Origin: Terriglobia bacterium
GTDB taxonomy: Bacteria > Acidobacteriota > Terriglobia > Bryobacterales > Bryobacteraceae
Length of the DNA: 64,000 nt
NCBI GenBank assembly: GCA_021325235.1
Contig: JAJPHN010000057.1
Span: 1-64,000, forward strand
Reading direction: 5' to 3'
Below are positions 1 through 64,000 of this stretch, in pieces. The notes beneath the pieces are model-generated. The model saw nothing but the letters and a program-made list of their open reading frames with translations, did no database searches and was not told the DNA's origin. Within the stretch, counting starts at the first letter, position 1; each line of letters begins with the position of its first letter. Both the position numbers and the translations under genes were made by a program.

Positions 1-150
1 ATCAAGTTTACTTTTCGAGTCAACAACAATTCAGGACCGGCGCTCGAGCTCGCCACCGGCCGCAGTGTCTCAAAACAAAACGCACTCACGTTCCACGACG
101 ATTGGGAGACCCACTGGTCCAACGAATTGGAATTCGGCTTCGAGAAATAG
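1..150 (+). CDS. C-terminal fragment of an unidentified protein
   Basis: Frame 1 is open from the first base to a TAG at 148-150 and encodes the last 49 residues of a protein whose start lies outside the window. The visible part begins IKFTFRVNNNSGPALELA and ends NELEFGFEK. Its alternating hydrophobic and polar pattern suggests beta strands, perhaps the edge of a beta-sandwich domain in a secreted enzyme, but I recognise no family motif. It runs in the same direction as the glycosidase genes that follow about 160 bases later. The bases between 151 and 309 hold no convincing gene. Function is unknown. Confidence 0.5.
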   Translation: MKFTFRVNNNSGPALELATGRSVSKQNALTFHDDWETHWSNELEFGFEK

Positions 151-309
151 AGTTCGCGGTATCAGGACTTGCGTGTGGCCACTCTGTAACGAACGGAGCT
201 AGAGGCCACCTAAAGCGCCGCAGCTTCGGAGGCAAGCTGCAGTACAATTTCCCCGAGACCACCAACGATTTCAACCGCCCAGGCCTCCTTGTCTCGAGCA
301 GTGAAAGTC

Positions 310-2304
310 ATGGAAAACACAAGTTCCCGAAACAAACTGAGCCGGCGTCAGGCCGCTTTGTCCCTTCTCGCCGGCACGGCCGCCGCGCCTCTTCTAGCCA
401 GTCAGATCGCCACCGATGCCAATGCGAGTCCGCAGAACACCAGTGCACCGCGACGCCGCGAGTCGCCGCCTGAAACACCGCCTTTCGGCCAGGCCATCGA
501 GTTCGAACGCAAAGAAGCACCCAGGAAAGTGAACGCGTTCGCGCTTTCCGAAGTCCGAATTACCGGCGGTCCGTGCAAAGAGGCGCAGGAGCTGAATCTC
601 GCCTACCTGAAGCGTCTGGACAACAATCGCCTGTTGCACAATTTCCGCGTCAACGCCGGCCTGCCATCATCTGCCCAGCCGCTCGGCGGATGGGAGAAGC
701 CGGACTGCGAACTGCGCGGCCACTTCGTGGGCCATTTCCTCTCGGCCTGCGCGCTCATGTACGCCTCCACGGGCGACCAGGAGATCAAAAGCAAAGGCGA
801 CGCGCTCGTCGCCAGCCTCGCCGAATGCCAGCAGAAACTCGGCGGCGGTTATCTCAGCGCCTTCCCCACTGAGTACATGGAGCGCCTGAAAATGCACAAA
901 AAGGTCTGGGCGCCATTCTACACCTACCACAAGATCATGGCCGGCATGCTCGATATGCACCACCATGCGCAGAACCAGCAGGCTCTCGCAGTTGTCGAAG
1001 GCATGGCGAAATGGGTCGATGACTGGACCGCGCCCATTCCCGAGCCGCAGATGCAATCCATCCTCAACGTCGAATACGGCGGCATGAACGAGGTTCTCTA
1101 CACTCTCGCCTTCGCCACTGGCAACGATCATTACGCCGCAGTCGGCGACCGCTTTACCAAGAAATGGTTCTTCAATCCGCTTGCCCTCCGCCGCGACGAA
1201 CTCCGCGGACTGCACGCCAACACCCATATCCCACAAGTGATCGGCGCTGCCCGGCGCTACGAACTCTCAAGCGACGAGCGCTTCCACGACGTCGCCGATT
1301 TCTTCTGGTATGAAATCACCAGCGCGCGCGCCTACGTCACCGGTGGCACCAGCAACTCCGAACATTGGCTCGTGGAACCCCGCCGCTTAGGCGCCGAGTT
1401 AAAAAAAGGGCCGGACACGACCGAGTGCTGCTGTGCCTATAACATGCTGAAGCTCACTCGCAGCCTCTACGAATGGACCGCCGATCCGCGCTACTTCGAT
1501 TACTATGAGCGCGTTCTTCTCAACCACCGCCTCGGTACTCTGCAGCCCGGAACGGGGCACACGCAGTACTACCTCTCGATCGTCCCCGCCGCCTGGAAAA
1601 CGTTCGCCACCGAGAACGATTCCTTCTGGTGCTGCAATGGTACGGGTGTCGAAGAATACTCAAAGCTGAACGACAGCGTCTACTTCCACGACGATCACGG
1701 CGTTTACGTCAATTTGTTCATTCCGAGCGAACTGCGCTGGCGCGACAAGAACGTCTCGCTCATTCAGGAGACAGACTTCCCCGAAGATTCAGCCACGCTG
1801 CTCCGCCTGCACACGCAAGGTCCCGTCGAATTTGCTCTCCATCTGCGCATTCCGGAGTGGACCGGCGATGCGGCAACGGTAAAGGTCAACGGCAAGGTGG
1901 TGGATGCCGTTGCGTCCGGCGGCAGCTATCTCACTCTCCAGCGCACCTGGCACAATGGTGATCGCGTCGAAATGCAGATGCCCATGCGGCTCCACATCGA
2001 AGCCATGCCGGACGAGCCTTCCACCCAGGCGATTCTCTATGGACCGCTCGTGCTCGCGGGCGACCTGGGTACAAATGGACTGACGCCCGAAATGATACAG
2101 GGGCAAGAAGGCCCCGATGTGCCCAACGCCCGCATCGCCATTTCCGCGTTTCGCGCCGCAGCGGGCGATCCTGCAACCTGGATCCAACCGGCCGACAAAC
2201 CGCTTGCCTTTCGCACCACCGGGCAGCAACAGGACGTCAGCTTCGAGCCGCTTTACCGCACCTTCCGCAAACGCTATTCGATCTACTGGACCGTGAACAC
2301 CTGA
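310..2304 (+). CDS. GH127-family glycoside hydrolase (beta-L-arabinofuranosidase-like, DUF1680)
   Basis: A 664-residue exported enzyme expected to release beta-L-arabinofuranose or related sugars from plant-derived glycans. The N-terminus carries a Tat-type signal (LSRRQAALSLLAG followed by an Ala/Leu-rich stretch). The GH127 fold is recognisable from LGGWEKPDCELRGHFVGHF, ECCCAYNMLKLTR (Glu at about residue 372) and FWCCNGTGVEEYSKLNDS (Cys pair at about 441-442). In characterised GH127 enzymes, a Glu and Cys residues at these places bind zinc and one Cys is the nucleophile, and all are present here. The ATG at 310 was chosen because it directly precedes the signal peptide. A TTG at 289 is an in-frame alternative. 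The substrate is inferred from the family only. Confidence 0.88.
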   Translation: MENTSSRNKLSRRQAALSLLAGTAAAPLLASQIATDANASPQNTSAPRRRESPPETPPFGQAIEFERKEAPRKVNAFALSEVRITGGPCKEAQELNLAYLKRLDNNRLLHNFRVNAGLPSSAQPLGGWEKPDCELRGHFVGHFLSACALMYASTGDQEIKSKGDALVASLAECQQKLGGGYLSAFPTEYMERLKMHKKVWAPFYTYHKIMAGMLDMHHHAQNQQALAVVEGMAKWVDDWTAPIPEPQMQSILNVEYGGMNEVLYTLAFATGNDHYAAVGDRFTKKWFFNPLALRRDELRGLHANTHIPQVIGAARRYELSSDERFHDVADFFWYEITSARAYVTGGTSNSEHWLVEPRRLGAELKKGPDTTECCCAYNMLKLTRSLYEWTADPRYFDYYERVLLNHRLGTLQPGTGHTQYYLSIVPAAWKTFATENDSFWCCNGTGVEEYSKLNDSVYFHDDHGVYVNLFIPSELRWRDKNVSLIQETDFPEDSATLLRLHTQGPVEFALHLRIPEWTGDAATVKVNGKVVDAVASGGSYLTLQRTWHNGDRVEMQMPMRLHIEAMPDEPSTQAILYGPLVLAGDLGTNGLTPEMIQGQEGPDVPNARIAISAFRAAAGDPATWIQPADKPLAFRTTGQQQDVSFEPLYRTFRKRYSIYWTVNT

Positions 2305-2349
2305 GCTTAGACTATCAAGGCTCGTGTGCCCGCGTGATAGAAAATAGGC

Positions 2350-3528
2350 GTGCATCGTCGATCTTTCCTCGCTTCCGTAGCCGCCGGTGTCGGATCTTCT
2401 ACGCTCAACGCTGAGCAGGAGCCGCAAGCTCCGCAAACTGCAAGGCTGGCCGACATTCGAAAGCCTCTGGCCATAACGATGTGGGACTTCTCCTGGCTTG
2501 AACGGCGCTGGCCCGGAGCTGGATACGAAGATTGGGATCTTGTGCTCAATCAGCTGGTCGAGCGAGGTTACAATGCCGTTCGCATCGATGCCTATCCGCA
2601 TCTGGTCGCGGCTGCCCCCGAAAAGATGTGGGAGTTGTTGCCGTGCTGGAACACGCAGGACTGGGGCAGTCCGGCAAAAAATCGTGTGCAGGTCCAGCCC
2701 GCGTTAAATCAGTTTATTCGCAAGTGCGCTGATCGCGGCCTGCGTGTGGCATTATCTACCTGGTTCAGGCAGGATACGGCCAACACACGGATGCAGATCA
2801 AATCGCCGCGAGATCACGGCCGCATCTGGAGCGACACGCTGGCCAGCATCGAAGCAGACGGACTGCTTCCGCATCTCTTATATGTAGACCTCTGCAACGA
2901 ATTCCCGCTCGATGTCTGGGCTCCGTTTGTTCCGAAGGGAATGCTGCGGGCCACTCCGCAGGGCACGAACTGGATGCGCCAGACGGTGGAAGCGGTCCGG
3001 CAGCGCTACCCGAAGCTTGATTACACATTCTCGATGACCTCGGAGTGGGACACCTGGCGCCAGCAGGACGTCTCGATGCTCGACTTTCTCGAGTTACATA
3101 TCTGGATGGCGCAATCCTCCGATTATTACAAGGAAGTCGGCTATAACTACGAAAAGTTTTCGCCGGAAGGTTACGAGCATCTTGTGGATCGAGCGAAACC
3201 GGTATACGATTCCCGGCCTGCGTATTGGCAGCAGAAGTTGAAAGATCGAATTGCGCTCGCCGCGGAGTGGTCGCGCTTTTCTAAACACCCGCTGATTACA
3301 ACCGAATGCTGGAGCCTGGTCGATTACAAAGACTGGCCTCTGCTCGAATGGGGCTGGCTGAAAGAACTATGCGAAATTGGAGTTCGCTCGGCAGCAGCGA
3401 CCGGCCGGTGGGTTGCAATCGCGACCAGTAACTTCTGCGGCCCCCAATTTGCCGGCATGTGGCGCGATGTGGACTGGCACAAACGCATGACGGATGTTAT
3501 TCACAACGCAGAAGTGCATCTCGAGTAG
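2350..3528 (+). CDS. Cellulase-like TIM-barrel glycoside hydrolase
   Basis: A 392-residue protein with a short Tat-like leader (HRRSFLASVAAGVG) and the layout of a GH-A clan cellulase-like barrel. YVDLCNEFPLDVW (about residues 178-190) has the Asn-Glu pair expected for the acid/base, and LITTECWSLVDYK (about residue 320) has a Glu placed as nucleophile. It resembles the sugar-binding cellulase-like proteins often annotated as hypothetical in Acidobacteria. The start is GTG at 2350. It lies 45 bases after the GH127 gene on the same strand, so the two are probably co-expressed. Substrate specificity cannot be read from the sequence. The family call is moderately sure. Confidence 0.7.
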   Translation: MHRRSFLASVAAGVGSSTLNAEQEPQAPQTARLADIRKPLAITMWDFSWLERRWPGAGYEDWDLVLNQLVERGYNAVRIDAYPHLVAAAPEKMWELLPCWNTQDWGSPAKNRVQVQPALNQFIRKCADRGLRVALSTWFRQDTANTRMQIKSPRDHGRIWSDTLASIEADGLLPHLLYVDLCNEFPLDVWAPFVPKGMLRATPQGTNWMRQTVEAVRQRYPKLDYTFSMTSEWDTWRQQDVSMLDFLELHIWMAQSSDYYKEVGYNYEKFSPEGYEHLVDRAKPVYDSRPAYWQQKLKDRIALAAEWSRFSKHPLITTECWSLVDYKDWPLLEWGWLKELCEIGVRSAAATGRWVAIATSNFCGPQFAGMWRDVDWHKRMTDVIHNAEVHLE

Positions 3529-3549
3529 CTGAAGTGTACGATAGATGGC

Positions 3550-3789
3550 ATGAAGAAAACTGCCATCTCGTTTGCTTTAGCTGCCGGCCTCTGCGCTCTG
3601 CCCGCTTTTACCCAGAGCGTGGGCCAGGATGCCAAAGACGCCGCGCACGATACCAAGACCGCCAGCGAAAAGGGTTACAAGAAGAGCACCAGCGCTGTCA
3701 AGAAAGGTGCAACCAAGAGTACGCACGCCACCAAGAAGGGCGTTCACAAGGCGGCCGACAAAGTCTCCGATAAGACCACCACAACATAG
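3550..3789 (+). CDS. Small secreted lysine-rich protein
   Basis: A 79-residue protein with a clear signal peptide (MKKTAISFALAAGLCALPAF, cleavage near TQS). The mature part has a degenerate K-K-x-T/S-x-x-A-x-K-K-G pattern repeated several times (STSAVKKGATK, STHATKKGVHK, AADKVSDKT). The mature chain is Lys/Thr/Ala-rich, strongly basic and probably disordered or helical. Such small exported basic proteins are common in Acidobacteria and have no assigned role. The gene begins 21 bases after the cellulase-like gene. It ends just before a GC-rich hairpin that separates it from the convergent receptor gene. Confidence 0.65.
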   Translation: MKKTAISFALAAGLCALPAFTQSVGQDAKDAAHDTKTASEKGYKKSTSAVKKGATKSTHATKKGVHKAADKVSDKTTTT

Positions 3790-3797
3790 GTTCCCGA

Positions 3798-3814
3798 GGG
3801 GCCGCGAAGGCCCC
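3798..3814. terminator. GC-rich hairpin between convergent genes
   Basis: GGGGCC at 3798-3803 and GGCCCC at 3809-3814 form a perfect 6-bp stem around a GCGAA loop, between the stops of two convergent genes. Neither side has a strong T-run, so it would be at best a weak bidirectional terminator. Confidence 0.4.
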
Positions 3815-3817
3815 GCC

Positions 3818-6800
3818 TCAGAAGAGGAACTTCAAGCCGAGCTGCAGGCGCCGTGGATCGTGCGCGGAGCTGGGGTGTAGAAACGTCTGCGTCGCGATGC
3901 AGCTCGCATCTCCCGCCGAGTTGTCGGCACCGCCGTAGCACGCTGCCGTCGCATTGATTCCACTCCATTGCGTGTGATTGAAAACGTTGAACGCTTCCGC
4001 GCGAAACTCGAATGCGCGCGTTTCACTCTTCAACGGGAACCGTTTGAACAGCCCCATATCGAAGTTAGTTCGCGCCGGATTGTTCAGGATGTTCCGTCCT
4101 GCGCTGCCGAAGGTCAGGCCGGTGGGCTCGGCGAATGCAGCTGGATTGTAAAGCAGCGGACCCGTAACGCCAGCAGTGTTCTTCTGCGCCGGAGTCGAGT
4201 ACGGATCCCCGATTACATCAACATAGGATCCGGTACCGACACCATTTCCTACGCCGGCATTGTCACCAATAGCTCCGTTTGTAACACTGAATGGAGTACC
4301 GGTTTGGAATGTGACCAGCCCCGACCATTGCCATGCTCCTAAGATCGTATGCAAAACGCCCGGCTGCGTGAAGAACGGCAGGTCATACACGTAACTTACA
4401 TTAAGTAAGTGGCGCTGGTCGAAGTTAGAGCTCGACCGCGTCGCGGCCAGATTATACGAATTTACGAAGTTGGCATCGCCGCCGTCCGAGGAATCGTCAA
4501 TCGAGTGGCTCCAGGTGTAAGCCATACTGAGTTGCAAGCGGCCAACGTAACGGCGCGCTGAAACCTGCAGCGAGTTATAACTCGAATTCGCCATAAACTC
4601 GCGATAGGTGATGTCGCCATAACCGGGATAAGGCCTGTAAATATCGGGCGTCGTGTTTCCGCAGGCGACGCTCAGGTTATTTGCAGCCTGGCCCGTAACC
4701 GGAACGCCATTTACCGTGAGGGGCGAGCCACAATCGGTCGACGTATTGATAACCTGGCCTGGAGCATACGGGTTCTGCGATACCGGAACCGGCAACAGTT
4801 GGTTCAGATCGCGCCGGTCCGCCAGATGCGTCCCCTTACTACCCGCATACGCGACGGTCAGCACGGTATTGCTCCGAAGCTGCCGCTGCACATTGACGTT
4901 CCATTGCTGGACGTAAGGCCAGGTCGACTTGGTCGGAATCGCTGTCACATTCAGCGGTCCCAAGTTAGCTGTTCCCGAGCTGATGCTCGTGTAATTCGGG
5001 ATGTTGTAGTAGGTGATGTCCTGCACGAGCGGCGGGCTGCCTTCGAGCGATTCCGTATTACCCTCGTTACCATTGCTGTGTTCGAAAAATACACCGTAGC
5101 CGCCGCGGATCGATGTCTTGCCGTCGCCTGTGGGATCGTAAGCGAAGCCCACGCGAGGCGCCGGATTGAACAGATGGCCCGCCAGACAGCCCGCCGGTAC
5201 TCCGGGCGCCCCGCACTGCACCATTCCGGTGAATCGGTTGCCGCTGACGGTATCGGTAACCGGATCGAGCGAGATCTGCGAGGGATCGTAGGCGTTTGGT
5301 TCCCAGTTATATGCAATCTTGTGCTTGTCGCGATAGGTTCCGAACAGGCTGATCCGCAGGCCTAGGTTCAGCGTTAATTTCTTGCCAACATGCCAGTCGT
5401 CCTGTAGGTAGGGTTCGACAATCTTATATCGCTCATAGTATTTAGGCAGCTGATTTGATTGCTCGAAAGAGTAAATATTGCCGATCAGAAAATCGGCAAA
5501 GCCATTGCCCGTGCTCCCGGAAGCAGTGCCGTTGAAAGTGAGATACCCCTGCGCATTCTGAAAAACGGAGCTCATCTCGTTCTTCTGGGCCGCGATAAAC
5601 GACGCGCCAAAGAGCAGGGTGTGGCTGCCCATGATCTTGGTCAGATTGTCTTTATAGGTGTAAGTCGGGTTGGAGTTGTCCCACGGAAAGTAACCTGTTC
5701 CCGCCGTGAACCCCCCGCCGTATTCAGCCGTATTGATAATCGAAACATTCGGTAGTATGCCGCGGAAACCGTTATTGAAGATCCCCGGCATATCGAAGCT
5801 GGCCGGCCGTTGAACATTTCCAACGGCGTTGAGAAAAATATGGTCTGTCGTATAGCTGAAGACAAACTCATTGAGTAAGGTCGGCGAGACAGTCGAAGTC
5901 AGATTTGCCACCAGACTTACGCCCGGGCCCACGAAGCTTGTTCCTACTGTTGGAAAATCGCCGTTGGCCCAGAGTGGAGTGGGCGTCACGGTGTTCCAGG
6001 AATCGTGAATAAAGCGAAAGAAGAAGCGCTGCTTGTCAGAGAAATTCTGATCGATGCGGACCAGTTCTTCGCGGAAATTCGTCTTTTGCGCCGGAGCGGC
6101 GTTGAAGTACGATTGAGCGCCCGAGCCGGAGTTCGCAGCCGGGATTAGAGGAAGCAGCGTCTGTGCCTGCGGCGACACGGGAACCTTGTAATTGGGATAG
6201 TAGGTGCCGGTTGCCGGATTCACCGGGCAATTCGCGCCCGGACACACATCCGAGAAATCGCCGCTGCGCTCGGCATCGGAGGGCACCTGGTTGTGAAAAG
6301 TCTGGCCCGGCACGAGTTCCTTGCGCCATTCCTCAGAAAAGAAGAAAAAGGTCTTGTCGCGTCCCGTGTTGTAGAGCTTCGGAATGAACACCGGTCCGCC
6401 AATCGTATAGCCAAAATCGTGCTTCTTGTATTCCGGGCGCGTATCCTGGAAGAAATTACGCGCATTGAAGTCTTCGTTCCTTAGAAACTCAAAAACATCG
6501 CCATGGAAGTCGCGTGTGCCGGATTTCGTTACTGTCTCGATCGTCGCCGATCCGTTGCGGCCATACTGAGCGCCGTAGTTTGAGGTCAACACTTTCACTT
6601 CGGCGATCGCGTCAACATTGGGGTAACTGTTGAGTGTGGCATTGCTGCCGTTGTCCATATTGTCGCCGCCGTCGAGTTCCCAGTTGTTGTATTCGGTGCG
6701 GCCGCCATTCACGCTGAAGGAAACGTTGCCGTAGACCCCGACCGTGCCCTCATCCTGGCCTGTCTGGTTACTCACACCAGGCACAAGCGTAATCAGCTGA

Positions 6801-7261
6801 GTAAAATTCCGCCCGTTCAGCACGAGCTGGTCGATTTGTTTGTTCGTAATCGTACCCGAGAGTTCCGCGGTTTCGGTCTGCACTTGGGCCACGTTTTCGC
6901 CGGCCACCGTTACTTCGGTGCTGGTCTGTCCCAGCGTGAGCGACGCATCGGCGCGTGCCTTCTCGGCTACCCGCAAAACCAGATCCTTCACCACGAACTG
7001 CTGGAACCCTGGCGCCTTTACCGTGATGGTGTACGTGCCGGGAAGCAGACCGGGAACGAGATACTCACCGGAGTCATTTGTCTTGACGGTCCGCGAGAAC
7101 CCTTGCTGCGAATCCGCAATGGTAACTTCGGCATTGGGAACAATCGCGCCGCTCGCGTCCTTTACGAAGCCCGCGATCGAGCCTTCCTGGGCCCAGCACC
7201 CGGCAGCACCGGCCAAGAGCACCGCTGAAAGAAACAAGAATCTGCAAAGAAACGACCCCAT
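3818..7261 (-). CDS. TonB-dependent receptor 1 (Oar-like, carboxypeptidase-regulatory domain)
   Basis: A 1147-residue outer-membrane receptor of the Oar/SusC-like type abundant in Acidobacteria, likely importing an oligosaccharide or similar large substrate. In order: a signal peptide (about 1-24), a carboxypeptidase-regulatory-like beta-sandwich (EGSIAGFVKDASGAIVPNAEV through TYTITVKAPGF, about 25-110), a plug domain (NGRNFTQLITLVPGVSN, SFSVNGGRTEYNNWELDG), and a long barrel with IRGGYGVFFEH. It ends in an aromatic-terminated strand (LQLGLKFLF) as expected for an outer-membrane beta barrel. AAGGGG lies a few bases before the ATG. It is divergent from a LacI regulator, and three palindromes lie in the shared promoter, so repression by that regulator is likely. 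The substrate is unknown. Confidence 0.9.
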   Translation of the reverse strand: MGSFLCRFLFLSAVLLAGAAGCWAQEGSIAGFVKDASGAIVPNAEVTIADSQQGFSRTVKTNDSGEYLVPGLLPGTYTITVKAPGFQQFVVKDLVLRVAEKARADASLTLGQTSTEVTVAGENVAQVQTETAELSGTITNKQIDQLVLNGRNFTQLITLVPGVSNQTGQDEGTVGVYGNVSFSVNGGRTEYNNWELDGGDNMDNGSNATLNSYPNVDAIAEVKVLTSNYGAQYGRNGSATIETVTKSGTRDFHGDVFEFLRNEDFNARNFFQDTRPEYKKHDFGYTIGGPVFIPKLYNTGRDKTFFFFSEEWRKELVPGQTFHNQVPSDAERSGDFSDVCPGANCPVNPATGTYYPNYKVPVSPQAQTLLPLIPAANSGSGAQSYFNAAPAQKTNFREELVRIDQNFSDKQRFFFRFIHDSWNTVTPTPLWANGDFPTVGTSFVGPGVSLVANLTSTVSPTLLNEFVFSYTTDHIFLNAVGNVQRPASFDMPGIFNNGFRGILPNVSIINTAEYGGGFTAGTGYFPWDNSNPTYTYKDNLTKIMGSHTLLFGASFIAAQKNEMSSVFQNAQGYLTFNGTASGSTGNGFADFLIGNIYSFEQSNQLPKYYERYKIVEPYLQDDWHVGKKLTLNLGLRISLFGTYRDKHKIAYNWEPNAYDPSQISLDPVTDTVSGNRFTGMVQCGAPGVPAGCLAGHLFNPAPRVGFAYDPTGDGKTSIRGGYGVFFEHSNGNEGNTESLEGSPPLVQDITYYNIPNYTSISSGTANLGPLNVTAIPTKSTWPYVQQWNVNVQRQLRSNTVLTVAYAGSKGTHLADRRDLNQLLPVPVSQNPYAPGQVINTSTDCGSPLTVNGVPVTGQAANNLSVACGNTTPDIYRPYPGYGDITYREFMANSSYNSLQVSARRYVGRLQLSMAYTWSHSIDDSSDGGDANFVNSYNLAATRSSSNFDQRHLLNVSYVYDLPFFTQPGVLHTILGAWQWSGLVTFQTGTPFSVTNGAIGDNAGVGNGVGTGSYVDVIGDPYSTPAQKNTAGVTGPLLYNPAAFAEPTGLTFGSAGRNILNNPARTNFDMGLFKRFPLKSETRAFEFRAEAFNVFNHTQWSGINATAACYGGADNSAGDASCIATQTFLHPSSAHDPRRLQLGLKFLF

Positions 7262-7307
7262 ACATTCCCCTTCCAGCGCCGCCCTGAAGAACCAAGAGAG
7301 GCGCGAA

Positions 7308-7323
7308 CCGCAAACGTTTGCGG
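7308..7323. promoter_or_regulatory. Perfect 16-bp palindrome, probable LacI-family operator
   Basis: CCGCAAACGTTTGCGG is identical to its own reverse complement. The central CG with flanking A/T tracts is the usual layout of LacI-family operators. It lies 47 bases upstream of the receptor ATG and about 135 bases upstream of the LacI start. Confidence 0.7.
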
Positions 7324-7396
7324 CAAAGGTTTGCTACGTGCTTAGAACTATAGGCGGCTGACTGGTGTTTGTCAAGATTTGTTTTGACAGACATTA

Positions 7397-7406
7397 GTTT
7401 GCAAAC
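7397..7406. promoter_or_regulatory. GTTTGCAAAC palindrome, possible operator
   Basis: GTTTGCAAAC is a perfect 10-bp palindrome with a GC centre, placed between the two longer CAAACGTTTG-type sites. It uses the same half-site letters in the opposite arrangement, so it may be a lower-affinity or overlapping site. Confidence 0.4.
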
Positions 7407-7418
7407 CTATACTGAATT

Positions 7419-7432
7419 CCGCAAACGTTTGG
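7419..7432. promoter_or_regulatory. Second CAAACGTTTG-type operator
   Basis: CCGCAAACGTTTGG repeats 13 of the first 14 bases of the perfect palindrome 111 bases away. Its core CAAACGTTTG (7422-7431) is fully symmetric. It lies about 27 bases before the LacI ATG, which suits autoregulation. The roughly 111-bp spacing would allow looping between the sites. Confidence 0.65.
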
Positions 7433-7458
7433 TATTGCAGGGACCGCTCACGAAGCCC

Positions 7459-8511
7459 ATGTCGGTATTGATGCGAGATGTAGCCAGAAAGGCCGGGGTT
7501 TCCATCACCACCGTTTCGCACGTCCTGAATGACACACGTCCCGTGGCAGCCAAAACGCGCGCCCGAGTGCTGCGCGCCGCAGCCGAACTGAATTATTACA
7601 AGAACACCTCCGCGCGTCTGCTCGTCCGAGGCAGAAGCGACCTGCTCGGACTGATCATCTCCGATATCGAAAACCCCTTCTATCCCGAGCTCATCAAGAG
7701 CTTCGAGCAGGCCTGTGCCGCGCAGAAAATGGAAGTCCTGCTGAGCGCGACCAATTACGATGATTCTCAGGCGGAAAACGCGCTTCGCCGGATGCTTGAG
7801 AGCCGGGTCCAGGCCGTCGCCGTGATGACCTCGCAGTTCAGGCCCGAACTGGAAGCCCAGCTCACCGAGCGCGGCATTCCGCGCGTACTGCTCGGCTCGC
7901 CTCCCGCAAGCGCGTATCACAGCAATATCGCCATCGATTACCGCAAGGGCCTGGCCGAAGCGATTCGGCACCTTCATAATCTCGGACACCAGCGGATCGC
8001 GATTGCCACGGGCCCGCAGGACCAGGTTTCAGCGCGCGATTTCCTGCAGGCGGCCATCGTCGAGTTGCGGAAACTCGGCTTGGCCGCCTACCGGATCATC
8101 GAAGGCGATCACAGGCCCGAAAGCGGAGCGCGCGCTATCGTCGAACTCCTCGAGCAGAATCGTGACCGTCCCTCGGCTCTGATATGCGGCAACGATCGTA
8201 TGGCGATCGGCGCGCTCAGCGCAGCCAACGATCTCGGCTTTCATGTCCCCGAAGACATTTCCATCGTGGGCGCCGACGATGTGTGGGTCAGCCGCTATTC
8301 CAATCCGCCCCTCACAACTATTCGAATCCCGCGCGATAGGCTGGGAAGACTTGCCTTCGAGGTTCTGGCAAAGATGCTGCGCTCCAAAAAGAAATCGGGT
8401 GCCGAGCACGTTCTCGAAACGGAGCTGGTCGTGCGCCGCTCAACTGCCGAGGCGAACCGGCCGGCCGCCCGAGGCAGGTGGCGCGGTAAGACCGAGAGGC
8501 AGGCGCGATAA
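7459..8511 (+). CDS. LacI-family transcriptional regulator
   Basis: A 350-residue repressor or activator of sugar genes. The N-terminus is a textbook LacI helix-turn-helix (VARKAGVSITTVSHVLNDT) with a hinge region (NYYKNTSARLLVRGRSDLLG). A periplasmic-binding-protein-like effector domain follows (SDIENPFYPELIKSFEQAC, HLHNLGHQRIAIATGP, SIVGADDVWVSRYSNPPLTT). The ATG at 7459 starts right before the DNA-binding domain. The reading frame is open upstream to a TTG at 7369, but those residues overlap the operators and are unlike the family. It heads a gene cluster with a Gfo/Idh/MocA oxidoreductase, a ROK protein and a TIM-barrel isomerase, and is divergent from TonB receptor 1. The effector is unknown. 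Confidence 0.9.
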   Translation: MSVLMRDVARKAGVSITTVSHVLNDTRPVAAKTRARVLRAAAELNYYKNTSARLLVRGRSDLLGLIISDIENPFYPELIKSFEQACAAQKMEVLLSATNYDDSQAENALRRMLESRVQAVAVMTSQFRPELEAQLTERGIPRVLLGSPPASAYHSNIAIDYRKGLAEAIRHLHNLGHQRIAIATGPQDQVSARDFLQAAIVELRKLGLAAYRIIEGDHRPESGARAIVELLEQNRDRPSALICGNDRMAIGALSAANDLGFHVPEDISIVGADDVWVSRYSNPPLTTIRIPRDRLGRLAFEVLAKMLRSKKKSGAEHVLETELVVRRSTAEANRPAARGRWRGKTERQAR

Positions 8512-8523
8512 GAACGAGGAGAC

Positions 8524-9624
8524 ATGCCGGATAAGGGAAAAGTAAAAGTGGGGATCATTGGGTCCCGGTTTGAAGCCGATATACATGCGGTTTCGTTTCA
8601 GATGATGCCCGAGGAGGCGGAGGTAGTCGCCATAGCTTCACCCACACCAGGGAATGCCGCTACACTCGCGAAAAAATACGGAATTCCGCGTGTGTTTCTC
8701 GACTATCGCGAGATGCTAAAAGAGCCCGACATCGAGATGGTCACGATTACGGCGCCCAACAAACTGCACGCGCAGATGACCATCGATATCGCCAACGCCG
8801 GCAAGCATGTGGTTTGCGAAAAACCGCTCTGCATGACGCTTGCCGAGGCGGACGAGATGGTCGACACCTGCAAGCGCAAAGGGGTCATGCTCGGCTATGC
8901 CGAAGAATTGTTCTTCACGCCCAAATACGTCAAGGCGAAGGAAATGGCCGACCAGGGCGCATTTGGCAAAGTCCACCTGGTGAAGCAGGCCGAAAAGCAC
9001 TTCGGCCCGCACAGCCCCTGGTTCTGGGACATGGAACAGGCGGGCGGAGGCGCACTCATGGATCTCGGCTGCCATGGCATTGCGTTCTGTTACTGGTTTC
9101 TGGGACGCCCCGCCATCAAGTCGGTCTACGCACATTTAGGCACCTATGTGCATCGCGACAAGACCCGGGGCGACGACGAAGCGCTCTGCATACTCGAATT
9201 TGAAAATGGCGCGATGGGTGTAGTGGAGTGCAGTTGGGCCAAGCGCGGCGGAATGTCGGATCGCACCGAAATCTACGGCGAAGGCGGGGTCACTTACGCT
9301 GATCTGCATATGGGCAACGCCATCCCCACTTACAGCGAATACGGCTTCGGCTACGCTGTCGAAAAGGCGCCGACCACACAGGGCTGGAGCTGGCCCGTTT
9401 TCGAAGAGCACTGGAACTACGGTATTCCGCAGGAAATGCGGCATTTTGCGCGAGTGGTTCGCGGCAAGGAGACGCTGCAGGCCTCGGGCGAAGACGGACG
9501 AGTGGTTATGCAGGCACTCTACGCCGGTTATGCAGCGGCGGGTGCTGGTCGCAAGATTCAGATGCCCTATCAGCCCAAAGGGAACAAGCCCATCGAAGAA
9601 TGGCTCGGAACAAACCTGAAGTGA
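8524..9624 (+). CDS. Gfo/Idh/MocA-family NAD(P)-dependent oxidoreductase
   Basis: A 366-residue cytoplasmic dehydrogenase, probably oxidising or reducing a sugar, inositol or amino-sugar derivative. The Rossmann domain covers about residues 1-125 (VKVGIIGSRFEADIHAV, PNKLHAQMTIDIANAGKHV). The family signature CEKPLCMTLAEAD contains the conserved Glu-Lys-Pro. The C-terminal alpha/beta domain includes GGGALMDLGCHGIAFCYW, where the His is the usual catalytic residue. A strong GAGGAG ribosome-binding site lies just upstream of the ATG. It is 12 bases downstream of lacI and 20 bases upstream of the ROK gene, so it is part of the regulated sugar operon. The exact substrate cannot be assigned. Confidence 0.88.
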   Translation: MPDKGKVKVGIIGSRFEADIHAVSFQMMPEEAEVVAIASPTPGNAATLAKKYGIPRVFLDYREMLKEPDIEMVTITAPNKLHAQMTIDIANAGKHVVCEKPLCMTLAEADEMVDTCKRKGVMLGYAEELFFTPKYVKAKEMADQGAFGKVHLVKQAEKHFGPHSPWFWDMEQAGGGALMDLGCHGIAFCYWFLGRPAIKSVYAHLGTYVHRDKTRGDDEALCILEFENGAMGVVECSWAKRGGMSDRTEIYGEGGVTYADLHMGNAIPTYSEYGFGYAVEKAPTTQGWSWPVFEEHWNYGIPQEMRHFARVVRGKETLQASGEDGRVVMQALYAGYAAAGAGRKIQMPYQPKGNKPIEEWLGTNLK

Positions 9625-9643
9625 ACCGGCCGGCGAGGCAGTT

Positions 9644-10546
9644 TTGATTCTTTGCGTTGACGTCGGAGGAACCTCTACCAAAGTTGGCTTGGTGAGCAGC
9701 CTAGGGGAGACGCAGAGCGTTCGTTCAATCGCCACGCAGCCCGATGTGGAAACCTATTTCAAGAACCTGGCGCAGCTCATCGAATCGGGCCTTGATCCGG
9801 GTATCACTCAAATGGGCGTCGCCGTGGCGGGCTTTCTCGATGAATCGCGCAGCCGGCTCGTCTACAACTCGAATCTCTCCTGGCTCGAAGATTTTCCGTT
9901 GAAAGCGCGCTTGGCGGATCGGTTCCCTCAACTTACAATTGAGCTCGAAGTGGACTCCAACGCCGCCACCATGGCCGAGTACCAGCTCGGATCCGGGCGC
10001 GGCAGCCGGCGCTTTCTCTGTCTTACAGCAGGAACGGGTCTGGGCGTCGGATTCGCTATCGATGGCAGGCCTGTGCGCTTTTCTTACGGCTGCCTCGGCG
10101 ACATGGGCCACATCATTCTTGCGCGCGACGGTCCGTTGTGCACCTGCGGAGGCCGCGGTTGCGCCGAAGCGCTGCTCTCTTCTAATACACTGGCGGCCGA
10201 GTTCAGCGCCCTCAGTGGCTCGGAGCAAGCGAGTTTGCGCGAACTGATCCTGGCGGCACAAGCGGGCGACCGGCGGGCAATGGAAATTCTCGAGCGCGCG
10301 GGCGAGTGGCTCGGCTTCGCGATATCCTCGATGGCGAATATCTTTTTCCCCGATCACATTGCTGTCGCGGGCGGTCTTTCGGCAGCAGGCGAGATTGTGC
10401 TCGCGCCTGCGGAACGTGTCTTTCGCGAGTCCGCCTGTGTTCTGGCACGCTCGCAGGCTACTCTTACACGCGCTACGCTGGGCTCCATGGCCACTCTGAT
10501 TGGCGCAGCCTGGCCTTTCTGGCGAGAATCCGAGGGGAAGCGATGA
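9644..10546 (+). CDS. ROK-family sugar kinase (glucokinase-like)
   Basis: A 300-residue ROK protein without an N-terminal DNA-binding domain, so probably a kinase acting on glucose or a related sugar. It shows the N-terminal phosphate-binding motif DVGGTSTKVGLV and a conserved Asp in LEVDSNAATMAE. The nucleotide-binding segment is CLTAGTGLGVGFAIDG, and the ROK zinc site is GDMGHIILARDG then CTCGGRGCAEA (His plus Cys residues). The TTG at 9644 was chosen because GGCGAGG lies upstream and the protein otherwise lacks its first strand. The stop overlaps the next start as ATGA, indicating translational coupling. Confidence 0.85.
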   Translation: MILCVDVGGTSTKVGLVSSLGETQSVRSIATQPDVETYFKNLAQLIESGLDPGITQMGVAVAGFLDESRSRLVYNSNLSWLEDFPLKARLADRFPQLTIELEVDSNAATMAEYQLGSGRGSRRFLCLTAGTGLGVGFAIDGRPVRFSYGCLGDMGHIILARDGPLCTCGGRGCAEALLSSNTLAAEFSALSGSEQASLRELILAAQAGDRRAMEILERAGEWLGFAISSMANIFFPDHIAVAGGLSAAGEIVLAPAERVFRESACVLARSQATLTRATLGSMATLIGAAWPFWRESEGKR

Positions 10547-11424
10547 TGCAAATCAACCGGCGCGAATTCGCAGCACTACTCGGGGCCGCAAGCCTCCGCG
10601 CTGCCAATCGCCGACCCGACGTCGCGTTTCCCGCTCTCCCCCGCGAACGCCTGGCTGTTGCGACTTATCCGTTTCGGAAGGTGATCAGCCCGGCGAAACC
10701 ACTCGCGCAATTTGCCGCCAGCATTCCCGACACATTCGGCGTCCACGGCATCGAACCGTGGAGCCAACACATCGAATCTCTAGAGCCGGATTACCTCGCC
10801 CAGCTCCACGAAGCCTTCTCGAAGGCAGGAGTTCGCGTCGTCAATATTCCCGTCGACATCCGTGCCAATCTGTGCGGCAATTCGGCCGACCGTACGGAAG
10901 CGTTAACCGCGTATCGGCGCTGGGTCGATGCCGCTGTCGATTTGCATGCGCCGAGCATCCGCGTGCATCTGCCGGGAGGATCGGATGCGGCCGGCATACA
11001 ATGCGCGGTCAGCGGCTTGGCAGAACTCGCCGAATACGGGGCCTCGAAGAACATTGTGATCAATATCGAGAACGATGATCCCGGCAGCGAAAAGCCGGAA
11101 CGGATCGTGCGCGTTCTCAAAACGGTGAAAAGCCCGTATCTGCGCGCGCTTCCGGACTTTGGCAATTCTATGGCGATCCATAACGATCAGACCTATAATC
11201 GCCAAGCCTTGAGCCTTCTTTTCCCGCTGGCCTATAACGTCTGTCATGTCAAGGACATGCTGCAGGATGAAAAAACGGTGTACCGGGTTGACGTGGAGCA
11301 GCTCTTTACAATTGCAAAGGATTCCGGATATAAGGGCTATTTCTCGATGGAGTGGGATTCGGAAGGTGATCCGTTCGCAGGCACGAAACACCTGATTCAA
11401 AGCTCATTAAGAAACCTAGCCTAG
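10543..11424 (+). CDS. Sugar phosphate isomerase/epimerase-like TIM-barrel protein
   Basis: A 293-residue protein of the xylose-isomerase-like TIM-barrel superfamily (AP endonuclease family 2 fold). The short leader (INRREFAALLGAASLRAAN) resembles a Tat-type signal, as in many exported members of this family in Acidobacteria. Metal-ligand candidates are HGIEPW, NIVINIENDD (Glu), LPDFGNS and CHVKDML (His), and YFSMEWDSEGDP (Glu) near the C-terminus. The start ATG overlaps the ROK stop, and a second ATG follows immediately. By context it converts the sugar handled by the neighbouring oxidoreductase and kinase. If the Tat leader is real, it acts outside the cytoplasm. Substrate unknown. Confidence 0.78.
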   Translation: MMQINRREFAALLGAASLRAANRRPDVAFPALPRERLAVATYPFRKVISPAKPLAQFAASIPDTFGVHGIEPWSQHIESLEPDYLAQLHEAFSKAGVRVVNIPVDIRANLCGNSADRTEALTAYRRWVDAAVDLHAPSIRVHLPGGSDAAGIQCAVSGLAELAEYGASKNIVINIENDDPGSEKPERIVRVLKTVKSPYLRALPDFGNSMAIHNDQTYNRQALSLLFPLAYNVCHVKDMLQDEKTVYRVDVEQLFTIAKDSGYKGYFSMEWDSEGDPFAGTKHLIQSSLRNLA

Positions 11425-11430
11425 CTCTCT

Positions 11431-12576
11431 ATGGGAGTGCTGTTCCGAGTAGCTTTAGTTCTCCTTACAGCCCTCAACGTCTCTGGCCAGAGCGCGCAAG
11501 ACATCTTTTCGCAAGCGCAGACCGCGCTGAATCAGGGCGATCTCACAACCGCCGAACAGGATTTCCGAGCTGTACTCAAGCTCGAGCCAAACTCGCTTCC
11601 AGCCCGCGCCAATCTCGGCGTCGTTTATATGCGCCGGCACGACTGGACCCGTGCGCTGGACGAATTCCGTATCGCCGGCCAGCTCGCGCCAGGCAACCCC
11701 GGTATCGCGCTCAACAAGGGCTTGATTTATTTCCATCAGGAAAACTATCGTGCGGCTATCCCCGAGTTCAAGAATGTGCTGGCGGCCAATCCTTCCTCCG
11801 AACAGGCACGCTATCTCCTTGGTCTCTGCGATTTCGCGCTCGAACAATATCCGTCCGCGCTGGCCGATCTGACTCCGCTTTGGGAATCCGAGAGCAGCAA
11901 ACTGCCTTACCTCTACATGCTTGCGCTCTCGGCGAATAAAGCGAGCGACCCGCAACTCGAACAGCAGGCGCTCGAGCAGATGTACCGGGTCGGGCACGAT
12001 ACCGCCGAATATCATCTCTTTCTCGGACGAGCATGGCTCGCGCGCCAGCGCGATGACGAAGCGATTCGGGAACTCCAGGAAGCTCTGAAGCTCAATCCGA
12101 GACTGCCATTCGCGCATTACACAATCGGCGATATCTACGCCAAAGCGGGTAAGTACCAGCAAGCTGTGGCAGAACTCACCGCTGATGCCGCGATCGAACC
12201 CGATCTGGCGCTCGACTACGAGGAATTGGGCGATGTCTACGCGAAGCTCGATCGCCCGGCAGACGCCGAACGCGCATATTTTGCTGCTCTCAAAATAGAC
12301 CGCCATTCCGCGCGCTCGGATTTCGGTCTCGCCAAGATCTACAAGGCCCAGGGCAGTCTCACGGCAGCTCTCGAAAAGCTTGATGATGCGGAGAAACTGT
12401 CTCCCGAGAGCGCCAGCCTGCACTATCTGCGTGCTCAGGTGCTGGCCGCGCTGAACCGGCATCCCGAGGCAAAGTCGGAATTCGCGGAGTCCGCCCGTCT
12501 CCGGCAGAGCACGCGCGACTATCTCGAGCAGCAGGTCAGCGGCGCGAAGCTCGATGCCGCCATCGCGCTCCATTGA
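11431..12576 (+). CDS. Secreted TPR-repeat protein
   Basis: A 381-residue protein with a signal peptide (MGVLFRVALVLLTALNVSGQ) followed almost entirely by tetratricopeptide repeats. These include ALNQGDLTTAEQDFRAVLKLEP, ARANLGVVYMRRHDWTRALD, HYTIGDIYAKAGKYQQAVAEL and DYEELGDVYAKLDRPADAE. TPRs mediate protein-protein contacts, so this is probably a periplasmic scaffold. It lies 6 bases after the isomerase gene and is likely the last gene of the lacI-led cluster. A similar TPR protein follows TonB receptor 3 in this window, so pairing of TPR proteins with uptake genes looks recurrent. Partner unknown. Confidence 0.82.
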   Translation: MGVLFRVALVLLTALNVSGQSAQDIFSQAQTALNQGDLTTAEQDFRAVLKLEPNSLPARANLGVVYMRRHDWTRALDEFRIAGQLAPGNPGIALNKGLIYFHQENYRAAIPEFKNVLAANPSSEQARYLLGLCDFALEQYPSALADLTPLWESESSKLPYLYMLALSANKASDPQLEQQALEQMYRVGHDTAEYHLFLGRAWLARQRDDEAIRELQEALKLNPRLPFAHYTIGDIYAKAGKYQQAVAELTADAAIEPDLALDYEELGDVYAKLDRPADAERAYFAALKIDRHSARSDFGLAKIYKAQGSLTAALEKLDDAEKLSPESASLHYLRAQVLAALNRHPEAKSEFAESARLRQSTRDYLEQQVSGAKLDAAIALH

Positions 12577-12648
12577 GCCGCAAAGATATACTCGGATTTG
12601 TTGTACTCGAGATTCGGCTGCAGCTCAGAACTGATTTATTAACTTTCC

Positions 12649-14046
12649 ATGTCTCAATACGATCTGGTAGTTATCGGCTCAGGCCCAGCGGGTCAACGAG
12701 CGGCGATCCAGGGCGCCAAGAGCGGCAAGCGCGTCGCCTTAATTGAACGCCGGGAGGTGATCGGCGGCGTCTGCATCAACACCGGAACCATCCCCAGTAA
12801 GACCATGCGGGAAGCCGTGCTGCATCTTTCCGGTTATAACTACCAAAACATCTACGGCGTGAGCTACCGCGTGAAGGAGAAGATCACGATGGCTGATCTC
12901 GCCTTTCGCGTGCAGCATGTCATCAAAACTGAAATCGATGTCACGCAGGCGCAACTCGCGCGCAATGGCATCGAAGTGATCACCGGAATCGCCAGCTTCA
13001 AAGATCCGTCCAACGTGCTCGTCACAGCCTCCCGGGGCTCAACCGAGGTTACGGCCGAAAAGATCGTCATCGCGACCGGCACGAAGCCTGCTTCCTCGGA
13101 AAAAGTTCCGATTAACGCCCGCACCATTATCAACAGCGATCAGATTCTCGAAATGCCGGCCATTCCGCGCACGCTTATCGTGGTTGGCGGCGGTGTCATC
13201 GGAGTCGAATACACCTGCATGTTCGCCACTCTGGGCGTCCGCGTCACTCTGATCGAGAAGCGGCCGCGCCTGCTTGAGTTTGCTGATTCCGAAATTGTGG
13301 AGGCGCTTTCCTATCACCTGCGCGACCACCGTGTCACGATGCGGCTGAACGAGGAAGTTCACGCCGTCGAAGAGACCTCCGCTGGCGGAACGCCGGGCGT
13401 TGTCGCCTATCTCGAAAGCAATAAGAAAGTAGTGGCCGATGCACTGCTCTACGCGGTAGGCCGGCAAGGTAACGTCGATGAGTTGAACCTCGTAGCCGCC
13501 GGACTCAACGCCGACGGGCGTGGCCGCATCGCCGTCAACGAAAATTACCAGACTTCGCAGCCCAATATCTATGCGGTGGGCGATGTCATTGGTTTCCCGA
13601 GTCTCGCGTCGGTCTCGATGGAGCAGGGACGCATCGCCGTCGCGCACGCCTTCGGAAAACCCGTTTCCTCGAATCCGAGCTACTTTCCGTTCGGCATCTA
13701 CACCATTCCCGAGATTTCCTTCATCGGCAAAACCGAAGAGCAGTTGACGGATGAAGACGTGCCCTATGAAGTCGGCGTCGCCTATTATCGCGAGATTGCT
13801 CGCGGGCAGATTCGCGGCGATACGACCGGACGCCTCAAGCTGATTTTCCATCGCGAAACGCTTGATCTGCTCGGTGTGCACATCATCGGCGAGGGCGCAT
13901 CCGAATTGCTGCATATCGGACAGGCGGTGTTGATATTGAAAGGCAAAGTCGACTATTTCGTGGACACCGTTTTTAATTACCCCACTCTTGCTGAATGCTA
14001 CAAAGCCGCGGCATTCAATGGATTGAACAAGCTCCCGCGGCCCTGA
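12649..14046 (+). CDS. sthA: Soluble pyridine nucleotide transhydrogenase
   Basis: A 465-residue flavoprotein of the disulfide-reductase superfamily that moves hydride between NADPH and NAD+ in the cytoplasm. The FAD site is VVIGSGPAGQRAAIQGAKSG. The active-site region reads GGVCINTGTIPSKTMREAV, with one cysteine and a threonine where dihydrolipoamide dehydrogenases have the second cysteine, which is diagnostic of SthA. The second Rossmann motif is VVGGGVIGVEYTCMFATLG, and the C-terminal dimerisation domain includes GVHIIGEGASELLHIGQA. Length matches the family. It sits beside sugar-catabolic genes and may balance NADPH. A ROK gene follows 12 bases after the stop. Confidence 0.92.
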   Translation: MSQYDLVVIGSGPAGQRAAIQGAKSGKRVALIERREVIGGVCINTGTIPSKTMREAVLHLSGYNYQNIYGVSYRVKEKITMADLAFRVQHVIKTEIDVTQAQLARNGIEVITGIASFKDPSNVLVTASRGSTEVTAEKIVIATGTKPASSEKVPINARTIINSDQILEMPAIPRTLIVVGGGVIGVEYTCMFATLGVRVTLIEKRPRLLEFADSEIVEALSYHLRDHRVTMRLNEEVHAVEETSAGGTPGVVAYLESNKKVVADALLYAVGRQGNVDELNLVAAGLNADGRGRIAVNENYQTSQPNIYAVGDVIGFPSLASVSMEQGRIAVAHAFGKPVSSNPSYFPFGIYTIPEISFIGKTEEQLTDEDVPYEVGVAYYREIARGQIRGDTTGRLKLIFHRETLDLLGVHIIGEGASELLHIGQAVLILKGKVDYFVDTVFNYPTLAECYKAAAFNGLNKLPRP

Positions 14047-14058
14047 GCGCTGAAAGAT

Positions 14059-14970
14059 ATGGCATACAGTGTTGGCGTCGTCATAACGGAAAGAATCACG
14101 GTGGGCGCGGTTTCGGGAAACGCTCTGGCTGGTGAGTTGCGCGTCTCCCCCGAAGACCCCTCCATCGCCGATTCGCTGCTCGGTGTTCCGGCGGAATCCA
14201 TTGTCCAGCGCATTGTCGAAGAGATCCGGCAACTCGGCCTCTCGGAACCGCCCGCCCATGTCGGGCTCGGCCTTCCCGGAATTGTGCGCAGCGGCATTGT
14301 CGAGGATTCGCCGAATCTGGTGCAGTTTAAAGGCGTGCACATACGCGATCTGATGAAGCGCGCGGTTGAGCCGCTCTTCGGAAAGGTGCCGGTATCGATC
14401 TTCAACGATGCCGACGTTATGGCCGCCGGAATCGCCGCCACACGCGGGCATCTCGACAAACTGATTCGCGTCTGGACGCTTGGCAACGGCATCGGCTTTG
14501 GCCGCTATCCATCCGTCGAAGGCGTATGGGAAGCGGGACACTCGGTCGTGAGTCTTGATCCAAAGGAGCAGTTCTGCGGCTGCGGCGGCCGCGGGCATCT
14601 GGAAGGCATCATGGGCCAGCGCTCCATGCGCCTGCGCTTCATGGACCTCGAACCCGATGAAGTCTTCGCCCAGGCCGAAGAGGGCGTCCCGCGCTGTGTG
14701 GATTTCGTGAAGCTATGGCACCGCGCGCTGGCCGCCGCAACGGCCACCAGCATTCATCTCGATGGTCCCGGCAAGTTCTACGTCACCGGGTTTAACGCCC
14801 GCTTCATCAACGTCAACCTCGTCAACGAGTACCTGCATGAAATGGTAAAGCTGAGTCCGCTGCAGGGGTATCAGATCGAAGTCGTCCCCGGCGGCGAAAA
14901 CGTCGCCACTATTGGCTCGGCCGTAAACGCGGAGCGCGCCGCTCGTGGTGCGAAAAGCGGCCGCTCCTGA
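14059..14970 (+). CDS. ROK-family protein, second copy
   Basis: A 303-residue ROK protein, probably a sugar kinase, with no DNA-binding domain. Visible motifs are AHVGLGLPGIVRSG, an Asp-containing FNDADVMAAGIAATRG (in place of the usual N-D-A-N), WTLGNGIGFGRYPS, GHSVVSLDP (zinc-ligand His) and FCGCGGRGHLEGIMG (zinc Cys cluster). The N-terminus (MAYSVGVVITERITVG) lacks the canonical D-x-G-G-T-x phosphate loop, having no Asp or double Gly there. Kinase activity is therefore less certain than for the first ROK gene. It lies 12 bases after sthA and ends 6 bases before a convergent peptidase gene. It could be an inactive or sensor-type ROK protein. Confidence 0.78.
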   Translation: MAYSVGVVITERITVGAVSGNALAGELRVSPEDPSIADSLLGVPAESIVQRIVEEIRQLGLSEPPAHVGLGLPGIVRSGIVEDSPNLVQFKGVHIRDLMKRAVEPLFGKVPVSIFNDADVMAAGIAATRGHLDKLIRVWTLGNGIGFGRYPSVEGVWEAGHSVVSLDPKEQFCGCGGRGHLEGIMGQRSMRLRFMDLEPDEVFAQAEEGVPRCVDFVKLWHRALAAATATSIHLDGPGKFYVTGFNARFINVNLVNEYLHEMVKLSPLQGYQIEVVPGGENVATIGSAVNAERAARGAKSGRS

Positions 14971-14976
14971 CCGGAT

Positions 14977-16554
14977 CTACTGCTTCTGGCTCTGTTCGCG
15001 CGCGCGCAGAAATTCATCGCCGGCGTGCCAGGTCGGCAGTTGGCCAGCATTCGCAACATCGATACCGATGCGCATGCCAAACGCCGCCATCTGCTCCATG
15101 CCGCTGAAATCCCAATCGGGCCGGTATTCGTCCGAGGGCTGGTGGTAATGCTCGGCGTTGTATTTTTCAAAAATCGTTTTCCCGAAATCAGCGGGTTTGC
15201 CGATGTAATGCGGGCCTTGCGAAACACTGAACGCCGGCACTCCTACGCGCGCCAGTGAGAAATGATCGGAGCGATAGTAGTGCCCCTGTTCGGGCGTCGG
15301 ATCCGGCGCAATCGCCAGATGCATCGCCTTCGCGTCGCGCTCGACCAGCGGCCATAACGTCGTCCGCTCCGCGCCGCTGACCAGAACATCGGAAGTCTTG
15401 CCGAATGGGTACAGCGCATCGTAATTGATATCCACGGCAGTAAGTCTGGCCGGAACCACCGGATGCTCGCCGTAATACTCCGATCCCAGCAGTCCCGATT
15501 CTTCCGCTGTGACGAAGAGAAACAAAGCGCTGCGTCTTGGTTTCGGCGAGAGTGCCGCCCAGGCGCGCGCCAGATCGAGAACCACCGCGCAGCCAGTCGC
15601 ATTATCCACCGCCCCGTTATAAATGCGGTCGCCGTTCACCGGAACTCCGACACCTAAATGGTCCCAGTGCGCGCTGTAAATCACCACTTGTGACTTGAGC
15701 TGCGGATCGGATCCTTCGATTTTGCCGATCACGTTGCGGCTATCGATCTCTCGCAGCTTCACCGGAATATGGCCGCGCACGCTCACGCCGAGCGGCATTG
15801 GGCGAAAGGACTTCTCATTCGCCAGTGCCAGCAGCTGATCGACCGTCTTCCCCGTTGACGAAATTAGCTTCGCGCCCGCATCTTCGGTGAGCCAGGCTGC
15901 GAGTTCAAGCGCCGGTTTGCCCGGTTCGCGCTTCAGCTCAGGCATTTCGCGGCTGAACGAACCTTTTACTACGTTCCAACCGTAACCCGCCGTGGGCGTC
16001 GTGTGAATGATTAGTGCAGCCACAGCTCCGCGCCGTGCCGCTTCCTCGAACTTATAGGTCCAGCGCCCGTAGTACGTGAGCGCCCTCCCTCCAAAGAACT
16101 TCGGGTCCGTCGAGGGCGGCTCATTCGTGAAGTAGACCAGCACCTTCCCGTGCAGATCCTGGCCCTTGTAATCATCCCAGCCATATTCCGGAGCGGAAAT
16201 GCCGTGGCCGACGAAAACCGCTTCCGCATCGAAGTCGTTCTCGGGCTCTTGGCTGTACGCTGTCCCCACGAAGTCGCTCAGAAAGTGCAGCGAAAAGTTC
16301 TTGCCGCCGCCTTCGATGTCCAGCTTCGCATCGGGCGCCGTCTGCGAGCCGACCAGCGGTACGCGCTGGAACCACGAGCCGTTATCTCCGGCCGGTTCAG
16401 CGCCAGCTTGCTTGAGCTGATCCGCCAGATAAGTGGTGGCCAGCTTCTCGCCGTTCGTTCCCACACCCCGGCCTTCGAGCTGGTCCGATGCCAGATATTT
16501 CACATCCGCACGCATCCGTTCCGCAGAAAGGTGATATTCCACCGCCCCGGCCAA
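14977..16554 (-). CDS. M28-family metallopeptidase with PA domain (apparent 5' frameshift)
   Basis: A secreted zinc aminopeptidase-like protein of about 525 residues. A protease-associated (PA) insertion spans about residues 110-240 (VFVGHGISAPEYGWDDYKG, RRGAVAALIIHTT). The M28 zinc site shows IYSAHWDHLGVG, GAVDNATGCAVVLDL, FVTAEESGLLGSEYY, DINYDALYPFG and YYRSDHFSLARVGVPAF. The intact frame begins only with a TTG at 16554 and lacks a signal peptide. An ATG at 16595 opens the adjacent frame as MRSRKLLVLG, a typical signal-peptide start. It would join ALAGLAGAVEYH if one G were added to the four-base run at 16566-16569. So the gene is either frameshifted in nature or carries a sequence error. 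It is convergent with the ROK gene. Confidence 0.85.
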   Translation of the reverse strand: MAGAVEYHLSAERMRADVKYLASDQLEGRGVGTNGEKLATTYLADQLKQAGAEPAGDNGSWFQRVPLVGSQTAPDAKLDIEGGGKNFSLHFLSDFVGTAYSQEPENDFDAEAVFVGHGISAPEYGWDDYKGQDLHGKVLVYFTNEPPSTDPKFFGGRALTYYGRWTYKFEEAARRGAVAALIIHTTPTAGYGWNVVKGSFSREMPELKREPGKPALELAAWLTEDAGAKLISSTGKTVDQLLALANEKSFRPMPLGVSVRGHIPVKLREIDSRNVIGKIEGSDPQLKSQVVIYSAHWDHLGVGVPVNGDRIYNGAVDNATGCAVVLDLARAWAALSPKPRRSALFLFVTAEESGLLGSEYYGEHPVVPARLTAVDINYDALYPFGKTSDVLVSGAERTTLWPLVERDAKAMHLAIAPDPTPEQGHYYRSDHFSLARVGVPAFSVSQGPHYIGKPADFGKTIFEKYNAEHYHQPSDEYRPDWDFSGMEQMAAFGMRIGIDVANAGQLPTWHAGDEFLRAREQSQKQ

Positions 16555-16672
16555 CCCGGCAAGCGCCCCAGCACAAGCAGTTTCCGACTACGCATGGATA
16601 CAGTCTACTGAGGGCGGCTTCTGACGTTTTTGAAGGAACGAAGTCAGCGGTGGGTACGCTAGACTGTAGCTT

Positions 16673-16750
16673 CGGGCCGTGGCGCAGCCTGGCTAGCGCG
16701 CTTGCTTGGGGTGCAAGAGGTCCCGGGTTCAAATCCCGGCGGCCCGACCA
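16673..16750 (+). tRNA. tRNA-Pro (GGG anticodon)
   Basis: The acceptor stem CGGGCCG (16673-16679) pairs with CGGCCCG (16740-16746). The anticodon stem CTTGC/GCAAG holds the loop TTGGGGT, giving anticodon GGG for proline. The T arm is CCCGG-GTTCAAAT-CCCGG. A discriminator A at 16747 is followed by an encoded CCA at 16748-16750. An IS remnant lies about 60 bases downstream. Confidence 0.95.
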
Positions 16751-16806
16751 GAAAGCTTGGCTTCGGGCTCTACGCGCTTAATGGGGCGGGGGCTACTGAC
16801 TGACGC

Positions 16807-17055
16807 TCAAGAACACATTACCTTAACACGCAATCTGTAATGTTGGAAGTTGCGAAAGCCGTAGGCTTGCCGCTGGAGGACTTCCATTTTCGTGTGGAAA
16901 CCTTCGGTGATGGCGTTCTTACGAGTGAAGCGCCACCTGCAGGCGATTTCGTCGCGCCAGGCATGCCGGGTATGGCCGAGCTGAACCAGTGGCGCGAAGC
17001 CGCAACCGCGGAGGGCAGCGATATCGGCCAGAAAGCGCCGTGCCTCATTGCTCTT
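16807..17055 (-). pseudogene. C-terminal remnant of an ISL3-family transposase
   Basis: On the minus strand an open frame without a proper start reads toward a TGA at 16807-16809. It contains WRFTRKNAITEGFHTKMEVL and RQAYGFRNFQHYRLRVKVMC, the characteristic end of ISL3-type transposases (conserved W-R-F-T and T-E-G-F-H blocks). Only about 82 residues remain, including LADIAALRGCGFAPLVQLGH upstream. The catalytic core and any terminal inverted repeat are gone. The remnant runs into the 3' end of TonB receptor 2 at 17055 and lies between that gene and tRNA-Pro, suggesting an old insertion followed by deletion. Confidence 0.72.
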
Positions 17056-20000
17056 TAGAATTCGAAGCGCAACGCAAGCTGCCAGGCGCGCGGCAGAGCG
17101 GCGTTGACCGACTGGCCGTAGTTGGTAGTCACGCCACCCATTTGCCAGACAGTCGAACCGATTCCGAGCAGATTGACGCGATTGAGCGTGTTGAGCGCGT
17201 CGGCGCGGAACATGAGAGCGCTGGTCTGGTCGTGAATCCAGGGCAGAGTGATGCGTTTTACTAGGTTCGAATCGAGATTCACATACCCGGGACTGCGGAA
17301 CATATTGACGCCTTCGTTGCCGACTGTTCCCGTCGCCGGCGCTGCAAAACCAACCGCTTCTACTGTCCCATTAACCAACTGGGTGGGAAGGATCCCCTGC
17401 TCGTATTGCGCACGGCTGAACCCATTGGTCTTGAGTGGCTGCGTGATATTGGGGACAAGGCACTGGCTGCAGCTCGTTCCGTCATTCAGATTCCCCCCTG
17501 AAAGCGTCACCGTGAAGGGCGTTCCGCTTTGTGCCAGCAGTACGGCGCCCACCGACCAGCCGCCGAAGACCTCCTTGAGGAACGTGCGTTCCGGGCTGGG
17601 AAGTTGATAGGTTCCGGCGAAGGTGAAGTGCTGGCGGATGTCGTAGGAGAGCTGTCCATACGTCAGGGCCGCGATATCGTTGGATCCCGGCAGGAGCTGA
17701 TCACCCAGAGCATGCGACCAGGTGTAGGAGGCATTCCAGGTCAGATTTCCGAGTTGCTGCCGGAACGTAACGATGGCCCCGTTGTAGTTCGAGGTGAGCC
17801 AGTTGATGGTGCGCTTCATCGCGCCCCACTCGGAGGTGAGCCCGCTCGGATTGTTCGGCGAGAGATTCCAGTTCGGCGTGAAAAACTGATCCCACGAGTA
17901 AGAGCCGGCATACGACAGGCCAACCGATGTGCGTCCGGGCAATTCGCGTTCGACGCCGACATTCCAGATGCCGGTCTTCTGCGGTTTCAGATTCGGATCG
18001 ACACCCGCCTGATCGGAGAGAATCACGTTGCCGTTCTGGTCGAGGGCAGCCCCGCGGCTATCAAACCCGTGCGGAGTCACGGTGGGATAGTCGAAATCAA
18101 ACGGATAGCTGGGAACCGCGCCGAAAGGTGTCTTGCCGGGTTGCACCGCATTCGGATTGAAGGCGTTGGTCGTGATGGTCAGACGATTCGGCGCCTGCGT
18201 GGGCAGCAGGTTGGTGATCGAGGCGATGTCCAGCGCGTCGAGATAGTACCCGAAACCGGCGCGCAGGACGGTCTTACGATCGTTGCCGAAGGCCCAGGCG
18301 ATGCCGAGGCGCGGCTCGAAGTTCTGGTTCAGGCGGCCGCTGAATGCATTCTTGACGAACTGGGTGGCCGAAGTCGCAGCCAGCGAATTCTGCAGATCGG
18401 CCAGCGTGTTGTGCGGTCCCGAATAGAACACGTTCACGTAGGGCTGGGCGCGATCGCCGTAACGGTACGGATTGCCGTAATCGTCCCAACGCAGACCCCA
18501 GTTGAGCGTGAAGTTCGGCGTGACTTTCCACTCATCTTGCACGTAGGCGCCGAACTGACTGACCTGCGACCCGAAGGTCTGGGACAAAAATTTGCCAGTC
18601 TGGGCCGAAAGCGTATATAGACTGTACTGGAACGCATTGTCGTTCAGCAGGTTCCACAAGCTGGTGTAAAGCGGCGTGAACGGCCGGGCGTAGAACCCTG
18701 CCTGGTCCTCCCAGTAATCCAGATGGGCCGCGTCGAACCCGAATCGTATGCTGTGGCGGCTCTTCACCCAGGTCACGTAATCACGGAAGCGGTACGAGTG
18801 TTCTTTGTACTGCGTGCCGGCTGGACTGATGTCGGTTGGAAAATAGCCGAGGAACCCGAGGTTGTCGGTACCACCAAAGCCAAGATCGAGGAAAAGGAAC
18901 GGGACATCGGCATAGTATTGCGGACCTCGGCTGACGAAATCGCTGTGGAAGCGGGTCCAGCCAAATTGTGCTTCGTTGAGCACCGAGGGAGCAAAGGTGT
19001 GAACGTAATTGACGGTGGCGAATTCGGTGGTGCTGGGAGTGATGCCATCCATGCCAGGGCGCTGCGAAATGAAGTCTGAGCTCTGATCGACGCGATAGTA
19101 ATTCAGAAAGACCCGGTCCTGATCCTGATGGAAGTAGTGATCGAGCCGGATGTTGTATTGCGTTCCATTCAATACGGGAGACTGAGGGAAAGTGCCCTTG
19201 TCGAACAGCGGCATGTTGCAGGGCATCATTTGAACGCCCATGTAAACGCTGCCGCACGCCGGGCCGTTCTTATTATTCGCCGGCCAGACATCGGAGGCGT
19301 AGTGCGTAATCTGCGTGACCTGCAAACGGCTTGGCCGGAAAGCCCAGAACTTGTTCACAATTCCGGAATTGGGCAGCGCATTCTTCGCCCAGTTGTAGAA
19401 CTGATCCGTTTCTTCGTCGCCGGTGGTGGAAGTCGGCGAGTTCTGCAGCTTTTGGGTTTGCGCCGAACCGAAGAAGAAGAGACGGTTCTTGAGGATCGGA
19501 CCTCCCAGCGCACCCGAAAGCCAGCGCTGCGTATAGGGCGCCGTGGTCGCCACGTTCCATTGATGCGACTGGAAAGATTGGCCGGAGTAAGTGCCCTCGA
19601 TATCGCCATGGAAGGTGTTGGTGCCGGATTTCGTGGTGAAGTCCGTGACGAGCGAACTGCCGCCGCCGACCTCTGCGTTGAAGGTATTGGTTTGCAGGGT
19701 GGCTTCGGCGACCATGTCCGGCGTTGGCGTGAGGTCAAGACTTCCATACTGGCCGACGCTCATGATGGGAAGCCCGTCCATGCGGTAGACGTTCGAGCTG
19801 GACGGGCGGCCATTGGCCGTGATCGAAGGCTGCTGCGCGCCGATCGGGATGTTCGTATACTGCGCGTTTGGAGCGGTATCGACCACGCCGGGAGCAAACC
19901 GCACGATGTTCAGTGTTCCACGCTGAGGAAGGGGCAAGTCCGCGAGTTCCTTGCCGGAAACCGTATTCACCAAGCGTGTTTCATCCGGATTCAGGATGGG

Positions 20001-20372
20001 TGCCTGCTCGGTTACCGTGACCGAGGTGGAGGCACTCGCGAGCTGCAGGCTGACATTGACCCCGGCAGTTTCACCGGCGTTCACCTGTAGCGTTACCTGC
20101 TGGCGCTGGAATCCGGTCGCGTCAACCGTGACCGCGTAGGCTCCGCTGAGCACATCGCTGAACCGGTAGAAGCCGTGGCTGTCGGTCTTAACACTGGTTT
20201 CCGTACCAGTGCCCTGGTTGTGCAGCGCGACCGTCGCCCCCGGCACCTGGGCGCCGGACGGATCCGTGACGGTGCCCTGCACGTTGCTGTTGAACTGAGC
20301 AAAGGCGGACGGCACGGAAAAAAGCAGTGAGGCAAATAACGCTGGAATGGCGCGCACCCATTTGCTGAACAT
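17055..20372 (-). CDS. TonB-dependent receptor 2 (Oar-like)
   Basis: A 1105-residue outer-membrane receptor. It has a signal peptide (MFSKWVRAIPALFASLLFSV, cleavage near AFA-QFN) and a carboxypeptidase-regulatory-like domain (NVQGTVTDPSGAQVPGATVA to AYAVTVDATGFQ). The plug region reads LPLPQRGTLNIVRFAPGVVD and SITANGRPSSSNVYRMDGLP. The large barrel includes VLRAGFGYYLDALD, and the C-terminal strand WQLALRFEF ends in Phe. The ATG at 20372 has GGAGAG about 10 bases upstream. The frame extends to 20423, but those residues precede the signal peptide. It is divergent from a membrane protein with malectin domains and shares a promoter region with a GAAACGTTTC palindrome. Its 3' end abuts an ISL3 remnant. 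Substrate unknown, probably a glycan. Confidence 0.88.
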   Translation of the reverse strand: MFSKWVRAIPALFASLLFSVPSAFAQFNSNVQGTVTDPSGAQVPGATVALHNQGTGTETSVKTDSHGFYRFSDVLSGAYAVTVDATGFQRQQVTLQVNAGETAGVNVSLQLASASTSVTVTEQAPILNPDETRLVNTVSGKELADLPLPQRGTLNIVRFAPGVVDTAPNAQYTNIPIGAQQPSITANGRPSSSNVYRMDGLPIMSVGQYGSLDLTPTPDMVAEATLQTNTFNAEVGGGSSLVTDFTTKSGTNTFHGDIEGTYSGQSFQSHQWNVATTAPYTQRWLSGALGGPILKNRLFFFGSAQTQKLQNSPTSTTGDEETDQFYNWAKNALPNSGIVNKFWAFRPSRLQVTQITHYASDVWPANNKNGPACGSVYMGVQMMPCNMPLFDKGTFPQSPVLNGTQYNIRLDHYFHQDQDRVFLNYYRVDQSSDFISQRPGMDGITPSTTEFATVNYVHTFAPSVLNEAQFGWTRFHSDFVSRGPQYYADVPFLFLDLGFGGTDNLGFLGYFPTDISPAGTQYKEHSYRFRDYVTWVKSRHSIRFGFDAAHLDYWEDQAGFYARPFTPLYTSLWNLLNDNAFQYSLYTLSAQTGKFLSQTFGSQVSQFGAYVQDEWKVTPNFTLNWGLRWDDYGNPYRYGDRAQPYVNVFYSGPHNTLADLQNSLAATSATQFVKNAFSGRLNQNFEPRLGIAWAFGNDRKTVLRAGFGYYLDALDIASITNLLPTQAPNRLTITTNAFNPNAVQPGKTPFGAVPSYPFDFDYPTVTPHGFDSRGAALDQNGNVILSDQAGVDPNLKPQKTGIWNVGVERELPGRTSVGLSYAGSYSWDQFFTPNWNLSPNNPSGLTSEWGAMKRTINWLTSNYNGAIVTFRQQLGNLTWNASYTWSHALGDQLLPGSNDIAALTYGQLSYDIRQHFTFAGTYQLPSPERTFLKEVFGGWSVGAVLLAQSGTPFTVTLSGGNLNDGTSCSQCLVPNITQPLKTNGFSRAQYEQGILPTQLVNGTVEAVGFAAPATGTVGNEGVNMFRSPGYVNLDSNLVKRITLPWIHDQTSALMFRADALNTLNRVNLLGIGSTVWQMGGVTTNYGQSVNAALPRAWQLALRFEF

Positions 20373-20501
20373 GGCAAGAATCTCTCCAGAAAGAAAAGGT
20401 TGACGGACCCCTCGAACGATCAAAGCGGCGACGGTGAATCAGCGCCCCCCAGCGCGGCTTTGTTCGATTGCCAGACAGACTAACGCTAATTTGAGAACGG
20501 C

Positions 20502-20511
20502 GAAACGTTTC
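20502..20511. promoter_or_regulatory. GAAACGTTTC palindrome, possible LacI-type operator
   Basis: A perfect 10-bp palindrome with an AACGTT core, about 130 bases upstream of the ATG of TonB receptor 2 and about 80 bases upstream of the divergent malectin-domain gene. It shares the AAACGTTT core with the sites at 7308 and 7419, so one LacI protein might act on both receptors. The outer bases differ. Confidence 0.4.
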
Positions 20512-20590
20512 AGACGTGACCACGGACGTTACGGGGCCAAAAGCCCCGGAAAATCAGGCGTGTTACAGCATTCCGGAGTAAGCTGAAGGT

Positions 20591-22090
20591 TTGAACGATT
20601 CGAGCCTTGGCGAGGAACTTTCGCCTTCCATAGCCGAGCAGCACGAGGAGCTGGACGCGGTGCTCGGCTCGGCCATTTTCCAGCGCTCGCCGAGTGTGCT
20701 GCGAATGTTCGAGTTCATCGTTCGGAAGTATAAGCAGGGCGAGACGAGCGACCTCAAGGAATACACGATCGCGGTGGACGCGCTCGGGCGGCCGGCGACG
20801 TTCAATACGAAGCTCGATTCGATTGTGCGGGTCGAGGCCTACCGGGTTCGTAAGAAACTCAAAGAGTATTACTCCACCGAGGGCGCGGAGCACAAGTGGG
20901 AAGTGGTGCTCGATACCGGCCAATATGTACCGCGCTTTCAAAAACGCGGTGTCACGCTAATTGAAGAGCCTGCCAGGGAAACGCCGCGGCCCCCCGTAGA
21001 GCCGGTTTCGAGGAAAGCGTCAACAGAGACCGAAGAGCCGGTAAGTAGCCGGGGACGCCAGCGGTGGGCGATCGCGGGAGTTTTGGGGCTCGTTGCAATT
21101 GCAGCGCTTGTGTTCTGGTCAGTAGGACGTGAGCGCGCGGCGGGCATTCCGGCTACGCCGGTCGGAAACATCCGGATAGCGGCGGCTAGCTTCGGTCCGG
21201 TGATCAATCAATTAGGTCAGGTATGGGAGCACGATGAGTTTTTCTCGGGCGGCGAACGAAGGAAGCTGCCGCTCCCGGATCGCACATTCGACCTTGCACT
21301 GGGCATTCTGACCGACGAAAGAGTTGGCGATTTCGATTACATCATTCCCTTGGAGGCTCCGTACAACGAACTGCAGCTTTATTTCGCTGCTGGCGGCTCC
21401 GCACGGACGCGGCGCTTCCGGATCACGGCGAATAGCAGGTTGCTGCAGAATGAGAAGGCGCCCGAAAATACGGAAGCATCCCCGGGGCATGTGCTCATTC
21501 GAGTGTTTAAGGATATACGGCCCGCCGGAGACGGCAAGCTGCACCTGAGTTTCCGTTCCGGCGAAGATAGGGCCTTTGTGAGCGGTATCTGGATCGCGCC
21601 GAGCGAGCGCGGGCGGATGAACCCGGTACGGATTGTGATGAAACCTGCGCCCTATACCAGCCCGCAAGGCGTGGTGTGGGGCGCCGACCGATACGAACAG
21701 GGGGGAACGCTGGTCATGCGGAGCCTTTCCACCCAGGGCCGGTTCGATCCGAATCTGTTCACAGGCGAGCGGTATGGGGATTTCCGATACCTGATCCCGG
21801 TCGCTCCCGGCCGTTACCGTCTGAATCTATATTTTGCAGAGACCTGGTTCGGGCCGGGCAATCCCGGCGGAGGTGGACCCGGGAGCAGGCGTTTCGATGT
21901 GGATATCAATGGTATGACGGTGTTGAACGAGTTCGATATTTTGGAAGCGGCGGCCGGACCTCGGATCGGGATTGAGAAGAGCTTCTATGATTTGACACCC
22001 GACCGCAGCGGATATATCGCTGTCACTCTGCGCTCACGAGTCAACAACGCCTGCCTCAATGCGCTGGAGTTACTGGATGAAGGCGGATGA
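20591..22090 (+). CDS. Membrane-anchored putative regulator with malectin-like domains
   Basis: A 499-residue protein in three parts. Residues about 1-120 form a domain common in acidobacterial signalling proteins (FQRSPSVLRMFEFIVRKY, SDLKEYTIAVDALGRPATFN, LDSIVRVEAYRVRKKLKEYY), probably helical and possibly DNA-binding. A single membrane helix follows at about 157-175 (AGVLGLVAIAALVFWSV). The external C-terminus shows two malectin-like carbohydrate-binding modules. The second is clear (YRLNLYFAETWFGPGNPGGG, RRFDVDINGMTVLNEFDILE, ACLNALELL). The start is TTG at 20591 preceded by GAAGG. It is divergent from TonB receptor 2, so it may sense the extracellular sugar and act on that promoter. The family is recognised in part; the regulatory role is inference. 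Confidence 0.72.
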   Translation: MNDSSLGEELSPSIAEQHEELDAVLGSAIFQRSPSVLRMFEFIVRKYKQGETSDLKEYTIAVDALGRPATFNTKLDSIVRVEAYRVRKKLKEYYSTEGAEHKWEVVLDTGQYVPRFQKRGVTLIEEPARETPRPPVEPVSRKASTETEEPVSSRGRQRWAIAGVLGLVAIAALVFWSVGRERAAGIPATPVGNIRIAAASFGPVINQLGQVWEHDEFFSGGERRKLPLPDRTFDLALGILTDERVGDFDYIIPLEAPYNELQLYFAAGGSARTRRFRITANSRLLQNEKAPENTEASPGHVLIRVFKDIRPAGDGKLHLSFRSGEDRAFVSGIWIAPSERGRMNPVRIVMKPAPYTSPQGVVWGADRYEQGGTLVMRSLSTQGRFDPNLFTGERYGDFRYLIPVAPGRYRLNLYFAETWFGPGNPGGGGPGSRRFDVDINGMTVLNEFDILEAAAGPRIGIEKSFYDLTPDRSGYIAVTLRSRVNNACLNALELLDEGG

Positions 22091-22201
22091 GCACGTCGGA
22101 CGCAGGTTCAAAGATGACGCAGGAGACTTCATCAGAACCTTCCATGCGCGATGCTCATCGTTGGACAACCTGGATGCGGTGCGGCTCGTGAGCCCCCACA
22201 G

Positions 22202-24184
22202 TTACGGCTCAATCGAGAGATTGTCGAACTGCGCTCTGCCCCAGTCGCAGCCAAACGCAATCATCCCGTGTGCGTGATTCTTGTCCTCGATTTTCGCGAG
22301 TTGCTGTCCGTCAAGTGCGGCCGAGATTGTTGTTCCGCGGAACGTAAGCCGCACCGTGTGCCAGCCCGCGGCGCTGTGGCCGAGCCTGCCGGATGCGAGC
22401 GTCTGTGGTGCCTGCTTGAACTTCGCCGAAAAGAGCTGCCATCCGCCGTCGTGATCGAGCTCGAGTACATAACCGCTTGGCCAGCGCGCGTGTCCATCTT
22501 CAAACACATCCGCTGACTCGATGCGGCCCATCAGCGTGGCATCCGCGGCGCTATCCAAAAACGCATCTACCCTCACCGTGTAATCCGACCAGTTCGCATC
22601 GCCCGCCAGCGTGAATGGATCGGGCAGCGGTCCCCACGGAATGGGCCTCTCTGTGATCACCTGCTCCATGCACTGCCCAGCGCGCTCGCGGCAGGTATGC
22701 GCCTCAAACGCGCCATCCTGATCCGCCAGATATTTGGCCGCGCGTTCCGGCGTGGTTTTTTCAAAGTCGTCTTTGTATGGCAATGGAAATGGCGTGTTCG
22801 CCGGCGGCTGTGCAGTGCCTTTCGACTGTCCTGTTGTCGTCGTGAGCGAATAGAGCGAGTCCGGTTCGAGCGCAATCGAAACAACGCCGTTGCTGGCCTT
22901 CAGATCCTTTACATGCTCAAACGTTCGCGCCGCATTTGTCTCCCAGACATGCACCACGCCACTCTTCAAATCACCCTGCACTTTCAGTTCGAGCGTCTGC
23001 GCATGATGCGCGCCAATCGTCTCTGCGATGAAACTCCAGTCCTTTGCACCCGGCGAGCGCAGCGTCACAAACGTGCCGCGATCCGGCAAATGCCCGCAGG
23101 CCGGATCCAGATACTGCCAGCCGGGCTGAGCGAACTGCGTCGTGTGCGCCGTCACCCAGATTGTGCTCTGCACGTTGTAGTAGCCGGACCACGGCGTGTT
23201 CGCGTACATCAGCCCCGAATTCGGCGCCGCGAGGTTATCGTAGTACGACGTGATCGGACTCCAGATCTCGGTCTTGGTCATCCCGCCTTCCACATAGTTG
23301 CGGTTATAAACCGTTGCGAGAACTTTTCCGCCGGGATTCCAGTCGCGCGAGAGAAACGGCCCGCCTCCCGGATTCGGCTGGTCCTCGCTCGACCACAGCG
23401 GCTTATCGCTCACCCGCGCCGCGTGCGTCGTGGTCAGTGTTCCGTCCTGCGTCTGTGGATAATGCACCCCGATCACATCCACCGCCGCGCGCAGTTCCGC
23501 ATCGTCACGCATCTCCTCGGCAATGCGCCATTGATGCTCCCCGTAATAGTCATCGCAGCAAACGATCTTCGTATCAAGCCGGTGCTCTTTCAGCACACGC
23601 TTAAGCTCTTTCACATATTCCGAGTCGTATTCTTTCTCGTTCCAGATGCCGGTGTAGCGAATGTGCAGCCCGTAGTGCTTCTTTGCGCCCTCGATGAAGT
23701 CGGCCATGTACTCGGCCATGTCACGCGAGTAGAGCTTACCGTTGCCCACCCAGCCCGGCGCGCCCCAGGGCAGAATGTCCAGAATAATCTCGGGATTGCG
23801 CTTCACCGCTTCCTGCATGAGCCACCATTCGTACCCGCGCGTGTAATTGTGATCCGTGCGCGAGCGCATATGGCTTGGCTCGGAACCATCGGTCGAATTC
23901 ACATCCGCCCCAACCTCCACTTTCAAATGCTGCAATGCCGCCCCGTACGCGGGCTTGAACAGATAATCCAGAATCTGGCTCCGCCGCCGCTCCGGATAGT
24001 CGATCAGCAAACGCGAAGAAGCTCCCGCACTCAGCGCGCCGATGCCGTCGAAGGTTCGCCCGGGTGCGTGCGCATCGATCACCACGCTGGTTGTGAGATT
24101 CTGCTGCGAACGCGCCAACAAGCCTGCGGCGCACGCAACTAACGCAATGCACAGCCCACGTTTCATCCAGGACAATTCAGGCAT
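22202..24184 (-). CDS. GH59 galactocerebrosidase-like glycoside hydrolase
   Basis: A 660-residue exported hydrolase resembling galactosylceramidase, which removes beta-galactose from galactolipids or galactosides. Signal peptide: MKRGLCIALVACAAGLLARS. The TIM barrel includes FDGIGALSAGASSRLLIDYP, the acid/base motif GIWNEKEYDSEYVK (Asn-Glu) and a nucleophile candidate Glu in KPLWSSEDQPNPGG. The last 180 residues form a concanavalin-like lectin domain (DYTVRVDAFLDSAADATLMG, GWHTVRLTFRGTTISAALDG), as in the human enzyme. The ATG at 24184 was chosen for its AAAGGA ribosome-binding site. It overlaps the stop of the sugar porter, giving the tightly coupled third gene of the operon. A bacterial soil substrate may be another galactoside. 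Confidence 0.85.
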   Translation of the reverse strand: MPELSWMKRGLCIALVACAAGLLARSQQNLTTSVVIDAHAPGRTFDGIGALSAGASSRLLIDYPERRRSQILDYLFKPAYGAALQHLKVEVGADVNSTDGSEPSHMRSRTDHNYTRGYEWWLMQEAVKRNPEIILDILPWGAPGWVGNGKLYSRDMAEYMADFIEGAKKHYGLHIRYTGIWNEKEYDSEYVKELKRVLKEHRLDTKIVCCDDYYGEHQWRIAEEMRDDAELRAAVDVIGVHYPQTQDGTLTTTHAARVSDKPLWSSEDQPNPGGGPFLSRDWNPGGKVLATVYNRNYVEGGMTKTEIWSPITSYYDNLAAPNSGLMYANTPWSGYYNVQSTIWVTAHTTQFAQPGWQYLDPACGHLPDRGTFVTLRSPGAKDWSFIAETIGAHHAQTLELKVQGDLKSGVVHVWETNAARTFEHVKDLKASNGVVSIALEPDSLYSLTTTTGQSKGTAQPPANTPFPLPYKDDFEKTTPERAAKYLADQDGAFEAHTCRERAGQCMEQVITERPIPWGPLPDPFTLAGDANWSDYTVRVDAFLDSAADATLMGRIESADVFEDGHARWPSGYVLELDHDGGWQLFSAKFKQAPQTLASGRLGHSAAGWHTVRLTFRGTTISAALDGQQLAKIEDKNHAHGMIAFGCDWGRAQFDNLSIEP

Positions 24185-25592
24185 TCAGTTCCTTTTCGAT
24201 CTGTTCGAGTGTCTTTCCCTTCGTCTCCGGCACACGCGCGCGCACAAAGAAGAACCCCGCCGCGCAGATCAGCGCATAGACCCAGAACGTGCCCGCCGCG
24301 CCGAGCCCCTGCTGCAGCATCGGAAACGTGAACGTCAGCAGAAAACATGCGATCCAGAGTGCCGACACGGAAATCGCGACGCCCGCGCCCCGAATCTGCG
24401 TCGGAAAAATTTCCGAGATAATAACCCAGGTCACCGGCGCCAGCGACATCGCGTAACATCCGATCGTCAGCAGTGTAAACACCAGAACCGGCCAGCCGCG
24501 TAGTCCGAAGTGATATGCCGAGCCAATCAGCACATGCGAAATCGCGATCGCCGCGCAGCCGGCGAGCATGAGCGGCCTTCGTCCCCAGCGATCGACCGTT
24601 CGCAGCGCGATGAACGTAAAGAGCAGATTCACCGCGCCCGTCACGACAATGTTGAAGAGAATGTCGTTCACGCCATAACCGGCGCTGCGATAAATCTCTT
24701 CGGCGTAATTGAAGATTACGTTGATGCCGCTCCATTGCTGCAGCACCGCGAGCACAACGCCGACCAGCAAAACGCGCCGGAATGCGCCGAAATACGCACC
24801 CTTTGGAGCAGCCGCCAGTTCGCTTTCCGTGGCCTCCACCGTCTCCACCGCGGCCTGCGCGTAAGATGCTCCGCCAATGCGTGCGAACGTTGCTCGCGCC
24901 CGCGCACGTTCTCCGTGCAGCAACTGCCAGCGCGGGCTTTCGGGGACAAACAGCGCGCTCAACAGAAACAGCAGCGAAGGCGCCCCCACTGCGATGAACA
25001 TCCAGCGCCATCCCCATTGCCCGTTCCAGCTTGCGCGTATCATCTCCGCCGTAGCTCCCGCCGGAACGCGCTCCGCTATGAGCAAGTTGACGATCTGCGC
25101 CCCCAGAATGCCGACCACGATCGTCAATTGATTCAGCGAAACCAGCCTGCCGCGCCACGCCGCCGGGCTCACTTCTGCGATATACGTCGGCGAGACGTTC
25201 GACGCAATGCCGATCGCCGCACCGCCCAGAATGCGCGCCACGATGAACTGGTCGATCGAATGCGCAAGGCCGGTAAATACGGAAGACCCGGCAAACAAGA
25301 TGGCCGCGAGCAGCAGCAGTTTTTTTCTTCCGAAGCGGTCGCTCGCCGCGCCCGAAACGATCGACCCCGCCAGACACCCAAGCAGCGCGCAGCTATTCGC
25401 CCAGCCGATCTGCGTACTGGTCGTCAGCCGGAAATATGCTTCGTAAAACGGCTTGGCTCCGCCGATAACTACATAGTCGTAGCCGAATAGCAGGCCCCCG
25501 AGCGCCGCCACTGCGCAGATCAGTCCTGTGTAGCGGGCGTTCAGGGTTTCGCTGTCCGAAATCGCCGCTTGTTTCAGAACCGGCCCGTGCAC
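24177..25592 (-). CDS. MFS sugar porter (sugar:proton symporter)
   Basis: A 471-residue inner-membrane transporter with 12 predicted membrane helices and all the sugar-porter signatures. These are GGLLFGYDYVVIGGAKPF, SDRFGRKKLLLLAA, SPTYIAEVSPAAWRGRLVSL, VPESPRWQLLHG, QQWSGINVIFNYAEEIY, VDRWGRRPLML and VPETKGKTLEQIEKEL at the C-terminus. The GTG at 25592 was chosen because GAGG precedes it and the length then matches the family. The frame is open further upstream only because it overlaps the DUF5107 gene. It overlaps that gene by 19 bases and the GH59 gene by 8 bases. By context it imports the monosaccharide released by the GH59 enzyme, probably galactose or glucose. Confidence 0.9.
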   Translation of the reverse strand: MHGPVLKQAAISDSETLNARYTGLICAVAALGGLLFGYDYVVIGGAKPFYEAYFRLTTSTQIGWANSCALLGCLAGSIVSGAASDRFGRKKLLLLAAILFAGSSVFTGLAHSIDQFIVARILGGAAIGIASNVSPTYIAEVSPAAWRGRLVSLNQLTIVVGILGAQIVNLLIAERVPAGATAEMIRASWNGQWGWRWMFIAVGAPSLLFLLSALFVPESPRWQLLHGERARARATFARIGGASYAQAAVETVEATESELAAAPKGAYFGAFRRVLLVGVVLAVLQQWSGINVIFNYAEEIYRSAGYGVNDILFNIVVTGAVNLLFTFIALRTVDRWGRRPLMLAGCAAIAISHVLIGSAYHFGLRGWPVLVFTLLTIGCYAMSLAPVTWVIISEIFPTQIRGAGVAISVSALWIACFLLTFTFPMLQQGLGAAGTFWVYALICAAGFFFVRARVPETKGKTLEQIEKELNA

Positions 25593-28500
25593 GCCATCCT
25601 CTCGACAAGAGACAATTCGTTCCGAAAATCGGCCGCGAGGGCATGATTCGGATCGCGCGCCAGAATCGAGTGCAAGGTTTCGCGGCTTTCGTCCAGTTTC
25701 CTCAGCCCTGCGAGTGCCTGCGCTCTCAGAAAATCCGCAGTGAGTTGATTTCTCGTGCGAAGGTCTTCCCGAAACAAAAGCATGGATGGCAGCGAAGTCG
25801 CAAAATAGTCGATAGTGGGCTTGCTCGCCGCCAGCTCTCGCGCGTACGCCAGCAATTGGTCGAGCAGCGCCCGCGAAACTTCCGGGTCGCCGAGCCGTTC
25901 GCTCGCAAGCGCCCGGTAATAGGTCATTTCGGAAAACTGCTTCACGCTCATTTCCTGAAAGTCGCGCGCGTGCGACCGCGCCCGCAGCCACCACTTCCGC
26001 GCCTCTTCGTTCTGGCCCAGCAATTCACAGGCAACACCGAGCCAATAATATACATGCGCCTGATTCACCAGCACGTGTTTGGCTTCGCCGAGATTTTCCG
26101 GACTCGTCAGCGCAGTTTCAAAGTGGCGTTTGGCTTCTGCAAAATCGTTCCGCTCCAGAGCACGCCGCCCGAGCGCAACGTGTGCGCGAACAAATTCACC
26201 CAGCGCTAAACCCTCACCGCCTTCCCACGGTTGAAAACGCCGCGAGAGCAGAACAGAAAGCGCATCCTCGTAACGCTCGGTTTGCTGATACAGGGCTGCA
26301 AGCTCGACCGATAAATCATCGCGTTCGCTCACCAACGGGCGGTGCGCTTCGAATTCGCTCAATCGCCTGCGCGGGGGTGTGCCTGTGCGTTTCCAAAGCT
26401 GATCGCGCTCGTAGAATACTCGCGCATCATGTGGATCGAGCGCAAACGCCTTCTCAAATGCCGCGTGCGCTCTGGCCGCATCCTCTTTGACATTGAAATA
26501 CGCAATACCCAGGTTGCGCCAGACGGTCGCGAACTTCGGATCGAGTTGTGCCGAAGCCTCCCAGTTCTCGATTGCCTCGCGATAGCGCCTTCGATCATAC
26601 AGAAAATTGCCGAGATAATAGTGCGCCTTCGCTGCCGACCCATATTCCGCAATCGCAAACTGTAGAAGCACCATCTCTTCAAGACGGCTCGGGAAACAAT
26701 AATCGGGTGATTGCCGCTCGGCCGTTTCGAGCCACGAGCTTGACGTGGTTTGTTCGCCGAGCTTTGCATAGAGCCACGCAAGCGCATAGCACCGGATCGG
26801 AGCCGTGCCGCTCGTCCATTCCTGATTCGGCGCCTCGAGTATCGCGCATGCCTCGCGATAAAAACCTGCATTCGCGAAATCGAAAACGAGATCGAGCCGT
26901 CTCTGTCTGTCCTCCGGCAAGATCTGGTCCCGCAGATAACGCGCCCAGCCATCGGTAGGGTCGATACGCAGCGTTTCTTCGATCCAGTCCGCCGCTTCCC
27001 GCTCGCGCCCAAGCTTGCGTAGAATCATCGCCGCGAGATTGCGTGCATTCGCGTGATCAGCATTCGTGGGCAACGCCAGCTTTGCATGATCGAGCGCTGC
27101 TTCCCACCGCTGCTCTTTCGAATCTATCTGCGCGAGCGCGTAATACCCGCAACTCCGCGTCGCATAGTTCCAGACCGACTTATAGAACGTGTCATACGCT
27201 TCTGAATCGCGCTCCAGATGGCGTAAACACAGCCCCAGATAATAGTGCGCCTCGCCCTCGGGCGGATTCGGATTGCGCGACGTGAGGCGATCGATCGCCG
27301 CACGCAGATGCCGTTCCGCCAATTCGAACTCGCCGCGCCGCAGATGCCACGCGCCCAGTACGTTGTTTACCCGGCTATCGCCCGGATCGCGCCGCAGCGC
27401 CTCGCACCAGTACGGTTCGGGACTGCGCGTCGCATGCCGGTATTGCCACAGATGTAATCCCGTCAGGTATAGCTCATCCGTGCTTTGAATCCTCTCCGGA
27501 GCAGGCGGTTCCGTCGCGGGCTGCGGCAGAGTTGCGTCGGCTCTCGAAAAGTCGTTCGTGCAGTAACGAATGAGCTCGCCGTCCTGTGCATCGCGCGCCT
27601 CGATACAGAATTCCTCCGCCCCACTCGGAAGGTCGAGCAGCAAGTTCACAGGCGCCCCCGGTTCCGTATCGAACCGTTCTTGCGCAACCTTCTCCCACTC
27701 TCCCGCCGCGTTGCGTAAGGAGAGGACGACACCCGCGCTGCGAAGCTTCTCCGTAACACTCAATCCGATCCGCGCGCTCGCGCCTTCTATATGAAAAGCA
27801 ATGGCCGCGCGCCGGTTCGCCTTTTGCGGAATGCCGATCTGCTGAATCGGAAACCAGTGCTGCTCAAAGGTCTTCGTCTCACCTGGCGCAAGGAACGAAA
27901 AATCCGGCTGATTATCGGTGTACACGCCCGCCATCAGCTCGATATACGGCCCATCGTTATCGGTTAGATTGCGTTCCCACGCGTAGCCGAATTCGCTGTT
28001 GCCCCACGTCCATTGCTTCTTGCCCGGCGCGATATGGTGATTCGCCACATGCACAAAGCCCGCGTGTCGTCCGTGATCGTAGCCACCGAAAAAATCCCCG
28101 TGCGAGCCGAGTGCCATGTAACTCGTCGGCACCGGAATGTTCGCGTACCAGCTCAGATCATTCGGCGGAACATCCGCGCGAGGACGAAAACGTTCCGGCA
28201 TCTCATCGGGCGGAATGCCCTTCTCCGCGCGCGCCGCATAATCAATCCCGTAATACGTTCCCCGCGAGAGCGGAAATGTACTGATCGCACGTTTGGCATG
28301 ATCGGCCACGTAATGCACATCCGGCGGGAAAAACGACTGATAATTCCCATCCACCCGCACCGCCACATTCGCCCACCAGAGAAACGTCTGTGTGAACGGC
28401 GTCCGGTTGTAGAGCCGCACCTTCACTTCCAGATACGCTTTGCCCGGGTAAAGACAGACCCCGTGTGCGCCCTTCATCCGCTCCATCGGATCGTGATCGC

Positions 28501-28993
28501 TCAACCAGATCGTGCGCGAACCGTCCCCGTGCTCCTCGATCGAAACTTCCACCGGCATGTACGTCGCCGGCCGGTGATGCTGGGGCCAGTTGAATTCCAC
28601 GCCGCCCGAAATCCACGGCCCGGCAAGACCAACCAGCGCCGGTTTGATCACGTTCTGCCGATAGAAAAAGTCGTAGCCGTTCGTCTTATCGAGCGCGACG
28701 TGAATGCGTCCGCCGAGTTCCGGCAGAATCATCACACGCAGATATTCGTTCTCGATGTGCGCCGCCTGCCAGGCCCGCGAGTGTGCCTGCTGCTCCACCC
28801 GTTCGATACACGGAAGCGGATACACGCGCCCGCTGCTGCCCTGGTACACCCGGTTCTCCAGAAACATCGGATTCTTTTGCGGCGGCGCTGTCTCGTAGGT
28901 CGGAATCACTACCGGCTCGAGCCACGCCTTGACCTCACCTCTCAGGTGCGAAGGAGCGGGCGGAAGCGCAAAGGGTTTGAAAGCATTGCTCAT
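25574..28993 (-). CDS. DUF5107 and TPR-repeat protein
   Basis: A 1139-residue protein with no obvious signal peptide. Residues about 1-400 match the DUF5107 type, a beta-sandwich similar to galactose-mutarotase folds (ENEYLRVMILPELGGRIHVA, GGVEFNWPQHHRPATYMPV, VKVRLYNRTPFTQTFLWWAN). The rest is mostly TPR repeats (NNVLGAWHLRRGEFELAERH, AHYYLGNFLYDRRRYREAIE, VWRNLGIAYFNVKEDAARAH). DUF5107 proteins usually sit in carbohydrate loci. The mutarotase-like fold suggests sugar binding, but the activity is not established. The ATG at 28993 fits better than an upstream TTG. It is the first gene of the operon with the sugar porter and GH59 enzyme, and its promoter faces TonB receptor 3 across two copies of a GTGTACGTTRAC motif. 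Confidence 0.82.
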   Translation of the reverse strand: MSNAFKPFALPPAPSHLRGEVKAWLEPVVIPTYETAPPQKNPMFLENRVYQGSSGRVYPLPCIERVEQQAHSRAWQAAHIENEYLRVMILPELGGRIHVALDKTNGYDFFYRQNVIKPALVGLAGPWISGGVEFNWPQHHRPATYMPVEVSIEEHGDGSRTIWLSDHDPMERMKGAHGVCLYPGKAYLEVKVRLYNRTPFTQTFLWWANVAVRVDGNYQSFFPPDVHYVADHAKRAISTFPLSRGTYYGIDYAARAEKGIPPDEMPERFRPRADVPPNDLSWYANIPVPTSYMALGSHGDFFGGYDHGRHAGFVHVANHHIAPGKKQWTWGNSEFGYAWERNLTDNDGPYIELMAGVYTDNQPDFSFLAPGETKTFEQHWFPIQQIGIPQKANRRAAIAFHIEGASARIGLSVTEKLRSAGVVLSLRNAAGEWEKVAQERFDTEPGAPVNLLLDLPSGAEEFCIEARDAQDGELIRYCTNDFSRADATLPQPATEPPAPERIQSTDELYLTGLHLWQYRHATRSPEPYWCEALRRDPGDSRVNNVLGAWHLRRGEFELAERHLRAAIDRLTSRNPNPPEGEAHYYLGLCLRHLERDSEAYDTFYKSVWNYATRSCGYYALAQIDSKEQRWEAALDHAKLALPTNADHANARNLAAMILRKLGREREAADWIEETLRIDPTDGWARYLRDQILPEDRQRRLDLVFDFANAGFYREACAILEAPNQEWTSGTAPIRCYALAWLYAKLGEQTTSSSWLETAERQSPDYCFPSRLEEMVLLQFAIAEYGSAAKAHYYLGNFLYDRRRYREAIENWEASAQLDPKFATVWRNLGIAYFNVKEDAARAHAAFEKAFALDPHDARVFYERDQLWKRTGTPPRRRLSEFEAHRPLVSERDDLSVELAALYQQTERYEDALSVLLSRRFQPWEGGEGLALGEFVRAHVALGRRALERNDFAEAKRHFETALTSPENLGEAKHVLVNQAHVYYWLGVACELLGQNEEARKWWLRARSHARDFQEMSVKQFSEMTYYRALASERLGDPEVSRALLDQLLAYARELAASKPTIDYFATSLPSMLLFREDLRTRNQLTADFLRAQALAGLRKLDESRETLHSILARDPNHALAADFRNELSLVERMACTGRF

Positions 28994-29004
28994 CTTGCAC
29001 AAAC

Positions 29005-29076
29005 GTGTACGTTAACGAGTTAATCACAGACCACTTCGCGCAATCAACTTTTTTATTCCTCGTGTACGTTGACACG
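29005..29076. promoter_or_regulatory. Divergent promoter with repeated CGTGTACGTTRAC motif
   Basis: The 13-base sequence CGTGTACGTT(A/G)AC occurs at 29004-29016 and again at 29061-29073, 57 bases apart, in the 142-base gap between the divergent DUF5107 and receptor 3 genes. The second copy extends into CGTGT-N6-ACACG (29061-29076), an inverted repeat. The first contains GTTAAC. Both lie where a repressor would control both directions. The LacI protein encoded at 33620-34783 is the nearest candidate. Confidence 0.55.
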
Positions 29077-29135
29077 CGTCCTGCTCGGTGATACCATTCC
29101 CCGAAAGAGAGTTCCGCCAGGGAGGCATTTCATCT

Positions 29136-32100
29136 ATGTCGATGTCGAGGTTGGCCGCGCTCCGGCTCATGCTGCCCGCTCTGCTCGCGTTTACGTCCGT
29201 TCTTCGTGGGCAGGTGGATACCGGCACGATCCTCGGAACCGTGCGTGACCCGAGCGGCGGCGTTGTCGCGAATGCCACCGTGACCGCCACCAACGAAGGC
29301 ACCGGCACGACACAAACCAGCACGACTTCCGAAAACGGCCAGTACACTTTTTCGCCGCTCCGCATCGGCTCGTACTCCATCACTGTACAAGCGCCCGGCT
29401 TCGAAACGCAGAAGAAGAGCGGCATTCAGCTCAACATTCAGCAGCAGGCGCTTGTCGATTTTTCGCTCACGCCTGGCAAAGTAACAAGCACCATTGAGGT
29501 CAATGCCACCGCCCCGGTTCTGCAGACCGAGAATGCCTCCGTCGGTCAGGTCGTACAAAGCCGCGAAATTAACGATCTGCCGCTCAACGGCCGCAATTTC
29601 ACGTTTCTTGCACGGCTCGCAACGGGCGTTACACAAGGCCAGCAGGAAGGGCGCGGGCAGAATGCCGAAGGCCAGTTCACTGCCAATGGCGCGCGCCCGG
29701 CGCAGAACAATTACCTGCTCGACGGTATCGACAACAACACCAGCAGCGTCGATTTCCTCGCCGGCGCGAGCTACGTCGTTCGCCCGCCGGTGGACGCCAT
29801 TGCCGAGTTCAACCTGCAAACCAGCGATTTCAGCGCTGAGTTTGGCCGCGCAGGCGGAGCCGTGCTGAACGCGACGCTCAAATCGGGCACAAACCAGTTC
29901 CACGGCAGCGTCTGGGAATTTCTGCGCAACGACAAACTCGACGCCGCCGACTTTTTTCAGAATGCGAACGGCACGCACAAAGGCGAGTTTCGGCAGAATC
30001 AGTTCGGCGCCACCGCGGGCGGCCGTTTGATCCGCAATAAGACGTTCTGGTTCGGCGATTACGAGGGCACGCGCATTCGTCAGGCGAACCCCGAGACCGC
30101 TACCGTTCCTACCGCACTCGAGCGCAACAGCGGCTTCACCAATTTCTCCGACCTCATCACGCTGCAAACCGGATCCTATACGGACGCGCTCGGCAACGTC
30201 CATCCCGCCGGTACCATCTTCGATCCGGCCACCACGCAACAGTTGGCCAACGGTAAGTACATTCGCCAGCCATTTGCAGGCAACATCATTCCTGCCGGAA
30301 GGCTCGATGGCAACGCCATCAAACTTCTCGAACTCTATCCTGCACCCACCGCCCCAGGCCTGCTGAACAACTTTAGTGTCAACCGCAAAAACACCACCGA
30401 CCGCAATTCCTTCGACGTGCGCGTCGATGAATACTTCTCCGAAAAGGATCAGGCGTTCCTGCGCTACAGTTGGGCCACCGAACCCATGCACCTTCCCGGT
30501 CCCTTCACCGGCTATGCCGATGGCGGCGGCTTCGGCAATGGCGATCAGAACGAAGATACGCAGGGAGCCGCGCTCAGCTATACGCACAGCTTCACGCCGA
30601 CGCTGGTCAACGAAGTGCGCGCCGGCTTCAATCGCGAACACACTCTCCGGCAGCAGCCCTATGGCTCCGATACTTCCAACATCCCCGCCCAATTCGGCAT
30701 CCCCGGTGTGCTGCAGACTCCGGGCAATGGCGGCCTGCCGTATATCTCGCTCGGCAACCTAACGAATCTGGGCGCTTCCGAGTGGCTCGTGAGCGATCGT
30801 TACAGCAACACTCTGCAACTCACCGACACGCTCACTAAAATCTACGGCGCGCATACCTTCAAAGGCGGCGCCGAGTATCAGAACATTAAGTTCCCGTGGC
30901 TGGCACCACCCACCTCGCGCGGCGCCTTCGATTTCAATGGAACGTACACCTCCATTCCGGGCGTCACCGATGGAAGCACCGGTCTCGCCCAGATGCTGCT
31001 CACCCCGATCCCTTCCACGGTCGGTGGTCCCAACTATGTAGGAGGATCCGATTCCGTCAACGTCTCCAACTTCGGCGGTGTCGCGGCTAAGCGCTCGTAC
31101 TGGGGCGGCTTCGTGCAGGACGATTGGAAAGTTACGCCGCGTTTAACGCTCAACCTCGGCGCGCGTTATGAATGGTTCAGCCCCACCGGCGAGAGCTACA
31201 ACGCCCAGGCCAACTTCGTGCCGGGCAATCCCTTCAGCACCGCCGAGTATCTCATTCCCGCCGCGCGCGAGAACAATCCCGCGCTCTCCACCAGCTTCCA
31301 GCAGCTTCTGCAGAAGGACGGCATCAAGCTCGTCTACACCAACCGTTACGGCTCCGGTCTCACCAACGTGCAAACCACCAACGTCGCGCCGCGCATCGGC
31401 ATCGCGTTCCGCGCTACTGACCGGTGGGTCATTCGCGCCGGATACGGCATCTACTACGGCGCATTCGAAAATCGAGGCGGTTATCCGAGTCTCGGCTACA
31501 ACTACCCCTTCCAATACTCGTTCAGCTTCCCCGCGCCGAATCCAGTCGCGCCGATCCAGTACTCCAATGGCAGCTATGCCACGCTCGAAACCGGTCTCAC
31601 CGCGATTCCGCTCAATCCCACGCTCGTAAACGGCTCCGGACTCGCGCTCCGCGGCATCCAGCTCAACTACAAAACGCCGTATTACGAGAATTACAACTTC
31701 TCCATCGAGCGCCAGCTCAGCGCAAGCACATCGCTCACCGTCGCCTACGTCGGAGGTTTGTCGCGGCATCTCGAAACATTCCCCGGCACCAATGTGCAGC
31801 ACATTCTTCTGCCGCTGACCTATAATCCGCAGAACTACATCGCGTTCCCGGATTTCTCACGCGGTTCTCCCTATCTCGATACCATCGGCATCTCGAGTTA
31901 CAACGCTCTTCAGACCACCCTTGAGCGCCGCTTCCATAGCGGGTTCACCTTCCTGGTCTCCTACTCCTTCCAGAAAACGCTCACCGACGCCGGCGACTCG
32001 CTCAACGGCGGCGGTCTCAACGGCTATCGCGCCACCGGCATTATCGGCATTCGCGGCGACTACGGCCCCGCCGCCTTCGATATCCGCCATGCATTCTCCG

Positions 32101-32654
32101 CCAGCGGTACCTATGAACTGCCCGTCGGCCGCGGCAAACCATATCTCGCAAATGGCCCGCGTGTCGCTCAATTCCTGCTGGGCAACTGGAGCGCCAATTG
32201 GATCTTCACCTACAACACTGGCCAGCCGCAGACCATCGGCTGTGCCGTTGGAACAGGCGCCGGAACCGGTTGCAATGCCGATATGGTCTTCGGCGTCGAT
32301 CCCTACGCGCACCAAAGTGTTCAGCACTTCTACAACGCCGCCGCGTTTGCAAATCCTCCCGCCGTCGTAGCTCCCGGGCAGAGCGATCTCTCGCCTTTGG
32401 GCGGCGGTCAGGGTCAGGTCTATGGCCCGTCCTTCCGGCGTCTCGATCTGTCGCTCTTCAAGGGCTTTCCCGTCGGCGAGCGCATGCGCTTCGAGTTTCG
32501 CGCCGAGTCATTCAACCTCTCGAATACACCCAACTTCGCGCTGCCCACCAGCCTGAACTATCAGAACACTGTAAACTTCGGACAGATCACGTCCACGCGC
32601 GACAATCCAAACGATGCGCGAGAATTGCAGTTCGCTCTTAAGTTCTACTGGTAG
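29136..32654 (+). CDS. TonB-dependent receptor 3 (Oar-like)
   Basis: A 1172-residue outer-membrane receptor. It has a signal peptide (LAALRLMLPALLAFTSVLRG), a carboxypeptidase-regulatory-like domain (GTILGTVRDPSGGVVANATV, SYSITVQAPGFETQKKSG) and a plug (NDLPLNGRNFTFLARLATGV, QFTANGARPAQNNYLLDGID). The barrel includes WVIRAGYGIYYGAFE, and the last strand LQFALKFYW is aromatic. GGGAGG lies upstream of the ATG at 29136. The frame itself opens at 29088, but the extra residues precede the signal peptide. It is divergent from the DUF5107/porter/GH59 operon and overlaps a TPR gene by 41 bases. It probably brings the oligosaccharide or glycolipid fragment across the outer membrane. Confidence 0.9.
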   Translation: MSMSRLAALRLMLPALLAFTSVLRGQVDTGTILGTVRDPSGGVVANATVTATNEGTGTTQTSTTSENGQYTFSPLRIGSYSITVQAPGFETQKKSGIQLNIQQQALVDFSLTPGKVTSTIEVNATAPVLQTENASVGQVVQSREINDLPLNGRNFTFLARLATGVTQGQQEGRGQNAEGQFTANGARPAQNNYLLDGIDNNTSSVDFLAGASYVVRPPVDAIAEFNLQTSDFSAEFGRAGGAVLNATLKSGTNQFHGSVWEFLRNDKLDAADFFQNANGTHKGEFRQNQFGATAGGRLIRNKTFWFGDYEGTRIRQANPETATVPTALERNSGFTNFSDLITLQTGSYTDALGNVHPAGTIFDPATTQQLANGKYIRQPFAGNIIPAGRLDGNAIKLLELYPAPTAPGLLNNFSVNRKNTTDRNSFDVRVDEYFSEKDQAFLRYSWATEPMHLPGPFTGYADGGGFGNGDQNEDTQGAALSYTHSFTPTLVNEVRAGFNREHTLRQQPYGSDTSNIPAQFGIPGVLQTPGNGGLPYISLGNLTNLGASEWLVSDRYSNTLQLTDTLTKIYGAHTFKGGAEYQNIKFPWLAPPTSRGAFDFNGTYTSIPGVTDGSTGLAQMLLTPIPSTVGGPNYVGGSDSVNVSNFGGVAAKRSYWGGFVQDDWKVTPRLTLNLGARYEWFSPTGESYNAQANFVPGNPFSTAEYLIPAARENNPALSTSFQQLLQKDGIKLVYTNRYGSGLTNVQTTNVAPRIGIAFRATDRWVIRAGYGIYYGAFENRGGYPSLGYNYPFQYSFSFPAPNPVAPIQYSNGSYATLETGLTAIPLNPTLVNGSGLALRGIQLNYKTPYYENYNFSIERQLSASTSLTVAYVGGLSRHLETFPGTNVQHILLPLTYNPQNYIAFPDFSRGSPYLDTIGISSYNALQTTLERRFHSGFTFLVSYSFQKTLTDAGDSLNGGGLNGYRATGIIGIRGDYGPAAFDIRHAFSASGTYELPVGRGKPYLANGPRVAQFLLGNWSANWIFTYNTGQPQTIGCAVGTGAGTGCNADMVFGVDPYAHQSVQHFYNAAAFANPPAVVAPGQSDLSPLGGGQGQVYGPSFRRLDLSLFKGFPVGERMRFEFRAESFNLSNTPNFALPTSLNYQNTVNFGQITSTRDNPNDARELQFALKFYW

Positions 32655-33642
32655 CGCGGTTCTCTGTGTCGTATTGTCCTGCGCGCTGACCATCGCGCAG
32701 CCGCAGGATACTCCGCGAGACTTCGCATCCAACCACGCTCTCGGCGAACGCTACGTGCAGCAGCACAACTACACTGCCGCCGAGCGCTATCTCGGGGCTG
32801 CATACAAACTCAATCCCGCCGACGAAGACAACGCCTTTGATCTCGCACAAGCCGAACTACAAACCGGCGACGCCGCCACCGCGCGCAACCTTCTGCAAAC
32901 TCTTCTCGCGCACCACGACCGCCCCGACTTCCACAACCTCCTCGGCGACTGTGAGGAAGCTCTAGGCGATTTCCACGAAGCCGCCAATCAGTATCAAATC
33001 GCCGCGCGCGCCGATCCGAGCGAGCCGAATCTTTTCTCCTTTGGCTCGGAACTGCTGAAGCATGGCGCCTATCGCGAAGCGCTTCAGATCATTTCGTACG
33101 CCGTCGAGCACTATCCGCAATCGGCGCGCTTACAGGTCGCGCTCGGTATCGCTCAATACTCGGTTGGCCAGTACCGCGAAGCCGTGGCAACGCTCTGCAG
33201 TGCCGTCGACCGCAACCCCTCCGATCCGCGTCCCTTCGAATTCCTCGGCAAAATGATTGGTATTGCGCCCGAGCTCTCGAGTGAAGTCTCCGCGCGTCTC
33301 AGGCAGTTCGCCGCCGCCTATCCGAACAACGCTTCCGCCAATTACTATTACGCCGTAAGCCTGCTCGCCGTCCCGAACGCCTCTCGCGATCTGCCCCGCC
33401 GCTTACTCGAGCGCGCAATCGCCGAATCCCCGTTCTTCGCCGACGCGCATTACCAGCTCGGCCTGCTCTACGAAGAGCAGGGCGATACTACCCACGCCAT
33501 CGCTCAGCTCGAAACCGCGATTCATCTGAAACCTGATTGGAAGAGCGCGCACTATCATCTCGCGCAGCTCTACCGCAAGGCGGGCAAAACGCAGTTAGCC
33601 GAGCGCGAGTTTGAAGCCGTCAGGACCGCGCCCGCGCGTTAG
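32614..33642 (+). CDS. Secreted TPR-repeat protein downstream of receptor 3
   Basis: A 342-residue protein with an N-terminal hydrophobic export signal (GSAVLCVVLSCALTIAQ) followed by TPR repeats (LGERYVQQHNYTAAERYLGA, NLLGDCEEALGDFHEAANQY, HYQLGLLYEEQGDTTHAIAQ, HYHLAQLYRKAGKTQLAERE). The ATG at 32614 lies inside the last 41 bases of the receptor gene, in another frame, so translation is probably coupled to the receptor. The signal region contains a Cys at the h-region end (VVLSCALT), so a lipoprotein is possible. It likely helps assemble or regulate the receptor complex, as suggested by position only. Its 3' end overlaps the convergent LacI gene by 23 bases. Confidence 0.8.
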   Translation: MRENCSSLLSSTGSAVLCVVLSCALTIAQPQDTPRDFASNHALGERYVQQHNYTAAERYLGAAYKLNPADEDNAFDLAQAELQTGDAATARNLLQTLLAHHDRPDFHNLLGDCEEALGDFHEAANQYQIAARADPSEPNLFSFGSELLKHGAYREALQIISYAVEHYPQSARLQVALGIAQYSVGQYREAVATLCSAVDRNPSDPRPFEFLGKMIGIAPELSSEVSARLRQFAAAYPNNASANYYYAVSLLAVPNASRDLPRRLLERAIAESPFFADAHYQLGLLYEEQGDTTHAIAQLETAIHLKPDWKSAHYHLAQLYRKAGKTQLAEREFEAVRTAPAR

Positions 33643-34783
33643 CCTTCATTAGCATCGCACCCTCGGCCTTCTCATAGCCCATTGCCTGCAGATCGAGAAA
33701 GAGATCCAGATTGCTCTGCATCACCAGATGCGGCGGCAGCGGATACACGCGCGGCGGCACCTTGCGTTCTGTGAGATACCGGTACAACGCCTCGAACGCA
33801 ACGCGTCCCTGCGTCTGGGGCCGCTGATAGATACTAGCCAGCACCGCCCCGCTTCTGATATAAGGAGCAAGCGCCGGGAACAAATCCGTGGTCACGATCG
33901 AAACCTTCCCCAGATGCCCCGTACGCTCCAGCGCATCGAGCACCGGCAGCGAGTTCGCCGTCGTCACATACACGGCCTTCAAATCCGGATAGCGGGCAAT
34001 CGATTCTCGCGTCTTCCGATCCGCTTCCGCCGGATGATCGTGCGTCTCGAGCACTGGCACTACGTGCAGCGCGCTCTGCATCGCATTCAATCGCTCGGAG
34101 AATCCGCGCAGTTTCTCGGTGTGATCCACCACGCGCAGGTTGCCCGTCAGCACGAGCACCGGACCGGACTCACGCACGCAGCGCGTCAACAACTCGGCCG
34201 CCATCGCACCCCCCACATGCGCATCCGCCGATACGCTCGCCAGCCGCTCCGTCGCGGGTGCATCCGTTGCCACACACACCACCGGCACCCCGCGCTCGGA
34301 AGCCTGCGCAATCAGCGGCTGCAACTTGCGTGGATTGCCCGGCGCCATGATGATGCCGTCCACATGCTCTCGCAGTGCCTTCTCAAACGCTTCCACATCG
34401 CCTTCTTCGAGCGTCGGATACGTGCGAAAGCGCAGCTCCACGCTCGAATCGAACGGCCCCGCAGCTTCCACAATCGAACTGCGCAGCAGATCAAAGAACG
34501 CCGCAATCTCGCTCGGCAGGTGCACGGAAATCACCAGCCTGCGATTGAGCTTCAGCAGCCGCGCAGCAACGTTCGGCCGGTAACCGAGCGCCTCGGCCGT
34601 CTTCAGCACCTTCGCCGCGGTCTCGGGCTTAATGCCCGGCCGCCCATGCAGTGCGCGATCCACCGTGCCGATCGAAACATTCAGCTTCGCGGCGATCTCT
34701 TTGATGCCTGCGCTCTGCCGCGGACGGCTCTTCGATATGCGCCTCTTTTTCACGGAAAAGTATTGCGAGCGATTTCTCATCAT
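33620..34783 (-). CDS. LacI-family transcriptional regulator (second)
   Basis: A 387-residue regulator with a helix-turn-helix (IKEIAAKLNVSIGTVDRALH, GRPGIKPETAAKVLKTAEAL) and a hinge (RPNVAARLLKLNRRLVISVH). The periplasmic-binding-protein-type domain resembles type-1 sugar sensors (EHVDGIIMAPGNPRKLQPLI, VYVTTANSLPVLDALERTG, VSIVTTDLFPALAPYIRSGA). A basic stretch of about 20 residues (RNRSQYFSVKKRRISKSRPR) precedes the DNA-binding domain, which is unusual. The ATG pair at 34783/34780 is preferred over the longer frame to 34843. It probably controls receptor 3 and the GH59 operon through the motifs near 29005-29076. It is convergent with the TPR gene. Effector unknown. Confidence 0.87.
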   Translation of the reverse strand: MMRNRSQYFSVKKRRISKSRPRQSAGIKEIAAKLNVSIGTVDRALHGRPGIKPETAAKVLKTAEALGYRPNVAARLLKLNRRLVISVHLPSEIAAFFDLLRSSIVEAAGPFDSSVELRFRTYPTLEEGDVEAFEKALREHVDGIIMAPGNPRKLQPLIAQASERGVPVVCVATDAPATERLASVSADAHVGGAMAAELLTRCVRESGPVLVLTGNLRVVDHTEKLRGFSERLNAMQSALHVVPVLETHDHPAEADRKTRESIARYPDLKAVYVTTANSLPVLDALERTGHLGKVSIVTTDLFPALAPYIRSGAVLASIYQRPQTQGRVAFEALYRYLTERKVPPRVYPLPPHLVMQSNLDLFLDLQAMGYEKAEGAMLMKANARARS

Positions 34784-34943
34784 GACACCGCCGCGCAAAC
34801 ACTTCCACCTGTCCGCTGCAGACGAATGCGCCAGCTGCTGCACAACACCGCAACTTGCTCACAGCTCTTACTGCACACCAGTGCAGAAGCGAAGCCGCAG
34901 CGTCCGGCGGGAGAGGATGTGATCAGAAAAGCGACGCGTTAGA

Positions 34944-35642
34944 TTACGCCCGCGGCCTTTTCCTTCCGGCAGCGAGCACAGCGATCCCGGTCCCGAGCAG
35001 CAGGACGCAGGACGGCTCCGGCACGGCAGTAAACGGAACCGGCGTCTTGCCGTCGGATTCGAGCAGTGAAAAATCGAATGTCAGATTATCGGGCTCACAA
35101 CTGCCCGCTGCGCCGCAGCTCACCGCCGCCGAAACACTGTCTGTCAGACTCGCTGTAAACGTCCGCCCTGCGCCGAAAGTAAACGGCAGCATTCCGATCC
35201 ACTCGCAGGCGCCAATATTGCAATGCGAAAACGGCACGGGAGCCCCTGCGTTCGAAAACACGTACCTATGCGTTCCATCCGACAGCGTGGCGTCCGGGTT
35301 CCCGGATAGAGGCCAGTCATGGACACCGAAAAAAACATCAAATGCTACAAAACCGTTCTGTACGGGGCCGGCCGCTGCGTAGATTCCACTTTCACCGGCA
35401 CTTGCCGTTGCCCTCCAATTCGAAAAGCTCAGTGGTCCGCTGGCACTGACGGACACGTTCCATGAGTTGGCTGCGGCGCTGGCGGAAACCGGAAAATCTC
35501 CGGCCACTGGGATATTGCACGAGGAAGTGCTGCTTACGGTCTGAGAGTTATAGACGCAAGTTACAGAGCTAAATGTCGTTCCAACAGGCGTGGCGTAGAG
35601 GCCGAGCGAACCCGCGAGGAAAGAAAGCCACAGGAAACGCAT
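34944..35642 (-). CDS. PEP-CTERM sorting-domain protein
   Basis: A 232-residue exported protein with a signal peptide (MRFLWLSFLAGSLGLYATPV). The C-terminus is a PEP-CTERM anchor: VPEPSCVLLLGTGIAVLAAG followed by the basic tail RKRPRA. This tripartite signal is recognised by exosortase, which attaches or releases such proteins at the cell envelope. The middle is Ser/Ala/Thr-rich beta structure with paired cysteines (HCNIGACEW, SCGAAGSCEP) that could form disulfides. GAGGAAT lies upstream of the ATG at 35642; the frame opens earlier, at 35786, without a better start. No exosortase gene is seen in the window. It could be a biofilm or matrix component. Confidence 0.8.
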   Translation of the reverse strand: MRFLWLSFLAGSLGLYATPVGTTFSSVTCVYNSQTVSSTSSCNIPVAGDFPVSASAAANSWNVSVSASGPLSFSNWRATASAGESGIYAAAGPVQNGFVAFDVFFGVHDWPLSGNPDATLSDGTHRYVFSNAGAPVPFSHCNIGACEWIGMLPFTFGAGRTFTASLTDSVSAAVSCGAAGSCEPDNLTFDFSLLESDGKTPVPFTAVPEPSCVLLLGTGIAVLAAGRKRPRA

Positions 35643-35751
35643 ACCAGGGGATTCCTCCGCAAGGATTGTACGCCGCTTGCAGAATGTTTGCAACGCCGCG
35701 ACGAGCACCAAAATGGCTCGCTGGCGTGGCCGCATGACGTTCGCTAGCCTT

Positions 35752-36036
35752 CTACAGCCACTCCACACTACTCCCCGCCAGCGCACCGCCCAGCAGAGTT
35801 GCCGCCTGTGCTTCTACCGCCTGCAGCAACTGTTCGGCGTGCACGCGATCGTTTGAAACCGTCACGGCCGCCACCACAGAACTCTGCCACGAATCGAGAC
35901 CGTCGATCTCCGCAACCGCTACATTGAAGCGGTCGCGCAGCCTGTCTTTCAAGCTCTTGACGACGTGCCGTTTGTCCTTGAGCGAATGCGAATCTTCTAC
36001 GTATATCTCGAGCGTCAGGACGCCGATAACGGCCAC
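35752..36036 (-). CDS. ylxP: DUF503-family protein YlxP
   Basis: A 94-residue cytoplasmic protein of the YlxP/DUF503 family (MAVIGVLTLEIYVEDSHSLK, KRHVVKSLKDRLRDRFNVAV, AEIDGLDSWQSSVVAAVTVS). The family has a small ferredoxin-like fold of unclear function and is usually encoded between infB and rbfA, consistent with a ribosome-related role. It starts with GTG at 36036, 18 bases after the infB stop, so it is the last gene of the rimP-nusA-infB transcript here. rbfA does not follow: the next gene downstream is a PEP-CTERM protein. Confidence 0.85.
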   Translation of the reverse strand: MAVIGVLTLEIYVEDSHSLKDKRHVVKSLKDRLRDRFNVAVAEIDGLDSWQSSVVAAVTVSNDRVHAEQLLQAVEAQAATLLGGALAGSSVEWL

Positions 36037-36054
36037 GATTCTCGGATTTGCGCG

Positions 36055-39000
36055 CTAAGGCGCGGTAGGCGCGGGCAACTCCGGCGCGATGCGCTCCATC
36101 GTGAACGCTTCGAACCTGTCCCCGACCTGAATGTTGTTGTAGTTCACCAGCGAAATACCGCACTCGAGGCCGTTCTTGACCTCGCTCGCATCGTTCTTAA
36201 ATCGTTTGAGCGCTTCGATGCGGCCGGTGTGGACCACTTCGCCGTCGCGCAGCACCCGGATCTGAGCGTCGCGGCGAATCGCGCCGTCGGAAACATAGCA
36301 GCCCGCCACCGTACCGACCTTGCTGATGCGGAACGTCTCGCGCACTTCGGCGTGCCCGACGATCGTCTCTTTGTAAACCGGTTCGAGCAGTCCGGTCATG
36401 GCGCGCTGCACTTCGTCGATCAATTCGTAAATAATCGAGTGCAGGCGGATGTCGACCTTCTGCTGTTCGGCGGTAGACTGCGCGTTACGCTCGGGCCGCA
36501 CGTTGAAGCCGATGATGATTGCTTCGGATGCCGAGGCCAGCAGCACGTCGTCTTCGGTGATCGCGCCCACGCCGGTACGCAGCACACGCACCCGAACTTT
36601 CTCGTTCGAAAGCTGCTGCAGCGTGTCGGACAGCACTTCGGCCGTGCCGCCCACGTCGGCTTTGATGATCAGGTTCAGATCCTTGAGCTCGCCCTCGGCA
36701 AACTGCTGGTTGAGCGAGGCGAGAGATGCAACACGCGCGCCCTTGGCCATCGCCGCATCGCGTGCCTTCGATTCGCGATAGATGACGATCTGCTTGGCTT
36801 TCGAGGTATCCGAGACCACCTGGAAGTTATCGCCCACTTCCGGCAGATCTTCGAGACCGATAACTTCGACCGGCATCGACGGCTCGGCTTCCTTGGCCGG
36901 ATTGCCGCGATCGTCGAACATGGCGCGAACTTTGTTGAACAGCGCACCGCAGATGAAGAAATCGCCAACGCGCAGCGTGCCGTTACGTACCAGCATGGTC
37001 GCCACCGGACCGCGTCCGCGATCGAGTTTTGCCTCGAGGATAGTGCCCGTTGCCGGACGGTTTGGATTCGCTTTGAGGTCCTGTATGTCAGCCACCAGCA
37101 GGATCATCTCGAGCAGCAGATCCAGGTTCTGGCCGGTTTTGGCCGAGACCGGAACCATCACCACATCGCCGCCCCAGTCTTCAGCCAGCAGGCCGCGATC
37201 CGAGAGTTGCTGCTTCACGCGGTCGGGCTGTGCATCCGGCTTGTCGATCTTGTTGATCGCAACCAGAATCGGTACGCTCGCCGCCCGCGCGTGGTCAATC
37301 GCTTCGAGCGTCTGCGGCATTACGCCGTCATCGGCTGAAACCACCAGCACGACGATATCGGTGACTTTGGCGCCGCGCGCCCGCATGCGCGTAAACGCCT
37401 GGTGGCCGGGCGTGTCGATGAACACGATCTTGCGGCCGTTTTTCTCTACGTGGTAAGCACCGATGTGCTGCGTAATGCCGCCCGCTTCACGCCCAGCCAC
37501 ATCGGTCTGGCGAATCGCATCGAGCAGCGACGTTTTGCCGTGGTCGACGTGGCCCATGATCGTGACCACCGGTGCGCGCCTGACCAGTTCTTTAGCGTCT
37601 TCGGCCAGTTCGACTTCTTGTGTCGATTCCTCTTCGTAGCTGACCTGGTTGGTCGAAGCGCCAAACTCGCGCGCAATCTCTTCGGCGAGTTTCACATCGA
37701 GCGTTTGGTTGATGGTCGCGAAAATCTTCTTCTCGACCAGCTTCTTGATAACCAGATTGGCCTTGACGCCGAGCTTCTCCGATAGCTCTTTGACCGTGAT
37801 GCCTTCCGCGACCGTGATCTCGCGATCGATCGGAGGCGGCTCCAGAACGGCCGTGCGCTTCGAGATACGTTCGCGAAGATTTCCCTCGTCCTCGTCACGT
37901 TTGCGGCCGGGTTGGCGGGCGCCGGGTTTCGCGGCGTGGCGGCGCTGCTGCTCCGTCGGGACAGTGGAGACCTCGGGACGCAGCGCGGTCGGATGCATGG
38001 GCCGCAGCCCTCCCGGACGGCGCAGACCGGGCTGACCAGGTCCACCGGGCCCGCGCATGGCTGGTTGGCCGGGGCGAACAGGGCCGCGAAACTGCGGCTG
38101 TCCCGGCGTCGGCATCGAAGGACGTGCCGGCGGCGCACCGGGGCGCGGAATCGCGGGTGCGGATGGAGTCGGGCGCGCGGGCGCCTGCTGTTGCTGCAGA
38201 CGGCGCAAAATATCTTGCCGCGGCGGTACCACCGGACGTGCCTGCGGCTGGCCGGCTAAGGGCGGGCGCGCGCCGGCAGGACGCGGTGCAATCGGTGCTC
38301 CCGGTGTCAGACCCGGTCCCGGACGTGGTGCTGCCGGGCGCGACAGAATTGGCGCTCCCGGAACAGCCGAAGCCGAAGGTTGAGCCGGAGAAGCGGGTGC
38401 GCCGGGCGCGATTACATGCGTGGGCGGCTGCACGCGCGGTGCCGCTGGTGTCGGTGGCCGCACAGGCGTCGCCGCAGGTTCCGCGGGTGGCGCCGGTGTT
38501 CCCGGGCGAAAAACGGGTGTCGATGCCGGAGCTTTGGGCGGCTCGGGCGGCAGCGGCTGGCGCGGTCCCGTAGCGGGAGCGCCGGTTCGCGGCGGCGGCA
38601 GCGGGCGAGCCGGAATCGAAATGTTGCGATTGGCAACGCCCGGCGTCGACGGTGTCGTCTGCGGTGAAGCCAGTGGCGGATGAATCGCACCTGCTCCACC
38701 TCCAACCGGCGGACGCAGTGGTGGACGTAAGGAAGGAACCGCCGGCCGTTCGCTTTCCGGCTGAGCGGGCGTGGTGGCGGATCCGCTCGGCGCAGCCGGC
38801 GTTGCGCCAGGAGCACCTGGTGTCGCGCCAGACGTAGCTGGTGTACTCGAAGCTGCAGCAGGTGTTACCGGTTTCGCCGCCGGTGTCTCGGCCGTCGTTA
38901 CGGGCGACGCAGGCGGTTGAGCCGTACGCGGTGCCGATGGCGGCAGTGGAATCGAAGGAGCATGCTCGCGCAGCTGCGGGCGCACCGGATTCGGCAGCGG

Positions 39001-39345
39001 AGGGCGTAGCGGCTGCGGTCTCGCAGCTTCTCTCGTCTCCGGCGCAGCGGGAACCGTCGTGGTCGTGCCCGGTGAAGCAGAAGCGGCGCGCGTCTCAGCC
39101 TGTTCCTCGCCTGCGTGCCGCCCATTTTCGCGGTCCGCAGGACCATCGTGTGCGCGCGCAATCGGACCCGGAGCAGGTTGCCCATGCGGCAAAAGCCGAT
39201 TGCGCAACTCGAGCGCCACATCCTCGTCCACCGAGCTGGAATGCGTCTTCTTCTCCTGCACACCCAGTTCGGGCAGCATGTCGATGATTACGCCAGGTTT
39301 TACCTCAAGCTCCCGTGCCAGCTCGTTGATTCTGATTTTCTTCAT
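36055..39345 (-). CDS. infB: Translation initiation factor IF-2
   Basis: A 1096-residue GTPase that brings initiator tRNA to the 30S subunit. Residues 1-55 are an IF2 N-terminal module ([20 protein letters not shown]). About 80-470 is an exceptionally Pro/Ala/Arg-rich low-complexity linker, followed by a basic segment and a second IF2_N module ([20 protein letters not shown]). The GTPase starts near residue 590 with [15 protein letters not shown] (G1, about 598), then [20 protein letters not shown] (G3) and [13 protein letters not shown] (G4). Domains II-IV complete the C-terminus. E. coli IF-2 is 890 residues, so the linker explains the extra length. The ATG at 39345 matches the family start. 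It is followed by ylxP and preceded by nusA. Confidence 0.96.
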
Positions 39346-39525
39346 AGAAAGTACAGCTTCTACGTCATCCCCCAGGGCGCGCGATCGCGGGAATCAGGCT
39401 TGTCGTGCAAGTGCCCGGCGCTCGGTGCCGCTTTCGAGCGCTCGCGAACCTTCCGAAGAAGGTCCCACAGGAATCCGAAATTCCTGTTGCAGCAGAGCGT
39501 CTTGCCCGATAAATCCTTCAAACAC
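39346..39525 (-). other. nusA-infB spacer lacking ylxR
   Basis: In many bacteria this spot holds ylxR (DUF448). Here the 180 bases have no R-T-C-x-x-C-R motif in any leftward frame. One leftward frame is open for about 54 codons (from LKDLSGKTLCCNRNF to APWGMT), and another gives a 43-residue GTG-started reading frame. Neither resembles a known protein, so I treat the stretch as untranslated spacer in the operon. Confidence 0.4.
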
Positions 39526-41124
<1,599 letters not shown>

Positions 41125-41191
41125 GTCATAACCTCATCGGACAAATAACTGAACTCTCTTTGATTGCCTGCTTAGGACTCGTGCGGGATTG

Positions 41192-41668
41192 CTACCACTC
41201 GAACTTCAGGTTGGCTTTCTGCAACTGGGTGAGCGGTATGCGCAGCCGGTTGCCGCCGGGAACCGCCAGCTCGATGGCGTCGTCTGCCACTTGTTCGAGC
41301 TTCCCCTCCCAGCGATTCTGGCCCTCGAGCGGCTCGCGCAGGACCACCTTCACGTTCTGGCCCAGAACCCGCTCGAAATCGCGCGGCCTCGTCAGCCTTC
41401 GCTCAAGCCCCGGAGAGCTTACCTCCAGCGTGTAGCTGTCGCCCGGGATGACATCGCCCTCATCGAGCAGCTTGCCCAGCCGTTCCGAGATCAGCTCGCA
41501 GTCGCCGTGCGTGACCCCGCCCGGTTTATCGATATAGACACGCAGCAGGCGCGCTTTGCCGGAGCCCTTGAGCTCGATTTCCACGATTTCGACGGGCGTA
41601 CCGGCGGCGGCCCGTTCACCAAGCTCGGTGATCCGGTCGAGTATCTCCGCCTTTTCCGCTGTCGCCAT
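41192..41668 (-). CDS. rimP: Ribosome maturation factor RimP
   Basis: A 158-residue protein required for maturation of the 30S ribosomal subunit. The alpha/beta N-terminal domain includes ELKGSGKARLLRVYIDKPGG and the family motif GDCELISERLGKLLDEGD. YTLEVSSPGLERRLTRPRDF is the RimP signature. The C-terminal domain is SH3-like (VKVVLREPLEGQNRWEGKLE). Length and order match the rimP-nusA-infB operon. The ATG is at 41668, and a terminator-like hairpin and a candidate promoter lie within the 110 bases upstream. Confidence 0.95.
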   Translation of the reverse strand: MATAEKAEILDRITELGERAAAGTPVEIVEIELKGSGKARLLRVYIDKPGGVTHGDCELISERLGKLLDEGDVIPGDSYTLEVSSPGLERRLTRPRDFERVLGQNVKVVLREPLEGQNRWEGKLEQVADDAIELAVPGGNRLRIPLTQLQKANLKFEW

Positions 41669-41700
41669 CGTCGAAACCTGCCAGAAAGTTCGAACAGCAA

Positions 41701-41725
41701 TAAAAAAGTGGGCTTTACGCCCACT
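41701..41725 (-). terminator. Hairpin plus T-run in the rimP leader
   Basis: Read leftward, AGTGGGC-GTAAA-GCCCACT is a perfect 7-bp stem followed directly by TTTTTTA, the form of an intrinsic terminator. It sits 33 bases upstream of the rimP ATG. It could end transcription from the upstream membrane-protein gene, or act as an attenuator for the rimP-nusA-infB transcript. Confidence 0.7.
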
Positions 41726-41745
41726 GTTGGTTGCCGTACTCCTCT

Positions 41746-41775
41746 ATTAGAACACTTTCCCGGCCGGTTGCGCAA
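41746..41775 (-). promoter_or_regulatory. Candidate promoter of the rimP-nusA-infB operon
   Basis: Read leftward, TTGCGC (41775-41770) and TCTAAT (41751-41746) are spaced 18 bases apart, and the -10 is preceded by TGT, giving an extended -10. The predicted transcript would start near 41739 and include the hairpin at 41707-41725. This is based on consensus matching only. Confidence 0.35.
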
Positions 41776-41935
41776 ATCACCCGCTCGCGACCCTCGGCGC
41801 TAGGTGTGGCGCAGGTTTGCAAGCTCCAGAGAAGTATTCAATCGCCCCGGATGCCCCGTGTTGCGCCCGGTGAGCACCCATCTGCGGGATTCCCAGGCGC
41901 CCCGCTACGTAATGCCATAGCAGCCCCTCGCCGTC

Positions 41936-43687
41936 TTATGGTGTCTGAATTCGGGCACTCGTGATCGGTCCGGTAAGCTCCGCCATCATCGCTTCGTTTT
42001 TTGGAGTTCTCGCCAGTTCGGAAAAGCCGTCCGCCCCGCCAACCGAAGTGCCCAGGTCCAGACTGCAAAAGAACGTGCGCACCTCCGCCCATGACACCCG
42101 CGGATCATCGCCTTCCACCCAATTCCAGGCGGGATTCGGACGAGGGGCGAACAGGCGGCGCGAGATCCAGATTCGGCCATCGTGCTTCCAAACGTTTTGG
42201 ATGTGACCGGCCAACTGCTCGCGCCACTGTCGCACATGAATCGTTCCCCACGGTACGGCCGGAGTCAGCAGATACCGGTCCCTGCTCAGCTGGCTGTACG
42301 GGTGTGCGTAGACGAACTCGATTGTTTCGTCCTGCAGAGAAAGGACGAGGATGCAATCCTTCGTACTCAGGACCGGCTGCAAGGCCTGCAGCCGGTTTCG
42401 CCCGGAGTCGAGCACCGAATCGCTGCGGAAGCGGGCGAGGGCGGCCACATTCGTGACGAGCATGCAACCAAAGAAGGCGAGCACGATACCCCGCTCGATC
42501 CGGCCTGAGCGGCGCTCGGCCAGCATCCAGGCGAAGCCGATAAAAAGGAGTGGAAAGAGAGCCAGGTAGCGCTCCGGTGGTCCGGCTTCGAACAGAAACG
42601 CGGCGAAAACGGCCACCGGTAGGGCCAGCACGAGCAGGCAGACGAGGAGCCGGCGTCCGCGCAGCGAGCCCCACAGCCGGACTGCCAGCAGCGCGAACAT
42701 AGCGTAGACGAGCGCCAGCTTCCAGATCCCCGTTTTGATCAGCAGCACGGGTGAAACGCTATGGTGCTGAAACAGCATTCGCTTCCACTCGTTCGTGCCC
42801 CGATCGAGTACAAAAAGCGCGCGCGGTATGGCGACAACCATCCGTACCAGGCCGTTGATGGGAGCTTTGTCGTAGCGTGAGCGGGCGATCCATTCCGCAA
42901 TCGCGGAGGGGTGCGTGAATCCGCACCAGATCATCACCGGCACATAAACCGCCAGCAGCAGCCCGGCCGTCCCCGCCGCGAAGCCAAGTGTGGCCGGAAT
43001 CCTGTGGCGAACGTCTGGAGAGACGACTCCGGTTGATGATTTTTCAGGGATCAGGAGTGCGTAGCAAATGATCCCGGGAACCGAGAGCACGTAAGGAAAC
43101 CAGATGACAACGGAAAGGCCGAGCAGCAGTCCGGCGAGCGCGCCGTGCAGGGCATCGAGATGCCCTCTGCTGGTGAATCGGTCGAAGAAGTACAGCGCGG
43201 CAATCTGGCAACTGATGCCGGCAATATAGGCCATGCCGGTGGGAGTATAAAAGAGCAGCGCATGCGTGGCGAGGTACGCCACCGTAACCGCGGCGGCCAG
43301 TTCCGCTTTGCCCGTCGTCCGAGCCAGCAGCAGGTACAAAAAGATTGCGCCGGCCAGCCCCGTCACGATGCTCAGGCCCATCAGCACGGAGCCGGCGGCG
43401 AGAATATCGTCGGGAAGGAACGCGCGCAGACTGCCTGCCAGCGGTGTCCAAACCGCGAAGCCAAGCGGCCGCCAGAGCACATGGCCGAAATCCCAGAACG
43501 GACTCTGATGCGGTTTGAACAAATGGTGCGACTGATCGATCACGTGCCTGGCGTAATCAAACGTGTCGACGTAACTGACCGGACGCGTGAGCAGCAGTAA
43601 TAAAAACCAGGCGAGAGCCACGGCGCAAAGGCTGATGGTCCAGCGGTTGCGGCCGCTGCTCTGTCTTTCAAGCGAAATTAAATTCAT
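41936..43687 (-). CDS. Multi-pass membrane protein, GT-C glycosyltransferase-like
   Basis: A 583-residue integral membrane protein with roughly ten hydrophobic helices (for example ISLCAVALAWFLLLLLTRPV, AAGSVLMGLSIVTGLAGAIF, GALAGLLLGLSVVIWFPYVL). A soluble C-terminal part of about 130 residues follows. An acidic motif in the first external loop (SYVDTFDYARHV) sits where GT-C transferases carry catalytic Asp residues. This layout suggests transfer of a lipid-linked sugar outside the membrane, but no subfamily is recognisable. The start is the ATG at 43687. It is divergent from a PMT/ArnT-like gene across a 150-base gap, so the two may act on the same envelope glycan. Confidence 0.6.
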   Translation of the reverse strand: MNLISLERQSSGRNRWTISLCAVALAWFLLLLLTRPVSYVDTFDYARHVIDQSHHLFKPHQSPFWDFGHVLWRPLGFAVWTPLAGSLRAFLPDDILAAGSVLMGLSIVTGLAGAIFLYLLLARTTGKAELAAAVTVAYLATHALLFYTPTGMAYIAGISCQIAALYFFDRFTSRGHLDALHGALAGLLLGLSVVIWFPYVLSVPGIICYALLIPEKSSTGVVSPDVRHRIPATLGFAAGTAGLLLAVYVPVMIWCGFTHPSAIAEWIARSRYDKAPINGLVRMVVAIPRALFVLDRGTNEWKRMLFQHHSVSPVLLIKTGIWKLALVYAMFALLAVRLWGSLRGRRLLVCLLVLALPVAVFAAFLFEAGPPERYLALFPLLFIGFAWMLAERRSGRIERGIVLAFFGCMLVTNVAALARFRSDSVLDSGRNRLQALQPVLSTKDCILVLSLQDETIEFVYAHPYSQLSRDRYLLTPAVPWGTIHVRQWREQLAGHIQNVWKHDGRIWISRRLFAPRPNPAWNWVEGDDPRVSWAEVRTFFCSLDLGTSVGGADGFSELARTPKNEAMMAELTGPITSARIQTP

Positions 43688-43837
43688 AAATGACGAAATG
43701 GTTAGCGTTACCTTCCTTTTCGTCCTTTCCGGCCGAAATCACTTGCCCTGAAACGGGCGATAAGTACTAGAACAAGTGCTGGGGCATCTGGTCTTGCTGC
43801 GGTTGATTCGGGATATCTCTCGAATCGGTCAGGAGGT

Positions 43838-45376
43838 ATGCATTACCATCTCGTTGTGCGTGCCGAGCATTCCTCAGCGGCGCCGCCCGCTCATGGCCGC
43901 GTGCGCGCTCCCGCCACGCTTCGCCTCTGTGCGACGCTGGCCCTCGCCGCTGCTTTCGCACTCGCGATCGCCTACGCCTGGACGCGCTGCCCGTGGTGGG
44001 ACGAAGGCCTCTTCTCCGACGTCGCCCTCAACTTCCGCAACACCGCTCATCTCCGCAGCTCGCTTCTCGCGCCGAACAGCTACGTGAATCTGCCCGCGCC
44101 CGATCGCGCTACCTACTGGCAGTTCCCGGCGTATCTCATCGGGCTTGGCGCCTGGCTCCGCATCGTACCGGTGAGCATCTACTCCGTACGGCTCTTTTCC
44201 GTGCTGTGGGGCGGCGTCTTCGTTGTCAGCTGGTTTGTCTTTGTCCGCGCGTTCAGCCGCAACGAATCGCTTTCGCTGCTCGCGGCGGTGGCCGTGGGGT
44301 TCGATTACTCGGTCATCTCGGCCGCCTCCGACGGGCGCATGGACATGATGTGCGCCGCTCTCGGCATGGCGGCCCTGGCTCTGTATGCGAAGTGGCGCGT
44401 ATCACCCCACACCCGCACAGCGTTGCTGACCGGCCTGTGCGCAGCGGCGTCTCTCTTTTCCCATCCCATGGGCCTGGTCATGAATGCCTGCCTGCTGGCC
44501 CTGGTGCTCTGCGATTGGCGCAAATTGCACTGGCGTTTCGCTTTGTCAGCCGTGATCCCCTATGTCGTTTTCGGGATAGCCTGGACGCTCTACATCCTGC
44601 AGGACCCGCCTCTGTTCCTGGCGCAGATGAAGGCCATCTCCGGCTACCGCGTGGGCGGGATTCTCTTCACGCTCCGGAGTATGCTGCGCGATCTGCCGGA
44701 CCGCTATCTGCACTTCTACTTCGCACCGCGCGGCGGCCTTCACCGTTTGAAGATCTTCATCCCGCTGTTCGGCCTGGCAGGTTTGCTGATGCTCGTCGGC
44801 AATCAGCAATGGCGCGCCCAACCGCTGGTGCGAAGACTCATCCTGATGCTCGCGGTTGCATTCCTCGGTGTCGCCGCCGTCGACGACATGAAGTTTCCGT
44901 ACTATCTGGTCTACGTTATGCCGATGCTTGCCGCGCTCGGCGCAACCTCGCTTTACCAGACGTTTTCGTCCCGCAGCGCTCTGCGATACGTGGCGGCGTC
45001 TCTAGGGCTGGCTTTTCTCGGCGCCAATGCCGCCGATTGCCTCTATTACATCCACCGCAACGACTTCGCAAACGAGTACCGGCCCGCTGTCGCAACGATC
45101 CGGCAACTACGCCAGCCGGGCGATATCATCATGGGGCCATCTGAACTCGGCTACGCCTTTGGTTTCCAGCTGCCGCTCATCGACGATTGCTATCTCGGCT
45201 ACCACTCCGGAATCAAACCGCGGCTTTACGTGATGTACAGCTCGTGCAATCCTCCGCCGGGCGACAAACAGCCCTGGATCTGGTCGCGCGAGCAACTCGC
45301 CGCAAACTACCGCGAGATGTACCGCAATCCCGCCTACACCATTTATCTGCGAAACTCGCTGCTGCCGGCTCACTAG
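43838..45376 (+). CDS. Dolichyl-phosphate-mannose/ArnT-like glycosyltransferase (GT39/GT83 type)
   Basis: A 512-residue membrane protein with an N-terminal helix followed by WTRCPWWDEGLFSDVALNF. The Trp-Trp-Asp-Glu in the first periplasmic loop is the catalytic signature of PMT/ArnT transferases. About ten more helices follow (WGGVFVVSWFVFVRAFSR, LLMLVGNQQW, RLILMLAVAFLGVAAVDD), with DYSVISAASDGRMDMM in a loop. Such enzymes move a sugar from a polyprenyl-phosphate carrier to lipid or protein on the outer face. AGGAGG lies almost directly against the ATG at 43838, which is too close for normal spacing, so a start at GTG 43856 is possible. Donor and acceptor are unknown. Confidence 0.72.
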   Translation: MHYHLVVRAEHSSAAPPAHGRVRAPATLRLCATLALAAAFALAIAYAWTRCPWWDEGLFSDVALNFRNTAHLRSSLLAPNSYVNLPAPDRATYWQFPAYLIGLGAWLRIVPVSIYSVRLFSVLWGGVFVVSWFVFVRAFSRNESLSLLAAVAVGFDYSVISAASDGRMDMMCAALGMAALALYAKWRVSPHTRTALLTGLCAAASLFSHPMGLVMNACLLALVLCDWRKLHWRFALSAVIPYVVFGIAWTLYILQDPPLFLAQMKAISGYRVGGILFTLRSMLRDLPDRYLHFYFAPRGGLHRLKIFIPLFGLAGLLMLVGNQQWRAQPLVRRLILMLAVAFLGVAAVDDMKFPYYLVYVMPMLAALGATSLYQTFSSRSALRYVAASLGLAFLGANAADCLYYIHRNDFANEYRPAVATIRQLRQPGDIIMGPSELGYAFGFQLPLIDDCYLGYHSGIKPRLYVMYSSCNPPPGDKQPWIWSREQLAANYREMYRNPAYTIYLRNSLLPAH

Positions 45377-45472
45377 CTGCTCTCCGGTGCAAAATTCAAT
45401 TACCGCTTCGGACGTTTTGAACTGCTTACCGAGCCGCGACTGAAAGGAGCGATCGCAACCCCATTTTGCTCG

Positions 45473-46534
45473 CTAAACTCCGCGCCCGCCCAGCTTGCGA
45501 TCGAAGAATTTGGCAATTAGCTCGTCGGCTTCTCTCGATTCCGGCAGATTGACATCATTCCAGAACGCGTGCGGAAGCGCCTCGAAGACCACCAGCTCCG
45601 CCTCCACCCCGGCCCGCAGAAAGGCACGGTGCAGAATCGTCGTCCCGCTCAGCAGCAGATCGCGCGTGCTCGTCACGAAAAGCGTGGGCGGGAAGCCATG
45701 CAGATCCGAGTAGATCGGCGAGAGCACCGGATCCTTCAGATCCGTGCTGCCAACGTAGGAACGGTCGGTCGGATTCGTTTTGGAAGGTGGATCGAGGTGT
45801 CCCGAAAAGCCGTTCAGCGCATAGATGGCGCGCGAATCGCCCGGCTGGCTGAAATCGCCAAAGCCGGAGAAAATGCCGAGCGCTCCAGGCAGCGGAAGCC
45901 CCAGTTGCCGCAGCCGAGCCGCCACTTCCGCCGTCAGAACCGCGCCCGCCGAGGTCCCGTACAACCCGATGTGCTTCGGCTTGTACTGCTTCATCAGTTC
46001 CTTGTAGACCGCAACCGTGTCGTCCACCGCGGCCGGAAACGGATGCTCGGGCGCCAGCCGGTACAGCACCGCGATCACTTTCGTCTTCGTCAGATTCGCG
46101 ATCGGAATCGTCTCCGTGAGCGAGCCCGAATCGGAGTTGAAACCGCCGCCGTGCACGTTGATCAGCACGCGCTCGCTGCGATCCGCTGGAATCGTGAGCG
46201 GCGTGATGATCCGCACCGGAACGCCGGCGATCTTGTCCTCGGCTACGTTCGCCGGATACGCCTTTCGATACGCTTCGCCGGCCCGAGCCTGCCATTTGTC
46301 CGTCCCGCTGCGGCGCTCTTCAATCGTCTGATGAACCGGCGCATCCGACTGCTGCCGCGCCAGGCTGCGCTGCGCTTCCGGACTCACGGTCCCGGGCACC
46401 GGAACCACGCGCGTCACATGCGCCGTGCCGTCGGCGTCGATATAGCTCGAATCCGCCTGCGGAACCTGCCGATTTTCCTGGGCGTACAGCGACACCACCG
46501 CCGTCGACAAAAGCACAAAGCGCGCAAGTCTCAT
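45473..46534 (-). CDS. Secreted alpha/beta hydrolase (hormone-sensitive-lipase-type esterase)
   Basis: A 353-residue exported esterase with a signal peptide (MRLARFVLLSTAVVSLYAQ). It has the HSL-family oxyanion motif VLINVHGGGFNSDSGS and the nucleophile elbow HIGLYGTSAGAVLTAEVA (Ser in G-T-S-A-G). The catalytic Asp is probably in LFVTSTRDLLLSG and the His in FEALPHAFWND. The substrate is likely a short-chain or acetyl ester. The gene ends 96 bases after the glycosyltransferase gene, which is convergent. Its ATG lies 6 bases downstream of the hrcA stop, so it may be read on the hrcA transcript. Confidence 0.87.
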   Translation of the reverse strand: MRLARFVLLSTAVVSLYAQENRQVPQADSSYIDADGTAHVTRVVPVPGTVSPEAQRSLARQQSDAPVHQTIEERRSGTDKWQARAGEAYRKAYPANVAEDKIAGVPVRIITPLTIPADRSERVLINVHGGGFNSDSGSLTETIPIANLTKTKVIAVLYRLAPEHPFPAAVDDTVAVYKELMKQYKPKHIGLYGTSAGAVLTAEVAARLRQLGLPLPGALGIFSGFGDFSQPGDSRAIYALNGFSGHLDPPSKTNPTDRSYVGSTDLKDPVLSPIYSDLHGFPPTLFVTSTRDLLLSGTTILHRAFLRAGVEAELVVFEALPHAFWNDVNLPESREADELIAKFFDRKLGGRGV

Positions 46535-46539
46535 TGGTC

Positions 46540-47574
46540 TTATTGGGAAGCGGCGCTCTTCATCGCCTGCCCGACATGCAGCACGGCCGAAAGCGCGCGG
46601 TTGTAATTCATGCGCATCGGTCCTAGTACCGCCAAGTGCGCGCTCAATCCGCCCTGCAGGCTAAAGCGCACCCCAATCAGCGACAGCTCGCTCATACTTG
46701 GATGCACCTCCGACAATCCAACCTGAATCGCCGGCTCGCCCTCGCGCGATTCCAGAAAGCGCTCGAGCAGGTGCAGAATGCGTTTCTTCTCTTCGAGTGC
46801 CCGGAACAGTTCGCGAGCGCGCTCGCGTGTCAGATGCAGATCGAGCCCGATCAGATTTTCCGCGCCGTCGAAGTGCACTTCCGGCATAGCCCCCAGGTCG
46901 AGCAGGCCGTTCGAATACAGCAGATTCACACGCCGCAGAATGGCATCGTACGCAGCGCTTTCCAGTTCAAAGCGGCGCTTCAGTTCGCGGTGGATATTGG
47001 GCAGCATCCAGCCGCCGAAGTGGTAATTGATGTAATTGCGAATCGAGACCAGCTCGTCCTGCGTGACGTTGTCCTCGATCTGGATCACTTTATTGCGCAC
47101 CATGCGGTCGCGCGTGATCACCACCATCAGAATGCGCCGGTCCGGCAGCGCCAGCAGTTCCACCTGGTCCAGAATCTGGTTCTCGGTCGGGATCGCGGCC
47201 ACGATGCCGAAGCTGCGTGTAATCTCGGTCAACAGCTTGGAGGAGCGCTCAATCCGCGCCTCCACGCTCCCCGCTCGTTCCATTTCCAGCTGCAGACGAT
47301 CCAGTTCCGCCTGGATGATACGGCTGCCGAAGAGCGTGCGCGCGTAGCTCTGGTAAGCGCGTTCGGTCGGCACACGACCAGCCGAAGTGTGCGGCTGCGA
47401 AAGGTAGCCCTCCTCGAGCAGATCCGCCATCATGTTGCGAATCGAGGCGGCGCTCATCGGGTATTTGCGCGCAATGCTGCGGGAAGCGACCGGCTCCCCG
47501 GTTTCGATATAGTTCTGGACGATGGCGTGCAGAACCTCGAAATGGCGCGGCGTCAGCGATCCGGAAACCTTCAT
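46540..47574 (-). CDS. hrcA: Heat-inducible transcription repressor HrcA
   Basis: A 344-residue repressor of class I heat-shock genes (groE, dnaK). The N-terminal winged helix contains LTPRHFEVLHAIVQNYIETG, EPVASRSIARKYPMSAASIR and the wing LSQPHTSAGRVPTERAYQSY, all characteristic. The GAF-like dimer domain and inserted domain follow (SFGIVAAIPTENQILDQVEL, GVRFSLQGGLSAHLAVLGPM). HrcA binds CIRCE (TTAGCACTC-N9-GAGTGCTAA), but no such element is seen in the 100 bases upstream. No groE, grpE or dnaK genes are nearby, so it acts in trans here. An esterase gene follows after 5 bases. Confidence 0.93.
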   Translation of the reverse strand: MKVSGSLTPRHFEVLHAIVQNYIETGEPVASRSIARKYPMSAASIRNMMADLLEEGYLSQPHTSAGRVPTERAYQSYARTLFGSRIIQAELDRLQLEMERAGSVEARIERSSKLLTEITRSFGIVAAIPTENQILDQVELLALPDRRILMVVITRDRMVRNKVIQIEDNVTQDELVSIRNYINYHFGGWMLPNIHRELKRRFELESAAYDAILRRVNLLYSNGLLDLGAMPEVHFDGAENLIGLDLHLTRERARELFRALEEKKRILHLLERFLESREGEPAIQVGLSEVHPSMSELSLIGVRFSLQGGLSAHLAVLGPMRMNYNRALSAVLHVGQAMKSAASQ

Positions 47575-47679
47575 TGGGGTCGAGCAGGGCTCGCGCTCTG
47601 CCGGAACCTCATCGCCGGACGAGCCGAATTCTCCCTTAGTGTCGATTATATATAGATTTGGCTGGTCTCGCGCGCTCGA

Positions 47680-48171
47680 TCAACGTGTTTGTAACGTTTC
47701 GGCTGGTACCAGCCGCGCATGCCGCCAGAGCCGCTCCAGATCGTAGTACGAGCGTGCGCTTTCCGAAAAAATATGCACTAGAAAATCGCCGTAATCCATC
47801 AGGATCCATTCCGCGCGGTCGTACCCTTCGAAACTCACCGGCAGCTCGCCCACCTCTTTCATCTGCTTGTGAATCTCGTCCGCAACCGCCTGTCCCTGTC
47901 GCTGGTTCCCGACCGAACAGATCAGGAAAAAATCTGTAAAGGACGTGACCTCGCGCAGATCCAGCACCCGGATATCGCTGGCTTTCTTTTCTTCGGCGGC
48001 ATGCAGGGCCGTCGGCCAGTTGCTCTTGATGTCCTCGAGATCGGAAGACGCGGCCGGCGGATGGGAACGGCGTGACAGATTGCTCGTAAGGCTCTCCTCG
48101 CTCAGGGTACTACAGCTCGGCAGTTCCGCGCTCGGCCCTCGGCGCGCTCGGCCCTCGGAAAGATGCGAGCG
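47680..48171 (-). CDS. rsfS: Ribosomal silencing factor RsfS
   Basis: A protein of the Iojap/RsfS family that binds ribosomal protein L14 and blocks subunit joining in starvation. The conserved domain runs from about IKSNWPTALHAAEEKKASDI through LDLREVTSFTDFFLICSVGN, FEGYDRAEWILMDYGDFLVH and IFSESARSYYDLERLW. No ATG lies upstream of it in frame. The GTG at 48171 gives 163 residues, and a TTG at 48246 would overlap the PEP-CTERM gene. The first 45 or so residues are Ser/Arg-rich and not conserved, so the start is uncertain. Its usual neighbour nadD is absent. hrcA lies about 105 bases downstream. Confidence 0.85.
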   Translation of the reverse strand, partial: RSHLSEGRARRGPSAELPSCSTLSEESLTSNLSRRSHPPAASSDLEDIKSNWPTALHAAEEKKASDIRVLDLREVTSFTDFFLICSVGNQRQGQAVADEIHKQMKEVGELPVSFEGYDRAEWILMDYGDFLVHIFSESARSYYDLERLWRHARLVPAETLQTR

Positions 48172-48217
48172 CACCGGCTCACATGCGTTTCCGAGGATCC
48201 GTCTCGTGCCTGGACGC

Positions 48218-48871
48218 CTAGCTCCGCCGCGCGCGTTTGAAGGCAAACAGAGCCGCCAGCGGCAGCCCCAGCAGCGCGAACGAACCCGGTTCGGGCACCG
48301 CGGCCAGCTGGAAACGCTGGCGCGCGATCGCGAAATCGTCCCCGTTCAGGTTATTGATCACCACGCTCGTAAACGGATCCGTGTGGCTGGTCGCGGCAAA
48401 CAGCAGCGCTCCGTTGTTGCCGCTCGGGAACAGGTCAATCGTTCCCACCAGCTTGGAGCCGCTGTAGAAATCGGCAGTCGTTTCTTCCGGGATCATCAGA
48501 TCCGGGCCCACTTCGAAGCCAAAGGTCGTCGCGGCCCGGCTCAGCGTAATCGTCAGCTCGGAAGGATCGTTGGCGTAAGCGCCCGTCCAGCCCACCCGTG
48601 GCGTCGAAGTTTCCACCGCCGGTGGATTGTTCCAGCTCGTCCAGTTCGTCGGAACCGTGTGCTCCTCGAGCAGCGAGTCGTAGGTAAGCGTCTCGCCGCC
48701 GCCTGAGAGAAATCCGACCGCCGTAAAATCCGGGTCCGTAAAATCGAGCAGCGTGGTGCTGTTGATATAGGCGGCATTCGGCTGCGAAATCGTAATAAAA
48801 TCAGCGCGCATCGAAGAGCAGCCAAACAGGGCTGCAAAGGCGAAGAGCGCGGCTTTCACGCGAGAAGACAT
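48218..48871 (-). CDS. PEP-CTERM sorting-domain protein (second)
   Basis: A 217-residue exported protein. The ATG at 48871 begins a signal peptide (MSSRVKAALFAFAALFGCSS) and has GGAG 7 bases upstream. The C-terminus ends VPEPGSFALLGLPLAALFAF then KRARRS, a PEP-CTERM anchor for exosortase. The body is beta-rich (LTITLSRAATTFGFEVGPDL, TADFYSGSKLVGTIDLFPSG, TSVVINNLNGDDFAIARQRF) and resembles the sandwich domains common in this class. It has no assigned function and lies upstream of rsfS with about 45 bases between them. It is divergent from hpt. Confidence 0.8.
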   Translation of the reverse strand: MSSRVKAALFAFAALFGCSSMRADFITISQPNAAYINSTTLLDFTDPDFTAVGFLSGGGETLTYDSLLEEHTVPTNWTSWNNPPAVETSTPRVGWTGAYANDPSELTITLSRAATTFGFEVGPDLMIPEETTADFYSGSKLVGTIDLFPSGNNGALLFAATSHTDPFTSVVINNLNGDDFAIARQRFQLAAVPEPGSFALLGLPLAALFAFKRARRS

Positions 48872-49068
48872 AAGAAACTCCGGTCCAAAAAATGACAACG
48901 TTATCCGCCTCGACCATCGCTGCTCGAGCGAGCACAGGGATCAGGTACAAAGCGGTTTCCCAAGTTTAACAACTAATTCCGTGAATTTGCCATTAAAACC
49001 CTGACAAAAGTACCGGTTAAGTCAGCCTCTGAGCCGCGGCCGCCCGAACACCAAGTTAAGATTGGCCC

Positions 49069-49647
49069 ATGACGGCCCCGGCAACCCGTGTCCTCCTTTC
49101 GGCCGCACAGATCGAGCAGCGAGTAAAAGAAATGGCCCGCCAGATCGAGGCCGATTACGCCGAAGGTCCGCTCTATCTCGTCTCGGTGCTGAAAGGCTCG
49201 TTCATCTTCATGGCGGATCTGGTACGCGCCTTCGAGCGCCTGCGAGTCCGCACCGAGTTCATGGCCATCTCGAGCTACGGCACGGAGAAGACCAGCTCCG
49301 GACAGGTCAAGCTCACCCGCGATCTCGACGTCTCGATCGAAGGGCAGCAGGTGCTCATTGTCGAGGACATCGTCGACAGCGGCCTCACACTCAGCTATCT
49401 GCTCAATCTGCTCGGCGCGCGCCGGCCCAGGTCGCTCGCCGTGGCAACGCTGCTCGATAAACCGGAGCGGCGCGTGAAACCGGTCGAAATTCGCTACACC
49501 GGATTTCAGATTCCGGACGAATTTGTGGTCGGGTACGGGCTCGATTTCGCCGAAGACTATCGCAATCTGCGCGATATCTGCGTGCTCGAAGAGATCGCTA
49601 CGAGTGCTTCCGGCGCGCCTGCCGCCTGGTCTGAATCTGAGCGGTAA
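49069..49647 (+). CDS. hpt: Hypoxanthine phosphoribosyltransferase
   Basis: A 192-residue purine-salvage enzyme that converts hypoxanthine or guanine plus PRPP to IMP or GMP. It has the PPi-binding loop YLVSVLKGSFIFMADLVR, the flexible-loop segment FMAISSYGTEKTSSGQVKLT and the PRPP motif VLIVEDIVDSGLTLSYLL. Downstream are AVATLLDKPERRVKPVEIRY and the terminal FVVGYGLDFAEDYRNLRDIC. Length is slightly above the usual 175-180 because of a Ser/Ala-rich C-terminal extension. That extension overlaps the convergent membrane-protein gene by 50 bases. In other bacteria hpt often lies near tilS and ftsH, which are not seen here. Confidence 0.93.
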   Translation: MTAPATRVLLSAAQIEQRVKEMARQIEADYAEGPLYLVSVLKGSFIFMADLVRAFERLRVRTEFMAISSYGTEKTSSGQVKLTRDLDVSIEGQQVLIVEDIVDSGLTLSYLLNLLGARRPRSLAVATLLDKPERRVKPVEIRYTGFQIPDEFVVGYGLDFAEDYRNLRDICVLEEIATSASGAPAAWSESER

Positions 49648-50755
49648 CAAACAGCGCCGTAACCGTCACGGCGAGCAGCAGGATCTGCTCCCAGGCCGGC
49701 AGATCCGGGTCCGCATCCGGACTGAGCATGTGTCCGCCCAGGCAGCACAGCACGTGCACCGAGAAAACTTCGATCGAGGCGCGGCCCAGCAGCGCCAGCG
49801 GCTGGAAGATGGCAAGTGAAGCGATCTTCTGCCCGTAGCGGACCAGCACCAGCGTGAGCGCGGCGAAGTTGATGACGCGCGCCGGGCCGAGATGCCACTT
49901 GTCAATCAGCCAGCCGTACACGTCCTGGTTCATCCATTGGTCCACCGGGCTATAGCGAAGAACGAGAAAGATGACCGCCAGCACCAGCGCGAAGTTCGAA
50001 AGCCCCGGCGAAATACCCTTCTCGCGCTTTACGCCGCTGCCGTTCCCGGCAATCCGGTCCGCGTAAATGCTCCCCAGCGCCAGAGCCACAATCCAGAGCA
50101 GCTGCCAGGCGTAGGTGTCGAAGGCGCCGGTTGAGTCTTCCGGTACGCCCAGGTGCATCATGTCAAAATGCGTGTGGACCCAGTGCCGGAGACCGAACTG
50201 TGCGGCTGCCCAGATGCCGAAACTGGTGTAGATCACCGGGTCCCAGCTCCAGCGCCGCGCCACCCAGCGCGCAATGGGCGTGAGCGCGAGAAACAGCACG
50301 TACATCGGCAGAATGTCGAGCAGCGACGGCCGGTATTTCAAAATGATCGCCGCCACGACCGCGTGCATGGGATGCGCGAAGTAGAACGACAGCAGATTCT
50401 CCAGGCCCAGCCGGTGATAGCGCGCGGCAATCCAGGCCACCACGGTGAACGTGATCGCGAGCAGAACCACATGGTACGTATAGACGCGAACAATACGCTT
50501 GCGCAGATCGCTCAAAGTGGCGTCGAAGCCGCTTCGGCTCTCGATGCGGTGCTCGAGCTGGGCGATGATAAAGCCGGAAAGAAAGATGAACCCTTCCGCT
50601 CCCGAGACAAAGCCGAAGGTCTGATTGGAGACAATGCTCGCTCGAGTCGGCAGATGCGTAAGCGTCATCCAGAGCAGCAGAAAACCGCGCAGGATGTCGA
50701 GCTCCACTAAGCGGGCCGATGTCGATTGCCGGAGCGGGGCCGCTGTTGGAGTCAC
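49598..50755 (-). CDS. OpgC-like integral membrane protein
   Basis: A 385-residue membrane protein resembling OpgC, which adds succinyl groups to periplasmic glucans. The N-terminus has the signature of this acyltransferase-like family (RLVELDILRGFLLLWMTLTH, FVSGAEGFIFLSGFIIAQLE, RIVRVYTYHVVLLAITFTVV). About ten membrane helices are visible, including PMYVLFLALTPIARWVARRW and VINFAALTLVLVRYGQK. The start is GTG at 50755. It may modify an exported glycan in this organism, but OpgG/OpgH partners are absent from the window. The 3' end overlaps hpt on the other strand by 50 bases. Confidence 0.8.
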   Translation of the reverse strand: MTPTAAPLRQSTSARLVELDILRGFLLLWMTLTHLPTRASIVSNQTFGFVSGAEGFIFLSGFIIAQLEHRIESRSGFDATLSDLRKRIVRVYTYHVVLLAITFTVVAWIAARYHRLGLENLLSFYFAHPMHAVVAAIILKYRPSLLDILPMYVLFLALTPIARWVARRWSWDPVIYTSFGIWAAAQFGLRHWVHTHFDMMHLGVPEDSTGAFDTYAWQLLWIVALALGSIYADRIAGNGSGVKREKGISPGLSNFALVLAVIFLVLRYSPVDQWMNQDVYGWLIDKWHLGPARVINFAALTLVLVRYGQKIASLAIFQPLALLGRASIEVFSVHVLCCLGGHMLSPDADPDLPAWEQILLLAVTVTALFVTAQIQTRRQARRKHS

Positions 50756-50800
50756 AGAAGAAGAACCGAATTGCTTATCGACTTGGGAAGCGCGGATGCT

Positions 50801-51031
50801 TCATAGACGGGGTTTCGGCGGAGCGAGTTCCCGCGCTTTGCACTCCGACAGGAAACCGTTATTCTTGTGCGAGCCGTCGCAGAAAGGCTTGTTTTCCGCC
50901 AGCCCGCAGCGGCAAAGAGAAATCACCGAGCGGCCGCCCAGCCCGTAAGAATTGCCCTCGGAATCCTGGATGATAAATTCCCCTTCGATGCGAATCGGGC
51001 CGTTATTCACGATAGTCACTTTCGCCGCCAT
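50801..51031 (-). CDS. CDGSH iron-sulfur domain protein
   Basis: A 76-residue protein with the CDGSH 2Fe-2S site CRCGLAENKPFCDGSHKNNG (three Cys and one His ligand). It is preceded by a short beta domain (VTIVNNGPIRIEGEFIIQDS, YGLGGRSVISL). Members are small redox or Fe-S transfer proteins in the cytoplasm. The ATG at 51031 is preferred over the upstream frame to 51067 because the conserved part begins at AAKVTIVNNG. It is divergent from the GH88 gene. The exact redox partner is unknown. Confidence 0.85.
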   Translation of the reverse strand: MAAKVTIVNNGPIRIEGEFIIQDSEGNSYGLGGRSVISLCRCGLAENKPFCDGSHKNNGFLSECKARELAPPKPRL

Positions 51032-51102
51032 GCAACCTGAGGGTAGCAGGGGAGGCACCGCCCTCAAGTCATCAATATAATGTTTCTCGTGCAGGTGGGC
51101 GT

Positions 51103-52260
51103 TTGATCCAGTTCAGCTACGAGAGCGACCGCGAGCTGTTTGAAAGCGCCATCCGTTTCGCCCAGCGCCAGGTGCGCAAGCTGGTGGAAAAGTATCCGGG
51201 TTTCTATCCGGTGTACACGCAGGGCGGCGTCTGGAAGCACGACAGTCCGGCGCTGGCGCACTGGTGTGACGGCTTTCTGCCCGGCATCCTTTGGCTGTTC
51301 TATAAGCGCGGAGGGCCGAATGCTGCCGATGCCCGCTTCTGGTGGGAAGTGGCCACCACCTATAGCCGTCCGCTCGAGCCGCGCAAGACCGAGCCTGAAG
51401 CGCACGACCTTGGCTTTATCTTCCAAACGGCCTACTATCGCTGGTTTCAATGCGCCCACGAGGATCCGATTCGCGAGGCCATGATCGCGGCGGGCCGCAC
51501 GCTCGCGCTCGGTTACGACGAGAAGGGACAGTTCCTGCGCTCGCTGGTGGCGGGCAATTCGCTGTTCATCGACATCATGATGAACGTCGGCATTGTCTTT
51601 TACGCCGCGCGCGAGACCAGCGACCGCCAGCTGCGCGAGGTTGCCACGCGGCATTCGCTGACCACCCGCAAGCACCTGGTCCGCGGCGATGGTTCGGTGG
51701 CGCAGGAAGGTTTGTTCGATCCGGACACCGGTGAGTTTCTGCGACAGGCGACGCAGCAGGGCTACCGCAGCGATTCCTGCTGGGCGCGCGGCTTGAGCTG
51801 GGCGCTGTACGGCTTCACCACGGCTTACGAATACAGCCGCGATCCGCGTTTTGTGCACACTGCCGAAAGCTGTGCCGATTACTACATAACCCACACGCCG
51901 GCCCACGGCATTCCGCCCTGGGACTACAATGCGCCGGGCGAAAGCCGCAAGCTGCTCGACACGTCCGCGGCTGCGATTAGCGCGGCGGGATTGCTGCGTT
52001 TATGCCGGCAGATTGCGGATCCGATGAAAGGGCATTTCTACTGGTCGACCGCGATTGGTATCCTGCGCAATCTTTGCACGAAGTATCTGGCGGGCGCCGA
52101 TCCGGGCTGGGAAGGCATCCTCAAAGGCGGCGTCTATCACGTGCATAAAGGGCTGGGCGTCGATGAGTCGGTGATCTGGGGCGAATACTACTTTGTCGAG
52201 GCGCTCGAAGAAGCGCTGCGCGTGATGGACCGCGGCGCCGCGCACTCCACAGTGAATTAG
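51103..52260 (+). CDS. GH88 unsaturated glucuronyl/rhamnogalacturonyl hydrolase-like protein
   Basis: A 385-residue cytoplasmic (alpha/alpha)6-barrel enzyme that removes 4,5-unsaturated uronic acids from oligosaccharides made by polysaccharide lyases. Recognisable blocks are WKHDSPALAHWCDGFLPGIL, EAHDLGFIFQTAYYRWFQ (Asp of the first catalytic region), NSLFIDIMMNVGIVFYAARE (second Asp), YRSDSCWARGLSWALYGFTT and DESVIWGEYYFVEALEEALR. The start is a TTG at 51103 preceded by AGGTGG. No other in-frame start is close. No signal peptide is seen. Lyase partners are absent from the window. It converges on a spermidine-synthase-like gene with a 4-base overlap. Confidence 0.87.
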   Translation: MIQFSYESDRELFESAIRFAQRQVRKLVEKYPGFYPVYTQGGVWKHDSPALAHWCDGFLPGILWLFYKRGGPNAADARFWWEVATTYSRPLEPRKTEPEAHDLGFIFQTAYYRWFQCAHEDPIREAMIAAGRTLALGYDEKGQFLRSLVAGNSLFIDIMMNVGIVFYAARETSDRQLREVATRHSLTTRKHLVRGDGSVAQEGLFDPDTGEFLRQATQQGYRSDSCWARGLSWALYGFTTAYEYSRDPRFVHTAESCADYYITHTPAHGIPPWDYNAPGESRKLLDTSAAAISAAGLLRLCRQIADPMKGHFYWSTAIGILRNLCTKYLAGADPGWEGILKGGVYHVHKGLGVDESVIWGEYYFVEALEEALRVMDRGAAHSTVN

Positions 52261-54656
52261 GGCTCGAATTCCAGTTCGGCGCGCGGCCTTTTGCTCAAAA
52301 TCGAGAGCGCGGCACTTAGCAGGGCGCCGATGTACAACGCACTGCCGATCATCAGCGTTGTGCGCAGACCGAGATAGATCGCCAGGAACATGGCCGCGGC
52401 GGAGCCGAGCACGCTCGAAGCGGCATTCACGGCCCAGGCCCACCGCACAGATGCCGGCATTACTCTTTCGAGCAGCGTCAACCCGGTCGGAAACGGCATG
52501 CCCATGGCGAAGCCCAGCGGGCTGATGAGCGCGACCGTGATCAGCACTTTCAAAGCAAACGGGAGCCACACGCCACCTTCACAGATCGGTGTGACAATCA
52601 GCGCAAGCAGCACATTCAGTGCCGCGACGATTATCAGCACGGTGCGAAGTTTGGCGGGGTTGCCCTGCACCAGGCGCTTGCTGGCGAAGCTGCCGCAGCC
52701 GCTCGAGAGCAGCATGGAGAAGATGATGACCGTGAGAGCGTAAGTGGGGTGTCCGAGAAACAGCACGAATTTCTGGATCAGGGCGACCTGGATGATGATG
52801 TAGCCGGCGCCGATGCACAGGAAGAAAAAGAGTGCCGGAATGGCGCCGCGCTCGCGTGGCAGGCGGTGGCCGAGCAGCATCGGAGGCAGAGCGAGCATGA
52901 TGATCGTCGCCAGAATGCTGATGCCGACAACGCCGAAGAGTACCGGCAGCGCGGAGTTGATTTTGTAATCGGCGGTCGCGTGCGAAGCGTGCGAGAGAAA
53001 ATCGAGTACGTCGCGCGCCTGCACGGTGTAGAAGAAGAACGGGCGGTCGTCGCCAACCGGGCGTACATCGAAGGCGTAAGAATCGAAGAACCTCTCGCGC
53101 GAGGGAATCGTCAGCAGGGTTCGAAACGGCGTGTCGCGGGCGGTGCCGGGTTGATAGACGATTTCCATGCCGGCGGTTTTCGCACCTTGCTGCAGACGTT
53201 CGAGATCGGCTGCGGTAAACGGATTGCGCGAGACCAGAATGGTATCCTGCGCGCCCCACTGATGAAGCTGGTTGACGTCCTCGCGCACGACGATGATGTT
53301 GCGCGCAGGGTCGTTCTGGCCGATGTGATGCAGAGCGGTGATGGCAAGCGAAACGATGCGCAGCGATTCGCGCGGCGGATCAAAACCCCAGCGAGTAAAC
53401 GCCATGACGCCATCGGGCGTGAGGTGCGAGAGGTAATCGCCGAACGCTTCGGTGGTGTAGAGATTGTTCTCCGATAGCGCGAAAGCGCCGGCGGCGGTCG
53501 AAGCCCAGGTATCGACCAGCGTGGCCTGCAGCACCTGATACTGCTCGCGTGAGCGGCGAATGAACGAGCGCCCGTCTTCAACAGCGATATGCACATCGGG
53601 CCGGAAATACAGGTTGTTGCTGTAGGCCGGGTAACGCTTGCGCATGATCTCGGTGGCGATGGTCGGATTGATTTCGACGCCGGTCACATCTTTGCTGCCG
53701 GAATGGAGCGCGCGGGCAACATCCCAGCCGCCGCCAGGCCCGATGATCAGCGTTTTCGCGCCGGGACGGAGCAGATAGGGAAAGCCGGGCCCGTGATAGG
53801 TGAGATCGAATGACTGTTTCGGGGTAAGGTGATCGAGATCGAGCTGCGCCAGATAGGTATTGGCGTCGGCGTCGATCACGATGAGCTGCGCGCCGTCGGG
53901 CTGGCGCTTGAGCGCGATGCGCGAGAAGCTGTTCCAGCGTACGAATTCTTCGTTGGTGAGGCGCTGGCCTTTGGCGAATTTGACGTCGATGAACGGATCC
54001 TTCCAATTCAGAGTCATGACGCCGACCAGCACGAGTCCGAGAAGAACGGCGGTGGCCCGGCCGCGCGAGGAGCCCGCCAGATGGAACCAGATGGCTGCCG
54101 AAACAGCGAAGAGAAGGGCAGCGGCGATGATGGTGTTGGGTCCGCCGAGCCAGTTCAGCAGCGGCACGAGCACGGCGCAGCCACCGGCAGCTCCGAGCAG
54201 ATCGAAAAAGTAGACGCGATTCACGCGGCCGATGGTGTCGGCGATGACAAGCGAAAGAATGGTGCCCGAAAAGGTGAACGGTATCGCGGCAACGAAATAG
54301 GCGAGGGTCAATTCGCCGCCGCTCATCGCAGCTGAACGTCCGAGCAGGAACCAGAGGCTCAGCACAATCGCGATGGCATTCGTCCAGGCGAGAATGCCGA
54401 GTTTGCGATGGAGCGTGCCCGGCCAGCCGGCGACGACATACGAGAAAACGCCACCCGCGCCGAGTCCGAAGAGCGCGATCGAGATGGCGAGGAACGCGAA
54501 ATGATAGAAGTAAACGACCGAAAAAACGCGCGTCAACGCGAGCTCGAGCAGCAGCGTGGCGAGCGAGGTGGCGGCCACGCCGAAATAGATCTGTGGCCAG
54601 TGTCTGCGGCGGGCAGTATGCGACACCTGCTCGCCGAGTGTGATGGAGGAGGACAA
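52257..54656 (-). CDS. Membrane-fused spermidine-synthase-like protein
   Basis: A 799-residue protein with a membrane part of about seven helices at the N-terminus (LATLLLELALTRVFSVVYFY, SLVIADTIGRVNRVYFFDLL). A SAM-binding spermidine-synthase-like domain spans about residues 255-560. A second set of helices forms the C-terminus. The nucleotide-binding motif is LIIGPGGGWDVARALHSGSK followed by VTGVEINPTIATEIMRKR and IAVEDGRSFIRRSREQYQVL. The usual gatekeeper Asp motif is altered (LVDTWASTAAGAF), so it may not make spermidine. The start is a TTG at 54656, which overlaps an AAAGG site and lies 4 bases after the wecB stop. The role is uncertain; such fusions are widespread and uncharacterised. 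Confidence 0.75.
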   Translation of the reverse strand: MSSSITLGEQVSHTARRRHWPQIYFGVAATSLATLLLELALTRVFSVVYFYHFAFLAISIALFGLGAGGVFSYVVAGWPGTLHRKLGILAWTNAIAIVLSLWFLLGRSAAMSGGELTLAYFVAAIPFTFSGTILSLVIADTIGRVNRVYFFDLLGAAGGCAVLVPLLNWLGGPNTIIAAALLFAVSAAIWFHLAGSSRGRATAVLLGLVLVGVMTLNWKDPFIDVKFAKGQRLTNEEFVRWNSFSRIALKRQPDGAQLIVIDADANTYLAQLDLDHLTPKQSFDLTYHGPGFPYLLRPGAKTLIIGPGGGWDVARALHSGSKDVTGVEINPTIATEIMRKRYPAYSNNLYFRPDVHIAVEDGRSFIRRSREQYQVLQATLVDTWASTAAGAFALSENNLYTTEAFGDYLSHLTPDGVMAFTRWGFDPPRESLRIVSLAITALHHIGQNDPARNIIVVREDVNQLHQWGAQDTILVSRNPFTAADLERLQQGAKTAGMEIVYQPGTARDTPFRTLLTIPSRERFFDSYAFDVRPVGDDRPFFFYTVQARDVLDFLSHASHATADYKINSALPVLFGVVGISILATIIMLALPPMLLGHRLPRERGAIPALFFFLCIGAGYIIIQVALIQKFVLFLGHPTYALTVIIFSMLLSSGCGSFASKRLVQGNPAKLRTVLIIVAALNVLLALIVTPICEGGVWLPFALKVLITVALISPLGFAMGMPFPTGLTLLERVMPASVRWAWAVNAASSVLGSAAAMFLAIYLGLRTTLMIGSALYIGALLSAALSILSKRPRAELEFEP

Positions 54657-54659
54657 CCT

Positions 54660-55862
54660 TTATGGTAAGTCAGCCAGAGCGACGCCGAGATGCGCCGCCA
54701 TGCGCTTGACGATGCGCGCTGCGGCGTGGCCATCGCCGTACGGATTGTGCTGGCGGGCCATATTTTCCCGTGCTCCGGCGTCGTTTAGCAGCCGCGTTGC
54801 TTCGCTGAGGATGCGCTCGGGATCGGTACCTACCAGTTTCACTGTTCCGGCTGTGACTGCTTCGGGACGCTCGGTCACATGGCGCAGGACAAGCACAGGT
54901 ATGCCGAGCGAAGGCGCTTCTTCCTGGATACCGCCGGAATCGGTCAGCAGCAGATAAGCACGCCGCATCAGGTCGACAAACGGCAGGTAATCGAGTGGCT
55001 CGACCAGCGTGACATTTGGTTTTCCGCGCAGGATGGAATCGACAGGACCGGTGACGTTCGGGTTGCGGTGCACCGGCCAGACGATCTGCACATCTTCGCG
55101 TTCGGCAAGGCGAGCGATGGCGCGGCAGAGATTCTCGAAGTCCGAGCCGAAGCTTTCGCGGCGGTGCGCGGTGACGACGATCAGCTTCTTGCCGGCGTCG
55201 AGCGCAATGTTGAGGCCGGAATGCGCGCCGCTTTCGAGGCGGTCGCGGATCATAAGCACGGCGTCGATGCCGGTATTGCCGGTGACTTCGATCCGCTCCG
55301 GAGAGATGCCTTCGCGAATGAGATTGCGTGCGGCGCCTTCGGTGGCTGCGAAATGCAGCGCGGCGAGGCGGCTGGTGAGAACGCGATTCATCTCTTCGGG
55401 GAACGGATTGCGCAGATCGAAGGTGCGGAGTCCGGCTTCGACGTGGGCGATTTCGACGCCTGCGTAGAACGCTGATAGCGCGCCGCAGAAGGTGGTGGTG
55501 GTGTCGCCCTGGACGAGGCAGATAGCGGGTTTTACCTGACCGAATACGGGCGGCAGTTCCTGGAGCAGACGGCTTGAAAGTGCGGCCAGCGACTGATTCG
55601 GCCGCATGAGCTTGAGATCGAAATCGGGCTGGATCTGGAAGACGTCGAGGACCTGATCGAGCATCTCGCGATGCTGTCCGGTGAGGCACACGACGGGGCG
55701 CAGGACGTTGCAAAAAGGCTCGCTGCGCAGTGCGTATACGAGCGGGCAGAGCTTGATGGCCTCCGGCCGCGTGCCGAAGATGAGCAGGACGGGCTTCGGC
55801 GCGGAGACGGAATCGGAAGGACTACTTGTGACGGTAAGTGATGCGTCCCTTCGTGAGGTCAT
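54660..55862 (-). CDS. wecB: UDP-N-acetylglucosamine 2-epimerase (non-hydrolysing)
   Basis: A 400-residue cytoplasmic enzyme interconverting UDP-GlcNAc and UDP-ManNAc for cell-surface polysaccharide. The fold is GT-B-like with [80 protein letters not shown] (catalytic Glu region) and [20 protein letters not shown], all characteristic. The only in-frame start is the ATG at 55862, which lies 41 bases inside infA, so infA and wecB are translationally linked. The first 20 or so residues (Ser-rich) are not part of the conserved domain. No other O-antigen genes surround it. Confidence 0.92.
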
Positions 55863-56040
55863 AAGGAGACATCTCGAGGGTGACGCGATCGCCGGCCAAA
55901 ACGCGGATGCGATTGCGCCGCAGTTTGCCGGCCAGGTGAGCGAGAACGGTGCGGTCCTGATCGAGCTGAACGCTGAAGAGTCCGCTGGGGAATTTTTCGA
56001 CTACGGTACCAGTAACTTCTATGCTGTCTTCTTTACTCAT
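55822..56040 (-). CDS. infA: Translation initiation factor IF-1
   Basis: A 72-residue OB-fold protein that binds the 30S A site during initiation. The sequence is typical: [23 protein letters not shown]-like residues replaced by [20 protein letters not shown], then [20 protein letters not shown] and [13 protein letters not shown] precedes the ATG at 56040; the frame is open upstream to 56109 but that part is not conserved. It is away from the usual ribosomal-protein cluster and heads a short leftward group with wecB and the spermidine-synthase-like gene. It is divergent from a short-chain dehydrogenase gene. Confidence 0.95.
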
Positions 56041-56190
56041 TCGCCTCTTACGAAGTGGGATGCAGGCGGCGCCGAAAAGGCAACCTGCTACGGCTTGAGT
56101 ATAGCGCAAATACAGGGTTTTTCGCGCAGCCGGAGCAGCACTGCAGCACGCGCTGAGCAGTGGTTTACTCTTGAGTCGGGACTAGTCGCG

Positions 56191-57024
56191 GTGACGAAAG
56201 CGATCGGCGAATTCAAGGACAAAAACTTCCTGGTGACGGGGGCGGGCCGGGGCATCGGAAAACGTCTGGCGCTTGGATTCGCACGGCTGGGTGGGCGAAT
56301 TGCGCTCGTGGGCCGCAGCAAGGCAGAGCTCGATATGGCGCACATCGAGATCGAGCAGGCGGGCGGCAACGCGCTGCGCATTCGGGCGGATGTGACGGAT
56401 CCCGAGCAACTGGCACTGGCGGTAGATCGCTCGCGCGTGGTGTTCGGAGGCGCTGTGGATGTGATGATCTGCGCGGCGGGAACGCTGGGGCCGATCCATG
56501 ATTTCATGGAGCATTCGCTGAAGGCCTGGAAAGAAACGCTGGCGATCAATCTGTTCGGCGTGGTGCATTCGTTTCGCGCGGTGCTGCCATCGATGACGGA
56601 ACGGCGAGCGGGCAAGATCATCGTGATCGCGTGCGAGAGCGATGCGCTGCCAAAGACCGGGCTTTCGGCTTACTCGACTTCGAAGAGCGCGGTGGTGCGG
56701 TTTGTGGAGACGGTGGCGGCCGAGGTCGTGGAGGACAATGTGCAGATCAACTGCTTCGATCCGGGACCGGCTTATACGAACATGACAGACGAGCTGATTC
56801 GCGCGGAAAACCGGCTGGAGGCGCGCGTGGTGAGCGAAGCCAAGGAGACGCGGCGCACGGGCGGGACGTCGCCGGATCTGCAGATGAAGGTGGCAGCGTT
56901 TCTGGCGTCCGAGCAGTCGAACCATATTACGGGCAAGCTGATTCATGTGACGGACGATACCAATAAGCTGCGCAATGAGACACTGCGGCCCGATGCATAC
57001 ACGCTCCGGAGGATGCATAAGTGA
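56191..57024 (+). CDS. Short-chain dehydrogenase/reductase
   Basis: A 277-residue NAD(P)-dependent oxidoreductase. The Rossmann motif is FLVTGAGRGIGKRLALGFAR, the substrate loop includes MICAAGTLGPIHDFMEHS (usual NAG replaced by CAAG), and the active site is IACESDALPKTGLSAYSTSK (Tyr-x-x-x-Lys). The C-terminus continues PGPAYTNMTDELIRAE. The GTG at 56191 was chosen because the frame upstream is unrelated sequence running into infA on the other strand. Substrate unknown. It is divergent from infA and ends 6 bases before a convergent small gene. Confidence 0.85.
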   Translation: MTKAIGEFKDKNFLVTGAGRGIGKRLALGFARLGGRIALVGRSKAELDMAHIEIEQAGGNALRIRADVTDPEQLALAVDRSRVVFGGAVDVMICAAGTLGPIHDFMEHSLKAWKETLAINLFGVVHSFRAVLPSMTERRAGKIIVIACESDALPKTGLSAYSTSKSAVVRFVETVAAEVVEDNVQINCFDPGPAYTNMTDELIRAENRLEARVVSEAKETRRTGGTSPDLQMKVAAFLASEQSNHITGKLIHVTDDTNKLRNETLRPDAYTLRRMHK

Positions 57025-57029
57025 GGCGG

Positions 57030-57302
57030 TCATCTCAGGACCTGCTCTACGTACGTGAGCGGCTCACCGCCTTCAGCGCGCGCCTGGGCGAAAGCTTCCT
57101 CCAGCAGAGCGGAGGCTTCTTTGGACAGTGGCTTTTCCAGTCGCGGAACCGGTTGAAGGCCATCCATCTCCGGGTCCGCGGATGAATCTGGCTGATCGGC
57201 GGTATATGCGGCTCTGAGGTGCTGCACCGATATCTCGTCCGAGCCTTCGCTATCGGCCAATATGAGAGCTCGCGTAAGCAGCGCGATCAGCTCGCCCGGC
57301 AA
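57030..57302 (-). CDS. Small protein of unknown function, possibly an AAA/Clp-type remnant
   Basis: A 90-residue reading frame starting with TTG at 57302. The first half (LIALLTRALILADSEGSDEI, SVQHLRAAY) has the rhythm of the C-terminal helical lid of AAA ATPases. The second half (LSKEASALLEEAFAQARAEG, GEPLTYVEQVLR) resembles a Clp N-terminal repeat. The frame is open further upstream without a start codon, through NRLPLDGENHNLPGE, into the aldose epimerase gene region. It could be a genuine short gene or the end of a deleted ATPase. I cannot assign a function. Confidence 0.4.
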   Translation of the reverse strand: MPGELIALLTRALILADSEGSDEISVQHLRAAYTADQPDSSADPEMDGLQPVPRLEKPLSKEASALLEEAFAQARAEGGEPLTYVEQVLR

Positions 57303-57339
57303 ATTGTGATTTTCGCCGTCCAGCGGGAGTCTATTCTCC

Positions 57340-58473
57340 TTATTCGGTCGAGAATTTGTAGATCGTCGTCTGGTGGTATTCTTCGCCGGGGTGGAGGACA
57401 GTCGTTGGGAAGTTGGGGTGGTTGGGCGAATCGGGGAAGTGCTGCGTTTCGAGACACAGCGCGGAGCGATGGCGATAGATGCCGCCGATGCCGCTGACCT
57501 TACCGTTTAGAAAATTGCCGGAATAAAACTGGACGCCGGGCTGGGTGGTGAAGACCTCGAGCACGCGGCCGGATTTCGGCTCCTCCACTTTCACGGCGAG
57601 ATGGTTCAGGTCGCCGGGATGGTTCAGCACGAAGTTGTGATCGTAGCCTTTGCCGAGTTTGAGCTGCTCATTGTTCTTGCCGATGCGCGCGCCGATGTCG
57701 GTGGCGTGGCGGAAGTCGAAAGGCGTGCCGGCGACGTTTTCGAGCTTGCCGGTTGGAATTAGTGTCTTGTCTACCGGAGTGAACTGATCGGCGTCGATGG
57801 AGAGTTTGTGATTGAGGATGGTTGCGCTGCCCGCGCCGACGAGGTTGAAGTAGGAATGGTTGGTGAGGTTGAGGACGGTGTCTTTGTCGGTCTTGGCGTA
57901 GTAGTCGATGTGGAGCCCGTTCTGATCGTCGAGGGAGTAGCGGACGGTGACGTCGAGATTGCCGGGAAAGCCTTCTTCGCCATCGGGACTTAAATAGTGC
58001 AGCTCGAGAGCGGGCTTACCTGGTTCGGAGACGTCTTTCGCATCCCAAACGCGGCGGTTGAAGCCGACTTTGCCGCCATGGAGGGCGTTGCCGTTGTCGT
58101 TGGTGGGAATGTGATACGTCTTGCCGTCGAGCTTAAAGATGCCGTGGGCGATGCGATTGCCGTACCGGCCGATGAGCGCGCCGAAGTAGGCGGTGCCGGC
58201 TTTTTGAACGTATTCATCGAGAGTGTTGAAACCGAGAACGACATCGCCGAATTTACCGTGGCGGTCCTTGACGCTGATGGATTGAACGGTACCGCCGTAA
58301 TTGGTGATTTTGACGGTCATGCCGGAGGCGTTTTTGAGCGTGAAGAGGTAAACGTCTTTGCCTTCGAACTGGCCGAAAGACTCTTTGGGGAGCGAGTCGG
58401 CGAAAGAGAGAGAGGAAAAGGCGACGGCGAGCGTGACCGCAGCGGGAAGAATGCGCGACATAGGCGTAATCAT
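57340..58473 (-). CDS. galM: Exported aldose 1-epimerase (mutarotase)
   Basis: A 377-residue enzyme that interconverts alpha and beta anomers of galactose and other aldoses. It has a signal peptide (SRILPAAVTLAVAFSSLSFA), so it works in the periplasm or outside. Family motifs are GALIGRYGNRIAHGIFKLDG, NGNALHGGKVGFNRRVWDAK, LNLTNHSYFNLVGAG (catalytic His), GYDHNFVLNHPG, GVQFYSGNFLNGKVSG and LCLETQHFPDSPNHPNFPTT (catalytic Glu). The ATG at 58473 was chosen because it precedes the signal; another ATG at 58461 is also possible. It fits with the galactose-releasing GH59 system elsewhere in the window, but it is not linked to it. Confidence 0.9.
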   Translation of the reverse strand: MITPMSRILPAAVTLAVAFSSLSFADSLPKESFGQFEGKDVYLFTLKNASGMTVKITNYGGTVQSISVKDRHGKFGDVVLGFNTLDEYVQKAGTAYFGALIGRYGNRIAHGIFKLDGKTYHIPTNDNGNALHGGKVGFNRRVWDAKDVSEPGKPALELHYLSPDGEEGFPGNLDVTVRYSLDDQNGLHIDYYAKTDKDTVLNLTNHSYFNLVGAGSATILNHKLSIDADQFTPVDKTLIPTGKLENVAGTPFDFRHATDIGARIGKNNEQLKLGKGYDHNFVLNHPGDLNHLAVKVEEPKSGRVLEVFTTQPGVQFYSGNFLNGKVSGIGGIYRHRSALCLETQHFPDSPNHPNFPTTVLHPGEEYHQTTIYKFSTE

Positions 58474-58556
58474 CTTAATCCATCCATCTCGCACAATCTT
58501 CGCCACGCTGAGAAGCGCGGGCTCATTGGGTTTTGAACTTGATAAGGTAGCGAGTG

Positions 58557-59246
58557 ATGACGAGATACCTGGTAGTTCTGCTGCCATTGGTTTTGAGTGC
58601 GCAGACACAAGTAGCGCCGCGGCCGCATTTCGTGCGGGCCTCGGGGGAGGCGGTGGTTTCGGCGAAACCGGACCGGGCGGAGATCACGATCGGCGTTTCG
58701 AGCCAGGCTCCGACGGCGCAGGCGGCATCGGCACAAAATGCGGAAGAGAGTACAAAGATGGTTGCGGCGATCAAGCAGGCGCTGGGGAGCGGCGGGACGA
58801 TCAAGACGTCGGGTTACTCGCTGTCGCCGCGTTACGAGTATCCGCAGAATCATGCGCCGCGTTTGACCGGGTATGAGGCGGCGAATACGGTGAATGTCAC
58901 GGTAGATGAGCTGGCGCTGCTCGGGAAAGTGATCGATGCAGCGACGCAGGCAGGCGCGAATAACATCAACGGCGTTGCGTTCACGTTGAAAGACGACTCG
59001 GCGGTACGCGAGCAGGCGCTGAGCGAAGCGGCGAAACGAGCGCGGGCGAATGCAGAGGCACTGGCGCGGGCACTGAACCTGGAGCCCGGCGCGGTGCTGG
59101 AGGCAGAACCGACTGAAGTGCCGGTGGTGCGGCCGCGGCCGGTGGGGTTCGTGGCGATGAAAGCAGCGGCTGCTCCCACGACGCCGGTGGAAGCGGGCGA
59201 TCTGGATATTCGCGCATCGGTTACGGTAACGCTCGAAGTGCATTGA
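58557..59246 (+). CDS. SIMPL-domain (DUF541) periplasmic protein
   Basis: A 229-residue exported protein of the SIMPL/DUF541 family (BP26-like, E. coli YggE). The signal peptide is MTRYLVVLLPLVLSAQ. The domain begins PHFVRASGEAVVSAKPDRAE and continues ITIGVSSQAPTAQAASAQNA, TIKTSGYSLSPRYEYPQN, NTVNVTVDELALLGKVIDAA and the C-terminal DIRASVTVTLEVH. Members form oligomeric rings in the periplasm and are linked to stress tolerance; the mechanism is unclear. AAGG lies upstream of the ATG at 58557, and a GTG directly before it (58554) is in frame. It is divergent from the aldose epimerase gene. Confidence 0.87.
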   Translation: MTRYLVVLLPLVLSAQTQVAPRPHFVRASGEAVVSAKPDRAEITIGVSSQAPTAQAASAQNAEESTKMVAAIKQALGSGGTIKTSGYSLSPRYEYPQNHAPRLTGYEAANTVNVTVDELALLGKVIDAATQAGANNINGVAFTLKDDSAVREQALSEAAKRARANAEALARALNLEPGAVLEAEPTEVPVVRPRPVGFVAMKAAAAPTTPVEAGDLDIRASVTVTLEVH

Positions 59247-59297
59247 GCGCGAGTGGGCGCGTTCCCGATACAATACTAGGGATCGAGCTGCCTCGCG

Positions 59298-59705
59298 GTG
59301 AAAACCGAAGAACCGAGCGTCAAGCCTGCGGAGAATCCGGAGATTCCGGACAAGCTCTACTTCCGGATAGGGGAAGTGGCGCGCCTGGCGGGGATCAAAC
59401 CGTACGTTCTGCGCTTCTGGGAGACCGAATTTTCGGGCCTGGGGCCGAAGAAGTCGGGCACCGGACACAGATTGTACCGGCGCAAAGATGTGGAGCTGGT
59501 GCTCGAGATCAAGCGGCTGTTGTACGACCGGCGCTACACGATCGAGGGTGCGCGCAAAGTTCTGGAATCGAAGCCAAAGCGGGAACCGGTGCGGGCGCCG
59601 GTACCGCAGAAGCAGGTGGAGATGTTTTCGCCGGGAGCGTTCACGTTTCATCGCGAACTGCGCAAAGAGCTGACCGAAATTCTGGCGCTGCTCGAAGACG
59701 AATAG
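59298..59705 (+). CDS. MerR-family transcriptional regulator
   Basis: A 135-residue DNA-binding protein. The winged helix-turn-helix is YFRIGEVARLAGIKPYVLRF, WETEFSGLGPKKSGTGHRLY, RRKDVELVLEIKRLLYDRRY and TIEGARKVLESKP, the classic MerR N-terminal domain. The remaining 50 residues have a Pro-rich spacer and a helix (FHRELRKELTEILALLEDE) that could form the dimer coiled coil. No metal-binding Cys are present, so it is not a metal sensor. The start is GTG at 59298. It converges on the TIR gene 8 bases away. Similar short MerR proteins in Acidobacteria often lie next to ihfA or pheT, not seen here. Confidence 0.85.
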   Translation: MKTEEPSVKPAENPEIPDKLYFRIGEVARLAGIKPYVLRFWETEFSGLGPKKSGTGHRLYRRKDVELVLEIKRLLYDRRYTIEGARKVLESKPKREPVRAPVPQKQVEMFSPGAFTFHRELRKELTEILALLEDE

Positions 59706-59712
59706 AGCGCGG

Positions 59713-60282
59713 TCATTTTTTCGGCTGCGCACGCGCGGCGGTCTGGTGCCACATGGCCTGAATCAGCTCGCGGGTGCCGCGCTCGCAATCCGGGAACAGG
59801 TCGACGTGCTGTACCTTTTGCGAGATTTCGACCGGAAGCGAGCAGTCGTCGAGGCGCACCGGGATGAAGTAGATCTCGTCGAGCGGCACGCGGAGAGCGG
59901 CGTCGAGGGCATAGGCGAGCTCGCGCTGAAAGTGGCCACGCTTGGAGACGGAACGGCGCGAAAAGCAGGCGACGAAAAAATCGCAGAGATCGATGGCGCG
60001 CTCGATGGCACGAGGCCAGTTCTGGCCGGGCAGAATTTTCTCCTCGTCGAGCCAGGGTTCAAAGCCGGCTTTGCGTAGCGCGGCACTGAGGCGCTTGGCG
60101 CGGGTGCGGTCTTCGTAGGCATAGGCGATGAAGACGGGAATGCGACCATTGGGCTCGAAGGTGAGCTGATTGCGCGGGTTGAGCTTGAAGTGGCCGAGAC
60201 CGTCGATTTCGATGCGGGACCCGTTGCGCAGATAGGTTTCGATCAGCTGGACGAGGGCACGGGCGCGGACACTACGGTTCAC
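59713..60282 (-). CDS. HU-hairpin/TIR-domain fusion protein
   Basis: A 189-residue protein. Residues about 8-37 (ALVQLIETYLRNGSRIEIDG, LGHFKLNPR) match the second helix and beta-hairpin part of HU/IHF DNA-binding proteins, without the first half. Residues about 48-165 are a TIR domain (RIPVFIAYAYEDRTRAKRLS, WLDEEKILPGQNWPRAIERA, ACFSRRSVSKRGHFQREL). Glu121 in FQREL lies where NAD-cleaving TIR domains have the catalytic Glu. The GTG at 60282 has AAAGGA about 10 bases upstream. It overlaps by 11 bases a 56-residue gene that encodes the missing helical HU half. Such TIR proteins may be NADases in defence or signalling; here that is inference. Confidence 0.82.
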   Translation of the reverse strand: MNRSVRARALVQLIETYLRNGSRIEIDGLGHFKLNPRNQLTFEPNGRIPVFIAYAYEDRTRAKRLSAALRKAGFEPWLDEEKILPGQNWPRAIERAIDLCDFFVACFSRRSVSKRGHFQRELAYALDAALRVPLDEIYFIPVRLDDCSLPVEISQKVQHVDLFPDCERGTRELIQAMWHQTAARAQPKK

Positions 60283-60442
60283 GTGGCGCTTTCCTTTTAT
60301 TGGGGGCCGGGTTGGGGAGCGGCCTGGGCGTTTTCAGGTCCTTGAGCAGGCGGTGCACGAGCGCGTCGACGGCGTCGGCTGCTTTGCCGCGGGAGCGATG
60401 CGATTGTTTGGCCAGGAGCTGGGCCAGATCGTGCTTGTTCAT
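60272..60442 (-). CDS. 56-residue HU-like helical half protein
   Basis: A small gene missed by length filters. It reads MNKHDLAQLLAKQSHRSRGK then AADAVDALVHRLLKDLKTPR and ends PNPAPNKRKAPREP. The M-N-K-x-D-L-A-x-L-L-A start, the helix-turn-helix spacing and the A-D-A-V-D-A-L-V-H helix match the N-terminal half of HU/IHF proteins, but there is no beta-arm. The basic tail may contact DNA. The ATG overlaps the stop of the upstream gene as ATGA, and its stop lies 11 bases inside the TIR gene, so three genes are translationally coupled. It may pair with the HU hairpin half in the TIR protein. Confidence 0.68.
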   Translation of the reverse strand: MNKHDLAQLLAKQSHRSRGKAADAVDALVHRLLKDLKTPRPLPNPAPNKRKAPREP

Positions 60443-61179
60443 CGGTTTGAAGGTAGTCCGGAGGAGTGCGCGAGGGAGGCCGCGAGGAGCGCGGGATCGG
60501 GCGTATCTGGTTGCAGAGAATCGGTTTCGGCAGGTGAAAAATCGGGCGAATCGATGTGATCGAGGGCGGCTGAAAATTCGAACTCAGGGACGTCGTTTGC
60601 GGCTTCGTCTTCGGTTTGGCGCTGGCCCTTTACTTCCTCGAGCTCAGCTTTGAGGCGGGCGGCGTAGTTGGAGAGGCGGCGTTCCTGCAGCGCGAGATTG
60701 CGGAACTGCTTTTCGTATTTGAGATAGATTTCGAGGCGGAGCAGATTGGGGTCGCACTCGGAGGCGAGCTCGTGGTGGCCTTTGGCGAAGAGAGCGGCTT
60801 CGAGGCAGGGGATGCGGAGGAGGCGCCACCAGGTATCGGCGATGAGCTGCACGAGAGCGCACTCGTGTTCGCCGACGGGTTTCCAGAAGTGGAAATAGTG
60901 CGTGAGGTGCTGTTGGTAGCGGGCGCGATCGTCGGTGGGAAGCAGGACGGTGCGGCCGGTGAGGGCGGTTTTCAAGGCGTTTTGGGACGAAATGGCCTTG
61001 CCGGCTTCGGTGCGGGGTCCGCCTGCTCGGGCTTGGGAAGGATGCGTTGTCCGATTTCGGTCGCTGACGCTTCCCGGTTCCGTGTCGAGGGTGCGCGAGT
61101 TTTCGGCTTTGCGCGCGTTCTTGATGGCTTCTTTGCGGGCTTTGCGCTCGGCGGCGCGACGGATCTGACGAGCTGTCAT
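60439..61179 (-). CDS. Uncharacterised acidobacterial protein, first gene of the TIR cassette
   Basis: A 246-residue protein of unknown function. The N-terminus is very basic (MTARQIRRAAERKARKEAIK, NARKAENS). A conserved-looking core follows: GKAISSQNALKTALTGRTVL, LPTDDRARYQQHLTHYFHFW, KPVGEHECALVQLIADTWWR and LLRIPCLEAALFAKGHHELA. A predicted coiled coil (FRNLALQERRLSNYAARLKA) comes next. The C-terminus is acidic and probably disordered. The S-x-N-A-L-K-x-x-L-T-G-R block recurs in multicopy hypothetical proteins of Acidobacteria and Planctomycetes. The ATG at 61179 was chosen because sequence further upstream in the frame is antisense to the permease gene. The stop overlaps the HU-like small gene. 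Confidence 0.7.
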   Translation of the reverse strand: MTARQIRRAAERKARKEAIKNARKAENSRTLDTEPGSVSDRNRTTHPSQARAGGPRTEAGKAISSQNALKTALTGRTVLLPTDDRARYQQHLTHYFHFWKPVGEHECALVQLIADTWWRLLRIPCLEAALFAKGHHELASECDPNLLRLEIYLKYEKQFRNLALQERRLSNYAARLKAELEEVKGQRQTEDEAANDVPEFEFSAALDHIDSPDFSPAETDSLQPDTPDPALLAASLAHSSGLPSNR

Positions 61180-61277
61180 GCCACCGGTTTTAGCGCGGGC
61201 AAAAGAGAAGAAAAGAAGAAGATGCGTGGAAGTGCTTGAAAAGCGGGAGACGATTTTAGTACGGAACGTGTGAACGC

Positions 61278-63821
61278 CTATTCGGAGCGGAGCACTTCGA
61301 GCGGGCGCTGGCTGAGGATGCGGGTGCTGGCGAGCCAGCCGGCGAGGTTGGCGAGTACGGCGGTCGCGAGCATGGCGACAAGGAGCGACGGCCAGTCGAA
61401 ATCGAAGTGCGTGTCGATGAACTTGTCGGCGATGATGCCGGAGAAGGCGTTTGCAAGGAGTGCGCCGATGAGGCCGGCGATGGCGCCCAGGATGGAGAAT
61501 TCGATCGAAAAGATGCTCTGAATGCGGCGGCGGGTAGCGCCGAGGGCTTTGAGGATAGCGACTTCGCGGATGCGGCGGTAGCGCGTGCCGGCGATGCTCG
61601 AGGAGAGGATGATCACGCCGGCGAGGATGGCGAAGGCGGCGAGGAAACGGATGACGAGCGCGACCTGATCGACGGCTTCCTGAATGCGGGTGAGCACGTC
61701 GGCGAGGTTCATGACGGTGACGGTCGGGTAGGCTTCGAAGATCGATTCTTCGACGGCGGGGATGCGTTTGGGGTCGACGTGTACGGCGCCGTAGTAGACG
61801 ACGGGAAGACCGGTGAGCGCGTTCTGCGGAAAGACGAGATCGTAGCGGACGGCGGCGCGATTGCTGCGATCGAAGATGGCGACGAGCGGGGCGGTCAGGG
61901 TGCGGCCGGCGAGCTGGAAGGTGAGACGGTCGCCGAGTTTGAGCTTGAAATCGCGCTGGGCTTCTTCGGAGACGGCGAGCTGGGGCGTGCTGGATTCGGG
62001 CGGCCACCACTCGCCTTTGCGAATGGAGAGACCTTCGGGAAGAGAGCGCGCGGTAGTGATGCGAATGGCCTGTAGATTTTCGCGGCGCTCTTTCTTGAGA
62101 TCGAGCTGCTCGGGCGGTTTGCCGTTGTTCGAGAGCATGCGGGCGACGATGTAGCCGACCAGTTGGACGTTACCTTTGACACCGGTTTCATGGGAAAGAA
62201 GCTGGCTGATGCCGGAGGTATCGCGGACGTCCAGCAGGAAGAGGTTACCCTGGCGGCCGGGGCCTTCGGCGCGAACTTCGCGCAGCACGGTGCTTTGCAG
62301 GAGATAGGTGGTGAGCGTGAACATGACGCCGATGCCGAGCGCAACGAGGACGGAGCGGGCCTGGTTGCCGGGGCGATAGAGATTGGCGAAGCCATGGCGG
62401 AAAGAGGTCGGGAGACGGCGGCCAGCGATTTTCACGATGCGGCGCATGAGCCAGAGCAGAAGAGCGGCGATGGCGGCGAGGATGAGCACGCTCGCGATGA
62501 GTCCAGCGATGAAGTAGAGGCCCATGCGGGCGGAGCCGCCGAGCCAGACCGCGATGCCGTAGAAGCCGGCGAGGATGGCAGCAGCGCCGAGCCAGGCGGG
62601 GAGTTTTTCGCGCCAGTGTTTACGCGATTGCTGCGCGGCATCGGCCATATCGCGGCGGAAGACGAGGCTCGGGCGCACGTTGCGGATGCTGAGCAGCGGC
62701 GGAAGTGTGAAGAGAAGTGTGGCGAGGACACCTAAGCTGAGGCCCTGCAGACTGAACGACCAATCCCAGGGGACTTCGGGCAGTAACGAGAAGACGCGCT
62801 GGATGAGGATGGGGAAGGATTTTTGCACGAGCGCGCCGACCGCGATGCCGATCAGGCCGCCGGCGAGGCCGAGCCAGAGCGTTTCGAGCAGATAGATGCG
62901 CAGGATCTGGTTCGAGCGCGCGCCGAGCGCTTTCATGACGGCAATGGTGTCCATGTGTTGCTGCAGGTGTGAGTACATGGCCATGGCGACGCCGAGCGAG
63001 CCGACGATGAGGGCGATGAGCGAGATGAGCGAGAGGAAGGTAGTGGTGTTATCGAGCGCTTTGCCGACGACGGGGCTGCCTTCGCGATAGTCGCTCAGGA
63101 AGACGCGGTGAATGGTATTTTTGATCTCGTTTTTGATCCGGTCGAGATCGACGCCGGGGTTGAGTTTGAAGAGGAAGCGCTGGGCGGCGCGGCTGCCGAA
63201 CTGCACGAGACCGCTGCGAGTGAGGCCTTGGCGGGTGATGAGCGCGCGCATGCCGGGGCCGAAGCCTGAGGCGAGACGGTCGGGTTCGCTGGTTATGGTG
63301 CCGGTGATGGTGTACTCTTTGCCGCCGAGGCGGATGGCGTCGCCGGGCTGCACTTTGAGGCGCAGTTCGAGCTCGGGCGTGACGACGGCGGAGTGATCGT
63401 CGCAGAGGAGCTGCGCGAGAGATTTGTGCGGTTCGAGTTTGATCTGGCCGTAGTAAGGATAGGCGCGGGGCTCGATGGCCTTGACCGAAATCATCTGCGG
63501 GATGCGCTCGTGGGAGGAGCCGGCCATCGAGATGGTTTCGGTGACGCGCGTCATCTGGCCGTAGCGTGCCGCGATGGATTCGAGTTTTTCGATTTGATCG
63601 GGCGAGAGATTCTCCCAGGTCTGAGCCTGCAGATCAGCGGCGATGAGCTGCTTGGCGTTGCGCAGGAGCATGCCGCGAAAGGCGTAACCGAACCCTTTGA
63701 CACCGCTCAGCGCAGCGACGCCGACCGCGACGGCGAGGATGACGAAGAGGAATTTGGCAGGTGTGGCGCGGAGTTCGCGGAAACCAATTCTGGAGGCGGT
63801 GCGGAGAGTGAAGCGGGTCAT
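61278..63821 (-). CDS. ABC transporter permease, YbbP/FtsX type
   Basis: An 847-residue inner-membrane permease with the duplicated MacB/FtsX layout. There is one N-terminal helix (FLFVILAVAVGVAALSGVKG), a periplasmic MacB-like domain, then three helices (FLSLISLIALIVGSLGVAMA, LLETLWLGLAGGLIGIAVGA). The second half has the same arrangement (LAAFAILAGVIILSSSIAGT, SIEFSILGAIAGLIGALLAN). It resembles the YbbA-YbbP and Lol-type systems that move lipids or extract molecules from the membrane rather than import them. The start ATG overlaps the stop of the ATPase gene (ATGA). The TIR cassette is on the same strand about 98 bases downstream. Confidence 0.88.
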   Translation of the reverse strand: MTRFTLRTASRIGFRELRATPAKFLFVILAVAVGVAALSGVKGFGYAFRGMLLRNAKQLIAADLQAQTWENLSPDQIEKLESIAARYGQMTRVTETISMAGSSHERIPQMISVKAIEPRAYPYYGQIKLEPHKSLAQLLCDDHSAVVTPELELRLKVQPGDAIRLGGKEYTITGTITSEPDRLASGFGPGMRALITRQGLTRSGLVQFGSRAAQRFLFKLNPGVDLDRIKNEIKNTIHRVFLSDYREGSPVVGKALDNTTTFLSLISLIALIVGSLGVAMAMYSHLQQHMDTIAVMKALGARSNQILRIYLLETLWLGLAGGLIGIAVGALVQKSFPILIQRVFSLLPEVPWDWSFSLQGLSLGVLATLLFTLPPLLSIRNVRPSLVFRRDMADAAQQSRKHWREKLPAWLGAAAILAGFYGIAVWLGGSARMGLYFIAGLIASVLILAAIAALLLWLMRRIVKIAGRRLPTSFRHGFANLYRPGNQARSVLVALGIGVMFTLTTYLLQSTVLREVRAEGPGRQGNLFLLDVRDTSGISQLLSHETGVKGNVQLVGYIVARMLSNNGKPPEQLDLKKERRENLQAIRITTARSLPEGLSIRKGEWWPPESSTPQLAVSEEAQRDFKLKLGDRLTFQLAGRTLTAPLVAIFDRSNRAAVRYDLVFPQNALTGLPVVYYGAVHVDPKRIPAVEESIFEAYPTVTVMNLADVLTRIQEAVDQVALVIRFLAAFAILAGVIILSSSIAGTRYRRIREVAILKALGATRRRIQSIFSIEFSILGAIAGLIGALLANAFSGIIADKFIDTHFDFDWPSLLVAMLATAVLANLAGWLASTRILSQRPLEVLRSE

Positions 63822-64000
63822 GAGCGAGCGTTCAGCGCGGGCGTGGAGAGAACGTCGGAGAGGAGCTGGCCGTCGCGGAGAGTGATGATGCGGTCGGCGT
63901 TTTCGGCGAGCTGCGGGTCGTGGGTGACGAGCACGAGGGTAGTGTTTTCCTCGCGGTTGAGGGTGAGCAGCAGGTCGAGAATCTGTTTGCCGTTGGCGGA
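63818..64000 (-). CDS. ABC transporter ATP-binding protein (C-terminal part)
   Basis: The last 60 residues of an ATPase whose start lies beyond the window. The visible sequence begins SANGKQILDLLLTLNREENT (after the D-loop) and contains the H-loop TLVLVTHDPQLAENADRIIT followed by LRDGQLLSD, typical of LolD/MacB/YbbA-type subunits. Its TGA overlaps the permease ATG, so the two form a transporter. The Walker motifs are outside the window. Confidence 0.9.
   Translation of the reverse strand, partial: SANGKQILDLLLTLNREENTTLVLVTHDPQLAENADRIITLRDGQLLSDVLSTPALNARS

Follow-up and report, generated by a model that had tools for sequence, protein, structure and literature searches.

In the 64,000-nucleotide stretch of DNA analyzed here (the window), three leftward open reading frames (ORFs), P1, A and B, follow one another closely, with overlaps of 4 nt between P1 and A and 11 nt between A and B (Table 1). 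The coordinates and overlaps of these ORFs, as described in an earlier note on this DNA, were reproduced, and the domain calls made there, namely, an HU-like protein for A and an HU piece combined with a TIR domain for B, were upheld by profile matches.

Table 1. Features of the locus in the window
Feature	Position	Strand	Description
Upstream element CGTTCACA (consensus CRKTCACR)	61269-61276	-	Just past the stop codon of the FtsX-like permease gene; upstream of P1
CAAGCACTT, match to the second, weaker element CAA-N4-TT	61230-61238	-	Upstream of P1
P1	60439-61179	-	246 aa; between the upstream elements and A; outside the conserved unit
A	60272-60442	-	56 aa; putative armless HU-like protein: alpha1-alpha2 and a Pro/Lys/Arg-rich tail; no hairpin motif
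B	59713-60282	-	189 aa; GTG start; predicted HU stub (about residues 1-46) and TIR domain (50-173); candidate catalytic-type Glu at 121

A search for B in 150 related genomes yielded matches at E ≤ 0.001 in 89 of them, and 60 match places, nearly all among the strongest, were fetched with their surroundings. One of these (L095), in which the TIR domain is joined to a kinase-like part, was rejected as an ortholog, leaving 59 orthologous loci. In all 59, A is a separate ORF located directly upstream of B on the same strand; the two genes overlap in 47 loci and are separated by a gap of 0-37 nt in the remaining 12. Start codons were set by rule throughout, and wrongly placed starts are the probable cause of the two largest overlaps (38 and 110 nt). 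Among the matches listed (150 each for A and B), 131 genomes contain both genes, which are adjacent by coordinates in 130; in the sole non-adjacent case (G192), both matches lie near contig ends. No A-B fusion was seen in the 59 loci and the 130 adjacent pairs, with the in-frame cases read: the two genes share a frame in 8 of the 130 pairs, and in these eight as well as in L045 the two are separated by a stop codon (9/9). The possibility, considered in the earlier note, that the small gene is a frameshift product of an intact HU-TIR gene was therefore rejected, A being a separate ORF in every relative and the in-frame cases being interrupted without exception. Across 237 genomes of a single family, which we take to be Bryobacteraceae (Acidobacteriota), 180 carry both genes, 2 carry A only (G019 and G280), 5 carry B only and 50 carry neither when A is counted at E ≤ 1e-8 (Fisher p = 6e-43 for co-occurrence); at E ≤ 1e-10, the respective numbers are 177, 1, 8 and 51. 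Together, A and B form a genuine module of two genes.

P1, by comparison, is a passenger, a chance neighbor that lies outside this unit. No P1 match was found directly before A in any of the 59 relatives (only 378 nt upstream of A are available in L096, and at least 800 nt in the others); hence, of the three-gene order for which the earlier note proposed a search in other genomes, the A-B part recurs in all 59 loci and the complete P1-A-B arrangement in none. The single P1 match among the 60 fetched loci is in L088, 2.1 kb upstream of B. P1 is, furthermore, one member of a multi-copy family: this genome contains 16 matches, and each of 16 relatives from the same genus contains 6-36. Given the lack of a match before A and the multiple copies, we discarded the proposal that P1 is a third component of the system. 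Its description as a basic protein does not hold either: the whole protein has a net charge of 0, to which the first 100 residues contribute +12 and the others -12. P1 showed no match in Pfam, NCBIfam or PADLOC at E ≤ 1 (for PADLOC, the same is true of A) and none in PHROG at E ≤ 0.001. In L037, L038, L040 and L043, the FtsX-like permease gene is located upstream of A without P1. Because both upstream elements in the window precede P1, which occupies the position where A would be expected to start, the operon appears to have acquired P1 by insertion. Of the 13 P1 places listed for G000, four lie no more than 250 nt from the start of a contig, as expected of repeats.

The first of these upstream elements, CRKTCACR, was detected between -165 and -95 from A in 35 of the 59 loci, compared with 0 of 177 other long ORFs from the same loci (the starts of which were set by the longest ORF and are possibly off) and 0 of 20 uvrC genes; with a looser pattern, the counts are 39/59, 1/177 and 0/20, respectively. 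CRKTCACR is a gene-specific upstream element of A. In the L037-L096 loci, it is found about 130 nt upstream of A. The second element, CAA-N4-TT, on either strand between -110 and -45 from A, is present in 29 of the 59 loci vs 8 of the 177 control ORFs. The upstream regions of A are richer in A+T than those of the controls (GC 0.52 vs 0.60), but in shuffled A regions, CAA-N4-TT occurred 5 times on average and 11 times at most. This element, which to our eye resembles the IHF core site, lies between CRKTCACR and a -10-like box, CTGCTAg, near -21 from A. Two other interpretations were tried and rejected: CRKTCACR does not qualify as an ECF-type promoter, a second conserved box being absent within 40 nt downstream, and no known RNA element is apparent upstream of A, where Rfam gave only one tRNA in 14 loci.

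The HU origin of A is apparent at the level of the family. Taken alone, A of the window is a weak match to PF00216 (HU), over residues 1-38 (E = 0.0044; 17.7 bits, with a gathering cut-off of 22.4). However, the profile of the 60 A proteins (the window and the 59 orthologous loci) matches HU-beta (2o97_B) in register over chain residues 1-61 with E = 1.1e-9, and A of L055 exceeds the PF00216 cut-off (28.8 vs 22.4 bits). At E ≤ 0.1, PF00216 is matched by 54 of the 60 A proteins, and PF18175 (HU-CCDC81_bac_2) by 48, with the best E-value of 4.8e-9 (for A of L055, 20.8 bits, with a curated cut-off of 35). Judging from these alignments, A retains the predicted N-terminal dimer-forming half of HU. 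The earlier note described A as the helical half of HU only, and A and B together as a split HU with complementary halves. The former description is accurate for the window and the latter for its genus: a glycine-turn hairpin motif is missing in A of the window and of all eight genus relatives read (L037-L043 and L045), as well as in L062, L068 and L090 (12/60). Neither can be generalized, and the complementary split finds no support as the ancestral design, because 48 of the 60 A proteins contain the hairpin motif by a loose pattern (L060 is doubtful), and 45 of the 59 relatives do so by a stricter one. Complementary HU halves look like a derived state, with the direction of change suggested by this distribution.

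The TIR assignment of B is strong: B of the window matches TIR_2 over residues 50-173 with E = 3.6e-27 and 95.7 bits, against a gathering cut-off of 28, and all 60 B members match this model at E ≤ 0.01. The preceding stub scores best to PF18175, with 25 of the 60 members matching at E ≤ 0.01; in the window, residues 11-46 align with a part of this model (E = 2.4e-5; 24.6 bits, below the curated cut-off of 35). By alignment, the stub corresponds to alpha2 and the beta part of HU, without alpha1, the arms or alpha3, and a short turn occupies the position of the HU arm. The HU parts of A and B are homologous from alpha2 onward (hhalign probability 94.7, E = 5.9e-8, 41 columns). The residues invariant in all 60 aligned B proteins are G30, a glycine in the HU stub, and F51, Y54, E57, D58, W77, D79, G86, Q87, W89, F118, E121, P133, P141 and R143. 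The invariance of E121, the Glu of FQxE, bears out the candidate catalytic Glu pointed out in the earlier note. This residue aligns with Glu 77 of chain 8ifk_A. For the Maribacter TIR-APAZ NADase, PMC10474274 describes E77A as the catalytic mutant. The TIR domain of B thus keeps a catalytic-type Glu, which would correspond to the residue mutated there if, as is likely, 8ifk_A and the Maribacter protein are numbered alike. Comparison of P1, A and B with the PADLOC models gave 13 models matching B, mainly over the TIR part, and none of the three proteins matched a known defense system beyond the TIR domain. No full-length match to Thoeris ThsB was found in B; the partial matches (E = 0.006-0.007) cover model positions 4-102 of 319 and 103-152 of 234.

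In the earlier note, the two HU pieces were interpreted as a DNA-binding module that places the TIR domain on DNA. Both pieces are indeed HU-derived, and A is basic, with a mean net charge of +7.3 and a net positive charge of the last 20 residues in 82% of the 60 proteins. However, the alignments indicate that both A and B lack the DNA-binding arms and the last helix (alpha3) of HU: in A, as in B, there is a short turn at the arm position and alpha3 is missing, whereas the canonical HU proteins of L124 and L125, from other genomes, contain both. HU-style DNA binding is unlikely because of these differences. In addition, the best HU model for B represents the CCDC81-like family, which has been proposed to mediate protein contacts. 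We accordingly rate a DNA-binding module as quite improbable.

Within the family, B was detected at E ≤ 1e-40 in 185 of the 237 genomes, as a single match in 182 and as two matches in three (G049, G082 and G224); among the 148 family genomes with a completeness of 90% or more and a contamination of 5% or less, 121 encode B. For A, matches at E ≤ 0.001 are found in 200 of the 237 genomes, where the weak ones may be canonical HU. In the window's genus, B is present in 11 of 17 genomes, and G006 and G009 (95 and 96% complete) have neither A nor B; the pair is thus dispensable. Among 396 genomes across the phylum, nine match the B profile at E ≤ 1e-30, three from the family and six from outside it, the latter by the TIR part only. 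One A-B pair was seen outside the family, a complete one in another family of the same class (L081 in G129), which could be either a transfer or a misplaced contig. Matches to A in G797 and G859, from other families of the class, were rejected as canonical HU with arms although their E-values reach 1e-13, so that weak A matches elsewhere may be canonical HU as well. The nearest TIR relatives outside the family, in 13 loci (L031-L036 and L100-L106), lie in open frames of 218-572 aa, and neither an A-like HU part nor one like the B stub was found in these frames.

This distribution bears on the possibility that A and B are an antitoxin and a toxin, in which case A would neutralize B, an NAD-consuming TIR toxin, and loss of A would kill or arrest the cell. 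The small gene A comes first and overlaps B in most loci; A is basic and the first 45 residues of B are near neutral (net charge -0.4); and, at E ≤ 1e-8, just two genomes have A only and five have B only. Toxin-antitoxin pairs, however, are usually mobile and patchily distributed, whereas B is found in the large majority of the family, nearly always as one copy. A phage or plasmid origin of B was also rejected: there was no match in phage records, and the matches in five plasmid records were partial and of the TIR type, none covering at least 80% of the query. We therefore consider an antitoxin-toxin pair unlikely, albeit less so than the DNA-binding module.

Both genes are under purifying selection. 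In the three pairs formed by L108, L109 and L110, A has a dN/dS of 0.20-0.25 and B one of 0.12-0.13. Comparison of the window with L037 or L038 gives 0.13-0.27 for each of the two genes, synonymous sites being close to saturation. The A-B distance correlation is 0.64 in the 26 loci with a usable UvrC, and the partial correlation given UvrC is 0.62, a value reached in none of 1000 permutations; when the window's genus is left out (21 loci), the partial correlation is 0.61. The B-UvrC distance correlation is only 0.28, inside the permutation range (highest value, 0.32), and such poor tracking of UvrC by B counts against simple vertical inheritance. Over the 60 loci, A correlates similarly with the HU part and the TIR part of B (0.63 and 0.61, respectively), and covariation accordingly does not single out the HU stub. 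The A-B covariation is consistent with an association of the HU pieces of A and B, and it could also reflect shared rates or joint inheritance instead of contact.

A and B might, alternatively, be co-transcribed and otherwise independent, with A a leftover HU paralog and B a stand-alone TIR protein. The loss of the hairpin motif from A in 12 of the 60 proteins is compatible with such an arrangement, but the near-strict co-occurrence of the two genes and their covariation speak against it, as do the lack of any observed fusion and the single separation, at contig edges. Independence of A and B appears very unlikely, somewhat more so than the DNA-binding module.

The explanation that we prefer, with about equal chances of being right or wrong, is that A, as an armless-HU partner, docks on the HU stub of B and controls a TIR enzyme; A-B binding, cleavage of NAD, the control logic and the trigger are what we infer. 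A and B would then be two subunits of a TIR signaling module that is nearly restricted to one bacterial family. A would have retained the body through which HU dimerizes (alpha1, alpha2 and, in most cases, the hairpin) but neither the last helix nor the arms that grip DNA, and B would contain a second, shorter HU piece, without alpha1, immediately before the TIR domain. A would be made first, with its translation probably coupled to that of B, and would pair with the HU stub of B such that the TIR domains are held or positioned; a signal of stress or invasion, or else some change in A, could then cause assembly of the TIR domains and consumption of NAD. A would have shed the hairpin in the window's genus, so that the two chains carry complementary HU parts. 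Several observations count against this explanation: B retains the stub where A lacks the hairpin, which blurs the picture of the interface; A covaries with the TIR part of B as well as with its HU part; the pair is dispensable, given the nearly complete genomes without it; and it is present in most of a family, mostly as a single copy, unlike most defense systems.

A more speculative scheme, which we view as a long shot, involves the nucleoid: armless A might compete for, or cap, subunits of the chromosomal HU/IHF, with the balance between them holding or firing the TIR domain of B, for example, when a phage displaces nucleoid proteins, and the IHF-like promoter element would close the loop. 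If this scheme were true, most of a family would have kept a TIR system responsive to the state of a DNA-packaging protein.

Several known systems resemble parts of the A-B module. Among solved structures, the best matches to the B profile include 8j8h_B (E = 2.7e-8) and 8ifk_A (E = 7e-8), both named only TIR domain-containing protein and presumably of the TIR-APAZ kind, and 8fex_A, which is named TIR-APAZ (E = 2.4e-6). Short prokaryotic Argonaute TIR-APAZ systems (SPARTA) are similar to the pair also in consisting of two chains with the TIR domain on one subunit, and the FQxE Glu of B aligns with a Glu of 8ifk_A as described above. In contrast to SPARTA, no Argonaute or APAZ part was seen in P1, A or B in profile searches; here, an HU stub would serve as the adaptor, with an armless HU as its partner. 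With the CCDC81-like HU families (PF18175 and PF18289), the module shares the PF18175 matches of A and of the B stub. CCDC81-type proteins contain two HU domains in one chain, whereas here the HU domains are on two chains, one of which is fused to TIR. Compared with HU/IHF (PF00216), A follows HU residues 1-61 in register but, by alignment, is without arms and alpha3, and B is without alpha1 in addition. Predicted TIR effectors fused to death-like adaptor domains are described in PMC8195603; in the case of A and B, the adaptor would instead be HU-derived and the partner is a separate, fixed upstream gene. In the open-licence literature, we found no paper that links TIR to HU or to CCDC81, or a TIR domain to Solibacter or Bryobacter.

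Bacterial TIR domains are mostly known from patchily distributed defense genes. Here, in contrast, a TIR protein is found, mostly as a single copy, in 185 of 237 genomes of a family, alongside an HU-derived partner of its own and a gene-specific upstream element. Should A control B, this would be a new way of restraining a TIR enzyme, and HU would have been converted from a DNA-binding to a protein-binding part.

Downstream of B, uvrC is located on the same strand, with its start within 3.7 kb of the start region of B, in at least 28 of the 59 loci, a lower bound given that L039 covered only 1.0 kb beyond B. Together with the wide and mostly single-copy presence of B in the family, this proximity could point to a non-enzymatic TIR scaffold in a housekeeping pathway, perhaps, DNA repair. 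However, the catalytic-type Glu is invariant, and in the four loci that were read base by base (L048, L050, L055 and L082), a convergent gene for a secreted-type TPR protein separates B from uvrC. With this gene intervening, an operon of the pair with uvrC was rejected for these loci, and a scaffold role strikes us as improbable, on a par with the DNA-binding module. A gene for a MerR-type regulator next to the pair had no match beside the pair in the 60 fetched loci. In the window, this gene (named by eye) lies at 59298-59705, convergent with B, and is followed by further genes, uvrC not being among them.
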